Part shown: positions 1 to 64,000 of the stretch, in pieces
How the letters are laid out: every line of letters starts with the position of its first letter
Numbering within the stretch: position 1 is the first letter of the stretch
NCBI RefSeq assembly: GCF_003576645.1
Contig: NC_044918.1
Span: forward strand, 32,756,431-32,820,430
Source of the DNA: Ipomoea triloba
Taxonomy: Eukaryota > Streptophyta > Magnoliopsida > Solanales > Convolvulaceae
DNA length: 64,000 nt
Direction: 5' to 3'
Program-made: the position numbers and the translations under genes
The notes under the pieces: model-generated
The model's database searches: none
The model's input: the letters and a program-made list of their open reading frames with translations, nothing else
What the model was told of the DNA's origin: nothing

Positions 1-629
1 TACTTGGAGGTTTTGAACTATCCTTTATGACTATTATTATTATGATTATGATTATGATGATGAGAGTTGAGATCTCTCTATTTGGTTTTGGCCACCGGTT
101 CATGGAATCGTCCGGTTGGTTTGGATTTGATTTTGATTTGGTTTTGGGCCACTGGTTCGTGGATTCGTCCGGTTGGTTTGGAAGCTTGAAATTTTCCATT
201 TGGATCCATTCCTCCTTTATATTTTATATAATAACTATTTTTGGATATATGAAAAGTTTAATCAATTATTTGAAGAATTATCTTTGGTGGTTATTGTGAG
301 AGTTTGGATACTCTCTATTTGGTGGTTATTTTGAGAGATTGAGATTATCTCTTTGGTATTTATTTTGAGATAATGGAACTATCTTTTGGATGTTTATTTT
401 GAGATATTGGAATTATCTATTTGATAATTATTTTGAGATATTGGAGTTATTCCTTTGGTATTTATTTTGAGAGTTGGAAATCACTCTATTGGTGAATAAG
501 TTTTGGTTTAAAGGAATTTTGAGTAGTGATGATCTTATGATATATATTGAGGAAATTGTTATATGAAAAAGTTAAGATAAAGATATTATTATGATATGTA
601 TTGAGGAAATTGTTATATGGAAATATTGA
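1..629 (+). mobile_element. Gypsy chromovirus LTR fragment (interior)
   Basis: AT-rich DNA built from degenerate short repeats of the type 'tttggtggttattttgaga'. The reverse complement of 35575-35900, inside the solo LTR at 33857-39341, has the same words in the same order, including 'ggaaattgttatatgg' near 608. It is therefore an LTR interior in element orientation, cut at 629 where the LTR of element A begins. No gene is seen; the small ORF at 27-299 is low-complexity. Confidence 0.6.
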
Positions 630-1570
630 TGTAACACCCCGGCTCGGCTATACCGTACCTCCAGAGTAGTTACCGCCACACCTAGACCGAACCCAGCCGA
701 AACCATGCGGAGTTCGCTCTAGGTGCACAGGCTAAGGGAAAGGAAAACTTAAATATTTTGATTTGGGGTAAAATAAATTTTGGATAGACATAAATCTTAC
801 CTATAACCAACTCTTCTACTTCACTTGCCCTATTTTTCTCCCACACATATATGATTTCTCTCCTCACTTCTCCTGATTTTTCCTCACCACATAACCCCTC
901 TATATATAGGCAAAAGGGAAAGAAAGACAAATCTTGAAGAGAAAGACATATGGGATAAGAATGAAGAAACTTGGAGATCAAGTCTCTATTTATAGCAACT
1001 CTAAATTAATTTAATACAAGCATGTAGTGTAGGGAGTTGCCAAGTGTCAAATTCCTATGGTAACTCAAGGAAAATATCTTTGGCTAGACTGTTAAGGGTT
1101 AAAACAGATATAGTTACGGTAGGAAATAATTTAGGTAGGGGTAAATTCGAAACCAATATTATCCCGAACTCTATTCTCACCTTAATTTCTAAAATCGGGC
1201 AATGTTCGGTACATCACGAAATATAGCGATGCTGCGGTCAAAATAAATTTCTCTGCTACGGGCTAATTTAATTAAATAGGAAATTCAAGGTTAATAGTAT
1301 GGTGCCTAATAACCCACTTCCTAGGACAAACGGGACAGAACACATATTCCTAAAAATTTTTACGGTTCGTGACCGGTACGTACGATCGCAGCTTATTAAC
1401 AACTATTCTAACTAGCAAAAATAATTATGGAATATCTATGAATCATAACTCGAGTATTCCAATGCCTTAGAATAAAATAAAATTTAAACCTTCCCCTTTC
1501 TTTCTGTTTTTTTTTTTTTTTTTTTTTTAAGATTAGGAACTTTTAGTAGAAAATATTTCGGGGTATTACA
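630..1570 (-). mobile_element. 3' LTR of minus-strand chromovirus A
   Basis: On the plus strand it starts TGTAACACCCC and ends GGGGTATTACA, the usual TG...CA ends of this LTR class in reverse. A polypurine tract and the end of pol follow on its minus-strand 5' side. The segment around 1355-1410 (reverse complement of 'aataagctgcgatc...ccggtcacgaacc') recurs in the other chromovirus LTRs at 3899, 11940 and 39200. At about 941 bp it is much shorter than the 3.2-3.8 kb relatives here and lacks their internal ORF. A poly-T run lies at 1508-1528. Confidence 0.8.
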
Positions 1571-1590
1571 CTCTACCCCTCTTAAAAGAG
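1571..1590 (-). other. Polypurine tract of element A
   Basis: On the minus strand this reads TAAGAGGGGTAGAG directly before the LTR start TGTAATACCCC. It is the plus-strand DNA priming site expected next to a 3' LTR. The upstream motif 'gtttcgaggacgaaac' is shared with element B at 11790-11805. Confidence 0.7.
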
Positions 1591-1756
1591 TTTCGTCCTC
1601 GAAACTAAGGTTAACTACACTTTTTGGAATAGAAGTTTCAATTTGGAAAGAAATGATTCAGTATAAAGGGAAAAGGAAAGTGATTGGATGGATTCCTAAG
1701 GATATCTTATTTAATAATCATACCTCAAATACTAAACTTTTTATCTTAAATAATCA

Positions 1757-3898
1757 TTAAGCTTTAGGTTCTCTTTTACCTTGCTCAAACAACATAGGGT
1801 ATCGCGTTCTCATTTCGTCTTCCAACTCCCATGTGGCTTCTTCCACCAAATGGTTTGACCATAATACTTTCACCAACTTTATGGACTTCCTGCGGGTATC
1901 CCGGGTCTTAGTATCCAATATTTTCACTAGTTTTTCTTCATATGATAAGTTCTCATCCAAAATCACATCCTCAGGTTGAAGTACATGTGATGTTTCATAT
2001 ACATACTTCCTTAATTGAGACACATGAAATACATTGTGCACTCGATCCATCACCGCAGGTAGCGCTAATCGGTATGCTACCTTTCCGATCCTCTCAAGAA
2101 TTTCATATGGTCCAATATATCTTGGACTCAATTTTCCTTTCTTCCCGAACCGCATTAGTCCTTTTGTAGGAGATATTTTTAGCCATAACTTATCACCTTC
2201 TTGAAATTCAACTGCTTGCCTTCTTCGATCAGCATAAGACTTTTGTCGGTCCTGGGCAGCTTTCATCCTTCCTCGAATCAACTTGACCTTTTCTGTCATT
2301 TCTTGAAGACATTCGGGTCCTAATGTCACAGAATTAACCGAATCTTCCAACATAGAGGGCTTCTACACTTCTGTCCATATAAAGCTTCATACGGTGCCAT
2401 TTGGATACTTGCATGATGACTATTATTGTAAGAAAACTAGATTAGATCCAAATGTTCATCCCACGATCCTTGAAAGTCCAATACACAAGCCCTTAACATA
2501 TCTTCCAAGGTTTGTATAGTCCTCTCAGTCTGCCCATCAGTCATAGGATGAAAAGCAGTACTAAGTTTCAATTTTGTTCCCATAGCTGCTTGCAAAGCTT
2601 GCCAAAATTGTGACAAGAATCGAGAATCTCTATCAGAAACAATATCCTTGGGTATTCCATGATATTTAACCACCTTGTTCACATAAGCCTTTGCCAATTG
2701 AGTCATAGTCCAAGTTTCTTCCATGGCAATAAACCTTGCTGTCTTGTTAAGCCTGTCCACTATTACCCATATCTTATCTTTCCCTGACCTTGTTAATGGC
2801 AATCCTCCCACAAAATCCATAGAAATAGAGTCCCACTTCCACTGAGGAATCTCTAACGGTTGCAGTAAACCCTTTGGTTTACTCCTCTCTACTCTAACCT
2901 TCTGGTAGTTTAAGCACTTGGCCACAAATTCAGCTACGTCCTTCTTCATGCCTGACCACCAAAAGTTTTGTTTCAGATCTTTGTAAAGTTTGTCTCCTCC
3001 AGGGTGAACTGAATATGGTGTATAGTGACCTTCTTTCATTAGCTGATCCATTATCTTCTTACAACCGGTAGGTATAATCCATCTGCCTTGAAATCTCATA
3101 CTTCCATCTGGGTGTAACTCAAATGGACCATGTTTTCCATCAACCATTTTCTCCTTGATTTTATTCACCCCATCGTCCTCTCCTTGTGCTTGTTTGATTT
3201 CTTCAAATAGGATTGGAGTGGCCGACAGGTAATATAGTTTCATCTCTTGTTCCACTTGACCACCCATTTTTATTTCTAGATTGAGCCTTTGAAAGTCCTT
3301 GCAAAATTGCTCGGGCAATACCCAAAGAGCGTGATTTGACTTTCGACTCAATGCATCCGCTACCTTGTTTGCTTTGCCTTCCTGGTATTGGATTTCCAAA
3401 TCATAATCCTTGATCAACTCCAGCCATCTTCTCTGCCTCAAATTGAGATCTCTCTGAGTGAAGATGTACTTTAAACTCTTATGATCCGTAAAGATCTTGC
3501 AAGTAACTCCATAGAGGTAGTGTCGCCAGATTTTGAGAGCAAACACCAAAGCTGTAGTTCTAGATCACGGGTTGGGTAGTTAGCTTCATGTGGTTTCAAT
3601 TGACGAGATGCATAAGCTATTACCCTTCCATGTTGCATCAAAACAGATCCCAGTCCTTTGTGAGACGCATCTGTGTATAGTTCATAGCGTTCTGTCCCAA
3701 TAGGTAAGGTTAACACTGGGGCAGTTGTTAACCTCTTCTTAAATTCCTAGAACGCATGCTCGCATTCTTCACTCCAACTGTACTTGGTAGTCCTTTTGAG
3801 TAGATTTGTCAATGGTCTTGCTACCTTCGAGAAATCCTGGACAAAGCTTCGGTAATAGCCCGCCAATCCTAAGAAACTTCGGACTTCCGTAACCGAAT
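1757..3898 (-). pseudogene. Chromovirus A pol remnant (RT end, RNase H, integrase, chromodomain)
   Basis: Read on the minus strand from 3898, this holds the end of reverse transcriptase ([16 protein letters not shown]), RNase H ([10 protein letters not shown] near 3690), the integrase zinc finger ([19 protein letters not shown] near 3000), the integrase core ([24 protein letters not shown]) and a C-terminal chromodomain (WSNHLVEEATWELEDE). The family is chromovirus Gypsy, where the chromodomain is thought to steer integration to heterochromatin. The frame is broken near 3549, by a TAG at about 2436 and by a frameshift near 2355. The 5' half of pol and all gag are missing: at 3898 the codons stop abruptly against an LTR fragment in the other orientation. 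Close relative of element B. Confidence 0.9.
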
Positions 3899-4944
3899 AG
3901 TTATTAATAAGCTGCGATCACATGCCGGTCACGAACCGTAAAAATTTTTAAGGACGTATATTCAGTTCAGATTTCCCTAGGAAATGGATTATTGTGCATA
4001 ATATGATTAAGCATGAACTTCCTACTTAGTTAAGTTGAAATTAGACGAACTATAAGAGTGAAAATTAATTACGAACCTTCGTATCGCTGTACTTCGCGAT
4101 ATACCGGAAAATTGTCCGATTTTAGCAGTTAATGACGGGATTATTTTTAGAATAATTTTGGTATTAAAATTTTCCCGGATTAAATTATATTCCTCCGAAC
4201 TTTTATCTGATTTAACCCCTAACTGGCAAGGCAATGCTTATTCTTCAAGATTTACCATACTTACCATAGAATTGTGACAAGTGTCACATTTATTTACCAT
4301 GTGGTAATAATAAATTAATTAACTAGGATGAGTATGGGCTAAGTCTTGCTAGGAAGAAACTTAATCTCCAAGTTTCCTCATTCCTATCCATCTTGGCCGA
4401 AATAATTAGAGAGGAAAAGAGAGAGAAAATTTCATCTTCATCTTTGTGTTCAAGAAACTCCATAGCCAATTCCTTCACAAGTTCTTCCATACTAGGTAAC
4501 ACTTTGATTTTTATTCGGTTAAAAGACTATAATTCTTTCCTAGAACTTAATTTTAAGCTAAGAATTCTTGAAAATATTGTTATTATGGTATAAATTACTT
4601 AGGTTCTTCGGTGGAAATTTGGAGGAAAGGATCACAACAATTTCTACGGTGTTAAAAGCTACTTGAAAGGTAAGGAGTCCCTTAAGTCGGTTTAGTCACT
4701 TGAAAATGGACAATTGATAGTGAACTATGAGACTAGGAGTTTTACGTGGAAATTATGTGTTAAGTTTGAGGACTTCTTAGTTAGCTCATGAGACTACTCT
4801 TTGAATTTTGGAAATTTTTTGAATACATGTTCATAGCTAGTATATGCATGTATATGTTATAATTACGTCCATATAGGCTCATACTTATGAAAATATTGGA
4901 AAATCAAGTTGTTACCACACTGTTTTCACTGCCCAGAACTGGCA

Positions 4945-5100
4945 GAATTCAGGGACGCGACCCTGGACGCGCGTCCACAGCGCGTCCACTGCGCGTCCAG
5001 TAGGCTCGGAACCAGGCAGAACGGTCGGATGCGGCACCAGACGCGCGTCCGTCGTGCGTCCGGTGGTGCGGACACCAGCGCGTCCACTGTGCGTGGATCT
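4945..5100 (+). repeat. GC-rich GGACGCG/CGCGTCC word block in LTR
   Basis: A run of short near-palindromic words such as GGACGCGCGTCC and GCGCGTCC in otherwise AT-rich LTR DNA. The equivalent block is at 12985-13165 in the 3' LTR and at 36250-36300 (with its assembly copy at 37970-38015) in the solo LTR, with different spacing each time. It may be a protein-binding array; no function is shown. Confidence 0.6.
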
Positions 5101-5430
5101 GTTTTCAACTGAGTTTCCTTCCAAAATTTTTGCTCATACATGATATGATGTTTGAAAGGCCTATGGATTTTTGAAAGAACAAACATTGTTTTGGAAGTTA
5201 TGAACATCACTTTGGAAGAAAATTATTGTTTTTGAGGAACAAGTATACCCCTTGTCACTTGAGAAATTTGTGTTGAAAAGCCATTGGCAAATGTGAATAT
5301 TTTGGAAACATAGTTTGAAAGAAATAAGCTGTTTTTGGGAGGCATTATGTGAAAATGCTATTTGAATCCAGGAAAGAAAGAATGTTTTGAAAACATTAGT
5401 TTCTGGATAAGTTGTAGAGGACTTGATTAA

Positions 5431-5625
5431 CCCACGGGAGGGCTTAATTGCCATAGCCTAGCGGTTGTTTACAAGATTGACCTACGGGAGGGCTTGAATG
5501 CCATGGCCCGAGGTTGTTGAGATGATTGACCTACGGGAAGGCTTAAGTGCCATGGCCCGGGGTTGTTACAAGATTGAGGAAGACTTGATTGACCTACGGG
5601 AGGGCTTAAATGCCATGGCCCAGGG
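5431..5625 (+). repeat. Degenerate tandem repeat in LTR
   Basis: Four copies of a unit beginning 'gacctacgggagggctt' and ending 'gccatggccc', at about 5431, 5480, 5527 and 5590. It corresponds in position to the 50-bp array at 13510-13860 in the 3' LTR. Confidence 0.7.
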
Positions 5626-6099
5626 TTGGAAGAAGGGAGTTAAGAAAACACTCCAAAAAGGCCTCACGCTTACCCAGGGGGAAACTAAGTGAATTTTAAC
5701 GATGAAAATTTAGTTACTCCGTAACTATACTGAAGAGCAAAATGTGACAAATTTTGAACACTAAAGTGTGCTGCTGAACTCTTTTTTTTAGATAAAAATG
5801 ATGAAAATTCCTGGAAATGAAAAGTGTTGCAAACTTGTCTGAAAGACGGAAAAGTGATTTTGAGCGGCAGTTATGCCATTATCTTTAATTAAGAAAAGTT
5901 TTACATGTTGATTCAACTCACATACTCTACTATACTTTCTACTGTTGATAATCTGGTTGCGAGTAGAGTTTCAACTCATGGGTAAAACTTTACAGCTTTC
6001 AAATTATTATATTTTCAAAACCATTGTTTACTTTTGAGTGACAATGGATTTCCTTGCTTAGCCGTTGTGCTAACTACACTTCATTGTGTCCCTTATCAG

Positions 6100-6331
6100 A
6101 TGTAGTCTAGCGCGGGCTCTTGCAGCCCAGGGAACTCTGGTGGTTCATCAGAGTTCATGTTCCCCATACTAGATTATGTGCAATATCTAGCGGGTGACGA
6201 CTCGTATACTCCCGGCGTCGCTCCTGTCCCTCCAGCTCCGGCTTATACTCCTGATCCTATTCCTGCTCCTGTTCACCCGGTTGTACCTGTCTGTCCTCCT
6301 GCTCCCAGTAGTCCATTGAGTTTCATTGATG
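6100..6331 (+). pseudogene. LTR ORF remnant, copy 1
   Basis: Homologous to the first half of the ORF at 14255-14725: the positions of LDY, VQYL and the DD pair match, followed by a proline/valine-rich stretch. Codon 2 is TAG where the other copies have GAA or CAG. The reading frame is lost at 6331, where the inverted copy begins. The upstream CTAAC, pyrimidine tract and CAG are kept (6071-6099). Confidence 0.6.
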
Positions 6332-6344
6332 CGAAACTGTTTCA

Positions 6345-7870
6345 TATCGTCATTACCCATCATAACTTCATATATATATATATATTAGCAGCAAAAGGGT
6401 AGCTATACTAGCTACAAATATGTACAAGAGTTTTCTTACGGCCCATTAGAACAAAAGTTTGGGCTATTCCCGACCTTACTAGCCAACTTGGAACTACCAT
6501 GGCTACGAAAACGTATTTACACAAAAGGGTCAGCTTTGACTTCTTCCCTAGGACAGAATCTACTCTAGTGGGCGGTACACTGGGCTGGTATACGTTCCCG
6601 AAACAAGGTGCCACTCGCCCGCAAACCAGGTGATATGATCTAAGAATTTACATGGGGTGTTTACCATCATCCACTCGTCATAACTTTCCGGGGGACTAGG
6701 GTCCCACGGATAGGGGTAGTGAACAACGAACTCGAGAGGGTCGCTCCCCTCCAAAACCTCGACGGGGTAGCACCCATAACTCGCCTGAATCGCATCAATT
6801 TCTCAATGGACTACTGGGAGCAGGAGGACAGACAGGTACAACCGGGTGAACAGGAGCAGGAATAGGATCAGGAGCATAAGCCGGAGCTAGAGGGACAGGA
6901 TTGAAGCCGGGAGTATACGGGTCGTCACCCGCTAGATACTACACATAATCATCATAATATAGTATGGGGAACATGAACTCTGATGAACCACCAGAGTTCC
7001 CTGGGCTGCAAGAGCCCGCGCTAGACTGAATCTGATAAGGGACACAATGAAGTGTAGTTAGCACAACGGCTAAGCAAGGAAATCCATTGTCACTCAAAAG
7101 TAAACAAAGGTTTTGAAAATATAATAATTTGAAAGCTGTAATGTTTTACCCATGAGTTGAAACTCTACCTGCAACCAGATTATCAACAGTAGAAACTATA
7201 GTAGAGTATGTGAGTTTCATAATCTTTCATAATAATATACTTTTCCAAAATAATGTGGAGTTATAATTTTCTTCCAAAAATAACATATTTGTCAAGGAGG
7301 ATTAAATACATAGTGGAGAGCCTTTAAGCTCTCAACATAACCACCAAAAGGCATCATAAGCCAAACCAAAAATCAAATTGGGGGATTCAACCCACACCAA
7401 TACTCAAATTTCATAATTCATAAACCAAATTGGGGGATTCAACCCACACCAATATCAATCAATTAATTTTTCATAATGAATATAATTCCAATAGGTAAGT
7501 TGTGAGATTTCCGGCTCACACCGGCACCAAATATCATTATCCTCCAAGACCAAATATGTACATATAATTTCCAAAAATATATCATTTCTTCATAAATCGA
7601 TTTTCTCTAATATTTCTCAAATAATATATTTTTCTCCACATATAAATTCATAAAATAATTTCATTGTACGGATATATATATATATATCACATCAAAATTT
7701 TCCAAGCTAAGTATTTACTCAACACGCGGGTTTGACCCGTAAAAATCAATTCTCGACAATTCGAGAATCATACACATATTATGCAATGCACTTGTGATCA
7801 CATGGACATTATAATGCACATAAGTTTGCAAAACACATAATTTTCATAGCATATCATAGTCATACCTGGG
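6345..7870 (-). mobile_element. Inverted chromovirus LTR fragment
   Basis: Reverse complement of LTR sequence: 6345-6420 matches the LTR end region near 14860-14910, 6560-7032 is the LTR ORF in reverse, and 7033-7222 matches the region before it. From about 7230 to 7870 it is AT-rich and resembles the LTR interiors at 1-629 and 35400-35900. It occupies the place where the 5' LTR end, primer site and most of gag of element B should be, so the element has been rearranged. A repeated 'attgggggattcaaccca' lies at 7378 and 7430. Confidence 0.7.
6560..7032 (-). pseudogene. LTR ORF, inverted copy 2
   Basis: Minus-strand copy of the ORF at 14255-14725. The second half is open (EFVVHYPYPWDPSP, FLDHITWFAGEWHL, stop at 6560-6562). 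The first half has lost its start (ATT where the intact copy has ATG, about 7032), carries an in-frame TAG near the VQYL region, and a small frameshift near 6800. Compared with the intact copy, most differences in the conserved half are synonymous. Confidence 0.65.
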
Positions 7871-7889
7871 GCACAAATCTTTTCAGTGC

Positions 7890-10352
7890 CGAAGTCAGGA
7901 AGACAGTCCCCAAAAACCTCTGCAGAATGTGAATCAAGGAAGGAGATTCAATGGGAATGCCGGCCAAAAGCCCGCAGGAGCAGAAGACAAGAGGACCAAC
8001 TCCTAGTCTGTGAATTTGGGAAGACCAGCGAATGCCACGTTTGGTTCCAACCACAAAGGAAAGCAAGTGATGGGAGAAAGCAGCGGAGAGAAACAAGGCA
8101 GGATTTACGTCGTCAATAGCGCTCAGGCTCAGGCTAGCGACGCCGTATCTGGTACATTCCCCATAAACTCGGTACTCGGATTAGTCCTATTTGATACAGG
8201 GGCTACCAACTCATTTATATCCTCTACGTTCGCTGATAAACTAAAGTTAAGGCCTACTGCTAAGTTCGATTTAAATGTCACAACGGCTTCGGGAGTAGTA
8301 GTATCCTGTAAGGATGGTTATGACAACGTTGCTATAGAAATAGCGGGGTTTAACTGCCGCGGAAACCTGATTCGTTTTGAACTTGAAGGCATCGATGTAG
8401 TACCCGGGATGGACTGGTTGGATAAGTACAAAGCTTGGATCGTGTGTAATGAGCGAAAAATTGTCCTGCAAGGACCAAAGGGAAGGAGAATATCCTACCG
8501 GGGAATTGACAAGCAACCCGAATCAAAGTTGTTGACGATGCAGAAATTAAAGAAGTACGTTCGCCAGGGATGTGAAGCGTATCTCTGCTTGGTGCAAGAC
8601 GCCGAAGTAGAAGAACTCGAGATGGACCGGATTCCAATTGTATGCGAATTTCCTGACGTATTCCCCAACGATCTCACTGAGATGCCACCAAAAAGGGAAG
8701 TGGAATTCACTATCGATCTTGTACCAGGAACCTCACCTATCTCAAAAGCGCCTTATCGGATGGCACCCAAAGAGATGGAGGAGCTGAAGGCACAATTGGC
8801 AGAGTTGTTGGAAAAGGGATTTATTAGACCAAGCGTATCGCCTTGGGGTGCACCAGTGTTGTTCGTGAAGAAGAAGGATGGGAGTCTTAGACTGTGCATT
8901 GACTATAGGGAACTCAATCGAGTCACAGTAAAGAATAAGTACCCGTTGCCCAAGATCGATGACCTATTTGATCAATTGAACGGAGCGGGTGTATTCTCGA
9001 AGATTGACCCACGGTCAGGGTATCACCAAGTTCGAGTAGCGAAAGAGGATGTGCCTAAAACGGTGTTTCGGACGAGATACGGACACTATGAGTTCACAGT
9101 CATGCCATTCGGAGTGACTAACGCCCCAGGAACCTTTATGGACTTAATGAACCGGATTTTCCTTCCATACCTAGATAAATTCGTTGTTGCTTTCATAGAT
9201 GACATCTTGGTCTACTCTAAAACCCCGGAGGAACACGAAGAACATCTCAGGACAGTGTTACAGACACTGAGGGAGAAGAAACTTTTCGCAAAGCTTTCAA
9301 AATGCGAATTTTGGAAAAGAGAAGTCGCATTTCTTGGTCACGTAATCAACAAGGAAGGAATAAGGGTGGATCCAGCCAAGATACGAGCTGTAGTTGAATG
9401 GGAAGTGCCCAAATCAGTTACGGAAATCTGCAGTTTCTTAGGTTTGGCGGGTTATTACCGAAGGTTTGTTCAGGACTTCTCAAAGATAGCAAGACCACTG
9501 ACGAACTTGCTCAAAAAGACGACCAAGTATAGTTGGAACGGAGAATGCGAGCAGGCATTTCAGGAGCTTAAGAAGAGATTGACCACCGCTCCAGTGTTAA
9601 CTCTACCTGTTGGAACGGAAGGTTATGAATTGTACACTGATGCGTCTCACAAAGGACTAGGATGTGTCCTCATGCAAGATGGAAGGGTAATAGCGTATGC
9701 TTCTCGACAATTAAAACCTCATGAAGCTAACTACCCGACACATGACTTGGAACTGGCGGCAGTGGTATTCGCACTCAAAATTTGGCGACACTATCTCTAT
9801 GGAGTCTCATGCAAGATTTATACAGACCACAAGAGTTTAAAGTATATCTTCACCCAGAGGGATCTCAATTTAAGACAAAGGAGATGGTTGGAGTTGATTA
9901 AGGACTATGATTTGGAAATTCAATATCACGAGGGTAAGGCAAACAAGGTAGCTGATGCCTTGAGTCGGAAGACAAACCATGCTCTTTGGATATTACCCGA
10001 GCAGTTATGTAAGGAGTTTCAAGGACTCAATCTAGAAGTGAAAATGTGCGGTCAAGAGGAACAAGAAAAGAAATTATATTACATGCCGGCCACCCCAACC
10101 CTATTTGATGAAATCAAACAAGCACAAGAAGAGGACGATTGGGTGGAGTGCATCAAGGAGAAGATGGTTGATGGAAAACATGGGCCATTTGAACTACACC
10201 CAGATGGAAGCGTAAGATTCCAGGATAGGTGGATAATACCAAAAGGGTGTAAGAAGATAATGGAGCAAATAATGAAAGAAGGCCATTACACACCTTATTC
10301 AGTTCATCCTGGCGGAGATAAATTGTATAAGGATTTGAAACAAAACTTTTGA
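7890..10352 (+). CDS. Chromovirus B gag end, protease, RT, RNase H, start of integrase
   Basis: Long retrotransposon polyprotein reading frame; the open part runs from 8010. A degraded gag tail ([13 protein letters not shown]) precedes it in the same frame at 7890-7995 with one TAG near 8002. Residue positions from 8010: aspartic protease FDTGATNSF (D62), reverse transcriptase with YRELNRV and the catalytic FIDD at 395-398, RNase H with [10 protein letters not shown] near 542, and the integrase zinc-binding [11 protein letters not shown] at the end. The frame stops at a TGA (10350-10352) where element A has TGG in the motif NFWWSG, so a single G-to-A change cuts pol; the same frame resumes at once. 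Gag is largely missing because of the rearrangement upstream. The element copied itself through RNA when active; this copy cannot make a full polyprotein. Confidence 0.9.
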
Positions 10353-11582
10353 TGGTCGGGCATGAAAAAGGATGTAGTTGAATTTGTGGTTAGATGTTTG
10401 AACTGTCAAAAGGTCAAGGCAGAAAGAAGCAAACCAAAGGGATTATTGCAACCATTAGAGATTCCGCAGTGGAAATGTGACTCAATCTCTATGGATTTTG
10501 TGGGGGGATTGCCTAGGACTAAGGCGGGAAACGATAAAGTGTGGGTCATTGTTGATCGACTAACCAAGACAGCGAGATTCATCCCAATGAACAAAACATG
10601 GTCAATGGAAAAGTTGGCAAGAGCCTATATTAAGCACGTGGTTAAACACCACGGGGTAGCGCAAGATATTGTTTCAGACAAAGACTCACGATTTCTATCA
10701 CGTTTTTGGGAAACGTTACAAATGGCAATGGGCACTCAACTCAAACTGAGTACGGCTTTTCACCCTGCCACTGATGGCCAAACGGAGCGAACAATACAAA
10801 CGTTGGAAGATATGCTCAGAGGTTGTGTGCTCAATTTCCAGGGTTCATGGGACGAACAGTTGGATTTGATAGAATTTTCCTATAACAACGGCCACCATGC
10901 GAGTATAGGAATGGCTCCTTACGAGGCACTATATGGGCGAAAATGTCGAAGTCCTCTGTGTTGGGGCGACAAAAGCGATGTCGTTACACTTGGACCTCAG
11001 TACCTACAAGAGACTATTGAGGCAATCAAGATAATTCGAGAGAGGATGAAAGTCGCGCAGGATCGACAAAAGTCGTATGCCGATTTGAAGCGACAGTTCA
11101 CCGAATATCAAGTTGGGGAGAAGGTGTTACTGAAAGTCTCACCCACTAAAGGAGTCAGAAGGTTTGGGAAGAAAGGAAAGTTGAGTCCTCGTTATATAGG
11201 ACCTTACGAAATTCTGGAGAGGATAGGAAATTTAGCCTATCGACTGGCCCTACCGATTGAGCTTGATAAAGTACATAACGTATTTCATGTTTCTCAACTT
11301 AAGCGGTATGTACCTGACGCATCCCATGTATTAGAGCCGGAGGAACTGGAGATGGATGATTCGTTGGCATACGAGGAAAGACCAATTCGAATCTTGGACT
11401 CAAAAACACGAGATACGCGGAGGAAATCAGTCAAAATGATCAAAATCCAATGGTCGAACCACAGTCCCGAGGAAGCTACATGGGAGTTGGAAATCGTTAT
11501 GATGGGACGTTATCCGGAATTATTTAACTCAGGTGCGTGGAATCGATCTAACTACTATGTGCCTAAGCAAATTGTGTGTTAA
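10353..11582 (+). CDS. Chromovirus B integrase and chromodomain
   Basis: Continuation of pol after the nonsense codon; first ATG at 10362. The remaining zinc-binding cysteines are in VRCLNCQKVK. The integrase core triad is complete: D45 (SMDFVGG), D106 (VSDKDSRF) and E142 (DGQTERTIQ), with the family's 35-residue spacing between the last two. Then come the GPYEILERIG and HNVFHVSQLKRY segments of the integrase C-terminus, and a chromodomain near residues 345-390 (WSNHSPEEATWELE). This places the element in the chromoviruses, with a Tekay/Del-like layout. The stop at 11580-11582 is followed by 42-bp duplications and the polypurine tract. Confidence 0.92.
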   Translation, partial: WSGMKKDVVEFVVRCLNCQKVKAERSKPKGLLQPLEIPQWKCDSISMDFVGGLPRTKAGNDKVWVIVDRLTKTARFIPMNKTWSMEKLARAYIKHVVKHHGVAQDIVSDKDSRFLSRFWETLQMAMGTQLKLSTAFHPATDGQTERTIQTLEDMLRGCVLNFQGSWDEQLDLIEFSYNNGHHASIGMAPYEALYGRKCRSPLCWGDKSDVVTLGPQYLQETIEAIKIIRERMKVAQDRQKSYADLKRQFTEYQVGEKVLLKVSPTKGVRRFGKKGKLSPRYIGPYEILERIGNLAYRLALPIELDKVHNVFHVSQLKRYVPDASHVLEPEELEMDDSLAYEERPIRILDSKTRDTRRKSVKMIKIQWSNHSPEEATWELEIVMMGRYPELFNSGAWNRSNYYVPKQIVC

Positions 11583-11585
11583 GAC

Positions 11586-11778
11586 TAGGCATGCTAGAAA
11601 TTCGTTTTGGGTAAAAGAAGGTGAGTATAGGCATGCTAGAAATTCGTTTTGGGTAAAAGAAGGTGAGTAGTAATCTACTTTGAATCCATGGATGGTAAAA
11701 GAAGGTGAGTAGTAATCTACTTTGAATCCATGGATGACAAAAGAAGGTGAGTAGTAATCTACTTTGAATCCATGGATG
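11586..11778 (+). repeat. Exact 42-bp tandem duplications between pol and LTR
   Basis: Two series: a unit starting 'taggcatgctagaaattcg' at 11586 and 11628, then a unit around 'aagaaggtgagtagtaatc' at 11653, 11695 and 11737, with the next unit beginning at 11779. All steps are exactly 42 bp and almost without mismatches. The same period recurs elsewhere in the window, which points to an assembly artefact. Confidence 0.85.
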
Positions 11779-11806
11779 ACAAAAAGGAAGTTTCGAGGAC
11801 GAAACT

Positions 11807-11825
11807 ATTTTAAGGGGGGGAAGAC
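11807..11825 (+). other. Polypurine tract of element B
   Basis: 'aaggggggggaagac'-type purine run directly before the LTR start TGTAACCCC at 11826. It is the expected plus-strand primer next to a 3' LTR. Confidence 0.75.
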
Positions 11826-12984
11826 TGTAACCCCTCAGTTATTCCGGAAAAGTTAGGGTTCGAAATTTTTTTTTTTAGGCTATGACATTTATGAGAAGAT
11901 CTCTCGGTACTTCAAAAGAATTTTTTTTTTTAGACTAGTTATTAATAAGCTGCGATCTACGTACCGGTCACGAACCGAAAAATTTTTAAGGATGTATATA
12001 CAGTTCGAATTTCCCTAGAAAGTGGATTATTAAGTACGATACGATTAAGCCAGAACTTCCTATTTAGTTCAAGAGAAATTTAAACGGACTGTAAGAGTGA
12101 AATTGTTACGGACCTTCGTACCTGTATTTCGCGAGATTCCGAAAAATTTCTGATTTTAGTGGTTAATGACGAGATTATTTTTAGAATAATTTTGGTGTTA
12201 GAATTTTCCCGAATTAAGTTATAATCCTCCAAACCTTTATCTGATTTGATCCCACACTGGCAAAATAATCCCTACTCTTCAAGATCTACCATGGAATTTT
12301 GACAAGTGTCACCCTTATTACCACATGGTGATTAAATAGTGTTTTGTCATAAGAAGTATGGGATGATCATACTTGTTAACTTAAGCTTCAAGCCATCTTT
12401 CCCATCACTCACTCTCTCTCTCTCATTTTCGAAAATAGAAGGGAAAAGAAGAGGAAGAAAATTTCATTCTTCTACATTGTGATCCAAGAACTCCATAGCT
12501 TTTTCTTCAACACAAGTGCTCCATAATAGGTCAAAACTTTGGTTTTGTTCGGTTAATATGACTAGAATCCTTCCTAGAACTTAAGTTTAAACTAAGGGTT
12601 CATGAAAATATTGTTATCATGGTGATTTTTGTTTAGGATCTTCGGTGAAAAGTTTGGAGGAGAAGATCACCATCTTTCTACGGTCTTAAAAATTTACTTG
12701 GGAGGTAAGGAATCCCTTAAGTTGGTTTAGTCACTTGAAGGTGAACAAATGCTAGTAAATTATGTGACTAGGAATTTTATGTGAAAGTTATGTGCTAAGT
12801 TATGGATCTACAAGTTGGCTCAAAGAAACTACACTTTAATGTTTGGTAATTTTGTATGCATGTCCATAGTTAATTTATGCATGTATATGTTGTGTTTATG
12901 TTCTTATAGGCTTATACTTGTGAAAATAGTGGAAAAATCGGGGCGTTACAACCCAGTTTTTGCTGCCCGAAGTTGGCAGAATCG

Positions 12985-13165
12985 GATGGACACGGCCTTG
13001 GACGCGCGTCCACTTCGCGTCCATCGGCGCCCAGAGTTTCGGCGTCACGGCCGAAAGGCCGGACGCGACCACGCTGCGCGTCCGTGGGTGCCCAGAATTT
13101 CGGCGTCACTGCCGAATGAGCGGACGCGGCCAGGACGAACGCGTCCGACGCTGCGGACATCCGCG
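12985..13165 (+). repeat. GC-rich GGACGCG word block in 3' LTR
   Basis: Repeated words GGACGCG, GACGCGCGTCC and 'cccagagtttcggcgtcac' (about 13028, with a variant near 13090). Equivalent to the block at 4945-5100. Minus-strand and plus-strand ORFs across it (12815-13423, 12912-13391) are by-products of the GC content. Confidence 0.6.
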
Positions 13166-13509
13166 AGTCTGCGCGACGCGGTTCCATTATCGACTGAATC
13201 TTCTTCCGATGTTTTTGCTCCTGAATGTGATGATGTTTGGAAGGCCTACGAGCAACCGAGTCAATTCTTTTTTTTGAAAGTTCAAATATTATTTTGTAAG
13301 TTACGTTCATTAATTTGGAGAAAAATTGTGTTTTTAAGAAACAAGTGTGACCCTTGTCACTTGGAATTTCATGGTGAAAAGTCATTGACAAACATGTGCA
13401 TTTTTGGAAACATATTTGGATAAGAATGATCGTTTTGAGTCATCATGTGTTAATACTAATTAAACTCAAGGAAAGGAAATAATGTTTTGAAAACCATAGT
13501 TTCTGGATA

Positions 13510-13860
13510 ATGTTGTTGAGATGTTGACTTTGCGGGAGGCTTGTGAGCCGTGGCCCGGAAGTTATTGAGATGTTTGACTTTACAGGAGGCTTGTGAGCCG
13601 TGGCCCGGAAGTTATTGAGATGTTTGACTTTACGGGAGGCTTGTGAGCCGTGGCCCGGAAGTTATTGAGATGTTTGACTTTACAGGAGGCTTGTGAGCCG
13701 TAGCCCGGAAGTTATTGAGATGTTTGACTTTGCGGGAGGCCTGTGAGCCGTGGCCCGAAAGTTATTGAGATGTTGACTTTACGGGAGGCTTGTGAGCCGT
13801 GGCCCGGAAGTTATTGAGATGTTGACCTCATGGGAGGCATGAGTGCCGCGGCCCGAGGTT
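13510..13860 (+). repeat. 50-bp tandem array in LTR
   Basis: About seven copies of a 49-50 bp unit containing 'gggaggcttgtgagccgtgg' and ending 'cccggaagttatt', with small differences between copies. It is natural LTR structure, since it is diverged and has a different period from the 42-bp duplications. Confidence 0.85.
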
Positions 13861-14254
13861 CTTGAGAATATCCCAAGTATGCCTTACACTTATCCAGGGG
13901 GAAACTAAGTAAATTTTACTAAGTATGAAAACCTAGTTACTCCGTAACCAGGTCGTAGAATAAAATGTCTTGAGTTCCGGACAGTAAGTGTGTGTGTTGT
14001 GGAACTCACTATTTTGAATTAAATGATGGAATTCTCGGAAATGAAAGTATTATATGCTGATGTCACTCATATACTATGCTATACTTTCTTTTGGTTGATA
14101 ATCTGATTGCAGGTAGATTGCAACTTATGGGTAAAGCTTACAGTTTTCTGAGTATTATGTTTCTTTTTTTTGAAACCTTTGTTTACTTTTGAGTGACAAT
14201 GGATTTCCTTACTTAGTCGTCGTGCTAACTACACTTCGTTGTGTCCTTTGTCAG

Positions 14255-14725
14255 ATGGAATCTAGTGTGGGCTCATGCAGCCCCGTGGACTCCGATCCAT
14301 CGGAGTTTGAGTTCCCCGTCTTAGATTACGATGACTACGTACAGTATCTGTCCGATGATGACCCGTTCGCCCCCGGCTATGCTCTAGACCCTCTAGTGCT
14401 GACTTGTACTCCCAACCTTGTTCCCACTTCTGTCTCACCAGCGGTACCGGTTTGGTCACCTGCCCCTGTTGACCCGTTGTGTCCTCTGGACGTCATCCAG
14501 GCTAGCTATGGGTTTTATCCCATAGAGGTTTTACCCGAGAGTGATCCCCTCGAGTTTGTCGTTCGCTATCCCTACCCGTGGGACCCGAGTCCCCTGGAGT
14601 ATCATGAGGAGTGGATGATGTATATCGATACTTGCAACTTTCTGGACCACATCACATGGTTCGAGGGTGAGTGGCACCTCGTTTGGGGCACTTATACTGG
14701 CCCGGTGTACCACTCGTTAGACTAG
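14255..14725 (+). CDS. LTR-encoded conserved ORF, 156 residues, unknown function
   Basis: I do not recognise this protein. It lies inside the LTR, just before its 3' end. I chose ATG 14255 over the upstream ATG at 14189 because similarity with the other copies begins there and because CTAAC (14225-14229), a T-rich stretch and CAG (14252-14254) immediately before it look like a plant branch point and 3' splice site. Composition: acidic N-terminus (FPVLDYDDYVQYL, DDD), a proline/valine-rich middle, then a conserved aromatic C-terminal half (DPLEFVVRYPYPWDPSP, EWMM, FLDHITWFEGEWHLV, GTYTGPVY). No signal peptide or membrane segment is seen. The diverged inverted copy at 6560-7032 differs mostly at synonymous sites, which suggests past selection on the protein. 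The solo LTR at 33857-39341 has lost it by deletion. Confidence 0.6.
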   Translation: MESSVGSCSPVDSDPSEFEFPVLDYDDYVQYLSDDDPFAPGYALDPLVLTCTPNLVPTSVSPAVPVWSPAPVDPLCPLDVIQASYGFYPIEVLPESDPLEFVVRYPYPWDPSPLEYHEEWMMYIDTCNFLDHITWFEGEWHLVWGTYTGPVYHSLD

Positions 14726-15115
14726 GTAGTGCCTAGGGTGGGAAGTCAAGTCTGGCCTTTTGTGTATATATCTTTTGTAGCCATGCTAGTGCTAAGATGG
14801 CTAGTGAGGTCGGGTCTAGCTCAAACTCTCTTGGTGGGCTGTAACTAAACTTTGGTACATGTTAGTAGCTAGTTTAGCTACTCTTTTGTTGATGCTATGA
14901 AAATATATATCAAGTTATGATGGTCATGATGATATAGTACAGTTTCTTTATCTTTAGCTTGTGCATCTAGAATGAATCCTATATGTATGTGATTGGGTTT
15001 AGTCTAGGTGTGGCGGTAACTACTCCGGCTGTTCGGTACAGCCAAGTACGGGTGTTACATTGACTTATTAAGCTCCCAAGAAATATCCCAAAGCATAGAG
15101 AGTAAGCTTGCACAA

Positions 15116-15682
15116 ATGATGAGAACAATCGACCCAAGCAATACTCCCGAGTCAAATTCATTCCCTACTTCCCACCTAAACACCCACTACCCACCTCCAT
15201 CCCGAATTCATCTAGAAAACAATACTACCTATTCCTTTGAAACACCACCCTCTTTCCCATATAACACCCATACAAATCCTTGTGATTATACCCCACCGGC
15301 CACCGATGAAATTGAAATCCTAAAAGCAAAAATAGACGAATTCACGAGGATGGCCAAGGAGGATACGGCTAAACTAAAAGCCGAGATCAAGAGCGAACTA
15401 ACGGACTATCTCGCTACCCTCCGGGAGGAAGAACTTCCATTAGAAGAGGTCGAAACGAAGATGTTATCCATGATGCAAGAGCTCATGAAGATGAATGAGT
15501 CCCGAGCTAACTCCACCATCAAGGATGACATCCCCACTTTGGAAGCCCATCCAAGGATTGTACAAGATGTCGAAAACGCACAAAATGCTAAGGAAGAGGA
15601 GAGTTTTGAAGGAATGGAGGATTGTTACGCTCCGGTACTTGAAGAAGTTCCAATCTTCGAATTGAAAATCAAAAGGAGGTAG
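15116..15682 (+). CDS. Retroelement ORF 1, coiled-coil protein of unknown function
   Basis: 188 residues that I cannot assign to a known domain. The N-terminal third is rich in proline, serine and asparagine. The middle (EIEILKAKIDEFTRMAKE onward) is a charged, heptad-like helix that could form a coiled coil; the C-terminus is acidic. It is in the same orientation as the surrounding element and 2 bp ahead of the next ORF in another frame, so the two may once have been one reading frame or a pair. The open frame may extend a little upstream into the junction with the neighbouring LTR. It is likely an element protein rather than a host gene, because the flanks are element DNA. Confidence 0.5.
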   Translation: MMRTIDPSNTPESNSFPTSHLNTHYPPPSRIHLENNTTYSFETPPSFPYNTHTNPCDYTPPATDEIEILKAKIDEFTRMAKEDTAKLKAEIKSELTDYLATLREEELPLEEVETKMLSMMQELMKMNESRANSTIKDDIPTLEAHPRIVQDVENAQNAKEEESFEGMEDCYAPVLEEVPIFELKIKRR

Positions 15683-15684
15683 AG

Positions 15685-16452
15685 ATGGAGAGTGAGGACG
15701 ATGACATTGAGATGGTGTGGGAAGATGAAGAGCCAACATATGGTAAAATTCCTAATCCTTCTTGCATTAATATTCTTGAAAATCCTTGTGCTCTTGTTGC
15801 AAACACCCTTGACACTTGTGTGGATGACTCCCTTTGCATTAATATTTCCACTACATATGATTATGATTGCTTTAAATTTCGGGAGGATGATTCCATGGAA
15901 AATTTTGATATATTGATTAATGGTTGTAAGGATTCTCTTTTGTTTAAATATGAATATGATTGCTTTAACTTTTCGGAAGATGAATCCTTTGTCTTGGGTG
16001 AAAGTGAGATGGAGAGTGAAGGGGATGATGCTTCATTCTATTCGTGTGAGAGTGTGAGTGATTTTTCTAATCCAATAGAGTGGAGTGATGAAGAAAAGGA
16101 GTGTGAGGAAGAGATGGTGGGAAATGATAGGTCTTTCACGTTTGATCTTATGGAGAGAGTTGAGTGGAGAGAGTTGACCACACTCGAGATTGAGGAAGGG
16201 AGTGTGGAGATATGGTTTGAAACAAACGAGAAGATCTTTAGGGGGGAAAGAGAGGAAAAAGAAAAGGAAGTAGACACCATCCTAGAAGAGTTAAGGAGGG
16301 TGTTTGATGCTAAAACTTTTCCAACCATGCATTTTCTTCTTCCTTTATTTATGTGGGTATTCAAGGATGTTACCCATCTTGGGGTATTCCTTGAAGCAAA
16401 GGTTCACGGGACGCTTGGTAAGGTCCCAAAATCTGTGTGCTTCGAAGGATAG
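15685..16452 (+). CDS. Retroelement ORF 2, acidic protein of unknown function
   Basis: 255 residues, very acidic (many D/E, few basic residues until the end). Two related segments, YDYDCFKFREDDS and YEYDCFNFSEDES (about residues 59-71 and 92-104), are an internal repeat. The C-terminal part is more hydrophobic (TMHFLLPLFMWVF) and ends GTLGKVPKSVCFEG shortly before the 'gaggcagtcccaacg' untranslated phrase. No enzyme motif is present. A host gene is unlikely given the position inside a retroelement. It might occupy the env-like position of an Athila/Tat relative, but I see no clear signal peptide. Confidence 0.5.
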   Translation: MESEDDDIEMVWEDEEPTYGKIPNPSCINILENPCALVANTLDTCVDDSLCINISTTYDYDCFKFREDDSMENFDILINGCKDSLLFKYEYDCFNFSEDESFVLGESEMESEGDDASFYSCESVSDFSNPIEWSDEEKECEEEMVGNDRSFTFDLMERVEWRELTTLEIEEGSVEIWFETNEKIFRGEREEKEKEVDTILEELRRVFDAKTFPTMHFLLPLFMWVFKDVTHLGVFLEAKVHGTLGKVPKSVCFEG

Positions 16453-17454
16453 AGCACACAACGTCTGGCCATGAGACATTAAACCATGGCGCACTTGGGA
16501 GGCAGTCCCAACGTTATCCTTAGAATAGAACTTAATTTCTTGTTTACTTTTTCTTTCTTTTCGTTTATTAGTAATTTTCTGTTTAGGATAGCCTTGCTTG
16601 AGCTAACATTGTAGGTGATTTTGGTGCTAAGTCATGACAAATGAGCTAAACCGGATCAAACATGGAAGGCAAAAGCCAGGAGACGAAGAAGGTGATCAGC
16701 ATTGCTGACCACGCCTGCTCACACGCGTGGATTCCAGAGCCGCTCCACGAGGACCACCACGCGTGTGAGTCGCGTGGACAGGTCCTGGACAGATTTTCAT
16801 GCATTATTTTCTTTTCATCCAATTTTTCTAAGTCTCCCAGGTCTGGCTGTGCCAATAATCACAACTTTTAAGCAAATATCAAAAGGCGAGGAGATGATGA
16901 GCCGACAATCTTCAAATTGATGGGCAGTAAGCTGAAGACAAAGCTGTAGACGCATTGTATGGTATATCATTCTAACTTTTCTTCCTATTTTTATGAGCAT
17001 ATTTGACTAGGTTCACAGAGGATGAGTCGCATGATTTTGTTATAATGGGTATAGTATTTTTAGAAAATTTACTTGAAGCCCATAACATACTTTTAAAGTG
17101 TGGAAAGATGCTTTAATGCACAATCTTTTAAGACCCTAATCTTTTTTCCTCTATTCCTAATGGAAACATCGAGGACGATGTTCACTTTTAAGTGTGGAAA
17201 GGATTTATGTTTCTTGAAATAGTTGATTAATTGAGTGATAAGGTATAGGAACTAGAGGGCGTGTTATTGCCAATACTATCTAGGAGGACGCCTAACCTTA
17301 TGTCAAATACGAATGTCTTAAATATGCTTTGGAAGTTACACTTTGCACCAATTTGCACAATTTGACCAAAAATCGAAAATTTGTATGTGTGCTTGCATGT
17401 TCTTCACCTTGTATTTTGTTTGGACCTCAGTCAAGGATCTCTCGAAGTGAGAGT

Positions 17455-19177
17455 GTAAACCCCTTGAGTTTTAGAAAGATAAAAATTGCGAAGCCCGGAA
17501 ATTGAACTAATCTTAGCAGGACATGGGGTTATCGATCCACAGGGAGTGGTCGTAGACTTTTTATGTACAAACAAATACCCGGAGTATTCCGGGGTTATCG
17601 ATCCACAGGGAAGCGGGGTATTAAGCACTAGTTACTAATTAATTCACGAGAAGCTATTCCTACGTTAACAATGTGTATTTATCTATAATTATGAAAACAA
17701 AATAAATAAAGCAAGGCAAACGGATTTTTATATACAAGAGATTAAGAGCGGGATTTTTGGAGGTCAAAGTGTTTAATCACCTAGTGCCAATCTAAAGTGA
17801 AATAATCATTCGGGTTAAACAAGTGTGGATGATTGCAATCTAAAAGGGAAAGATTACTCTCGTAATTCAATCCCGAAATAAGGTAATTGGAATACTCACT
17901 CTCGTGAGCTATTCACAACATATAATCAAGAACAAGCAATAAATGGAATACCCACTCTCGTGGGCTATTCACAATTGGAATACTCACTCTCGTGAGCTAT
18001 TCACATTAAATCCCTTAATCAACATGTCCTCTCTCGAGGTACAAGAATCAAGTGCAATTGTGGGTGCTCTAAGTCATAGACAAATTTAGCAATGAAACAA
18101 GTAATTAGGATCCTTAACTACAAGCATCAAGAAATTAAGCCACAATTACAACACAAGTAATAAACCCAAATAGATATTTCATTCAAGCAATTCAAGAACT
18201 AGGCACATAGGTTCATAAACACTTATCAATCCAAAAATCCCAAAGGAAAGCTTAGCCTATCATGGCTAAAATAGATTCAACAACAAACAATTCAAAGGAA
18301 GATTTACTAAAGCTTAAAATAGAGAAGAGATGAAGAAATTCTCCCGAATATGTCTTCCAAGCTCTTCTCCTCTCTTGTTGCGGCTTCGAATCTTCTTCCT
18401 TGCTCTCCTTTTTGGTCCAAATCCGCAGCCAAGCTTGTTAGGGTTGATAGGAAGTGATGCTTTTATAGTGGGTGGAGAATGGGGGCAAAAATGGCAATTC
18501 AAAGAACTGCAAAATCGCAGATCTGCAACTCTCGCCGCGGCGAGAGCGTCACTGCCCAAAATTTGGGATTCTCGCCACGGCGAGAATGAAGCTCGCCGCG
18601 GCGAGAATCCGCCTGTGACGAAGCTCCAACTTGCAGCCTAATTTTGACCCTTTTACCTTTTGAATAACACTTTAATGTCTTCATAACAATTGTAGCCCTA
18701 GAAGTCTTCTTTCCAATGGTTCAAGAATCACCTCATTTGGATACTCCTAGACTGAGATATGGTCCAATTACCGAGGTGTCGCCATATTTAGCAGGAATTA
18801 CAACTCTTTGATCTTTTGACCAGTTTTCCTTTTGATCTACACTTTGATGTCTTCATAAGAGTTGTAGCCCTTGAAGTCTTCTTTCCAATGGCTCAAGAAT
18901 CATCTCATTTGGATATTCATAGGAAGAGATATGGTCCGATTACCAAGATGTCGCCATGGTAGCGGGAATTACAACTCTTTGGCTCCTTTGAATTGGCTTT
19001 TGCTCCCAAATAGTTCTAATGCACTTCTAAACACATCAAAAACATCTAAACCAAGCATTATACCATTTAAAATATGAAAACAAGGAAATAAGCATTGGAC
19101 ACCACATTTTATCACACAATTAACTATAAAACCTACATAAAAACACAAGTAAAATAGGTACAAATGAGAGTGCATCA
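17455..19177 (-). mobile_element. Athila-like solo LTR with GAGAG target duplication
   Basis: On the plus strand it begins TGTAAACCCC and ends GAGAGTGCATCA, in minus orientation TGATGCACTC...GGGGTTTACA. GAGAG lies on both sides (17450-17454 and 19178-19182), with no internal region attached, so recombination between two LTRs has left a solo LTR. Its organisation parallels the LTR at 46234-47978 ('gttgtagccct', 'gaagtcttctttc', 'gatatggtc'). In its own orientation three CTCGCCGCGGCGAG-type words (18530-18610) precede a TATA-like CTATAAAAGC (reverse of 18457-18466). Its second part is duplicated at 20241-20892 by the assembly. Confidence 0.8.
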
Positions 19178-21954
19178 GAGAGCCTAAGTGAGCTTTGAGT
19201 GAAAACAATCCTTAATCCCTAGAAAAAGGCATGATGGGTTGATATGGTGAAAAGTATAAAGGCAAAAGGTCATTCCTAGAGAGAAAAGCGAGGTGAGCCA
19301 TCTTGTCTGGATAAGGGGTAACCATTACACTGTCTTCGAAAAAGCATGGAGATCCATGTGAAGTCGGTTACCCCGAAGAGATCTTGAAAGATGAGAAAAT
19401 AGAGGGGAGGTGAGCCACTTCGCTAGGATTCAGGCACTCATTGCACTGACCTTTGAAAAAGCATGGATCTCCATGTGAAGTCGGGTAGCCTGATGACGTT
19501 ATGCTAGGAAGTGAGAAAATAGAGTGATCGCCCAAGCCATGGCGATGAGCGGTCCATGTCCCTGCCCTCACTTATTTTAACGTAAAGGGGCTTTGGCGTT
19601 TAGGTTGGAAATTGGCTAGGGGGTGAGTATCGTTCCCACTAGTCGGATCGGCTGGAGGTCCCTAGAAAATACAAGGTGAAACCCAATTGTCACTTGCATG
19701 CTTGAAGGTGTGAACAAAACTTTTTATGTTATATCTATCTCCTAAGACTTAACTTCCTTAGCATATTTCTTACATTTGGTCAGCATGAGTTTAGTGGTGT
19801 TGGTAGATAGTGTAGGGGATTTCACCCACTCAACTCCAAACACCTACACATCGCTTGATCAATTGACAATGAGAGAACAAACTATCCTTGGTGCTTATAT
19901 GATTAGTGTTTAGAAAAGTATGCTTGCTTGAGGACAAACAAGGTTTAAGTGTGGAAACTTTGATAAGCACCAAGAATAGCTCATTTTAGGGGTTATTTAA
20001 AGGGCTATAATTGTATGGTTTAGTACCCCTTTCATAAGAATATCATGCGTTAAGACTCGAATGTGACCAAAACCGCTAACAAGAGCTTGGAAGATGCTTT
20101 TTAGCTATTTTACAGCCAAACGGAGGACCTAAGGCCAAAACGGAGCAGAAAATGGAGAAACTATGAAGCAGGAGCCTCCCACGAAGCCTCACACGCGTGT
20201 GGAGGGGAGTGGAAACATTCCAGTAACTCCCCACGACCTNCAACTCTCGCCGCGGCGAGAGCGTCACTGCCCAAAATTTGGGATTCTCGCCACGGCGAGA
20301 ATGAAGCTCGCCGCGGCGAGAATCCGCCTGTGACGAAGCTCCAACTTGCAGCCTAATTTTGACCCTTTTACCTTTTGAATAACACTTTAATGTCTTCATA
20401 ACAATTGTAGCCCTAGAAGTCTTCTTTCCAATGGTTCAAGAATCACCTCATTTGGATACTCCTAGACTGAGATATGGTCCAATTACCGAGGTGTCGCCAT
20501 ATTTAGCAGGAATTACAACTCTTTGATCTTTTGACCAGTTTTCCTTTTGATCTACACTTTGATGTCTTCATAAGAGTTGTAGCCCTTGAAGTCTTCTTTC
20601 CAATGGCTCAAGAATCATCTCATTTGGATATTCATAGGAAGAGATATGGTCCGATTACCAAGATGTCGCCATGGTAGCGGGAATTACAACTCTTTGGCTC
20701 CTTTGAATTGGCTTTTGCTCCCAAATAGTTCTAATGCACTTCTAAACACATCAAAAACATCTAAACCAAGCATTATACCATTTAAAATATGAAAACAAGG
20801 AAATAAGCATTGGACACCACATTTTATCACACAATTAACTATAAAACCTACATAAAAACACAAGTAAAATAGGTACAAATGAGAGTGCATCAGAGAGCCT
20901 AAGTGAGCTTTGAGTGAAAACAATCCTTAATCCCTAGAAAAAGGCATGATGGGTTGATATGGTGAAAAGTATAAAGGCAAAAGGTCATTCCTAGAGAGAA
21001 AAGCGAGGTGAGCCATCTTGTCTGGATAAGGGGTAACCATTACACTGTCTTCGAAAAAGCATGGAGATCCATGTGAAGTCGGTTACCCCGAAGAGATCTT
21101 GAAAGATGAGAAAATAGAGGGGAGGTGAGCCACTTCGCTAGGATTCAGGCACTCATTGCACTGACCTTTGAAAAAGCATGGATCTCCATGTGAAGTCGGG
21201 TAGCCTGATGACGTTATGCTAGGAAGTGAGAAAATAGAGTGATCGCCCAAGCCATGGCGATGAGCGGTCCATGTCCCTGCCCTCACTTATTTTAACGTAA
21301 AGGGGCTTTGGCGTTTAGGTTGGAAATTGGCTAGGGGGTGAGTATCGTTCCCACTAGTCGGATCGGCTGGAGGTCCCTAGAAAATACAAGGTGAAACCCA
21401 ATTGTCACTTGCATGCTTGAAGGTGTGAACAAAACTTTTTATGTTATATCTATCTCCTAAGACTTAACTTCCTTAGCATATTTCTTACATTTGGTCAGCA
21501 TGAGTTTAGTGGTGTTGGTAGATAGTGTAGGGGATTTCACCCACTCAACTCCAAACACCTACACATCGCTTGATCAATTGACAATGAGAGAACAAACTAT
21601 CCTTGGTGCTTATATGATTAGTGTTTAGAAAAGTATGCTTGCTTGAGGACAAACAAGGTTTAAGTGTGGAAACTTTGATAAGCACCAAGAATAGCTCATT
21701 TTAGGGGTTATTTAAAGGGCTATAATTGTATGGTTTAGTACCCCTTTCATAAGAATATCATGCGTTAAGACTCGAATGTGACCAAAACCGCTAACAAGAG
21801 CTTGGAAGATGCTTTTTAGCTATTTTACAGCCAAACGGAGGACCTAAGGCCAAAACGGAGCAGAAAATGGAGAAACTATGAAGCAGGAGCCTCCCACGAA
21901 GCCTCACACGCGTGTGGAGGGGAGTGGAAACATTCCAGTAACTCCCCACGACCT
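18526..21954. repeat. Direct duplication flanking the N at 20240 (assembly)
   Basis: 18526-20239 and 20241-21954 are the same 1714 bp at an offset of 1715, joined by a single N. The left copy stops mid-phrase at 'ccacgacct' and the right copy continues past it. This is most simply two overlapping contigs placed end to end. Features in 18526-20239, including part of the solo LTR and the LTR start at 19961, are therefore present twice only on paper. Confidence 0.9.
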
Positions 21955-22977
21955 CCACCATGCGTGTGGAAAGATCGCGGAAAAGAGCCTTCGGGGCTCG
22001 ACGCGTCGAGAGCCCTGTGTCACCCTAAAAATCTACTGCGCGGAATTATTACTATCTTGCCCCTATTTTGTTCCCCCTATATAAGGCTCCTTATTTCAGA
22101 CCTTTGAAGGAGGAAGAAGCACCCCAATCTTTAGATCTTAGTTTTCTTTTCCAAATTCTTCCTCTTTGGGGAGGAATTCCAATACTCCTCCTTAGATTAG
22201 AGTAAATTAGGATGAAGATGATGATGTAGATTTAAAGCTTCCTTTAGGTAACATTCTTCTTTTAATATAAAGTTTGAATCTTTACTTTCTTGCTTTGTTT
22301 CTTTTGTGTTATTTATGTTTAATATGTTAGAGTAGAGTAGTTGGGTGTGTGTGCCCTTGTTGATCTATGGATTGATGCTTATATTTTATCTTATGATCTT
22401 GGTGTTGCGGGAGTATGATTGATGAATATATGGATGATGTTGTTCAATCTTTGCTTCTATTTCCGGCCGGGGTAGTTAGTAAACCGAGTGGAAGTGAGAG
22501 TGTGCGCGATAGCGACCTCTCACGAGCCCAACTCATCTATATCTCCGCTCTTAATCCGAAAGGATGAGATCCGAGAGGAGTGGTAGGCTAGGTGTTCGAT
22601 GAAATGCCTCAACCGAATGAGGATTGAGAGTTTGAGTGTGACGCCACTCAATACTAAGACCGTGACTCCCTAGATCAATCCCGAAACCCAATTCCAAGCT
22701 ACCAACGATAATCAATCCTTTGGCTTAACTTTGGCATGCACCCATTTCCTTTTACCTTTTGTATTTTTCATCTTATTTTACCTTCAAACCTTTCAACCAC
22801 CCATGAACAAATCCTCCACCTTTGATTCTTGTAACTCTTACCTTTCAACTTCCTAAATGCCACACATATTCGGTTCCCATTCGCCATCCTTGAGAGACAC
22901 GACACTCGGGGAGTCTTGACTCTTCGTTTTACCACTTCCACCTTCACATTCACCTCACCACAATACACACAACATCA
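21676..22977 (+). mobile_element. Athila/Tat-like LTR (3' LTR of the element from 15060)
   Basis: Starts TGATAAGCACCAAG after 'aagtgtggaaactt', the usual junction of polypurine tract and LTR in this group. It contains a palindromic word block (acacgcgtgt, gacgcgtcgag; 21905-22010), a TATA box at 22077-22087 and transcript-like sequence. The end at 22977 ('acacaacatca') is my best guess from comparison with the other LTRs and is uncertain. A partial second copy at 19961-20239 is the assembly duplicate. Confidence 0.65.
22077..22087 (+). promoter_or_regulatory. TATA box of Athila/Tat-like LTR
   Basis: CTATATAAGG about 60 bp after the palindromic word block in the LTR; transcription would start some 30 bp downstream. 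Position and sequence fit an LTR promoter. Confidence 0.6.
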
Positions 22978-24105
22978 TTTGTACTAAGGTATTTTGCTAT
23001 AAAAGAGGATCAAGTAACTTATTTGACAATTATTAGTTTATGAAGTCATATTTGTTTTGCCAAGTTATGGGTTATTCGGATTTCATATTACTTTTGGATA
23101 TGCACTTTGTTATGTGGTGTGAAGGAAGTGATTTTTGCTACTATGGGCTAGTTGATTATAAGAATTATTTTGAATGTTTGACCAAACTCATGAGGCAACC
23201 TACAATTTGTTATTTGTTTTGTTCGGCTTGGAACGTTCCTAAATGCTCATTTCGAATCGTCGAGCTTAACTCATTCCGAATCGTCGAGTCTTTACTTTTG
23301 AATTATTTGTTGGAACGTTCCATCCGGCTCATTCTGAATCGTCGAGCCTGACTCATTCCGAATCGTTGAGTCTTATTAGATCATTATACCGATAATAGCC
23401 TATGCCACAAGGTATAATGGTGGGTGTAGGTTGCCAATGAGTCATGGGTTAAAGAATGATTTGAGATTTGAAGTATTGTGTTATGAAATAATGTTGATGC
23501 CCATGTAGCTAAAGCTAAAGTTTCCATTTTGGAGATCCTGTGTATAGTATGATGGAATTATATTATGACTTCGATACAGTTTGAAGATTGTGATTTGCAC
23601 CTATTAATTACTCTAAAGCTTATTGTCTTTTATTAAGGTTACTTGATCCGGGTTGAGAAGAGTATCACTTATTGGGCATTAGCTCATTATTTGTATTTTC
23701 CTCATGTTTCAAAGTAGCTAAGGATATGTGAATAGTACGAGGTGCAAGTGGTGGGATCTTGAACATGACTTTTGAAACTATGAGACTTAGTCCTAGTATT
23801 GGAGCTTATCATGGATTTTTTTTTTCTTGTGTGGGATAATAGCTTTGCCCCATTTGTATTTCTGGTAAATCATTGTGCTTGATTTTGGTGCTTGTGATGC
23901 ATTTTGGACATACTACTATTGATTGTAAATATTTAGTAATGATGAATTGATGAGTTTCGGAAGAACTAGTTCTTTGTTGTGGAATTATTATGTATTCAAG
24001 TGTTGTTATGAAGGTTTCGAGAGGTATGCATGGTTAGGCTTCGTATTGTTACAGGTTTTCACGTAACGATACGCCCGGGTCATGTCCTAGAAGTGGGGCG
24101 TGACA
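22978..24105 (+). mobile_element. Gypsy LTR 3'-end fragment
   Basis: AT-rich DNA ending 'gtggggcgtgaca' at 24105, the reverse of the TGTCACGCCCC start common in chromovirus LTRs. Four copies of a word close to 'cattccgaatcgtcgag' lie at 23248-23365. The left boundary is not clear. The ORF at 23040-23351 has no recognisable product. Confidence 0.45.
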
Positions 24106-24128
24106 ATTAGTATTACTATTACTATTAC

Positions 24129-24164
<36 letters not shown>
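24106..24164. repeat. (ATT)n microsatellite
   Basis: Run of ACT/ATT then about nine ATT triplets, adjoining the left end of the MITE. Confidence 0.9.
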
Positions 24165-24713
24165 GGGTCAAATAGACCCTCAAACTATATTGAATTGTGC
24201 AATTCGGCACTTCAACTTCAAAAAGCTCCAATTAGGCCCTCAAACTTGTTATTTTGGAGTAAATAAGCCCTTTAACCTATTTGTAACCTGCAATTGCAGG
24301 TCAACTAGAATTTCAGCAAACATCCGGCCAAATTCTGATGAACAAGTCAAACCATCAACGACCGATGACCGTCTCAATCATCGGCCATGAAGAAGGTGAC
24401 CAAGTTGGTCGCCATTTCCAGTTGACGGAGATAGCGACGAGCCATCTCTGGTTGACTGGAGATAGCGACCAAATGTTCGACTGATCGTGACGGTTGCCGG
24501 TTGTTGATGGTTTGACTTGTTCGCTGAAATTTGGCCGGAGGTTCGTCGGAGTTGGCTGGAATTCTATTTGACTCGCAATTACAGGTCACAAATAGGTTAG
24601 AGGGCTTATTTGCTCCAAAGTAGCAAGTTTGAGGGTCTAATTGAAACTTTTTGAAGTTGAAGAGTCTAATTACATAATTCAGTATAGTTTGAGGTCTATT
24701 TGACCATTATCCC
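24165..24713. mobile_element. MITE with ~130-bp terminal inverted repeats
   Basis: Left end GGGTCAAATAGACCCTCAAA and right end (reverse complement) GGTCAAATAGACCTCAAAC are followed by matching sequence for about 130 bp on each side ('cttcaacttcaaaaag', 'ggcttatttgctcc'). The interior has no coding capacity. Microsatellites at both edges hide any target duplication. Long inverted ends suggest a MULE-type non-autonomous element. Confidence 0.75.
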
Positions 24714-24790
24714 TTTTTATTATTGTTGTTGTTGTTGTTGTTGTTGTTGTTATTATATGATGATGATGATGATATGATATATATGATCAT
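24714..24790. repeat. (GTT)n and (GAT)n microsatellites
   Basis: About nine GTT/ATT triplets, then five GAT triplets and an AT-rich tail, between the MITE and the ORC5 promoter region. Confidence 0.85.
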
Positions 24791-25252
24791 ATAGTATAAA
24801 TTAAAAAGTGAAAATTAAAAAGGGTAAAAAGACTAAAAGTAAAAAACCCTAGAACACTTTTCTGGCTTTCTTGGCTGTCTTTGTCTCTCACTCCCCGTCT
24901 CCCACTCTCCTCTCCCCTCCCGCCCCGCCTGCTTCTCTGGTTCCAGCAATCCAGCTAACTTCACTGCGCGCTGGTTCTTCACTGTCAGGACCCATTCCCT
25001 GCCCCGCTCCACCCGGTTGCCATTCCTAACTCTTAAAAAGCTCTCCGACAATTTCCGGTGTCTTCTCCTAGCAGGTATTCATCGGATTCCACTTGTGCGA
25101 CAGATTGATGTTAAGCAAACATTTATGCTCTTTTTTTTTTCTTTTTTTTTTTTTGTTCATGAAATTAGGACTAGTGTTGTTTAACTTACAGTATAACGTT
25201 TCTGACACGAATTTTATCTGGCTACTTCAGAATTTTGCTGTTTCGGGTAGAA
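24791..25252 (+). promoter_or_regulatory. ORC5 promoter and 5' UTR region
   Basis: CT-rich leader (24855-24960) typical of plant 5' UTRs. A candidate 5' UTR intron runs from GT at about 25074 ('gcaggtattc') to the AG at 25229-25230 ('tacttcag'), with a T-rich stretch inside, ending 22 bp before the ATG. No clear TATA box is seen, as is common for cell-cycle genes. Confidence 0.4.
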
Positions 25253-27885
25253 ATGGGTGAAGTGGAAAATCCACAGATTACTAGAAGAGCCACTAGATTA
25301 TCATCGTGTTCATCCTCTGGCATTCCAAATCCAAAAAATGTTGAGCTGGAGTTGAAACCTCTGACGATAAATGATCTTGCCTTTGGTAATGAATCAATTA
25401 ATTTTGATGAGTTGATGTCCAGTTTACCCGGCAGGCGAGCACAAATTCGTGAATTATTACGCATATTAGGCCCCTTGAATTCTCCAATTTCTCCGATTTT
25501 CATGTATGGAGGTGCTTCAGTTGGGAAAACAAGTACAATTCTTCAGATATTTAAGTATCTAAAGAGGCCATTTGTGTATTGTAGCTGCATCACCTGTTAT
25601 AGTCCTAGGATTTTGTTTGAGTCTGTATTGAATCAGTTATTGCTACATAGAAGGACTGAAAGCAATGGTTATTCTAGTGCAAAACGGTGTGATAAGCCCT
25701 CAGATTTTGTGAATCTTTTACAGGAAGCTCTAGTTAAGGTTGTTGAGGATCTGAAGATGAATGCGGAGAAATCAGGATCTAAGAAGTCAGCTCAAAGGAC
25801 TAGTGGGAGGATGGTTTACTTGATATTTGATAATTTAGAGCATATTCGAGAATGGAATAAGTCTGAGATATTGCCTTTCCTATTTAAGCTTTATGATGTT
25901 CTGAAGATGCCGGAGGTGGGTTTGATCTTTGTTAGTGCTACCTCTCCTGATACATATTACTCTGATACGGGCTGTGTAGAGCCTGTTCATGTTTACTTTC
26001 CTGATTACACAGAAGATGATCTTCACCAAATCTTTATGAGGAGGAGCCAAGGAAACTCAAAACTGTATTCATCTTTTCTTGAGTGAGTGCTGCTTCTACT
26101 TTGATTCCTTGACTTTGCTAGTTGTTGCTTGCCATAGGTTACTGCAACAGCATCATCTATTTACTTGTTTGTTTGTTTTTGTTTAGAGCGGTGCTGAGAC
26201 CTTTCTGTCGAGTTACAAGACGAGTTGATGAGTTATCGACTGCCTTTTCATCATTATTCCAGATATACTGTGAAGGACTTGATGATTTGGGGGCTGTTCC
26301 TGATGAACATATGAAGAATAGATTATATTGTCATCTTAAGCCACATATTGGACCGGCAATGAATGAGGTATTCAAAGTCTTGTCTAGGCCCTCCCCAGAA
26401 GTGGCCACCAACAAGATCAAGCACAAAGTTGTTCCAACAAAAGATGGATTCGGTGAATCTTCTAATGAGGTTGACTTTCACATGTCCGACTGTGCTAAGT
26501 ATCTTCTTATTTCTGCATTCATTGCTTCAAGAAACCCAGCTACTCTTGATGCCTCACTGTTTGATTCAACTGGAGGCTGTAGCAGTCGGAAAAGGAAGAG
26601 GAAGTAAGTGGCTTCAATGATGTTAACTAGCTTTTGTTAAGAAGCAGTAATTACTACTCCTATCTCTCCATTTTACATGTTCAGTTTGATTGCTAGGATT
26701 TGCAAATCCTTTTACAAATAAAATGTTTATATTAATTAATTTAGTGTTACCAAATAAAGTTCTCTCACACACACACACCCCTCTAATTTTACCACTCACA
26801 ACTAACCACTCCATGATGTGTCAAAATTATAGTCATTAGTAAAGTTAAAAATTAAAATTAAAAAAGGAAAACTAATGTTTAGGATTTTGCCACGTGGAGT
26901 GGTTGATTTGTGAGTGGTAAAATTAGGGATAATTAGCATTTTCCTATATATATATACAAAAAAAAGTTTAATTTTTTTAATATAAAAATAATAATAACAA
27001 TAAAATGTTGAAGAAAATTAGTGAAACAAGACAAACTTGTATGCATTTCAAATAGTGTAAATGAAACAAAGGGAGTAGTTTAGTGATTACCCTAGTATTA
27101 TCTTATCCTCATTTTTGCGGCTGATAACTAGATTGGATAAACATATGGTATTTTTTCTGTTTTTGTTTTGTACTAGGTTTCTGAGTAAAGCCAAGCCCTA
27201 TAATTTACTTGAAAGCATTTACCTTCATGGAAGCAAAATTGTGTCAGCTCCTATTTTCTCTTGTCGTTTCATTGAAAGCTGATAAGATTGTTACGGTGTC
27301 ATATTTAGTTTTGATACATGAACATGATAGTTCCCCTGGGCAATATTAGGGAGTAATATTTGCTTTAATTTTGCATCGTCTGCATAACAGATTAGTTAGT
27401 TTTGCTGATATTGTGTTCAGGAGCTCTCAGAAATCAATGGAGCAGAAAGAAATTGCAGAGCAAGAATTAGTGATGAAAGGACCAGGAACTTTCCCGTTGG
27501 AAAGATTATTAGCTATATTTCAGTGTATTGCATCGGTTTCAGAATATTCAACTGATGAAGAAGCAGAAGCAGGAGGAAATAATAATAATAATGGGTTAAT
27601 GTGTGATGTTCTCTTGCAATTATCAAGTCTGTGCAATGCTAATTTTATCAGTAAAGGAGGAAGTTGCCCTTTGGAAGGTTCATTACGGTATCGATCCATG
27701 GTTTCTGAAGATTTGGCTCTCAAGGTATTGGTATTCTTCAAACTGTCTCCCTCCCTCCCTATTATACGTACACACCTACCCTTTTGGTTATTACATTTGT
27801 GATGTGATGTATGTCTGTGTTTCCTGATGCTTTACAGGTTGCCCGGACCCTAAAATTTCCTCTGTCCAAGTATTTGTACAGATAA
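25253..27885 (+). CDS. ORC5: Origin recognition complex subunit 5, four exons
   Basis: Exons inferred from frame and splice sites: 25253-26082, 26187-26603, 27421-27724 and 27838-27885, joining to 1599 nt (532 residues), the usual size for plant ORC5. Donors are GTGAGT, GTAAGT and GTATTG; acceptors are TTTAG, TTCAG and TACAG. The start is ATG 25253 (MGEVENPQ), since the frame upstream has only a TTG. Exon 1 holds the AAA+ ATPase: Walker A GGASVGKTS and Walker B MVYLIFDN, with the plant-typical RPFVYCSCITCYSPRILFES. Exon 2 continues with LRPFCRVTRRVDEL, a basic RKRKRK run follows, and the last exon encodes VARTLKFPLSKYLYR. ORC5 is a subunit of the nuclear complex that binds replication origins and loads the MCM helicase. 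No break is seen, so the gene is probably functional although surrounded by transposons. Intron 2 (817 bp) holds a MITE. Confidence 0.93.
26778..26928. mobile_element. Small MITE in ORC5 intron 2
   Basis: Terminal inverted repeats of about 45 bp: CCCTCTAATTTTACCACTCA at the left and the near-identical reverse complement CCCTAATTTTACCACTCACA at the right, around an AT-rich centre. Lies after a CA microsatellite. Splice sites of the intron are untouched. Confidence 0.65.
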
Positions 27886-28316
27886 CACCTGTCTCTGCCT
27901 CAGCAAATCAAACATTGCACATTCTATACAATGTCACATACTCACATGTATGGTTAAATTTCCAAACTTTCTGTTCAGTGCTAACGTATTGCTTTGTATC
28001 TTTTAGTTTGCATGTACTGCCCTGTTTGTTAATTATTAGTGAAATACGTTTCTTACTTATTTTCTTTTAGAAGGTCAAATCTAAAAATAATACCGGAATA
28101 ATAATTTGCTAAACATACAGAGTAATACGTCAGTTAGAGAACATTACGTTGAAATGATTGAATTGTAAGAGAACACGCATCTTTTGGTTCTCGCATGTCC
28201 TTTCATTTTATATGCCAATGATAGGCCTTCGCATATGTACAAGTAACATATACTCCGTATTTTCGTACTCAGAATTTAAATTTAAAAAATATTAATGTCA
28301 AAAATCTTATATAGGG
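27886..28316 (+). other. ORC5 3' UTR and spacer
   Basis: AT-rich with no ORF of note. It presumably contains the ORC5 polyadenylation region; no element is recognised before the Copia LTR begins. Confidence 0.5.
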
Positions 28317-28631
28317 TTTGGAATACCAATTGAGCAGCTTATTTTAAGGAAGTTGTGGTTTTCATGATCTCTCCAGCTCCCAAAGAAGCTGTTCTCACTG
28401 TTAAGGACTCTATTAGTTTAAGTTGTATTGTAACTCTTGTATATATATCTTGTGTTATCCTGATCACTTTAATCAATTCACAAAGGAAAAGGTCAAATTG
28501 ACTCTCTAAATCAACTGAATAGTGCAATTGAGCTTCCTAAGTAAAAAAACTACATTTAAATTCCCTAAACCGGTTAAAAAGTTCAATTAAGCTTACTTGT
28601 TTGGTAGGCTAGTGCTTTCTAATGCCGACAT

Positions 28632-28636
28632 GTGTG

Positions 28637-28667
<31 letters not shown>

Positions 28668-28668
28668 T
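28632..28668. repeat. (TG)n(T)n microsatellite
   Basis: About ten TG pairs then some 20 T, directly inside the left inverted repeat of the MULE. Confidence 0.9.
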
Positions 28669-28993
28669 GAGAAGATAAGGACAGCAGTAAGGAGAAGCTT
28701 CAGCTCTGGCGCACAGTTCCAGACCACCCCTATCATCACCACTGCCGGCGACACCGCCATCGCCACCTTTCTCCTTAACGCTTATTTCTCGACAAACTAA
28801 TGGATTCGACTCTTCAAAGCCTACCCCTTAGCAGAATGTAGACAACCATTGCTCTCGGATAGCCACAACCATCATTTTTTACAACAGTCGTGGCTGTCGC
28901 CGGATAGCCATGGCTGTCCTTGAATGAGTACTGCCACCGGCTATCTACAGCTGGTGGCTGTATGAGAATTTAAAAAAAAATAATAATAATAAT

Positions 28994-29427
28994 CTATAAT
29001 ATCTATAATATTAATAAAAATAAAATCTTCATTTTTAACTTCCCGCCCAAAAGACTCCTATACTATTAAGATGTACATAATATTGTAAAATATAGTAATA
29101 CAATAGTACATAATATTGTAAAATATAGTAATACAATTCATATTCGTAGTACATTAAAATATCGTAATACAATTCTAATACAATATGTTTTTTCATACTT
29201 TCGTATTTGCAATACAATTCCAGATTAAAATTACTAATCGTAATAAAACAGTACATATACTTCACCTGCAACGTAATCTATACCATAATAAAAATAAAAT
29301 CTCCATTTTAACTTTACCGCCCAAAACACAATACTATACTATTAAGGTTTATGTAATATTGTAAAATATGGTAATACAATTCCTATTCCTACTACAATTA
29401 TACATTAAAATATGGTAATACAATTTT
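28994..29427 (+). repeat. Helitron 5'-end-like repeats, first group
   Basis: Two copies (about 28994 and 29277) of a segment of the type 'atctata...taataaaaataaaatc' followed by 'ttttaacttcccgccc' and 'aatattgtaaaatat.gtaatacaattc'. They resemble the true-looking Helitron start at 30524. A 33-bp tandem duplication lies at 29072-29135. Confidence 0.55.
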
Positions 29428-30197
29428 GGGAAAATGACACTTTTTCCCCTTGAGTTTTGTGCATATAACAAATTACCCCCCTTGAGTTATTAAAGTCATA
29501 GTTTCCCCCCTTCGTTATTTTAAAAGTGGCAATTCCCACCCTGTAATGTTAAATTGACATTTTTGCCCTTAAAAATAACTATTGCATTTATTATTCTTCT
29601 CCAACTAATTATTACTAACATGTATGGAAGATTAAGGTTCGATTCAAACCTAATCGGACACTTTAGCAATTGAACCTAAATAGTATTGATGGTTACGGTT
29701 ATGATTCAGAACCGAAAAAAATAAAATAAAATAATTGTTGAATTTAGACTATTTTAAAAATAAGATAAGAAATAAAATTATAAAAATAAATAACTAAATA
29801 AATAAGTTTTGATTGGCGATTCAAAATCGAAATTGGAACCAAACCGAATCGATTTATCAAAATAAGTGTTTGATCATTTTCACTATATATGACTGCGGTT
29901 CAGTTCTGGTTCACGGTTCAACAATTATTTTATTTTATTTTATTTTTTCAGTTTTGAATCGTAACCGTCCATACAATTTTGGTATGATTGCTACAGTGTC
30001 CGGTTATGTTTGAACCGAATCGTGGTCATCCATACATATAAGCAATAATTTGTTGGAGAAGAAAAATAAATGAAATAGTTACTTTAACGGCAAAAATGTC
30101 AATTTAACATTACACAGGGAAAAATCACCACTTTAATAACTGAGGGAGAAAAAGTGCTATATACATATAACATAGGGAGAAAAAATGCCATTTTCCC
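29428..30197. mobile_element. MULE-type MITE, 770 bp, with perfect 9-bp target duplication
   Basis: Begins GGGAAAATGACACTTTTTC and ends as the inverse, GGGAAAATGGCATTTTTTC. Inverted repeats extend about 170 bp ('gttaaattgacatttttgcc', 'ggagaagaa..aataaatg'). TACAATTTT stands on both sides (29419-29427 and 30198-30206). The interior is AT-rich and non-coding. Confidence 0.88.
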
Positions 30198-30206
30198 TAC
30201 AATTTT

Positions 30207-30523
30207 TAATACAATATATTCTTTCCTACTTTAATTTCTTATTTGTAAAACAATTCTAGATTAAAATTACTAATCGTAATAAAACAATACATATATTTTC
30301 CTACAACGTAAACTATACAGTTAATTAAAAAAAAATTCTCATTTTAACTTCCCGCCCAAAACACTCTTATACTATTAAGGCATGCGTAATATTGTAAAAT
30401 ATGGTAATACAATTCCTATTCGTACTACAATTTATACTATTAATAAAAAAAATCTTTTATTTTAACTTTCCGCTCAAAACACTCATATTCTATTAAGTTT
30501 TGCGTAATATTGTTAAATCAATA
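30207..30523 (+). repeat. Helitron 5'-end-like repeats, second group
   Basis: Further copies of the same terminal segment at about 30310 and 30428, just before the copy at 30524. Each is about 100 bp long and is followed directly by the next. Confidence 0.55.
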
Positions 30524-33358
30524 TCTATACTATTAATAAAAACAAAACCCTTCATTTTAACTTCCCGTCCAAAACAGTCATATTCTATTAAGTTTTGCGT
30601 AATATTGTTAAATATGGTAATATAATTCCTAATACAATATATTATTTCCTACTTTCGTATTTGTACTATCTACATTGAAATTCCAATTTGTATACAATTC
30701 TTGAGAATCGGAGACCCCCAAATAAACAAATATATTATTCAGCCAACAACAATACAGTACATGCACAACTATTCCAATTCGTATACAATTATACATTTAA
30801 ATTCCTATTCGTAGTACACAGCTACATAGCATCAACTATTCCGAGGCTGTTAGTCTGCCGAATGCATATACTTCCCTGCTATTCATAAACAACAATATTA
30901 TTCTTTCGAATCTGCAAGTGGTAAACAACAATATTATTCATTCGAAGTAACATTTAGTTCAGCTAATCTCAGTGTTAATTGTAAGTAAATTTGTTATCTC
31001 AATAGCGTACCTAACTATTTTATTTAAATAAAATGCAATTTGTAATTTTCCTCCCTCGGGTATAAATAATTATAGTGGCTGGTAGTGAAGCATTGTACAG
31101 TGGATTTAAGGCTGCTCCATATGACGATTGTTCTATGTTCTGCTAGGGTGTGGAGAATTATACTATATTTGATACCTTTTAAATTTGGTACGTGGACGAC
31201 CTACTAGCTACGAGAATATTCGCACTATTGTGGGGTCATTCACAAATCATTTAGGGATGCATATTATACATATGGATTATTAGATGATGACAAGAAGTAT
31301 AATGACGGTATTACTGACTCGAGTTATTGGGAATCCGCGTATGCTTTGCGAAGGTTGTTTGCTACGCTGCTCACTTCTAATTCAATTAGTAGGCCAGAAG
31401 TGGTGTGGAATGTCGTTTGCTAACTTCTCGCCGAGGATGCATAGTTTCAGCGTCAACGTCTCATGTAGAACCAAGGTATATCGAGCTCAAACCTATTGAT
31501 TCAACTTTGTTATTTGCTTATCATTATTTCTAAATAAATTAATTTGTGGATTTCTTTGTTTCCTTTTTTTTTTTTTGGCTTATTAAGTGTTGGTGTTATC
31601 GGATTCAGATAAGAAATAGTTCGCTCTGGTGGAGTTAGAGAAATTGCTATCTTTGTGGGTGAAGAGCATAAGGGACTTTCTAAAAATGCCAATTCCCGAC
31701 GAAGCCAACATGTGTTTGATGGAAAACATGTTGATAGCCGAAGAATTGACGTATGATAAGGAATCGTTGAAGACAGAGCATGAAAAGTTGGTAACAGAAT
31801 TGACGGACGAGTAAAAAAATGTGTACGACTCTGTCATGAATGATATTGATTTCAATGGAGGCAGATTGTTCTTTGTGTATGGTTACGGAGGAACATGCAA
31901 GACGTTCGTGTGGAGAACGTTATCCTCAAAGATAAGGAGCAACAGTGATGTTGTTTTGAATGTTGCTTCAAGTAGTATAACATCTTTGCTCTTGCCGAGA
32001 GGTAGGATGATGCATTCTAGATTTGCTACACTACTCTCTTTGAACACAGATTTCACATCAATATATCACAAGGTAGTGACCTTGCTGAGCTTATAATAAG
32101 GAGCAAATTGATTATATGGGACGAGGCACCAAAGGCGCACAAACACTGTTTTAAAGTTTTGGACAAAACCATGAGGGATCTATTAAGGTTCGCCATATGG
32201 GGTAGTGCTCAAAAGACATGTAGTGGAAAGATAGTAGTTTTGGACGGTGATTTTAGACAGATTCTTCCCGTTATTCTAAAAGCAACGAGACCAGTAGTTG
32301 TCGGAACCACTATTAATTCTTCTTACCTCTGGACGAATTGCAAGGTATTTAGGCTCACAAATAACTTGAGACTATGAAGCTTAGCTTCAGCGGAAGATAG
32401 ACAGACGGTTGATGGGTTTTCAAAATGGATTGCAAACATTGGAGATGGAATTGCAGGGGTTGTATAGAACGGTTTGTTTCAGATCAATATTGCAACACAG
32501 TTTTTGTTGAAGTGTGGACCCGATCCAATAGCAACTATAGTGGAAAGCACTTTCCCAAGCACGGGATATGTCATGCTTGATGAGTCCCACCTAGAAGGCC
32601 GAACGATTCTCTCTCCGACTTTAGATGTCGTTGATCAAATTAATCAGTACATGTGCGACATGAACATTGCAGAAGGATGAACATATTTAAGTTGTGACTC
32701 TTAGTGTAAGGTAAAATCAGATGTTAGTGCACTTGTTATGTTATTGCAGAACATTGACCACTCTCTTAGTCTTTGCAACGATATGCATCTCATCGCCACA
32801 AGATATTCATATCACATTGTCGAAGCAAGAATAGTTAATGGGACACATGAAGGAACTAAAGTTCTTATCCCATGAATGTTTCTCACTTCTTCTTACCCTA
32901 TTGATGCTGACATATGCCATGACTATCAACAAAACTCATGGCCAAACACTAACTCATGTTGAGTTATTGCTGAAAATATGGTGTTTAATCACGATCAATT
33001 GTACGTGACTTTTTTTAGAGTCACCCATCCTGATGACATGAAGATGTTAGCTCTAGACGAGGATGGAAAATATTCTGTTACTACTAGCAATGTCGTCTAC
33101 AAAGAGGTTTCAATAATGTATAATTCGAACCGGTGATATTATGTTTTTTTTTCAAAGAGCACATTAGCTATTAATTCAACAATTATTCGGTCGAATTCAA
33201 GCAAGGATAACATCATAAAACATAATCGATCCAAACAATCTTTTCGATTGTACTTTATAACATTTGATGTTACAATTAATATAATTATATACCCATCTAA
33301 ATATTCTTAAAATATTATAGCAAATCCATTTTGTGCATCGCACGGGTGAAAATACTAG
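30524..33358 (+). mobile_element. Helitron (autonomous type, decayed)
   Basis: Starts TCTATACTATTAATAAAAAC after an A and ends with CTAG (33355-33358) before a T, the A|TC...CTRR|T signature of Helitrons. A short hairpin (GTGC-atc-GCAC) lies 11 bp before the end. The 3' two thirds encode a broken PIF1-type helicase. The Rep (rolling-circle) domain is not seen, so this copy has an internal deletion. Because several similar 5' ends lie upstream, the true start might be one of those. Confidence 0.75.
31190..33136 (+). pseudogene. Helitron PIF1-like helicase, broken
   Basis: Helicase-family DNA of Helitrons, which unwinds DNA for rolling-circle transposition. Seen in order: the segment preceding the helicase core (ENIRTIVGSFTNH; LLDDDKKYNDGI in another frame; SNSISRPEVVWN), PMPIPDEANM-type text near 31690, Walker A at about 31878 reading GYGGTCKT (the conserved second glycine is cysteine), motif II IIWDEAPKAH near 32110, motif III LDGDFRQILPV near 32240, and motifs V/VI near 32780-33050. 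At least four stops or frameshifts interrupt it (for instance TAA near 31812 and 32094, TGA near 32375). A T-rich stretch at 31510-31620 may be an old intron. Not functional. Confidence 0.85.
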
Positions 33359-33641
33359 TAATAATAAAAGAAAAAAAAAGACACATGTCAGCATTAGAAA
33401 GCACTAACCTGCCAAATAAGTAATTTTGGACTTAATTGAACTTTTTAACCGGTTTAGGGGATTCAAATGGAGGTTTTTATTTATTTATTTATTTATTTTA
33501 CTTAGGCTCAATTGCACTATCTGCTTGACTTAGGGGGCTAATTTGACCCTTTCTCCATTCACAAAGTACTACCCTGTAGTTCTCATCTGGTATCATCAGT
33601 TAGAGTTCTTTTGTCTTTCTTTCTTTCACGTTACTAACGCT

Positions 33642-33856
33642 ATGGCTATCCAATTCTCGACTATTGACAAGTCTGTCGCGGTCTCCTCCGAACGGAATGC
33701 CTCTAATCTGGCTGTTGCTTTCCCGGTGTCTGTGGTTATGAATTCTTTGGCCACGACACATCATTTTGTTAGCATTAAGCGGATTACCTGCAATTTTCTG
33801 TTCTAGAGGATGTACTTGGTGCTTTTTCTATGCGGACAGAATTTAATGGGGTATAT
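33642..33856 (+). pseudogene. Copia gag, N-terminal part
   Basis: Begins with an ATG 54 bp after the primer-binding site and encodes MAIQFSTIDKSVAV..., a Copia gag start with the TTHHFVSIK segment. It contains a frameshift near 33785-33805. It is cut at 33856 by the solo LTR; removing that LTR together with one TATAT copy brings this part into frame with the codons from 39342. Confidence 0.75.
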
Positions 33857-36800
33857 TGTAACACCCCAATTTTCAACTCTTACATTAATTACAAATCAAT
33901 ATTCATATGTTGCGGAAGCTTACATCTTATCAGCAGAAAACTGGGTGCTACCGCCACACCTAGAGTGAATTCTATCACTTCTTTGACAAACTCCACTCTA
34001 AGTGCACAGGCTAAACTTACAACATTAACAACAATCCCTGTCTACATCAAAGAGTAGACCCCAACCTGCACTTCCATCCTATTTAGAGCTCATCGGTTAC
34101 AGGAGTCCACACTAAACTGCATCTGATAAGAACACATTGAAGTGCAGTTAGCGCGACGGCTAAGTAAGGATATCCGTTGTCACTTAAAAGTAGACAAAGG
34201 TTTGAAAACACGCATAAAAGAATTTTGGTAACTTGTACCCAATTGATGAGATTTCACCTGCAAATAAGTTAACAATAAAGACTTTGCATAAAAAAAGAGT
34301 TTAGTGAAGCAACATCCACCTGTCTCGTAAGACAAAATCATTTCTTTCTCAGCTTTAAAACTTCCTTAATTTCATAAGGAAATTCTCATCACTTTTCACT
34401 TTTCAAAGAGAGATCACCCACAACCCTTGGGTATTTTCACTTTTCACCATCTCTTTTCCGTAGCTACAGCGTAACTACATTCATATTTCAAAATCCACTT
34501 GGTCCTAGATAGAAAGTGTGAAGCCTCTGGAGTATTCTTTCTCCACTTTTGACTGACCACTTGGATCGTTCAACTCGGGTTCAGTGGTCATCGCCCGGTC
34601 TAATACTGATCCCCTGGACTTATAGGAGCGTTAGAATGATTCCTAGCTAGCCTCACTAGGTTCATAAGAACGACTCCTACCCGAAAATAGAGTTACTATA
34701 CTTAAGTGTGCACACCCCCGCAGGAGACCCTTTTCCTTCCGGGTGATATAGTACTCGGCGAATAGACTTCGCCCACAATAACATAACCACCATACGAGAA
34801 AGGCACTTTAAGCTCTTTATCCCGTAGGCTACAAGACAAGGTCCTTCACCACTTTTACTAGAACGAAGGGTTTGAAAACATTTTCCTTCCTTCAGTTTTC
34901 TTGCTCAAATAATTTCTTTTGGACATATTTCGCAATTGAGTCCAATATTTAAAATTGGCTACCTCATTAGCCCTTGAAGGATTTTCAAACACTTTCATCA
35001 CCCGCAGGCTTTTCAAACATCATTTTCTCATCAATCAAGTGAGGTACACACTCACTAAAAAAATGGTATTTGCCTCAAAAATAAGGTTTTGACAACATAT
35101 ATACCAAAATAGCGTACGTTTTTCAACGTAAGTTTTATAAACATTTTTACTTGCCCAAAGGCTTTTCAACATAGTTCCCAAAACCATTTTGGAAGAAAGC
35201 ACCTCTGAACACAAGCTGGACACACATCGGATACTTATGTATTCTACTAACACTACATATATCCATTCTCAATACTATTATTATAATAGTACGAACCCAT
35301 AGTCAATCATTTATGAATCAATCGATTCATAGCACCATTAATATTAACATCCTTAACCTTATTCCTTATCATGAATCTCAGTTCATCTTACAGTCCAATC
35401 ATCGTCGGTGATCCATAATCATGGTTCCACCATCAACTAATAATAGATAGTTGTCCTTGTCATTATCGCCATTGACAACTTCCACCATGATCAACACCAT
35501 TAGATCGTAACTTGAGGTAAAGTCATTACCTAACCATAATCCAAAGTCGTTCAACAACTATTTCCTCAAAATTCACCATATACAATCTTTATCTCAATAT
35601 TTCCATATAACAATTTCCTTAATAAACATCGTAATATCATCACCACTCAAAATTCCTTTAAACCATAATATCTTTACCAAAGAGATATTTTAAATCCTCG
35701 AGTAAACACCAACAATCCCCAAATCAAAAGAATTACTTCCAAGTTCTTAAAATAATAACCAAAGAGAGAATTCCAACCTCTCCAAATAAATTATAAAGGA
35801 GTAATTCCAATCTTTCAACATAACCACCAAATAGAGAGTATTGCCCATAACAAAGATCTCACAATAATCACAAAAGATAATCCTTCAAATAATTAGTCCC
35901 ACCTTGATAATATATTAATTACCATTCCGTCTATTCATCCAGTCATTAAACCTTAATAACTATTACCAGTCCTTAATCACTATAATTAGAGCTTAATCAC
36001 CTCCTGAACTCCATTGTTAATCCATCATTAATTACTAAGTCCTTAATTAAGCTCTAATTACTATATATGATCATTACAATCATCAGTAATATCCATCCTA
36101 ACTTTATCACCATTTCATAACCCATGTATCAACATGTTATAGCATCATCATCATTCTCATAACCTCTTAGGTTCATTACAACCCCATCATCTAAACATCA
36201 ATAATAATAATCAAAGCTTATACAATTTGATCTTACTCTCGAACCTACTGGACTCCACTGGACGCGCAGTGGACGCGCGTCCAGGGCCGCGTCCAACACG
36301 TTCCGCCTATTCTGGACAGTAATTCAGCTTGGCGCAGTCCGAAAGATTGAGCCGGTAAAAATAGTTCCCGAACTCTTTTTCACTTGAAATTTTTATGGTA
36401 GAACCCCAACTCATAGTACTTGATGTCCATAAAACGTTTTGGTCATTTTGGTTCGCGAATAAACACAGAAAATTCCATTTTTGCCCTTGGCAGTGTGCTG
36501 TCCGGAATTTTTCTCTCTCTGGACCAGTTTTGGAGAAAAATTCGAAAACCATACTTATACTACTCCGATCATTATGAAATTTTATAGGCAGGTTCTACAC
36601 TTACTGAACTACATATCTGAAGAAAATCGAATCAAAATACCTTACCAAATCTTCCCAATAAATCTCGGAAGTTACTGCCAGAAATCTATCTTGATTTTTC
36701 AATATTTTCATAAGTAAGCCTATATGGACATAATCATAACATATACAAGCATATACATCCATATATTTCAACCAAACAATCAATTATCCAATTTCAAGTG

Positions 36801-39341
36801 ACTAAACCAACTTAAGGGATTCCTTACCTCGACCGGGTTTCTAATCCTCGTAGAAGACTTTTGGAGTTGATTCCTCCAATTTCACCTTAAAATCCTAGGA
36901 TCAAAATCAACACCATAACACAATATTTTAAGAAACTAAGCTTAGATTCAAGATCTAGGAAGGGATATAAAGCTTTTTACCGAATAAAATCGAAGTCTTA
37001 CCGAACAAAATTGACACTTGAGAAGGATTTTGGCTATGGAAATTGATGGAAGAAAATGGTGAAGAAGATGAAAGGATCACCCTCTCTCTCTCTCTCTTTT
37101 CTCACGAAATGGGAATGGGAAATGAAGACATGAAATTTCTTCGTTCTTATCTCAACATATAAATATCCCTTATAAGATAAGATTAAGGGAAAAATAATAA
37201 AATAATAAAATATCTCCAACCTTATCAGTTGGGGTCCAAACAGATAAAGTTTCGGTGGAAAATAATCNAACAACTATTTCCTCAAAATTCACCATATACA
37301 ATCTTTATCTCAATATTTCCATATAACAATTTCCTTAATAAACATCGTAATATCATCACCACTCAAAATTCCTTTAAACCATAATATCTTTACCAAAGAG
37401 ATATTTTAAATCCTCGAGTAAACACCAACAATCCCCAAATCAAAAGAATTACTTCCAAGTTCTTAAAATAATAACCAAAGAGAGAATTCCAACCTCTCCA
37501 AATAAATTATAAAGGAGTAATTCCAATCTTTCAACATAACCACCAAATAGAGAGTATTGCCCATAACAAAGATCTCACAATAATCACAAAAGATAATCCT
37601 TCAAATAATTAGTCCCACCTTGATAATATATTAATTACCATTCCGTCTATTCATCCAGTCATTAAACCTTAATAACTATTACCAGTCCTTAATCACTATA
37701 ATTAGAGCTTAATCACCTCCTGAACTCCATTGTTAATCCATCATTAATTACTAAGTCCTTAATTAAGCTCTAATTACTATATATGATCATTACAATCATC
37801 AGTAATATCCATCCTAACTTTATCACCATTTCATAACCCATGTATCAACATGTTATAGCATCATCATCATTCTCATAACCTCTTAGGTTCATTACAACCC
37901 CATCATCTAAACATCAATAATAATAATCAAAGCTTATACAATTTGATCTTACTCTCGAACCTACTGGACTCCACTGGACGCGCAGTGGACGCGCGTCCAG
38001 GGCCGCGTCCAACACGTTCCGCCTATTCTGGACAGTAATTCAGCTTGGCGCAGTCCGAAAGATTGAGCCGGTAAAAATAGTTCCCGAACTCTTTTTCACT
38101 TGAAATTTTTATGGTAGAACCCCAACTCATAGTACTTGATGTCCATAAAACGTTTTGGTCATTTTGGTTCGCGAATAAACACAGAAAATTCCATTTTTGC
38201 CCTTGGCAGTGTGCTGTCCGGAATTTTTCTCTCTCTGGACCAGTTTTGGAGAAAAATTCGAAAACCATACTTATACTACTCCGATCATTATGAAATTTTA
38301 TAGGCAGGTTCTACACTTACTGAACTACATATCTGAAGAAAATCGAATCAAAATACCTTACCAAATCTTCCCAATAAATCTCGGAAGTTACTGCCAGAAA
38401 TCTATCTTGATTTTTCAATATTTTCATAAGTAAGCCTATATGGACATAATCATAACATATACAAGCATATACATCCATATATTTCAACCAAACAATCAAT
38501 TATCCAATTTCAAGTGACTAAACCAACTTAAGGGATTCCTTACCTCGACCGGGTTTCTAATCCTCGTAGAAGACTTTTGGAGTTGATTCCTCCAATTTCA
38601 CCTTAAAATCCTAGGATCAAAATCAACACCATAACACAATATTTTAAGAAACTAAGCTTAGATTCAAGATCTAGGAAGGGATATAAAGCTTTTTACCGAA
38701 TAAAATCGAAGTCTTACCGAACAAAATTGACACTTGAGAAGGATTTTGGCTATGGAAATTGATGGAAGAAAATGGTGAAGAAGATGAAAGGATCACCCTC
38801 TCTCTCTCTCTCTTTTCTCACGAAATGGGAATGGGAAATGAAGACATGAAATTTCTTCGTTCTTATCTCAACATATAAATATCCCTTATAAGATAAGATT
38901 AAGGGAAAAATAATAAAATAATAAAATATCTCCAACCTTATCAGTTGGGGTCCAAACAGATAAAGTTTCGGTAGAAAATAATTTAAACAAGAATAATTTC
39001 CGAAACTAAAAATTTATTCCAGACTAACCCTCAAAATTGGGCTAGGTTCGGTACACCGCGAAATTTAGCGATGTACGATCAAAATAAATTTTCGCTGCTA
39101 TGAGCTGATTTAATTAAATAGGAAATTCAAGAATAATAGTATCGTGTCTAATAATTCATTTCCTAGGACAAACGGGTCCGAACACCAGCTCCTAAAATTT
39201 TTACGGTTCGTGACCGGTACGTAGGTTCGCAGCTTAATAACAACTATACTCACTTATAAAAATTCTTTTGAAATATCTGAAGATCATAACTTAGGAATGT
39301 CAACGCCTTAGGATAATGTTAATAAAATACGGGGTATTACA
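33857..39341 (-). mobile_element. Chromovirus solo LTR with TATAT target duplication
   Basis: Plus strand TGTAACACCCC ... GGGGTATTACA, flanked by TATAT at 33852-33856 and 39342-39346. No internal region, so it is a solo LTR. It shares blocks with the LTRs of A and B (GC-rich GGACGCG words at 36250-36300; 'ccggtacgtag...cgcagcttaataac' near 39215). The LTR ORF is gone: after the equivalent of 14255 only a few codons remain (about 34120) before unrelated text. With the assembly duplication removed it is about 3.77 kb. Confidence 0.88.
35553..38983. repeat. Direct duplication flanking the N at 37268 (assembly)
   Basis: 35553-37267 and 37269-38983 are the same sequence at an offset of 1716; they differ only at the last bases before the N ('ggtggaaaataatc' against 'ggtagaaaataatt'), as expected at a low-quality contig end. 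The duplication lies wholly inside one solo LTR. Confidence 0.9.
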
Positions 39342-41799
39342 TATATATTTGGAACTATACCCTGCTCGTCGACATCTTTGTCGTTTCCGGCCACTGATGC
39401 ATCCTCGTTTAGGACTGTTGTTGTGCTGAATCCCTCTTATGCTATTTGGGGGCAATAAGGCCAGACCATTATGTCAATGTTGATCTCATCTCTTGCTGAG
39501 GAAGTTATGCATTTGGCAGTAGGGCATCAGATGTCGAAAGAAATTTGGGACGCCGTGGAGATCGCTGTGCCGTCTTCCTCCCAGGCTCATGCGTTGAATC
39601 TTCTTGGTTAGCTCCAATCCCTTCGTCAAGGAGATTCGTCGTTCATTGGTTATTTGGGGCGTGCTTAGGTGATCGTGGAGGACCTTGCTCTTGACGGTCG
39701 ATCTGTATCTCTGGATTAAGCAAAATCTTTTTGTATTCAAGGGTCTTAGGCCTGAATTTTGCTCACCGACTACCTCTCTTGCTGTTCGTGGTGTGCCAGT
39801 GACGCTACAAGAGCTTAGTAATTTTCTAGGTGCGCATGAATTCATTAGTGTAGATGATTTTCAAATTCTGACTGCTCCTAGTGCTGCCTCAATAGTTGCT
39901 CTTGTTGCGTAGCGTGGTGGTGGCCAAAATTGTCGCTCTGGGTAGAACCGAGGTGGTGGCTCATTTCGAGGTTAGCAGTAGTCCCAGGGTCATAACCGTG
40001 GTAGTCAACGCGGTGGAGGTTCGAGGTAGTATTCTCCTCGTTGTCAAATCTGCGATGGTCATGGTCACATGACAATGACTCGTTTTTAGCGTTATTTGGG
40101 AAGCTCCTGATCGCAGGCTCATTTGACAGTTCAGGATGGTTCTAGGTCTGGTGTTCGGTGTTCCACTGACTTCATAGACTTAGTACCCAGATACAGGTGC
40201 CGCTAATCATGCCACCCCGGATATTAGTGCTTTGTCTACTTTTGAGGAGTATAATGGTAATGACACTTTGCGTGTCGGTGACGGTATGAGCTTACCTATC
40301 TCTCGTGTTGGTTATACATCGTTTACCTCTCCTACTAGGTCTTTTTGTATGTATAATATTTTGCATGTTCCTGGGTTGTCTGTGTCTCTTCTTTCTGTTC
40401 AACATTTTACTTTTGGCAATTGTGTGTTTTTTGAGTTTCATCCTATTTTTTTTGTGAGGGATATCGTCACCAAAACGTTTTTATTTCGAGGTAGTAATTT
40501 GGGTGTCTTCTATTCGTTGTCGGTGTCTCATTCGTCTCCATCTACTTTTCTTTCTGCACGAGCGTCTACTTCTATCTGGCATAGTTGTCTTGGGCATCCT
40601 CATCAGCGTGTTTAGAGTTGTGTCTTGCAGTCTTGTTCGGTTAGTGGGTTTAGTCATGATAATCTGCGTGTTTCCCTTTGCCACATGTTGAGTCGTCTAG
40701 TTTGCATGTCCTTGACTTAGTGTATACTGACATTAGGGGTCTAGCGCCTCTTTTGTCTTTTGGTGGTTATAAACTTTGTTCTTTTTTTGTTGGATGATTA
40801 CACACGTTACACTTGGTTTTATCCAATGCACTTGAAATATGATTTATATGATATGTTGAGCGTTTTCGTGCCATGGTTGAACGCTCTTTTCCCCACAAAA
40901 TAAAGTCTATACATTCTAATCTTTGTGCTGAATACAAAATATTGCACTCTTGTTTTTTGTAGTTAAGCATAAGTGCATAACTCATAGGCAATCTTGTGCT
41001 TACACTCATGAGCACAATGGGCGTGTAGAGTGTAAGCACAGGCATGTTGTTGAGACAGGGCTCACTCTCATGGCCCATGACTCTGTTCCATCTTGTTTCT
41101 GGGATTTTGCTTTTGAGTCAGCTGCTTACCTCATAAATAAATTGCCTACTCCTACTTTAGGGTATTCTAGTCCTCATTACATGCTTCATCGATCTCACAC
41201 ATCACATTTTTATCTCTGTCTCTGGTTGCTTGTTCTATCCTCACATGCGTCCTTATAATCGTCATAAGTTGGATCTTAAGTTCTCTCATTTTGTCTTTCT
41301 AGGTTATCTTGAGTCCCTTCGGGAGTATCGGTGTATGGACCTTTACACTAACAGAATATTTGTCTACAGGCATGTCAGGTTTGATGAGACAGTGTTTCCT
41401 TTTGCTACTAAATATGTTGTGCAGTAATCTTAGCCTTCTAGGTCATTACCATGGGTTGTCTCTTCTCTCCAGAGTCCATCGGTGGATCCTTTGGTTGCGA
41501 TGTTTGTCTCTCCTGCTATTGTGCCAAAGTCTTGGCATGTTACTATCCCGTGCCCTGCGACTTAGACACATGCCATGGTGACTATAAGCATGTCTCGGGC
41601 CGGTGTTGGCTCTATTGCTTTGACGACTGAGGTCTATCCCTCTAAGCCCACGTGCTATACGCAGGCTGTTCGATTTGCAGAATGGCGGGTTGCTATGGAC
41701 CTCGAATTTAATGCTTTATTGCAGAATCAGTCCCGACGGTTGGTTCTCTATCGCCCCAGGATGAACGTGATTGGCTGTAAGTGGGTCTTTGAGTGCATT
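39342..41799 (+). pseudogene. Copia gag-pol remnant, many TAG stops
   Basis: Continuation of the Copia element. In order: gag (MSMLISSLAEEVMHLAVG; SIVALVA), a zinc knuckle near 40050 (CQICDGHGHM; the last cysteine is arginine), protease with the DTGA motif near 40192, the GAG-pre-integrase segment (WHSCLGHPHQ, 40575-40605), integrase (EHNGRVECKHRHVVETGL near 41010; FLGY near 41300) and the first residues of RT (GCKWVFECI, up to 41799), where an LTR cuts it off. At least ten in-frame stops lie in 39450-40190, mostly TAG where glutamine would be expected, plus a few frameshifts. The motif order (protease, integrase, RT) is that of Ty1/Copia. Long dead. Confidence 0.85.
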
Positions 41800-43224
41800 T
41801 GATGAATATTATGTTGTAAAGGGTCAAATGTGTGAATGAGTGAACAATTGGGGGATGCATTTATTATTTTCAGGAAATTGGAGCTTAAGGGAAGGGTATT
41901 GTGGTCATTTTGGAGCTAAAAAGGAGACATTTAGCCGGATGAATACTTCCATGACTAGATGCATGCTCGTGCAAGCATCAATGCTGAGAAAGGTAGAAAG
42001 TTGCACGAGTAAAAATCACACTCGTGCAAGGTTTTACTCTAGAAAAGGCAGAAAGTTGCACGAGCAGAATCACGCTTGTGCATGGTGATACAGTAAGATA
42101 TGTAGAAAGTTGCACGAATGGGTTATGCTCATACACCCTTCGTATACAACCCAAGCACGAGCATACAAGAAGCCGAACATCTGGGAGAAACAAGAACAAA
42201 GCGTGCCACGCTTGTGCAAGCTGTGGTACAGACGCCAAATATTTAGACTATAAATAGCCTTGTTAGATTAGTTTTAGGATGAATCTTCTATTCTTTTTCT
42301 CTCCACACCTAGCCACTTCAAACTCATGTTCTTCACTTGAAGAAGGAGACTTCTAGGGCTAGCAAATTGACAACTTGTTTGATCTTGGAGAGCTCTTTCA
42401 ACTTGTGATCTTCAACTGTAGATTTCAATTACTTCAAGCTACGTAAATTCTTGAGTTTTATTCAATTCTTGCTTTCAATCATTTATGATGTGTGTGCATA
42501 CTAGAATCATGAGTAGTTAGGTATTCTTTGGGAATTGGTTTAGTTTTACTTACAATGAAGCATGAATGCTCTTTAATTGAGATTAGGAGGTCTAATTGTG
42601 TATTGATGAATAAAGATTCTTGTTGGAAGTGGATTCTGTTGTTGTCTCTTGTGCATTGAACGCACGCTTTGCGTAAGAGAATCTAGGAAAAAGAGTGTTT
42701 GCCAAGGAATTGGGAGCCATTCTCAGCTCTTCCACTTGGAATTCCTACCTTACGTTGGAAAACGAAGCCTGGAAAAAGACGAAGGTAAGGTGTTCAATGA
42801 AATGCCTTGGGGGATTAAAGTTGCTACCAAAGTAGAACTTGAATCCTTTGGGAGGCCAAGGACCGGAATGGCTTTGGCAGTTGATGCTAGTTTCCAAGAA
42901 TCACGATTCGAGCATGCCATGACCTCCACTATTGACTCTTTATGCCTTCAAGCAAGGGAAGCTATTCTAATCCCCCCTGTTTCTAATTCTTGTTCTTTGT
43001 CTGCTTGCTCACATTTATTGCTTTGTATGCTTTCTTTAATGTTCTTTGGTTACATGTTACCACATAATCTTTCTCTCAATGCTTGCACTTAGCTTCGCAA
43101 TGCCTTTTTACAGTTATGATTAACCCTTGCTACTCACTCCAAGTTATCATCCTTAAGATACGACATCTCGAGGAGTCTTTATTCCTCACTTGCTTTCCAT
43201 CCACTACATATTACACCTTTGTCA
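41800..43224 (+). mobile_element. Athila/Tat-like LTR, fragment or solo
   Basis: Starts TGATGAATATTATG directly after the Copia RT codons. It has a word block of GTTGCACGAG/CTCGTGCAA repeats (41945-42220), a TATA box (42248), and late phrases shared with the LTR at 21676 ('gtgttcaatgaaatgcct' near 42790; 'cgacatctcgaggagtct' near 43163). The end near 43224 is estimated. The flank GCATT (41795-41799) does not reappear clearly downstream, so I cannot call it a clean solo LTR. ORFs at 42649 and 43083 are not convincing. Confidence 0.6.
42248..42257 (+). promoter_or_regulatory. TATA box of Athila/Tat-like LTR
   Basis: CTATAAATAG about 30 bp after the last word of the GCACGAG block; it sits where an LTR promoter is expected. 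Confidence 0.6.
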
Positions 43225-44114
43225 CTATTGATCTTTGGGAAATGCATTTTTCCCTACTTGAGCACAACACAAACCAATTTATTGTAGAGGCCAAAAAACA
43301 TATATGCCCTTTATCAGAAGATGCCTTAGAGTTAGATGTCTTTGGAGAATGGGAACATCTCTTATCGCTAGGAGACAAATAACTTTCCTTGCTCTATTTA
43401 TTTGTTGGTTATGCCTACTGAAGATGAGTTGGTTTGAGACTTAGAACTGACGAGGCTGATATCATATGATAAAACATCTATCGGAAGATCCTACAACATG
43501 TACATTGGATTTACCGTTTTGACCTAACAAATACTACATGAGGTCTGCTAGAAGTGCACACAATCAACTTTCCTTAGGTAACATTTTACAACAAACGAAC
43601 CTCTATTACAACTCCTAAGGTTTGCCAAAGGCAAAACCTAAGGCTCTTATGGCTGATTACAAAAGAATGGGGAGTCTAAGTTCCTAATATGCATATTAGC
43701 ATCATCAAAATCTATACAACAATTCTTGCTAACAAAAATAAGGAAAAAAAGGCGAGGTCAATGTCATAAATATACAAACTCTATTTTGGAAGTTTTTATA
43801 TTTATAAAATTAGCCATGCTATTGTTTTTCCTTTGTTTTCTTTATTTTCTAACCGTTATATTTACTATATCGGTAACTTGCATTTATCTACCATTCTTAC
43901 AACAAGCTTTGTTCTAATGGGAGTTGGGCTCTTTCTCTATATATAAAGAAAACTTGTATAGGATTATTATAAATGATTTAGGGTTGTAAAGATTTTATTT
44001 CAGAAAGACTTATATATTTTAGAAGATTTTTCATAATTAATGTCAATGTTAAATAAAAGTATAGAAAAACTAATAAATTGGTACTAATGGATATAATATT
44101 AATTTATCATTTAG
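43225..44114. other. Unassigned AT-rich stretch
   Basis: No gene or recognisable element. Short ORFs (43083-43382, 43726-43917) lack support. The first part could still belong to the retroelement whose LTR precedes it. Confidence 0.4.
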
Positions 44115-44123
44115 TTAATACTA

Positions 44124-44652
44124 GGAAAATGCACTTTTCACTTATGAGTTATAGGATAATAGCAAATTTAATCTTTAAATAATAGGCATTGTCACTTTTA
44201 ATTTTTGAGTTATTAATTAAATAATATTTTTTGTCTGTGTATTAATGAGTTTATTTAAATTTACTACTACTTTTTAGAAACTAAGTTATAATTAACTATG
44301 AAATTTTAAGTCTTATTTCTATTCCTCCATCTAAACTATACTCAAATTTCATGACTCAGTGATCATAGTTTATCTTGTGAGGTGGGCATTTCTAATTGTT
44401 AAGTTGTGGAGTATGAATTCCATATAGGGAGAAAAGAGTGATAAAAGGTAAATTTTCATTACTTATTAAAATTAACTAGAATTTTTTAAAAATAACAAGT
44501 TTTAATAGACTAGTTAATGGAAGGACTAAAGTACCACTTCACTACCTACTCAGAAATTAAAAGTGGTAACTCGTAACGCCTATAACTTAAGGACTAAATG
44601 TGTTATTACCTTATATTTTTAATGACTAAAAGTGCAATTTTTCATTTCTTCT
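44124..44652. mobile_element. MITE, about 530 bp
   Basis: Imperfect inverted repeats of about 100 bp: left 'ggaaaatgcacttttcac...gagttataggataat', right inverse '...ttgcacttttagtcatt...agttataggcgtta'. Flanks TTAATACTA (44115-44123) and CTAATACTA (44653-44661) agree at 8 of 9 bases, fitting a 9-bp MULE-type duplication. Similar in type to the MITE at 29428. Confidence 0.65.
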
Positions 44653-44867
44653 CTAATACTACTATATGCATTTATTGGTTTAGAGCAATGCTATTATATT
44701 CATTGCTTCAAAATTTTTCCTCCTAATTTCTTCCTCTTGATATGACATTATTTGATGTGATGTTTTAGCCTTTCATTATCAGTTAGTGGTTGAGCACTCA
44801 ATGACTATAAATCACGTCAAGAAAAAATTTAAGAGGAAAAACTTTAGACTGTCTCTACCCCTGAAAG

Positions 44868-44934
<67 letters not shown>
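44868..44934. repeat. (ATT)n microsatellite
   Basis: About 22 uninterrupted ATT triplets. Confidence 0.95.
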
Positions 44935-44935
<1 letters not shown>

Positions 44936-45300
44936 ATGTAAATATGTAATGTAAGCTTGTAAAGTACAAAAAGGCTGTTGCATGGAGCATGCGGTAGTGT
45001 TTCGTACTTTTTTAATATTTATTTAATATTTATTATTTTATTAATATATTATAATTTGATTTGAAAGTAGAGTCACTTTTAAAAGTGAGTGAGTATTGAA
45101 CATGGATGTAAAGAAAATAGTGAAGAAATTGTAAATTTTATAATGTGGAAGTGAGATCCATTTTTGAAAGAGTGTATTGCGGGGATAAGAACAACATTAA
45201 AATAGGTAGAAATAAAAAAAAAATACTTTTCTTTAGTTTATATATAGAAAAAATATTTGATGCACTACCGTAGTATAGATGCTATACAATCGCAAATTTT

Positions 45301-45322
45301 ATTGTGGACCGCGGTCCACAAT
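45301..45322. repeat. Perfect 22-bp palindrome
   Basis: Centre GGACCGCGGTCC with seven further arm bases of ATTGTGG... type that pair exactly. It is followed by near-palindromes 'gcatggtagtccatgc' (45323-45338) and 'aaaacgatgtcgtttt' (45342-45357). It stands in AT-rich DNA just before a tandem array. Confidence 0.8.
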
Positions 45323-45409
45323 GCATGGTAGTCCATGCATTAAAACGATGTCGTTTTGATTAATGAAAAGAAACAGTTGAAACGGCTCCGTTCCAGGTCG
45401 TTAACTTTG

Positions 45410-45795
45410 TGTGTATAACATATTCAGTTTCATTTTATGTACACTACAGTTCCCTTTCAACACAACTACAATTTCTTTCCGATATAACTATAGTTTCATT
45501 CGACATTATATATTCAAATATGTAAAACTGTTATTCAGTTTCTTTTTAACGCAACTACAATTTCTTTTATAATACACTGCAGTTTCCTTTCAACACAACT
45601 ACAGTATCATTTCGATATAACTACAGTTTCATGGGATAATATACACTCAAATATGTGAAATTGTTATTCAGTTTCATTTTATATACATTGTAGTTTCCTT
45701 TCAACGCAACTACAGTTTCAATTTGATATAGCTACAGTTTCATTTGATAATATAGCTACAGTATCATTTGAGATGAATTATAGTTTCATTTACGA
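45410..45795. repeat. Higher-order tandem array of 'actacagtttcattt' units
   Basis: About three higher-order units of 110-130 bp (each starting near 'ttcagtttc', about 45424, 45535 and 45667), each made of 20-odd bp subunits containing 'aactacagtttc' and 'gatataactacag'. Non-coding. 45796-46233 beyond it is AT-rich with nothing I recognise. Confidence 0.75.
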
Positions 45796-46233
45796 AGGAA
45801 AAAAAAAAAAAAACAAACAAACAAAAAGCAACTTTATTTCAAGGCGATTAATTAATTAAATAAACGAAAATATAAATGCAATATAAGTTCTTATTGTTTA
45901 CTTTACTTGGATCAGTTATGACGATGACAACAATATTTTTGAAATCATTATTTTAGAAGTTTCTCCCTACTTTCTGATAGTAGAGATTCATCACGAAAGA
46001 AACATGGGTAGTTATGAGAATATTTGGTGGAAGCATGAGCCACCTTAATTAGCTTGTTGGATTGTTGTGCAGTTAGTTCCCTACGCTACAAGCATAGTTA
46101 ATGTTATCCATCAGTTCCTGGCTGGTATTGGCCATAACTAGCAGAGGGCCCAGTGAACTAACTGTTGGAAAAATAGCACTAAAATGGTATTTTAAGTGGC
46201 CATTTTTGTGGTACAATTAAAAGTGGGGTTCAC

Positions 46234-47978
46234 TGATGTGTAAAGTGGTGTAGTGAATTTGTGGGTTAATTATATCGTTCTCAAGGGATTGGGTTTTATG
46301 GCATGTACTTGTATAGCAATTAAATTTTTAGGCATTAAGATGAATAAATTTAACAAGAATCCAAGCAATCATATATGAGTTGATATGTAACAAGCTATAA
46401 CAGGTTCAAGAATTAAAAGCAATATTACAATTGGTATAAACTCTAATAATTAAAGATAGGACTCGAATTAAGGAGAATTATCTTATAGATGCAATAATAA
46501 CAAGATTAGGGGAAAACAATTAATTTAAGAGTTCAATGAATTGCACAAAAGAATCTTTAATCTAAATTTCATTTTCATGAACTAAAGATAAAGATTAGAA
46601 CAAGGATTTGCTCCACTTCCGTGACATATCAATTCCTAGTTCTTAGAGGACATAAGCAATTTAAAACCACAATGTTCTTTACTTTCGTAAATTAAATTGG
46701 GTGCATACAAAGAGTAGCTTGATTTCAACATATAACTTCCATTATAAAATGAAATCATCCAAAGGCAAGTTAACAAATGTTACATACCATTTACTAACAA
46801 GATTTCAATTAAATCTATGCATACTTCAATAAACTCTTGAATTAAAGCCTTCCCCTTTATGAAATATTCATGAACTTAGCATCAATAAAGATAATCCTAC
46901 CCTAATTCAAGTCCTTAATGCAACTACTCACAATTCATAATGGAATACAACAAACTAACAATATTTAAATTCATAAGCATGGTAAATAAATTGTAAAGAG
47001 ATAAAGGGAACAAGAAAACTTATGGATTGAAGACCAAACTCTTGGAGTTTCCTCCTACACTCTTGCTTGAACAAAAACACAACACTAAAACTAAGCTAGA
47101 ATGAGAGGAGATAGAAGGAATTAGTGAGGAATGGTGTGTTGAAGTTTGAGAGTTACAAGACTTTATATAGGCATCAAAAGGGAGCAAAGATGGACAATTA
47201 CATATGCAATGACCTCACATTCCATCTGAATTTGGAAATGGGGAATTACATATGCCATGACCTCACATATCATAATGAGAAAGAAGATGGAAAATTTCGC
47301 AAGCAATGACATCACTGCACGCAGCTTCATCTTCCGGGCTGTTTTTTCTCCATTTTCTGATCGGAATTATGAATTTTGTATTTCTGGCAAAGTTGTAGCC
47401 CTTGAAGTCTTCTTTCTAACGGTGCAAAGATCACTTAATTTGGATATTCCTACTCTGAGATATGGTCAAAATACCGAACAGTGGACAATTTGTGCGGAAA
47501 TATCAGATTTTAGACACTTGTTCCACTTTTGCTTTGGTTTATCCATATGATCAATCACCATCCAAAATATCACTCTTTGATTCCATTATTGCCTGATCTT
47601 TAATGATGAAAATGGACCAAATCTTCTTTGCTTTTGTCCTCCACTTTAATTCATCATCATCCATCTTCTCATTTTTGTTCTTGTCCCTTGATGATCCTCC
47701 TTGTCTTCATGATTTTCCTGATATCTCCTACTAGCATTTAAACACATTAGGATGGCTTATTAAAGATGAAAATTACAAATTAAACTTAGGATTTCTCTAA
47801 ACCATCCCATTAAATGCAATACGGCCTAATTTTCTTTACTTTATTCCAAATAAGATGATAGTTGCAAACATTAATCAAAGTAAAGAAAATCAAGGCTATA
47901 ATGATCACAATTTATACAATCTAGTGGACAAATAAGCTTAAATATGGGGATTAAATATGATCAAATATGCACTTATCA
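46234..47978 (-). mobile_element. 3' LTR of Athila-like element
   Basis: Plus strand TGATGTGTAAAG ... GCACTTATCA. In element orientation a 25-bp word of the type 'atgtgaggtcat.gcatatgt' occurs twice before a TATA box (reverse of 47163-47172, TATATAAAG). It contains no gene; the ORFs at 47124-47550 are by-products. Confidence 0.9.
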
Positions 47979-47992
47979 ACTCCCCCACACTT
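47979..47992 (-). other. Polypurine tract of Athila-like element
   Basis: On the minus strand AAGTGTGGGGGAGT directly before the LTR start TGATAAGTGC. It is the plus-strand priming site. Confidence 0.85.
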
Positions 47993-48332
47993 AAAAATTT
48001 ACATCGCCCTCGATGTATAATGCAAATAGGATTTGACAAGATTGAGTGCACACAAGACTAGAAAAAACTCCAAATATAATTGATAAAACATATGAAATGC
48101 AAATGGAGAAAGATTGTACTCCCCTATGATTCTCGTGCAGCAACAAGAGTAGAGAAGTCCACTAGTTCTACACATCTTCTAGCCTTCCTGTTAAAAACTA
48201 TAAGAGACAATCACGGAAAAACAGAAGTCATAAATTAATCATAACTTAAATTCAAACAAACATAAAACAATTTTTTTTTAACAAAGGAAAATTAAAACAT
48301 AAATAACTAGGATAGAAATTACTAAGTGAAGT
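47993..48332 (-). other. Athila-like 3' untranslated stretch
   Basis: AT-rich region between the third ORF and the polypurine tract. It contains, on the minus strand, 'acatcgagggcgatgtaaa' (about 48001-48019), similar to the phrase near 17168 in the other Athila/Tat element. No gene. Confidence 0.6.
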
Positions 48333-49409
48333 TTAAAACATTTCATCTTCCCACGGAACACGAGATGAATTGGCAAAGGAAGTAGAGTGAGCAAGATTTA
48401 TCAATTGTTGATATCTTTTCTTTTTAGAAAAAGATTCCCCCAGTGTTTGAGTTTCTAAGCCTAACTCATTGTTGGGGTTTGTCAACATCTGCTCACTTTC
48501 GTGTTCTAGCTCAATCACCTTCTCCCCTTGGTCATAATCTTTCTTAAACTTGCTCAACAGTCGATCCATGTACTGTAATTTCCTATGTGGCCATTGATTG
48601 ATTCCCAACTCGGTGCATATTTTCTTCAGCTTGTCTTTTCCTATGTGTAATTCCCTTACCGCCTGGACAACTGGTAAGTGGAAGAATTTTGAAATCATTT
48701 CAATGCTCCAAGATTTTTCAGAGGTGCTCTTCTTATCCACAATGGTTATGACTGTGTTGGATGCTTCTTCTATAATTTCCTCAGTTGCAACCTCATTGAT
48801 TTCTTTGACTTCTGGTACTTCATCCTTGAAATTCCAGATAGAATCAAATTCTTGGCCAAAGCTGCGAATGTGTTCATCGCTCGAGGATCTTGAAGCTTCA
48901 CCTACTGGAGCCAAAGTGCATTCCTCATACTGATAATCCCAGAGGGAGTTCTCAGTAATGGAATGGTTATACTGGTAAGGAGGAGGAGTATAAATTTCCA
49001 GGTTATCCTCCAACCTTAAGAATTTTTTCTGCGGCCATTCGGAAATCCCTAACTCCCTGCACCTAAGCTTTTTCGAAAATGTCCTTTCCTTCTCGTTTTC
49101 TTTCCTCTGAACGGCTACCTCCCTTGAAGGTTCAATTTCAGCAACAGCCTCAGCTCTAACAGTTGGTTGATTGAGTTCATGAAACTCATTCTCAAAATCA
49201 TAGAGAGGAGGATTGAGTTCATGAAACTCATTCTCAAAATCATAGAGAGGAGTATTGAGTTCATGAAACTCATTCTCAAAATCATAGAGAGGAGTAAGAT
49301 TCATCTCATCCCAAATTGAGGTATCATCAAAATCAGAACAATAAATGAATTGAGAATGAAAAGAGGATGAAACATGATTCGTCATTTGATTAGAAAGATT
49401 AAATAGCAA
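48333..49409 (-). CDS. RWP-RK domain protein carried in the Athila-like element
   Basis: 358 residues on the element's coding strand, between pol and the 3' LTR, where Athila elements have an env-like ORF or nothing. Residues about 228-286 match the RWP-RK DNA-binding domain of plant transcription factors (RKD and NIN-like families): MISKFFHLPVVQAVRELH, then LKKICTELGINQWPHRKL, with the signature at 272-277 reading QWPHRK instead of RWPxRK. A second, partial and more diverged copy lies at 111-137 (LRCRELGISEWPQKKF). The rest is acidic; WDEM and LYDFENEF segments lie N-terminally. A 14-residue block (LYDFENEFHELN) stands three times at about 38-80 through exact 42-bp duplications, probably an assembly fault. 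No intron interrupts it. Reading: a host regulatory gene captured as cDNA. Alternatives: an old element gene of the family, or chance retention of a host fragment. Expression is unknown. Confidence 0.75.
   Translation of the reverse strand: MLFNLSNQMTNHVSSSFHSQFIYCSDFDDTSIWDEMNLTPLYDFENEFHELNTPLYDFENEFHELNPPLYDFENEFHELNQPTVRAEAVAEIEPSREVAVQRKENEKERTFSKKLRCRELGISEWPQKKFLRLEDNLEIYTPPPYQYNHSITENSLWDYQYEECTLAPVGEASRSSSDEHIRSFGQEFDSIWNFKDEVPEVKEINEVATEEIIEEASNTVITIVDKKSTSEKSWSIEMISKFFHLPVVQAVRELHIGKDKLKKICTELGINQWPHRKLQYMDRLLSKFKKDYDQGEKVIELEHESEQMLTNPNNELGLETQTLGESFSKKKRYQQLINLAHSTSFANSSRVPWEDEMF
49165..49292 (-). repeat. 42-bp tandem triplication in RWP-RK ORF
   Basis: Copies begin at 49171, 49213 and 49255 ('ttgagttcatgaaactc'), exact in spacing and nearly exact in sequence. 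Frame is kept because 42 is a multiple of three. Confidence 0.9.
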
Positions 49410-49738
49410 GGAATCACATCAATGAAGAAGAATGAGAAAGTAAGCAGAGGTTGGGGAAAAACAACAAGCTAAGTCAAGAATCCTTATCAGAAGAAAGAAA
49501 AGACAATTTTAAAGGATAAAGAACAGGACATACTAACCTGAGAGCTGAACACCAATCTCGATTTCCGGGGCTTGCTGAGCACTAACGAATGGCTTTTGTA
49601 AAAAGAGCGATAGTACAATGTCGGCCATTATTGAAACTAGGAAAATTAAATCAACAAATTTAAACTCACATCAAATAAAATCTTGGGTTGCCTCCCAAGA
49701 AGCGCTCGTTTAAGGTCATGAGCTCGACCCCTGATTCT
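49410..49738 (-). other. Spacer between pol and third ORF
   Basis: No ORF. 49682-49707 carries the phrase 'ttgggttgcctcccaagaag' that follows pol in many plant Athila-type elements. A polyadenylation or splice function is possible but not shown. Confidence 0.6.
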
Positions 49739-52700
49739 TTATTCATATATGGGCTGGAAGAGGTCCCAAACTGCCCTGGCCTCGTTCTTCTCTGCTTCCT
49801 GCTCCTTGAATGCCTCATTAAACAGTTTCAATCTTTGCCCATTAACCACAAATGTTTTTCCCTCCTTGTTGGAAATTTCAACTGCTCCTGAGGGAAAATG
49901 CTCTTCCACTTGAAATGGTCCTGACCACCTTGATTTTAATTTACCTGGGAACAACTTGAGTCTTGAGTTGTAGAGTAGAACTTGGTCTCCAGGTTCAAAG
50001 TATCTCCTCAAAATCCTTTTATCATGAAAATACTTGGTCCTCTCTTTGTAGATCCTAGTATTCTCATAGGCATCCATCCGAAATTCTTCAAGCTCATTCA
50101 AACACATCAACCTCTTTTCTCTTGCCAAATCCTCATTCAGATTCAATCTTGCCACTGCCCAATATGCCTTGTGTTCATACTCAACCGGCAAATGACATGA
50201 TTTTCCAAAGACGAGTTTGAACGGTGAGACACCAATAGGGGTCTTGTAGGCAGTTCTCAAAGCCCATAGTGCATCATCTAGCTTTAAAGACCAATCTTTT
50301 CTTGTTGGACTCACTACCTTTTCAAGGATTGACTTGATCTCCCTATTTGCCAACTCGACTTGTCCGCAAGTTTGAGAATGGTATGGCGTAGAAAGTCGGT
50401 GATGGATGCCATACTTGAGAAGAATCCTTTCCAAGAGTTTGTTACAAAAATGCTTGCCATTGTTAGTGATGAAAGCTCTTGGCATTCCAAACCTGGAAAA
50501 AATGTTCTTCTTAACAAATTTCAACACTGTCTTTGAATCATTCCTTGGGGTTGCAACAGCTTCTACCCCTTTAGACACATAATCCACAGCTACTAGGATA
50601 TACTCATTCCCAAATGACTTTGGAAATGGACCCATGAAGTCCATTCCCCATACATCAAAGAGTTCCACTTCGAGTATACCTTTCTGAGGCATTTCATGTT
50701 TCCTATTGATAGTGCCAGTCCTTTGACAATTGTTGCACTTGCTCACAAATTCCCTTGCAGTAGCAAACAAGGTAGGCCAAAATAGTCCAGATTGTAGGAC
50801 TTTTAGAGCTGTGCGATCGGCACTCATGTGTCCACCATAAGGAGAGGAATGGCAATGGCTCAAGACACTTATGAATTCCTCTTCTGGTATGCATCTTCTT
50901 ATAATCCCATCTGCACATCTTTTGAACAACAGTGGCTCATCCCAAAAGTAATCTTTCACATCATGCAAAAACCTTTTCCTTTTGTTGAAATTAAAATCCT
51001 TAGGGATGTAGCCACTTACCAGGTAATTCACAATGTCTGCGAACCATGGCACATACCATTTTCCAAATCCAGTCAAGATATACAATGTTTCTCCCTTGAA
51101 GGAATCATCTATGGGCAATTCATCATCCTTTTGGCCTTCAAGTCTGGACAGGTGATCGGCCACAACATTCTCGGATCCTTTCTTGTCTCTAATCTCCAGA
51201 TCAAATTCTTGAAGTAGGAGCACCCATCGGATCAGCCTCGGCTTTGCATCTTTCTTTTGGAATAAATACTTCAAAGCAGCATGGTCGGTGTGAACTATCA
51301 CCTTGCTCCCAAGCAAATAGGACCGAAATTTCTCCATAGCAAACACCACCGCAAGAAGCTCCTTCTCAGTTGTTGCATAGTTGACTTGAGCATCATCAAG
51401 TGTGTGGCTTGCGTAATGGATCACATAGTAGCACCTGTCCTTCTTTTGGCATTGCACCGCCCCAACTGCATAGTCACTCGCATCACACATCAATTCGAAC
51501 GGTAGATTCCAATCAGGAGGTTGAATGATTGGAGCATGACATAGAGCTTCCTTCAATCTGTTAAAAGTAATAAGACAAGATTCATCAAAATTAAACGCCA
51601 CCTCTTTCGCAAGCAAGTGCGTGAGGGGTTTTGCAATTTTAGAGAAATCTTTGATGAATCTTCTGTAAAACCCAGCGTGACCAAGAAAACTCCTTACTCC
51701 TTTTACTGAGCTTGGGGGTGGCAATTTTGAAATGACTTCAATCTTTGCCGGGTCTACTTCAATTCCCCTTGCTATGACTTCAATCTTTGCCGGGTCTACT
51801 TCAATTCCCCTTGCTAAAATTTTGTGGCCAAGAACTATGCCTTCAGTTGCCATAAAATGACATTTTTCCCAATTCAGAACTAAATTGACTTCTTGGCACC
51901 TGCACAGAACTTTATCAAGATTTATCAAACAATCATCAAACGACTTACCATAAACTGAGAAATCGTCCATGAATACTTCCATGATTTCTTCCACCATTTC
52001 AGAAAAGATTGCCATCATGCACCTTTGAAAAGTAGCTGGTGCATTACACAAACCAAATGACATCTTTTTGAAAGCAAAGGTGCCATATTGACATGTGAAT
52101 GTTGTCATTTCTTGATCATCTGGGTGAATAGAAATATGAAAATATCCTGAAAAACCATCTAGAAAACAGAAGTATTCATTTTTGGACATTCTCTCAAGCA
52201 ATTGATCAATAAATGGAAGGGGGTAATGATCTTTCCTAGTAGACTTATTCAATTTTCTGTAATCAATGCACATTCTATGACCAGTAACAAGTCTAGTAGG
52301 AATCAACTCATTATTGTCATTTTCAATGACCGTTATACCGCTCTTTTTCGGAACAACATGTATGGGACTCACCCACTTGCTGTCCGAAATAGGATATATA
52401 ATGTCGGCCTCAAGCAATTTCAAAATTTCCTTCTTAACTACATCCTTCAAATTGGGATTTAATCTCCTAAGGGGTTCGACAGTAGGTTTGGCATTCTCTT
52501 CTAAATAAATTCTATGTATGCAGTACTTAGGATCAATGCCAATTAAATCACCAATAGTATAACCAATTACCCTCCTATGTTTTCTAAGCACATTAAGCAG
52601 CTTATCAATTTCATCACTATGCAAAGAAGAATTAACAATTACAGGATAAGTGGAGTTAGAGCCCAGAAAAACATACCTTAGACTAGGAGGTAAAGGTTTT

Positions 52701-55054
52701 AGTTCTACCTTTGGTGCATGTTCCTCTCTTAGCGGGTCAAGAGCAGCAAAAATTCTTTCTCCAGCCTCACCTTGACCAAAAATCCCTTGCTCGCATGTGT
52801 CCATCTCCTTTTGGGTGCAGATTCCAAATTTCTCAAGAAGTTCTTCAACAATCGAATACTCCTTGTCAATCTTCAAGACTTCACTAGGGTTTACCTCACA
52901 AATTTCCACCATATTGCATTCATCAATGTAAGTTGGTTGGTGTTTGGCCATTTTGAATATATCAAATTCAATCTTGTGATCGGCCACTTCCATAACAAGC
53001 TTCCCCCTTTTTACATCAATGATCGCCCCAGCTGTGGCTAGAAATGGTCTACCAAGGATTATGGGTACCTTGGCATCTTCCTCAATGTCAAGAATCACAA
53101 AATCTCCCGGGATGTAGTATTGATCGATCATTACTGGGATGTCTTCCAATACTCCCACTGGGCGCTTTATTAAGCGATTCGCCATTTGAAGTGTCATGCT
53201 AGTGGGTTTCGGCTCTCNTGAAATGACTTCAATCTTTGCCGGGTCTACTTCAATTCCCCTTGCTAAAATTTTGTGGCCAAGAACTATGCCTTCAGTTGCC
53301 ATAAAATGACATTTTTCCCAATTCAGAACTAAATTGACTTCTTGGCACCTGCACAGAACTTTATCAAGATTTATCAAACAATCATCAAACGACTTACCAT
53401 AAACTGAGAAATCGTCCATGAATACTTCCATGATTTCTTCCACCATTTCAGAAAAGATTGCCATCATGCACCTTTGAAAAGTAGCTGGTGCATTACACAA
53501 ACCAAATGACATCTTTTTGAAAGCAAAGGTGCCATATTGACATGTGAATGTTGTCATTTCTTGATCATCTGGGTGAATAGAAATATGAAAATATCCTGAA
53601 AAACCATCTAGAAAACAGAAGTATTCATTTTTGGACATTCTCTCAAGCAATTGATCAATAAATGGAAGGGGGTAATGATCTTTCCTAGTAGACTTATTCA
53701 ATTTTCTGTAATCAATGCACATTCTATGACCAGTAACAAGTCTAGTAGGAATCAACTCATTATTGTCATTTTCAATGACCGTTATACCGCTCTTTTTCGG
53801 AACAACATGTATGGGACTCACCCACTTGCTGTCCGAAATAGGATATATAATGTCGGCCTCAAGCAATTTCAAAATTTCCTTCTTAACTACATCCTTCAAA
53901 TTGGGATTTAATCTCCTAAGGGGTTCGACAGTAGGTTTGGCATTCTCTTCTAAATAAATTCTATGTATGCAGTACTTAGGATCAATGCCAATTAAATCAC
54001 CAATAGTATAACCAATTACCCTCCTATGTTTTCTAAGCACATTAAGCAGCTTATCAATTTCATCACTATGCAAAGAAGAATTAACAATTACAGGATAAGT
54101 GGAGTTAGAGCCCAGAAAAACATACCTTAGACTAGGAGGTAAAGGTTTTAGTTCTACCTTTGGTGCATGTTCCTCTCTTAGCGGGTCAAGAGCAGCAAAA
54201 ATTCTTTCTCCAGCCTCACCTTGACCAAAAATCCCTTGCTCGCATGTGTCCATCTCCTTTTGGGTGCAGATTCCAAATTTCTCAAGAAGTTCTTCAACAA
54301 TCGAATACTCCTTGTCAATCTTCAAGACTTCACTAGGGTTTACCTCACAAATTTCCACCATATTGCATTCATCAATGTAAGTTGGTTGGTGTTTGGCCAT
54401 TTTGAATATATCAAATTCAATCTTGTGATCGGCCACTTCCATAACAAGCTTCCCCCTTTTTACATCAATGATCGCCCCAGCTGTGGCTAGAAATGGTCTA
54501 CCAAGGATTATGGGTACCTTGGCATCTTCCTCAATGTCAAGAATCACAAAATCTCCCGGGATGTAGTATTGATCGATCATTACTGGGATGTCTTCCAATA
54601 CTCCCACTGGGCGCTTTATTAAGCGATTCGCCATTTGAAGTGTCATGCTAGTGGGTTTCGGCTCTCCAAGGTTGAGCCTCTTGCAAAGAGAGTAAGGCAT
54701 GAGGCTCACACTAGCTCCGAGATCACATAGAGCACGACCCACAACAAATCCTCCAACGATACATGGAATAGCAAAACTTCCAGGATCCTTCAACTTCGGT
54801 GGTAGATTCTTTTGTATTGCAGCGCATGCCAATGCTCCCTCACTAAGATCTATCACTGCACTCTTCTCCAGCTTCTTTTTATTACTCAAAATATCCTTCA
54901 AGAATTTCTTGTATGATGGTATTTGAGTAACAGCATCCACAAAAGGCATAGATATCTCCAACTTGTCAAGCATCATCTTGAATTTGTTATCCCTATCGGT
55001 TTCTTTGGACTTCCACAACCTTTGTGGAAATGGCAATAAGTTGCAAGGAATCAC
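49739..55054 (-). CDS. Athila-like pol: protease, RT, RNase H, integrase
   Basis: One long minus-strand frame, 1771 codons as assembled. Read from 55054: protease with [14 protein letters not shown] (near 54735), RT with [19 protein letters not shown] and the catalytic FMDDFSVYG, RNase H with [11 protein letters not shown] (near 51480) and ADHLSRLEG, the integrase zinc finger ([15 protein letters not shown] ... CNNCQRTG) and the integrase core ([33 protein letters not shown]). The second catalytic position, normally Asp, is Asn (codon at 50462-50464). The protease end and RT appear twice because of the duplication at 51774-54666, so the natural protein is about 480 residues shorter. A further 42-bp duplication repeats [14 protein letters not shown] at 51732-51815. 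No chromodomain follows integrase, as expected for Athila. The frame continues upstream into gag except for a junction stop at 55085-55087. Confidence 0.92.
51774..54666. repeat. Direct duplication flanking the N at 53218 (assembly)
   Basis: 51774-53217 equals 53223-54666 at an offset of 1449. The right copy contains only one of the two 42-bp units that stand at 51732-51815, so the same locus is shown once with and once without that tandem repeat. Confidence 0.9.
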
Positions 55055-55390
55055 CGAATCATCAATTTGCTTGCCCTTGTTCTTTTAAGGAATCACCGAA
55101 TCATCAATTTGCTTGCCCTTGTTCTTTTTACCTTGGCTAGAATCATCAATTTGCTTGCCCTTGTTCTTTTTACCTTGGCTAGGATCCTCCTTTGTCTGCA
55201 CTTGTCCTTCGGGATCTTGGCTAGGATCCTCCTTTGTCTGCACTTGTCCTTCGGGATCTCCTTTTTGTGGTAGAAGTTCTTTTTCTTTCCCTTCATGATC
55301 TCCTTTTTGTGGTAGAAGTTCTTTTTCTTTCCCTTCATTTTCAAGAGTTTGTGGTAGAAGTTCTTTTTCTTTCCCTTCATTTTCAAGAGT
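55045..55390 (-). repeat. Five successive 42-bp tandem duplications at the gag-pol border
   Basis: Steps of exactly 42 bp: 'aaggaatcacc' at 55045/55087, 'aatcatcaatttgc' at 55099/55141, 'aggatcctcc' at 55181/55223, 'atctccttttt' at 55256/55298 and 'gtggtagaag' at 55309/55351. The first of them creates the TAA at 55085-55087 that separates gag from pol. Confidence 0.9.
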
Positions 55391-58300
55391 AATGTTATCG
55401 TCTGGAAAGGGTGGATCAGTCAAAGACTTGCCACTTCTAGTTACAACAGCATTGACTTGATTCCTAGGATTTTCAGTGCTTGCTAGAAGTTTACCATTAA
55501 ATGAAGGTTGGGTAGAAGCTTGGGCACCTCCTCCTTGTTGTTGAGCTCGAAGACCTTCAACTTCGGTTTGCAATTTACTCATTTGTGTCATAATCATGTT
55601 CATGAAGGTTTTCATGTCTGGATCTTGTGAATACCCTTGCTGATTCTGAGCATTTTCTTGGCTCGTACCTTGTCCTTGATTTCCTCTCCATTGCTGGTTG
55701 CCTTGATATCCACCTCTAAAGCCTTGGTTGCCTTGAAAACCAGGAGGTGGATTTCTCCCTTGAAAACCTTGATTGCTCCAAGAAGGATTGACATGATTCC
55801 TCCATTGCGCTTGGCCTTGAGGTCTGTGGTATCCAATCATGTCAACTTGCTCTACTGTTGAATAAGAGTTGTGGCTGCAAGGTTCCAATAGCTGACAATT
55901 TTGAGAAGCATGAGCACCGCCACAAATAGCGCAACTGAGCACCATAGCCATAGTTGAAGATGGTGGTGGACTTGGAGTTGTCGTTTGTACCATCGAGTAG
56001 GCTTGTGGTGTGGGTGGCATCTGGGATGAGGAAATGACTGACTGAGCATTCGCCTTCTTATTCAGCACAATTTCTTTCAACATGTGTTGGATTGAATCCA
56101 GTTGGGCTTGCATGGCAACCTTCTCATCCACTTCAAATATACCTGCTGCTTTCTCTTTCCTTGGTTGCTCGACTCTTTCATTGTACCAATACGCAGTGTT
56201 GGCTGTGATTCTTTCTATCAGCTGCTCTCCATGATCGGGCGTCATATCAGGAAACACTCCCCCCATAGAAGAAGTATCCAACACTGTCTTGTAGTTGTCC
56301 AGCAATCCTTCATAAAAAGATGAAATGAAATCCCAGGAGATAGGAGATTCCTAGGACACTGCCTCCTGAGATCCTTGAACCTCTTCCATGCCTCGTATAG
56401 ATTTTCACTTCCGAATTGCTGGAAATTATGGATTTGCTTCTTCAATTTTGCAGCCTTGGAGGGTGGATAGTATTCTTGCATGAAAGATTTGTACAGCTGG
56501 TCCCATGTGTTGAAATGATTTGGCCCGAAGGAATTGAGCCAACTCAGAGCTTGATCCCTCAACGAAAATGGGAACAATCGCAGCTTGATTGCATCCATAG
56601 ATACCCCATTCATCTTGATAGTTTGGCATATTCTGTCGAAATGGGTGATATGCGCTTTAGGATCTTCCAACTTTGAACCTCCAAATTGATTTGCTTGCAC
56701 CAAGTTGATCATGGAAGTCTTGAGTTCAAAGTTATTGGCCTCGATTCCGGGATAGGCAATGCAATCTTCTTCTTCAAATTGGGGAGCCAGATGAGTAGCC
56801 ATGGGTTGAAAATTTTGTGCTCTTTGGTAGAAGTAGGGTTGGGCTCTTTGAGGGAAATTCTGGTATGGGTCAAACATAGGGTTTGTGAAGAAATTTGGGT
56901 TCAAAAGATGAGGAAAATTTTGCATCCCGGCTCCTTGTAGTTGCGGTGGAAATTGAAAACCTAATCCTCCTCCTAAATAAGGATTTAGATTCGGATTTTC
57001 CATGGAGGTAGAGATTGGTATTCGTACCGGTGCCACTGGATCTTGAGAGGTATTGGGTTGAGCCTCCGTGTGTGCTCCTTGACTCTGGCTTGNATCTCCT
57101 TTTTGTGGTAGAAGTTCTTTTTCTTTCCCTTCATTTTCAAGAGTAATGTTATCGTCTGGAAAGGGTGGATCAGTCAAAGACTTGCCACTTCTAGTTACAA
57201 CAGCATTGACTTGATTCCTAGGATTTTCAGTGCTTGCTAGAAGTTTACCATTAAATGAAGGTTGGGTAGAAGCTTGGGCACCTCCTCCTTGTTGTTGAGC
57301 TCGAAGACCTTCAACTTCGGTTTGCAATTTACTCATTTGTGTCATAATCATGTTCATGAAGGTTTTCATGTCTGGATCTTGTGAATACCCTTGCTGATTC
57401 TGAGCATTTTCTTGGCTCGTACCTTGTCCTTGATTTCCTCTCCATTGCTGGTTGCCTTGATATCCACCTCTAAAGCCTTGGTTGCCTTGAAAACCAGGAG
57501 GTGGATTTCTCCCTTGAAAACCTTGATTGCTCCAAGAAGGATTGACATGATTCCTCCATTGCGCTTGGCCTTGAGGTCTGTGGTATCCAATCATGTCAAC
57601 TTGCTCTACTGTTGAATAAGAGTTGTGGCTGCAAGGTTCCAATAGCTGACAATTTTGAGAAGCATGAGCACCGCCACAAATAGCGCAACTGAGCACCATA
57701 GCCATAGTTGAAGATGGTGGTGGACTTGGAGTTGTCGTTTGTACCATCGAGTAGGCTTGTGGTGTGGGTGGCATCTGGGATGAGGAAATGACTGACTGAG
57801 CATTCGCCTTCTTATTCAGCACAATTTCTTTCAACATGTGTTGGATTGAATCCAGTTGGGCTTGCATGGCAACCTTCTCATCCACTTCAAATATACCTGC
57901 TGCTTTCTCTTTCCTTGGTTGCTCGACTCTTTCATTGTACCAATACGCAGTGTTGGCTGTGATTCTTTCTATCAGCTGCTCTCCATGATCGGGCGTCATA
58001 TCAGGAAACACTCCCCCCATAGAAGAAGTATCCAACACTGTCTTGTAGTTGTCCAGCAATCCTTCATAAAAAGATGAAATGAAATCCCAGGAGATAGGAG
58101 ATTCCTAGGACACTGCCTCCTGAGATCCTTGAACCTCTTCCATGCCTCGTATAGATTTTCACTTCCGAATTGCTGGAAATTATGGATTTGCTTCTTCAAT
58201 TTTGCAGCCTTGGAGGGTGGATAGTATTCTTGCATGAAAGATTTGTACAGCTGGTCCCATGTGTTGAAATGATTTGGCCCGAAGGAATTGAGCCAACTCA

Positions 58301-58846
58301 GAGCTTGATCCCTCAACGAAAATGGGAACAATCGCAGCTTGATTGCATCCATAGATACCCCATTCATCTTGATAGTTTGGCATATTCTGTCGAAATGGGT
58401 GATATGCGCTTTAGGATCTTCCAACTTTGAACCTCCAAATTGATTTGCTTGCACCAAGTTGATCATGGAAGTCTTGAGTTCAAAGTTATTGGCCTCGATT
58501 CCGGGATAGGCAATGCAATCTTCTTCTTCAAATTGGGGAGCCAGATGAGTAGCCATGGGTTGAAAATTTTGTGCTCTTTGGTAGAAGTAGGGTTGGGCTC
58601 TTTGAGGGAAATTCTGGTATGGGTCAAACATAGGGTTTGTGAAGAAATTTGGGTTCAAAAGATGAGGAAAATTTTGCATCCCGGCTCCTTGTAGTTGCGG
58701 TGGAAATTGAAAACCTAATCCTCCTCCTAAATAAGGATTTAGATTCGGATTTTCCATGGAGGTAGAGATTGGTATTCGTACCGGTGCCACTGGATCTTGA
58801 GAGGTATTGGGTTGAGCCTCCGTGTGTGCTCCTTGACTCTGGCTTG
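55340..58846. repeat. Direct duplication flanking the N at 57093 (assembly)
   Basis: 55340-57092 equals 57094-58846 at an offset of 1754. The right copy starts just where a 42-bp tandem duplicate ends in the left copy and has only one unit. Confidence 0.9.
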
Positions 58847-58958
58847 CTCGGGAACTACTTCCTCCGGGAGACATTTGGCCTGGGTTGCTAGATTCACCGG
58901 TGTCCATGTTTATCTCCACTGGTTCAAACTCTTTCAACTGATTGGATGAACCTTTCTT

Positions 58959-59125
58959 CAACTTCCTTAACTCTCTAGAGAGTTCTTGGTTTAAAGGACT
59001 CAACTTCCTTAACTCTCTAGAGAGTTCTTGGTTTAAAGGACAAAGGTTTTGACCACCTTGTGATCTAGTTTGCATAAATCGACAAAGGTTTTGACCACCT
59101 TGTGATCTAGTTTGCATAAATCGAA
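58959..59125 (-). repeat. Two 42-bp tandem duplications at gag start
   Basis: 'caacttccttaactctctag' at 58959 and 59001, and 'caaaggttttgaccacc' at 59041 and 59083, both with an exact step of 42. They double RFMQTRSQGGQNLC and PLNQELSRELRK in the protein without a frame change. Confidence 0.9.
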
Positions 59126-59255
59126 AGGTATCCAAATTTAAACAAACTTAAGAAAACACTTAAACAATAAAAACAAAACTTGATCTCCTTCAAAATTCAT
59201 TAATTTTAATGCTAAGATTAGATAATTAATCATACAATACAACCAGATATGCCAA

Positions 59256-59273
59256 TCCCCGGCAACGGCGCCA
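59256..59273 (-). other. Primer-binding site, tRNA-Asp type
   Basis: Plus strand TCCCCGGCAACGGCGCCA equals the 3' end of plant tRNA-Asp; the element's minus-strand RNA would therefore pair with it for 18 bases. It lies 6 bp inside the 5' LTR border, as usual for Athila. Confidence 0.92.
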
Positions 59274-59279
59274 AAAAGT

Positions 59280-61024
59280 TGATGTGTAAAGTGGTGTAGT
59301 GAATTCTTGGGTTAATTATATCGTTCTCAAGGGATTGGGTTTTATGGCATGTACTTGTATATCAATTAAATTCTTAGGCATTAAGATGAATAAATTTAAC
59401 AAGAATCCAAGCAATCATATATGAGTTGATATGTAACAAGCTATAACAGGTTCAAGAATTAAAAGCAATATTACAATTGGTATAAACTCTGATAATTAAA
59501 GATAGGACTTGAATTAAGGAGAATTATCTTATAGATGCAATAATAACAAGATTAGGGGAAAACAAGTAATTTAAGAGTTCAATGAATTGCACAAAAGAAT
59601 CTTTAATCTAAATTTCATTTTCATGAACTAAAGATAAAGATTAGAACAAGGATTTGCTCCACTTCCGTGACATATCAATTCCTAGTTCTTAGAGGACATA
59701 AGCAATTTAAAACCACAATGTTCTTTACTTTCATAAATTAAATTGGGTGCATACAAAGAGTAGCTTGATTTCAACATATAACTTCCATTATAAAATGAAA
59801 TCATCCAAAGGCAAGTTAACAAATGTTACGTACCATTTACTAACAAGATTTCAATTAAATCTATGCATACTTCAATAAACTCTTGAATTAAAGCCTTCCC
59901 CTTTATGAAATATTCATGAACTTAGCATCAATAAAGATAATCCTACCCTAATTCAAGTCCTTAATGCAACTACTCACAATTCATAATGGAATACAACAAA
60001 CTAACAATATTTAAATTCATAAGCATGGTAAATAAATTGTAAAGAGATAAAGGGAACAAGAAAACTTATGGATTGAAGACCAAACTCTTGGAGTTTCCTC
60101 CTACACTCTTGCTTGAACAAAAACACAACACTAAAACTAAGCTAGAATGAGAGGAGATAGAAGGAATTGGTGAGGAATGGTGTGTTGAAGTTTGAGAGTT
60201 ACAAGGCTTTATATAGGCATCAAAAGGGAGCAAAGATGGACAATTACATATGCAATAACCTCACATTCCATCTGAATTTGGAAATGGGGAATTACATATG
60301 CCATGACCTCACATATCATAATGAGAAAGAAGATGGAAAATTTCGCAAGCAATGACATCACTGCACGCAGCTTCATCTTCCGGGCTGTTTTTTCTCCATT
60401 TTATGTTCGGAATTATGAGTTTTTTATTTCTGGTAAAGTTGTAGCCCTTGCAGTCTTCTTTCTAACGGTGCAAAGATCACTTAATTTGGATATTCCTATT
60501 CTGAGATATGGTCAAAATACCGAACAATGGACAATTTGTGCGGAAATATCATATTTTAGACACTTGTTCCACTTTTGCTTTGGTTTATCCATATGATCAA
60601 TCACCATCCAAAATATCACTCTTTGATTCCATTATTGCCTGATCTTTAATGATGAAAATGGACCAAATCTTCTTTGCTTTTGTCCTCCACTTTAATTCAT
60701 CATCATCCATCTTCTCACTTTTGTTCTTGTCCCTTGATGATCCTCCTTGTCTTCATGATTTCCCTGATATCTCCTACTAGCAATTAAACACATTTGGATG
60801 GCTTATTAAAGATGAAAATTACAAATTAAACTTAGGATTTCTCTAAACCATCCCATTAAATGCAATACGGCCTAATTTTCTTTACTTTATTCCAAATAAG
60901 ATGATAGTTGCAAACATTAATCAAAGTAAAGAAAATCAAGGCTATAATGATCACAATTTATACAATCTAGTGGACAAATAAGCTTAAATATGGGGATTAA
61001 ATATGATCAAATATGCACTTATCA
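59280..61024 (-). mobile_element. 5' LTR of Athila-like element
   Basis: Same ends and same length as 46234-47978. A TATA box in element orientation lies opposite 60216-60226 ('ctttatatagg'). Its outer half is repeated at 62038-62960 by the assembly. Confidence 0.9.
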
Positions 61025-63972
61025 TTCACATCTAATTTGGGTCGGGTCAATGTGGATTCTGGTGTTAGGAACATAATGTAATAGGTTTTGATGATACCAA
61101 AATGTTTTTTTAGAATCCCCTAAGTCTCGAAAGATAGGAATCAATGTAAGTTCGACAAGTAAACTAAGAGCGAAAATACAGCCGGGTAACTTGAGCTCAA
61201 CTCGGAAAATATTTAAGCTTAAGGTAAACTTGTGTGAACATCTTAGAAAGTCTCGTGTTGTAATCTTATAGATACATCAGAAGAAGGCACGGGACAACAC
61301 TGGAGGAATAAGGGTCTGCGAGACATCAACTAAGTCTCGAGACATAAGCATAGTTCGAGAGGTAGGACCTCTCGATACAACAACCCAGTTCGAGACATAA
61401 GCAGAGTTCGAGAGATAGATCTCTCGATACATGGGATTCAAGACATCAAACGAACGGGACATCAATCCTGGTCTCGATAAACTGACATTTCTCCAAAATG
61501 CTGAATGACGATCAGGAAGCATGAATAAAGTTTGGAGAAGAAGAATATCATGGAGATAAAATATTAAGGAGGTGCCAGAAGTGGATGCCACATCAGAATT
61601 CCACAACAAACGGATAGAAGGTGCACTAATCCAAAGTCAGTCTTATTCCCTAAAACGAGGATCAATGGGAATTTAAAAAGAGTAACTTTTACCAAAAGTA
61701 GCAAGTGGAGCATGGACTCAAGAAAGTGGATTATGGAATATCCACTACCAAACAAAAGATTCAAGTTACAAGACCACCACTCCATGAAAAATGCTGAAAA
61801 GATGCAAGTCCCATACATAGCATGGGAGACAGATTTCAAACGGAATAATTTTCCCTCCAACGGAATTATTCCTCAACTCTCATATAAAAAGGACGTGAAG
61901 ACACAAGAAAAAGGGGGGAAGTTTTGTAAGAGGCTGGTCATTCGAAAATCTTAAAAAGTGTCTGATTAAAACGTTCAAAAGTGCAAGTCCTCAACTTGGA
62001 ATATCATCCTGATATTCAAAACAGCGAGAAAAACACNTACACTCTTGCTTGAACAAAAACACAACACTAAAACTAAGCTAGAATGAGAGGAGATAGAAGG
62101 AATTGGTGAGGAATGGTGTGTTGAAGTTTGAGAGTTACAAGGCTTTATATAGGCATCAAAAGGGAGCAAAGATGGACAATTACATATGCAATAACCTCAC
62201 ATTCCATCTGAATTTGGAAATGGGGAATTACATATGCCATGACCTCACATATCATAATGAGAAAGAAGATGGAAAATTTCGCAAGCAATGACATCACTGC
62301 ACGCAGCTTCATCTTCCGGGCTGTTTTTTCTCCATTTTATGTTCGGAATTATGAGTTTTTTATTTCTGGTAAAGTTGTAGCCCTTGCAGTCTTCTTTCTA
62401 ACGGTGCAAAGATCACTTAATTTGGATATTCCTATTCTGAGATATGGTCAAAATACCGAACAATGGACAATTTGTGCGGAAATATCATATTTTAGACACT
62501 TGTTCCACTTTTGCTTTGGTTTATCCATATGATCAATCACCATCCAAAATATCACTCTTTGATTCCATTATTGCCTGATCTTTAATGATGAAAATGGACC
62601 AAATCTTCTTTGCTTTTGTCCTCCACTTTAATTCATCATCATCCATCTTCTCACTTTTGTTCTTGTCCCTTGATGATCCTCCTTGTCTTCATGATTTCCC
62701 TGATATCTCCTACTAGCAATTAAACACATTTGGATGGCTTATTAAAGATGAAAATTACAAATTAAACTTAGGATTTCTCTAAACCATCCCATTAAATGCA
62801 ATACGGCCTAATTTTCTTTACTTTATTCCAAATAAGATGATAGTTGCAAACATTAATCAAAGTAAAGAAAATCAAGGCTATAATGATCACAATTTATACA
62901 ATCTAGTGGACAAATAAGCTTAAATATGGGGATTAAATATGATCAAATATGCACTTATCATTCACATCTAATTTGGGTCGGGTCAATGTGGATTCTGGTG
63001 TTAGGAACATAATGTAATAGGTTTTGATGATACCAAAATGTTTTTTTAGAATCCCCTAAGTCTCGAAAGATAGGAATCAATGTAAGTTCGACAAGTAAAC
63101 TAAGAGCGAAAATACAGCCGGGTAACTTGAGCTCAACTCGGAAAATATTTAAGCTTAAGGTAAACTTGTGTGAACATCTTAGAAAGTCTCGTGTTGTAAT
63201 CTTATAGATACATCAGAAGAAGGCACGGGACAACACTGGAGGAATAAGGGTCTGCGAGACATCAACTAAGTCTCGAGACATAAGCATAGTTCGAGAGGTA
63301 GGACCTCTCGATACAACAACCCAGTTCGAGACATAAGCAGAGTTCGAGAGATAGATCTCTCGATACATGGGATTCAAGACATCAAACGAACGGGACATCA
63401 ATCCTGGTCTCGATAAACTGACATTTCTCCAAAATGCTGAATGACGATCAGGAAGCATGAATAAAGTTTGGAGAAGAAGAATATCATGGAGATAAAATAT
63501 TAAGGAGGTGCCAGAAGTGGATGCCACATCAGAATTCCACAACAAACGGATAGAAGGTGCACTAATCCAAAGTCAGTCTTATTCCCTAAAACGAGGATCA
63601 ATGGGAATTTAAAAAGAGTAACTTTTACCAAAAGTAGCAAGTGGAGCATGGACTCAAGAAAGTGGATTATGGAATATCCACTACCAAACAAAAGATTCAA
63701 GTTACAAGACCACCACTCCATGAAAAATGCTGAAAAGATGCAAGTCCCATACATAGCATGGGAGACAGATTTCAAACGGAATAATTTTCCCTCCAACGGA
63801 ATTATTCCTCAACTCTCATATAAAAAGGACGTGAAGACACAAGAAAAAGGGGGAAGGTTGGTCATTCGAAAATCTTAAGAGGTGTCTGATTAAAACGTTC
63901 AAAAGTGCAAGTCAACTTGGAATATCATCCTGATATTCAAAACAGCGAGAAAAACACATCTTAGTGTTTGAG
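60102..63972. repeat. Direct duplication flanking the N at 62037 (assembly)
   Basis: 60102-62036 and 62038-63972 correspond at an offset of about 1936; they differ by small indels only in the last 130 bp before the N (for instance near 61915 and 61990). The second Athila LTR end at 62038-62960 is thus not a third LTR. Confidence 0.88.
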
Positions 63973-64000
63973 AGAGTTACAAAGCTTAAACTGCTATACA
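61063..64000 (+). mobile_element. Copia LTR, SIRE/Maximus-like, incomplete
   Basis: Starts TGTTAGGAACATAATG at 61063 (assembly copy 62999) and runs past the window end with no internal region. The AT-rich start with 'ttttgatgataccaaaatg' is common in SIRE/Maximus LTRs. Words based on 'gttcgagacataagc' and 'gacctctcgatac' recur at 61320-61440. A TATA box CATATAAAAAGG lies at 61881 (second copy 63817). ORFs here are not supported as genes. Confidence 0.55.
61881..61892 (+). promoter_or_regulatory. TATA box of Copia LTR
   Basis: CATATAAAAAGG in a context (pyrimidine-rich before, purine-rich after) typical of Copia LTR promoters. Confidence 0.55.

What the first reader, a model, noticed from the sequence alone, without database searches (positions are those of the whole stretch)
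48333..49409. Athila-like retrotransposon carrying an RWP-RK transcription-factor ORF
Seen: a 358-residue open frame on the element's coding strand between pol and the polypurine tract, inside LTRs with a perfect 5-bp target duplication. It has a nearly full RWP-RK domain (LKKICTELGINQWPHRKL) and a second partial one (LRCRELGISEWPQKKF). Known: RWP-RK proteins (RKD, NLP) are plant regulators of gametes/embryos and nitrogen response; retrotransposons sometimes capture host cDNA. Inference: a mobile, intronless, possibly DNA-binding RKD-like protein occupies the env position. If it is conserved across copies, the element may use it to be expressed in gametes or to regulate its own LTR.
Basis: partly seen in the sequence, partly recalled or inferred. 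Interest (0 to 1): 0.88.

Follow-up and report, generated by a model that had tools for sequence, protein, structure and literature searches.

The report
Retrotransposon carrying a DNA-binding regulator gene
In a morning-glory genome, a family of virus-like jumping genes carries a plant regulator-type gene where an envelope-like gene often sits, and close relatives of that gene also ride on an unrelated class of jumping DNA called Helitrons; why they carry it is not yet tested.

Summary
The ORF (48333-49418, minus strand) is RWP-RK by Pfam (1.3e-20) and lies between pol and the 3' LTR of a Ty3/gypsy, Athila-like element with a perfect 5-bp target duplication. Variants shared between copies look constrained (7 nonsynonymous, 6 synonymous; ratio 0.29, p=0.028); private ones look near-neutral (0.82).

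An ordinary host RKD gene is probably not the immediate source. The closest relatives found are two-domain RWP-RK genes on Helitrons of the same genome. Intron-containing relatives lie on a second Helitron family. The Athila ORF lacks both introns compared and has lost half of its first domain, so it looks like processed RNA. I infer that a regulator gene moved between transposon classes. A self-activating or anti-silencing role is my preferred function, but is untested; target-motif scans were negative. The ORF's 42-bp triplication is probably an assembly artefact.

The parts
46229..46233 (.). Target-site duplication TTCAC, left
46234..47978 (-). 3' LTR
   Evidence: 98.57% identical to 59280-61024
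47979..47992 (-). Polypurine tract AAGTGTGGGGGAGT next to the 3' LTR
   Evidence: read from the sequence; name by position
48333..49418 (-). RWP-RK ORF, stop to stop, ATG at 49385
48573..48707 (-). Full RWP-RK domain (residues 238-282), motif QWPHRK
   Evidence: Pfam PF02042; predicted helices, pLDDT 91-93 per ten-residue block over residues 241-280
49008..49070 (-). C-terminal part of a first RWP-RK domain (residues 117-137), relic of a two-domain architecture
49170..49296 (-). Three 42-bp units inside the ORF, probably an assembly artefact
   Evidence: one unit in the 13 near-full-length sisters
49419..49738 (-). Spacer between pol and the ORF, with a pyrimidine-rich stretch and a possible splice acceptor CTTAG|CTTGTTG
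   Evidence: sequence read; acceptor implied by sweetpotato model P0002
49739..55084 (-). pol: RT, RNase H, integrase (weak aspartic protease match below cut-off); contains an artefact-like duplication 51774-54666 around the N at 53218
57996..59147 (-). gag (Retrotrans_gag); the downstream frame is offset, and the stretch is duplicated around the N at 57093
59256..59273 (-). Primer-binding site TGGCGCCGTTGCCGGGGA, six bases inside the 5' LTR boundary
   Evidence: read from the sequence; the tRNA-Asp assignment is recalled
59280..61024 (-). 5' LTR
61025..61029 (.). Target-site duplication TTCAC, right

Best explanation
A multi-copy Ty3/gypsy (Athila-like) retrotransposon family in Ipomoea carries, as a standard accessory gene between pol and the 3' LTR, a processed RWP-RK gene of a lineage that also rides on Helitrons. 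Shown: the ORF is in many copies at the same place in the element; its closest relatives found are Helitron-borne; it lacks two introns that a Helitron-borne relative has. Inferred: RNA of a Helitron-borne two-domain gene, or of a common intronless ancestor, was reverse-transcribed into an Athila ancestor, after which half of the first domain was lost. Inferred: the protein is a nuclear DNA-binding protein (RWP-RK helix block plus an acidic N-terminal arm) that raises transcription, or lifts silencing, of its own element family in trans. My odds: conserved accessory gene 0.9; kinship with Helitron genes 0.9; direction Helitron to Athila 0.5; trans-activating or anti-silencing role 0.45.
For: Copies: 13 sisters with 333-codon frames at 95-96% identity and 4 broken ones; of 17 fetched, 16 have pol pieces on the upstream side, 15 the PPT-side stretch, 13 an LTR hit downstream. 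Second species: four I. batatas clusters with 15 member sequences; P0002 and P0008 begin with a piece of this element's pol. Selection: shared variants 7 nonsynonymous and 6 synonymous, ratio 0.29, p=0.028; private 37 and 11, 0.82. Helitron kinship: group-B genes beside a RepHel frame (Helitron_like_N 1.7e-56, PIF1 1.4e-66) and a hairpin-CTAG|T end; 18 of the 42 best RepHel hits lie within 25 kb of an RWP-RK hit. Trees: Athila groups with B genes. Introns absent. Acidic N-terminal 100 residues, 22 acidic and 2 basic, 8 of the acidic ones in the two extra 42-bp units.
Against: No expression, binding or localisation data. No target motif found in the LTR or the Helitron gene spacer. The ORF is less constrained than integrase (shared 0.29 against 0.12), counts are small and several regions were tested without correction. 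Two of the 13 sisters have a stop. The first R of RWP-RK is Q. The RKD-type C-terminus is only weakly recognisable (44 of 2000 shuffles score as high). The grouping with the 419-aa gene has 84/85 support and the program warns of long branches.
Confidence: 0.55

Rival explanations
1. A host gene of an unusual two-domain RWP-RK lineage was captured separately by Helitrons and by the Athila ancestor; no gene passed from one transposon to the other.
For: Helitrons and LTR elements both capture host genes (PMC7264820). Group-C relatives have introns, as host genes do. Not all RWP-RK loci in the genome were read (one search scored 150 of 380 candidates).
Against: The relatives read as full genes (groups B and C) sit on Helitrons. 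The Athila and B genes share a fused two-domain, intronless form.
Confidence: 0.3
2. The flow went the other way: an ancestral Athila element, with both domains whole, made the intronless gene by reverse transcription, and a Helitron then picked it up.
For: The intronless state of the Helitron-B genes calls for an RNA step, which a retroelement supplies.
Against: The Athila copies seen have only a relic of domain 1, and in the trees the Athila gene branches beside the 419-aa B gene with the 394-aa B gene outside (97/86 and 96/85; 84/85).
Confidence: 0.15
3. A passenger: the ORF is captured sequence that hitch-hikes without a function for the element.
For: Selection evidence is modest; all variants together give 0.63, p=0.078. 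The relic first domain drifts (ratio about 1.2). No target motif found.
Against: Shared variants outside the relic are constrained (1 nonsynonymous, 4 synonymous, p=0.007); the frame is open in 11 of 13 near-full-length sisters and the window copy; the gene is present in two species.
Confidence: 0.25
4. An envelope-like protein, as proposed for other Athila elements, whose RWP-RK likeness is incidental.
For: It lies in the position of Athila env-like ORFs (PMC7264820).
Against: No hydrophobic segment (highest 19-residue mean 0.83); RWP-RK score far above the cut-off.
Confidence: 0.02

Closest known systems
Athila-type Ty3/gypsy retrotransposons with a sense ORF between pol and the 3' LTR (PMC7264820, first of three parts read)
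   Same: Position and strand of the extra ORF; gag-pol with RT, RNase H, integrase order; PBS and PPT words recalled as Athila-like
   Different: The ORF is RWP-RK, with no transmembrane-like segment
Plant Gypsy elements with extra host-type domains, such as the 2-ODD (m6A demethylase-like) ORF of Phalaenopsis and the B3 domain in Aegilops tauschii (PMC9289625, section 12 read)
   Same: A conserved host-type domain fixed in a Gypsy lineage; B3 is also a DNA-binding domain
   Different: RWP-RK does not occur in that paper's main text (its supplementary chart was not seen); here sister genes sit on Helitrons
Helitrons with accessory genes
   Same: RepHel, RPA-type gene and hairpin-CTAG|T end on the elements that carry the sister genes
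   Different: The sister genes are whole RWP-RK genes in pairs or sets, in many copies, rather than gene fragments
VANC anti-silencing proteins of Arabidopsis VANDAL elements (PMC5735166, abstract only)
   Same: A transposon-encoded, sequence-specific regulator is the proposed way of working
   Different: Different protein family and transposon class; no target repeats were found here
Plant RKD transcription factors
   Same: RWP-RK domain; weak trace of an RKD-type C-terminus
   Different: 27-38% identity over part of the protein for the 8 best non-Ipomoea hits, separate in the tree 100/100, fused relic first domain, QWPHRK

Membership tests
RWP-RK domain proteins (PF02042) | Profile score above the curated cut-off | tested here: met
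   73.4 bits against 29.3
RWP-RK domain proteins (PF02042) | Eponymous motif RWPxRK | tested here: not met
   QWPHRK in the window and in the Athila-type proteins whose full domain was aligned; the other letters are kept
RKD subfamily | Groups with RKDs in a tree | tested here: not met
   Athila, B and C genes separate from 10 RKDs, 100/100; no full-length Ipomoea RKD in the tree
RKD subfamily | Conserved C-terminal region | tested here: inconclusive
   4.6 bits; 44 of 2000 shuffles score as high
Ty3/gypsy LTR retrotransposon | LTRs, 5-bp duplication, gag, then RT, RNase H, integrase in that order | tested here: met
Athila lineage | RT phylogeny | not tested
   No RT tree was made; PBS and PPT likeness is recalled; no ATHILA-named Pfam family reached E 0.1 in gag
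Env-like protein | Transmembrane segment | tested here: not met
   Highest 19-residue hydropathy mean 0.83
Helitron (carrier of the group-B sister genes) | Rep and helicase domains | tested here: met
   Helitron_like_N 1.7e-56 and PIF1 1.4e-66 in L038, which adjoins L027
Helitron (carriers of the group-B and group-C sister genes) | 3' end with hairpin and CTRR, followed by T | tested here: met
   CTAG then T in 2 of 2 insertions of each group
Helitron (carriers of the group-B and group-C sister genes) | 5' TC end | not tested
   The 5' ends were not fetched
TE-encoded trans-activator or anti-silencing protein | Binds its own element and raises its expression | not testable with these tools
   Only sequence proxies; motif and repeat scans negative
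Processed (RNA-derived) gene | Introns of the relative are absent | tested here: met
   Two introns of group-C gene 2, seen in 2 of 2 copies, absent from the Athila ORF

The most novel reading that the evidence does not exclude
Ipomoea transposons of two unrelated classes share a self-propagating family of RWP-RK regulators: Helitrons keep the genes as regular cargo, a retrotransposon lineage took one through RNA into its env slot, and the proteins switch their carriers on in reproductive or dedifferentiating cells, so that RKD-like regulation has itself become a trait of mobile parasites.
Probability: 0.25. Interest if true: 0.92.

Novelty: new variant of a known kind. Interest (0 to 1): 0.78.

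Why it matters
The review read in part here says that the origin of most antisense accessory ORFs of plant LTR retrotransposons is unknown and that an envelope-like function of the sense ones remains controversial (PMC7264820). This one has a recognisable DNA-binding domain, a plausible source and sister genes on a second transposon class, so both the origin of such ORFs and the idea that transposons carry their own regulators become directly testable. It also warns annotators: of the 8 close Ipomoea clusters, 4 are named RKD2-like and 1 RKD5-like in the databases, although they match this retrotransposon ORF. A root transcriptome study reported RKD transcripts in sweetpotato and not in I. trifida and proposed a role in storage roots (PMC5234144, passages read); whether those transcripts come from such elements is open and simple to check.

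Tried and rejected
No relative of the ORF in IMG/VR viral contigs (273 pattern matches, none confirmed). No solved structure by sequence or convincingly by fold (best E 1.2). Repeated k-mers in the LTR, the 3' stretch and the Helitron gene spacer: A-rich words; in the 3' stretch also the polypurine word three times (shuffle maximum 4); in the LTR one 10-mer three times, equal to the highest of 100 shuffles. Tandem-repeat scans of the ORF-to-LTR stretch of L009 and of L027 gave no target-like array. RKD-type C-terminus only weak. A protein search limited to the domain and C-terminus found only the same 8 Ipomoea clusters. The search for elements of this family without the ORF (pol-end probe) did not complete, so whether ORF-less relatives exist is unknown. 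A chance ORF and an env protein were considered and rejected. Groups D, E and F of RWP-RK exons (L030-L035) were seen but their carriers were not worked out; L037 gave no RWP-RK frame in my reading.

Papers: PMC7264820, first of three parts of the text; PMC9289625, section 12 and passages; passages found by term of PMC11963269, PMC5234144, PMC12428392, PMC12595863 and PMC11197308; the abstract of PMC5735166; everything else as search listings only. That I found no paper on RWP-RK genes carried by Athila elements or Helitrons rests on searches in one open-access library; supplements were not searched.

Full report
Observation. The minus-strand frame 48333-49418 is open for 361 codons, against a longest open run of 152 in 300 shuffles of the surrounding 1,760 bp. 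Pfam gives RWP-RK at 1.3e-20, 73.4 bits against a cut-off of 29.3. The element around it has LTRs of 1,745 bp with 25 differences (15 transitions, 10 transversions), 5-bp duplications TTCAC, a primer-binding site just inside the 5' LTR and a polypurine tract next to the 3' LTR, gag and pol with RT, RNase H and integrase in Ty3/gypsy order (the aspartic protease match was below its cut-off). At substitution rates recalled from the literature (7e-9 to 1.3e-8 per site and year) the LTR divergence means roughly half to one million years. The Athila label rests on layout, PBS and PPT by recall; no RT tree was made.

Reliability of the stretch. The window contains five duplications of 1.4-1.9 kb, each around a single N (20240, 37268, 53218, 57093, 62037), and many tandem repeats of period 42 with unrelated units. 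Both look like assembly artefacts. The ORF has three such units; the 13 near-full-length sisters have one, as has the database protein P0001. The gag and pol frames of this copy should not be read at face value: the gag frame is offset near 58.0-58.1 kb and a stop at 55085-55087 lies inside a period-42 repeat.

Copies. The protein database gave 8 close clusters, all Ipomoea: four from I. triloba, whose contig lengths equal contigs of the genome that holds the window, so they are not independent of it, and four from I. batatas with 15 member sequences. Two sweetpotato gene models, P0002 and P0008, begin with a piece of this element's pol and continue into the ORF. The next 8 hits, from other plants, have 27-38% identity over 21-55% of the query. 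The whole-genome search (113 of 339 candidates scored, 181 matches, so a lower bound) lists the window copy and 13 others with 333-codon frames at 95-96% identity, 2 of them with an internal stop, plus four broken or rearranged copies. Of these 17 sister loci, 16 have pol pieces on the upstream side, 15 the PPT-side stretch and 13 an LTR hit downstream; L015 and L018, which lack the last two, contain over 3 kb of N; L017 and L023 gave no LTR hit of 150 bp; L025 has LTR sequence where pol is expected. Several sisters have about 1.3 kb more than the window copy between two polypurine-like words; in L009 it holds no ORF over 81 codons.

Selection. Fourteen copies: 44 nonsynonymous and 17 synonymous distinct variants and 2 stops over 805 and 197 sites; pooled pairwise ratio 0.50. 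After dropping L017, a tandem near-duplicate of L016, variants shared by at least two of 13 copies are 7 nonsynonymous and 6 synonymous (ratio 0.29, binomial p=0.028); private ones are 37 and 11 (0.82); all together 0.63, p=0.078. The relic domain is at about 1.2, the full domain at 0.23 on only 4 variants, the rest at 0.06 among shared variants (1 and 4, p=0.007). Integrase in 7 copies (those with a full-length hit, L017 left out) gives 0.12 shared and 0.44 private. Over the deep split, omega is 0.33 between the Athila and the 394-aa Helitron gene and 0.52 with the 419-aa gene. So the ORF looks constrained while the family replicates, less than integrase, and drifts after insertion. Numbers are small and several regions were tested without correction.

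The Helitron link. The PF02042 search of the genome scored 150 of 380 candidates; the 150 listed are over the cut-off. Besides Athila copies these include repeated classes, of which I read two in part. Group B (L026, L027): two divergent intronless ORFs of 419 and 394 codons, each with two RWP-RK domains; the main search lists 14 places with the 419-type match at 42-45% identity. Directly upstream of L027 lies L038 with a 1,288-codon RepHel frame. The two insertions share their sequence up to ...ACGCG(C/A)AACGCGCGTATCTTGGCTAG, followed by T. This 3' end occurs at 17 places of 93% identity or more among 48 matches. Group C (L028 with L040, L029 with L039): intron-containing RWP-RK genes, an RPA-type gene (Rep_fac-A_C 1.3e-12) and the end ...ACGCGCATCGCGCGTGCCACCGCTAG, followed by T in both insertions; a RepHel hit on the right strand lies upstream at C9:2815331, with about 7 kb between it and L029 not read. 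Genome-wide, of the 42 best RepHel hits (of 154 scored matches) 18 lie within 25 kb of an RWP-RK hit (17 of the best 24); 39 of 150 RWP-RK hits are that near, against 0.68 expected, and 0 of 17 Athila-type hits. In 1,000 random placements, with partly approximate contig lengths, at most 4 of 102 RWP-RK clusters were near, against 17 observed. The other 85 clusters include the Athila copies, host genes and classes that I did not work out.

Relationship. In a tree of domain 2 plus C-terminus, Athila, B and C genes are separated from 10 plant RKDs with 100/100; Athila groups with the 419-aa B gene (84/85); the program warns that the C and RKD branches are long. With domains alone, Athila plus B419 domain 2 has 97/86 and with B394 domain 2 96/85; with 52 columns many other forks are unresolved. 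The relic first domain of Athila (KLRCRELGISEWPQKKFLRLEDN) resembles domain 1 of the 394-aa gene (LKVRCRELGISKWPQKKLLRLDDD). In the group-C locus read in full, two neighbouring same-strand genes hold a first-type and a second-type domain; gene 2 has introns before EFDGLWDFK and after FNLIA, in both copies, where Athila reads FGQEFDSIWNFKDEVPEVKEINEVATEE without a break. Athila and B genes therefore look like the spliced product of a read-through RNA over two such genes; that step is inference.

Mechanism. Shown: a DNA-binding-type domain, predicted with pLDDT 91-93 over residues 241-280 while most of the rest is below 50; constraint on shared variants; an acidic N-terminal 100 residues, 22 acidic and 2 basic, 8 of the acidic ones in the two extra 42-bp units. 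Inferred: a nuclear protein that binds and activates, or unsilences, its own family, comparable in working, not in descent, to VANC (PMC5735166, abstract). No target motif was found. A pyrimidine-rich stretch with CTTAG|CTTGTTG lies upstream of the ATG; it fits the junction implied by sweetpotato model P0002, so a spliced subgenomic RNA is possible, but that model is a prediction.

Novelty. A screen of 121 angiosperm genomes reported 15 extra domains in Gypsy elements, among them B3 and a 2-ODD (PMC9289625, section 12); RWP-RK is not in its main text and its supplements were not seen. A conserved RWP-RK gene in an LTR element, with sister genes on Helitrons, was not found in print by the searches named under Tried and rejected. 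I rate it a new variant of a known kind.

Noticed in passing
window 20240, 37268, 53218, 57093, 62037: Five near-identical 1.4-1.9 kb duplications, each around a single N: probably contig joins with unmerged overlaps.
   Followed up: partly
window 11586, 11655, 49170, 51732, 55056, 55174, 55248, 58958, 59039; also L027 685 and 783: Tandem repeats of period exactly 42 with unrelated units, often 100% identical, many inside coding sequence: probably an assembly-wide artefact.
   Followed up: partly
L026, L027 with L038: Helitron with RepHel and two divergent intronless genes, each with two RWP-RK domains; 17 places share its 3' end at 93% identity or more.
   Followed up: yes
L028, L029, L039, L040: Second Helitron family with an RPA-type gene and several intron-containing RWP-RK genes.
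   Followed up: partly
L030-L035: Further repeated RWP-RK exons (106-, 122- and 215-codon frames) whose carriers are unknown; they may be host genes or other mobile DNA.
   Followed up: no
L009 6573-7903: Two polypurine-like words about 1.3 kb apart before the 3' LTR in several sister copies; the window copy has only one, as if the stretch between them had been lost.
   Followed up: partly
I. batatas root transcriptome paper PMC5234144: RKD transcripts reported in sweetpotato roots only; they might come from such elements.
   Followed up: no
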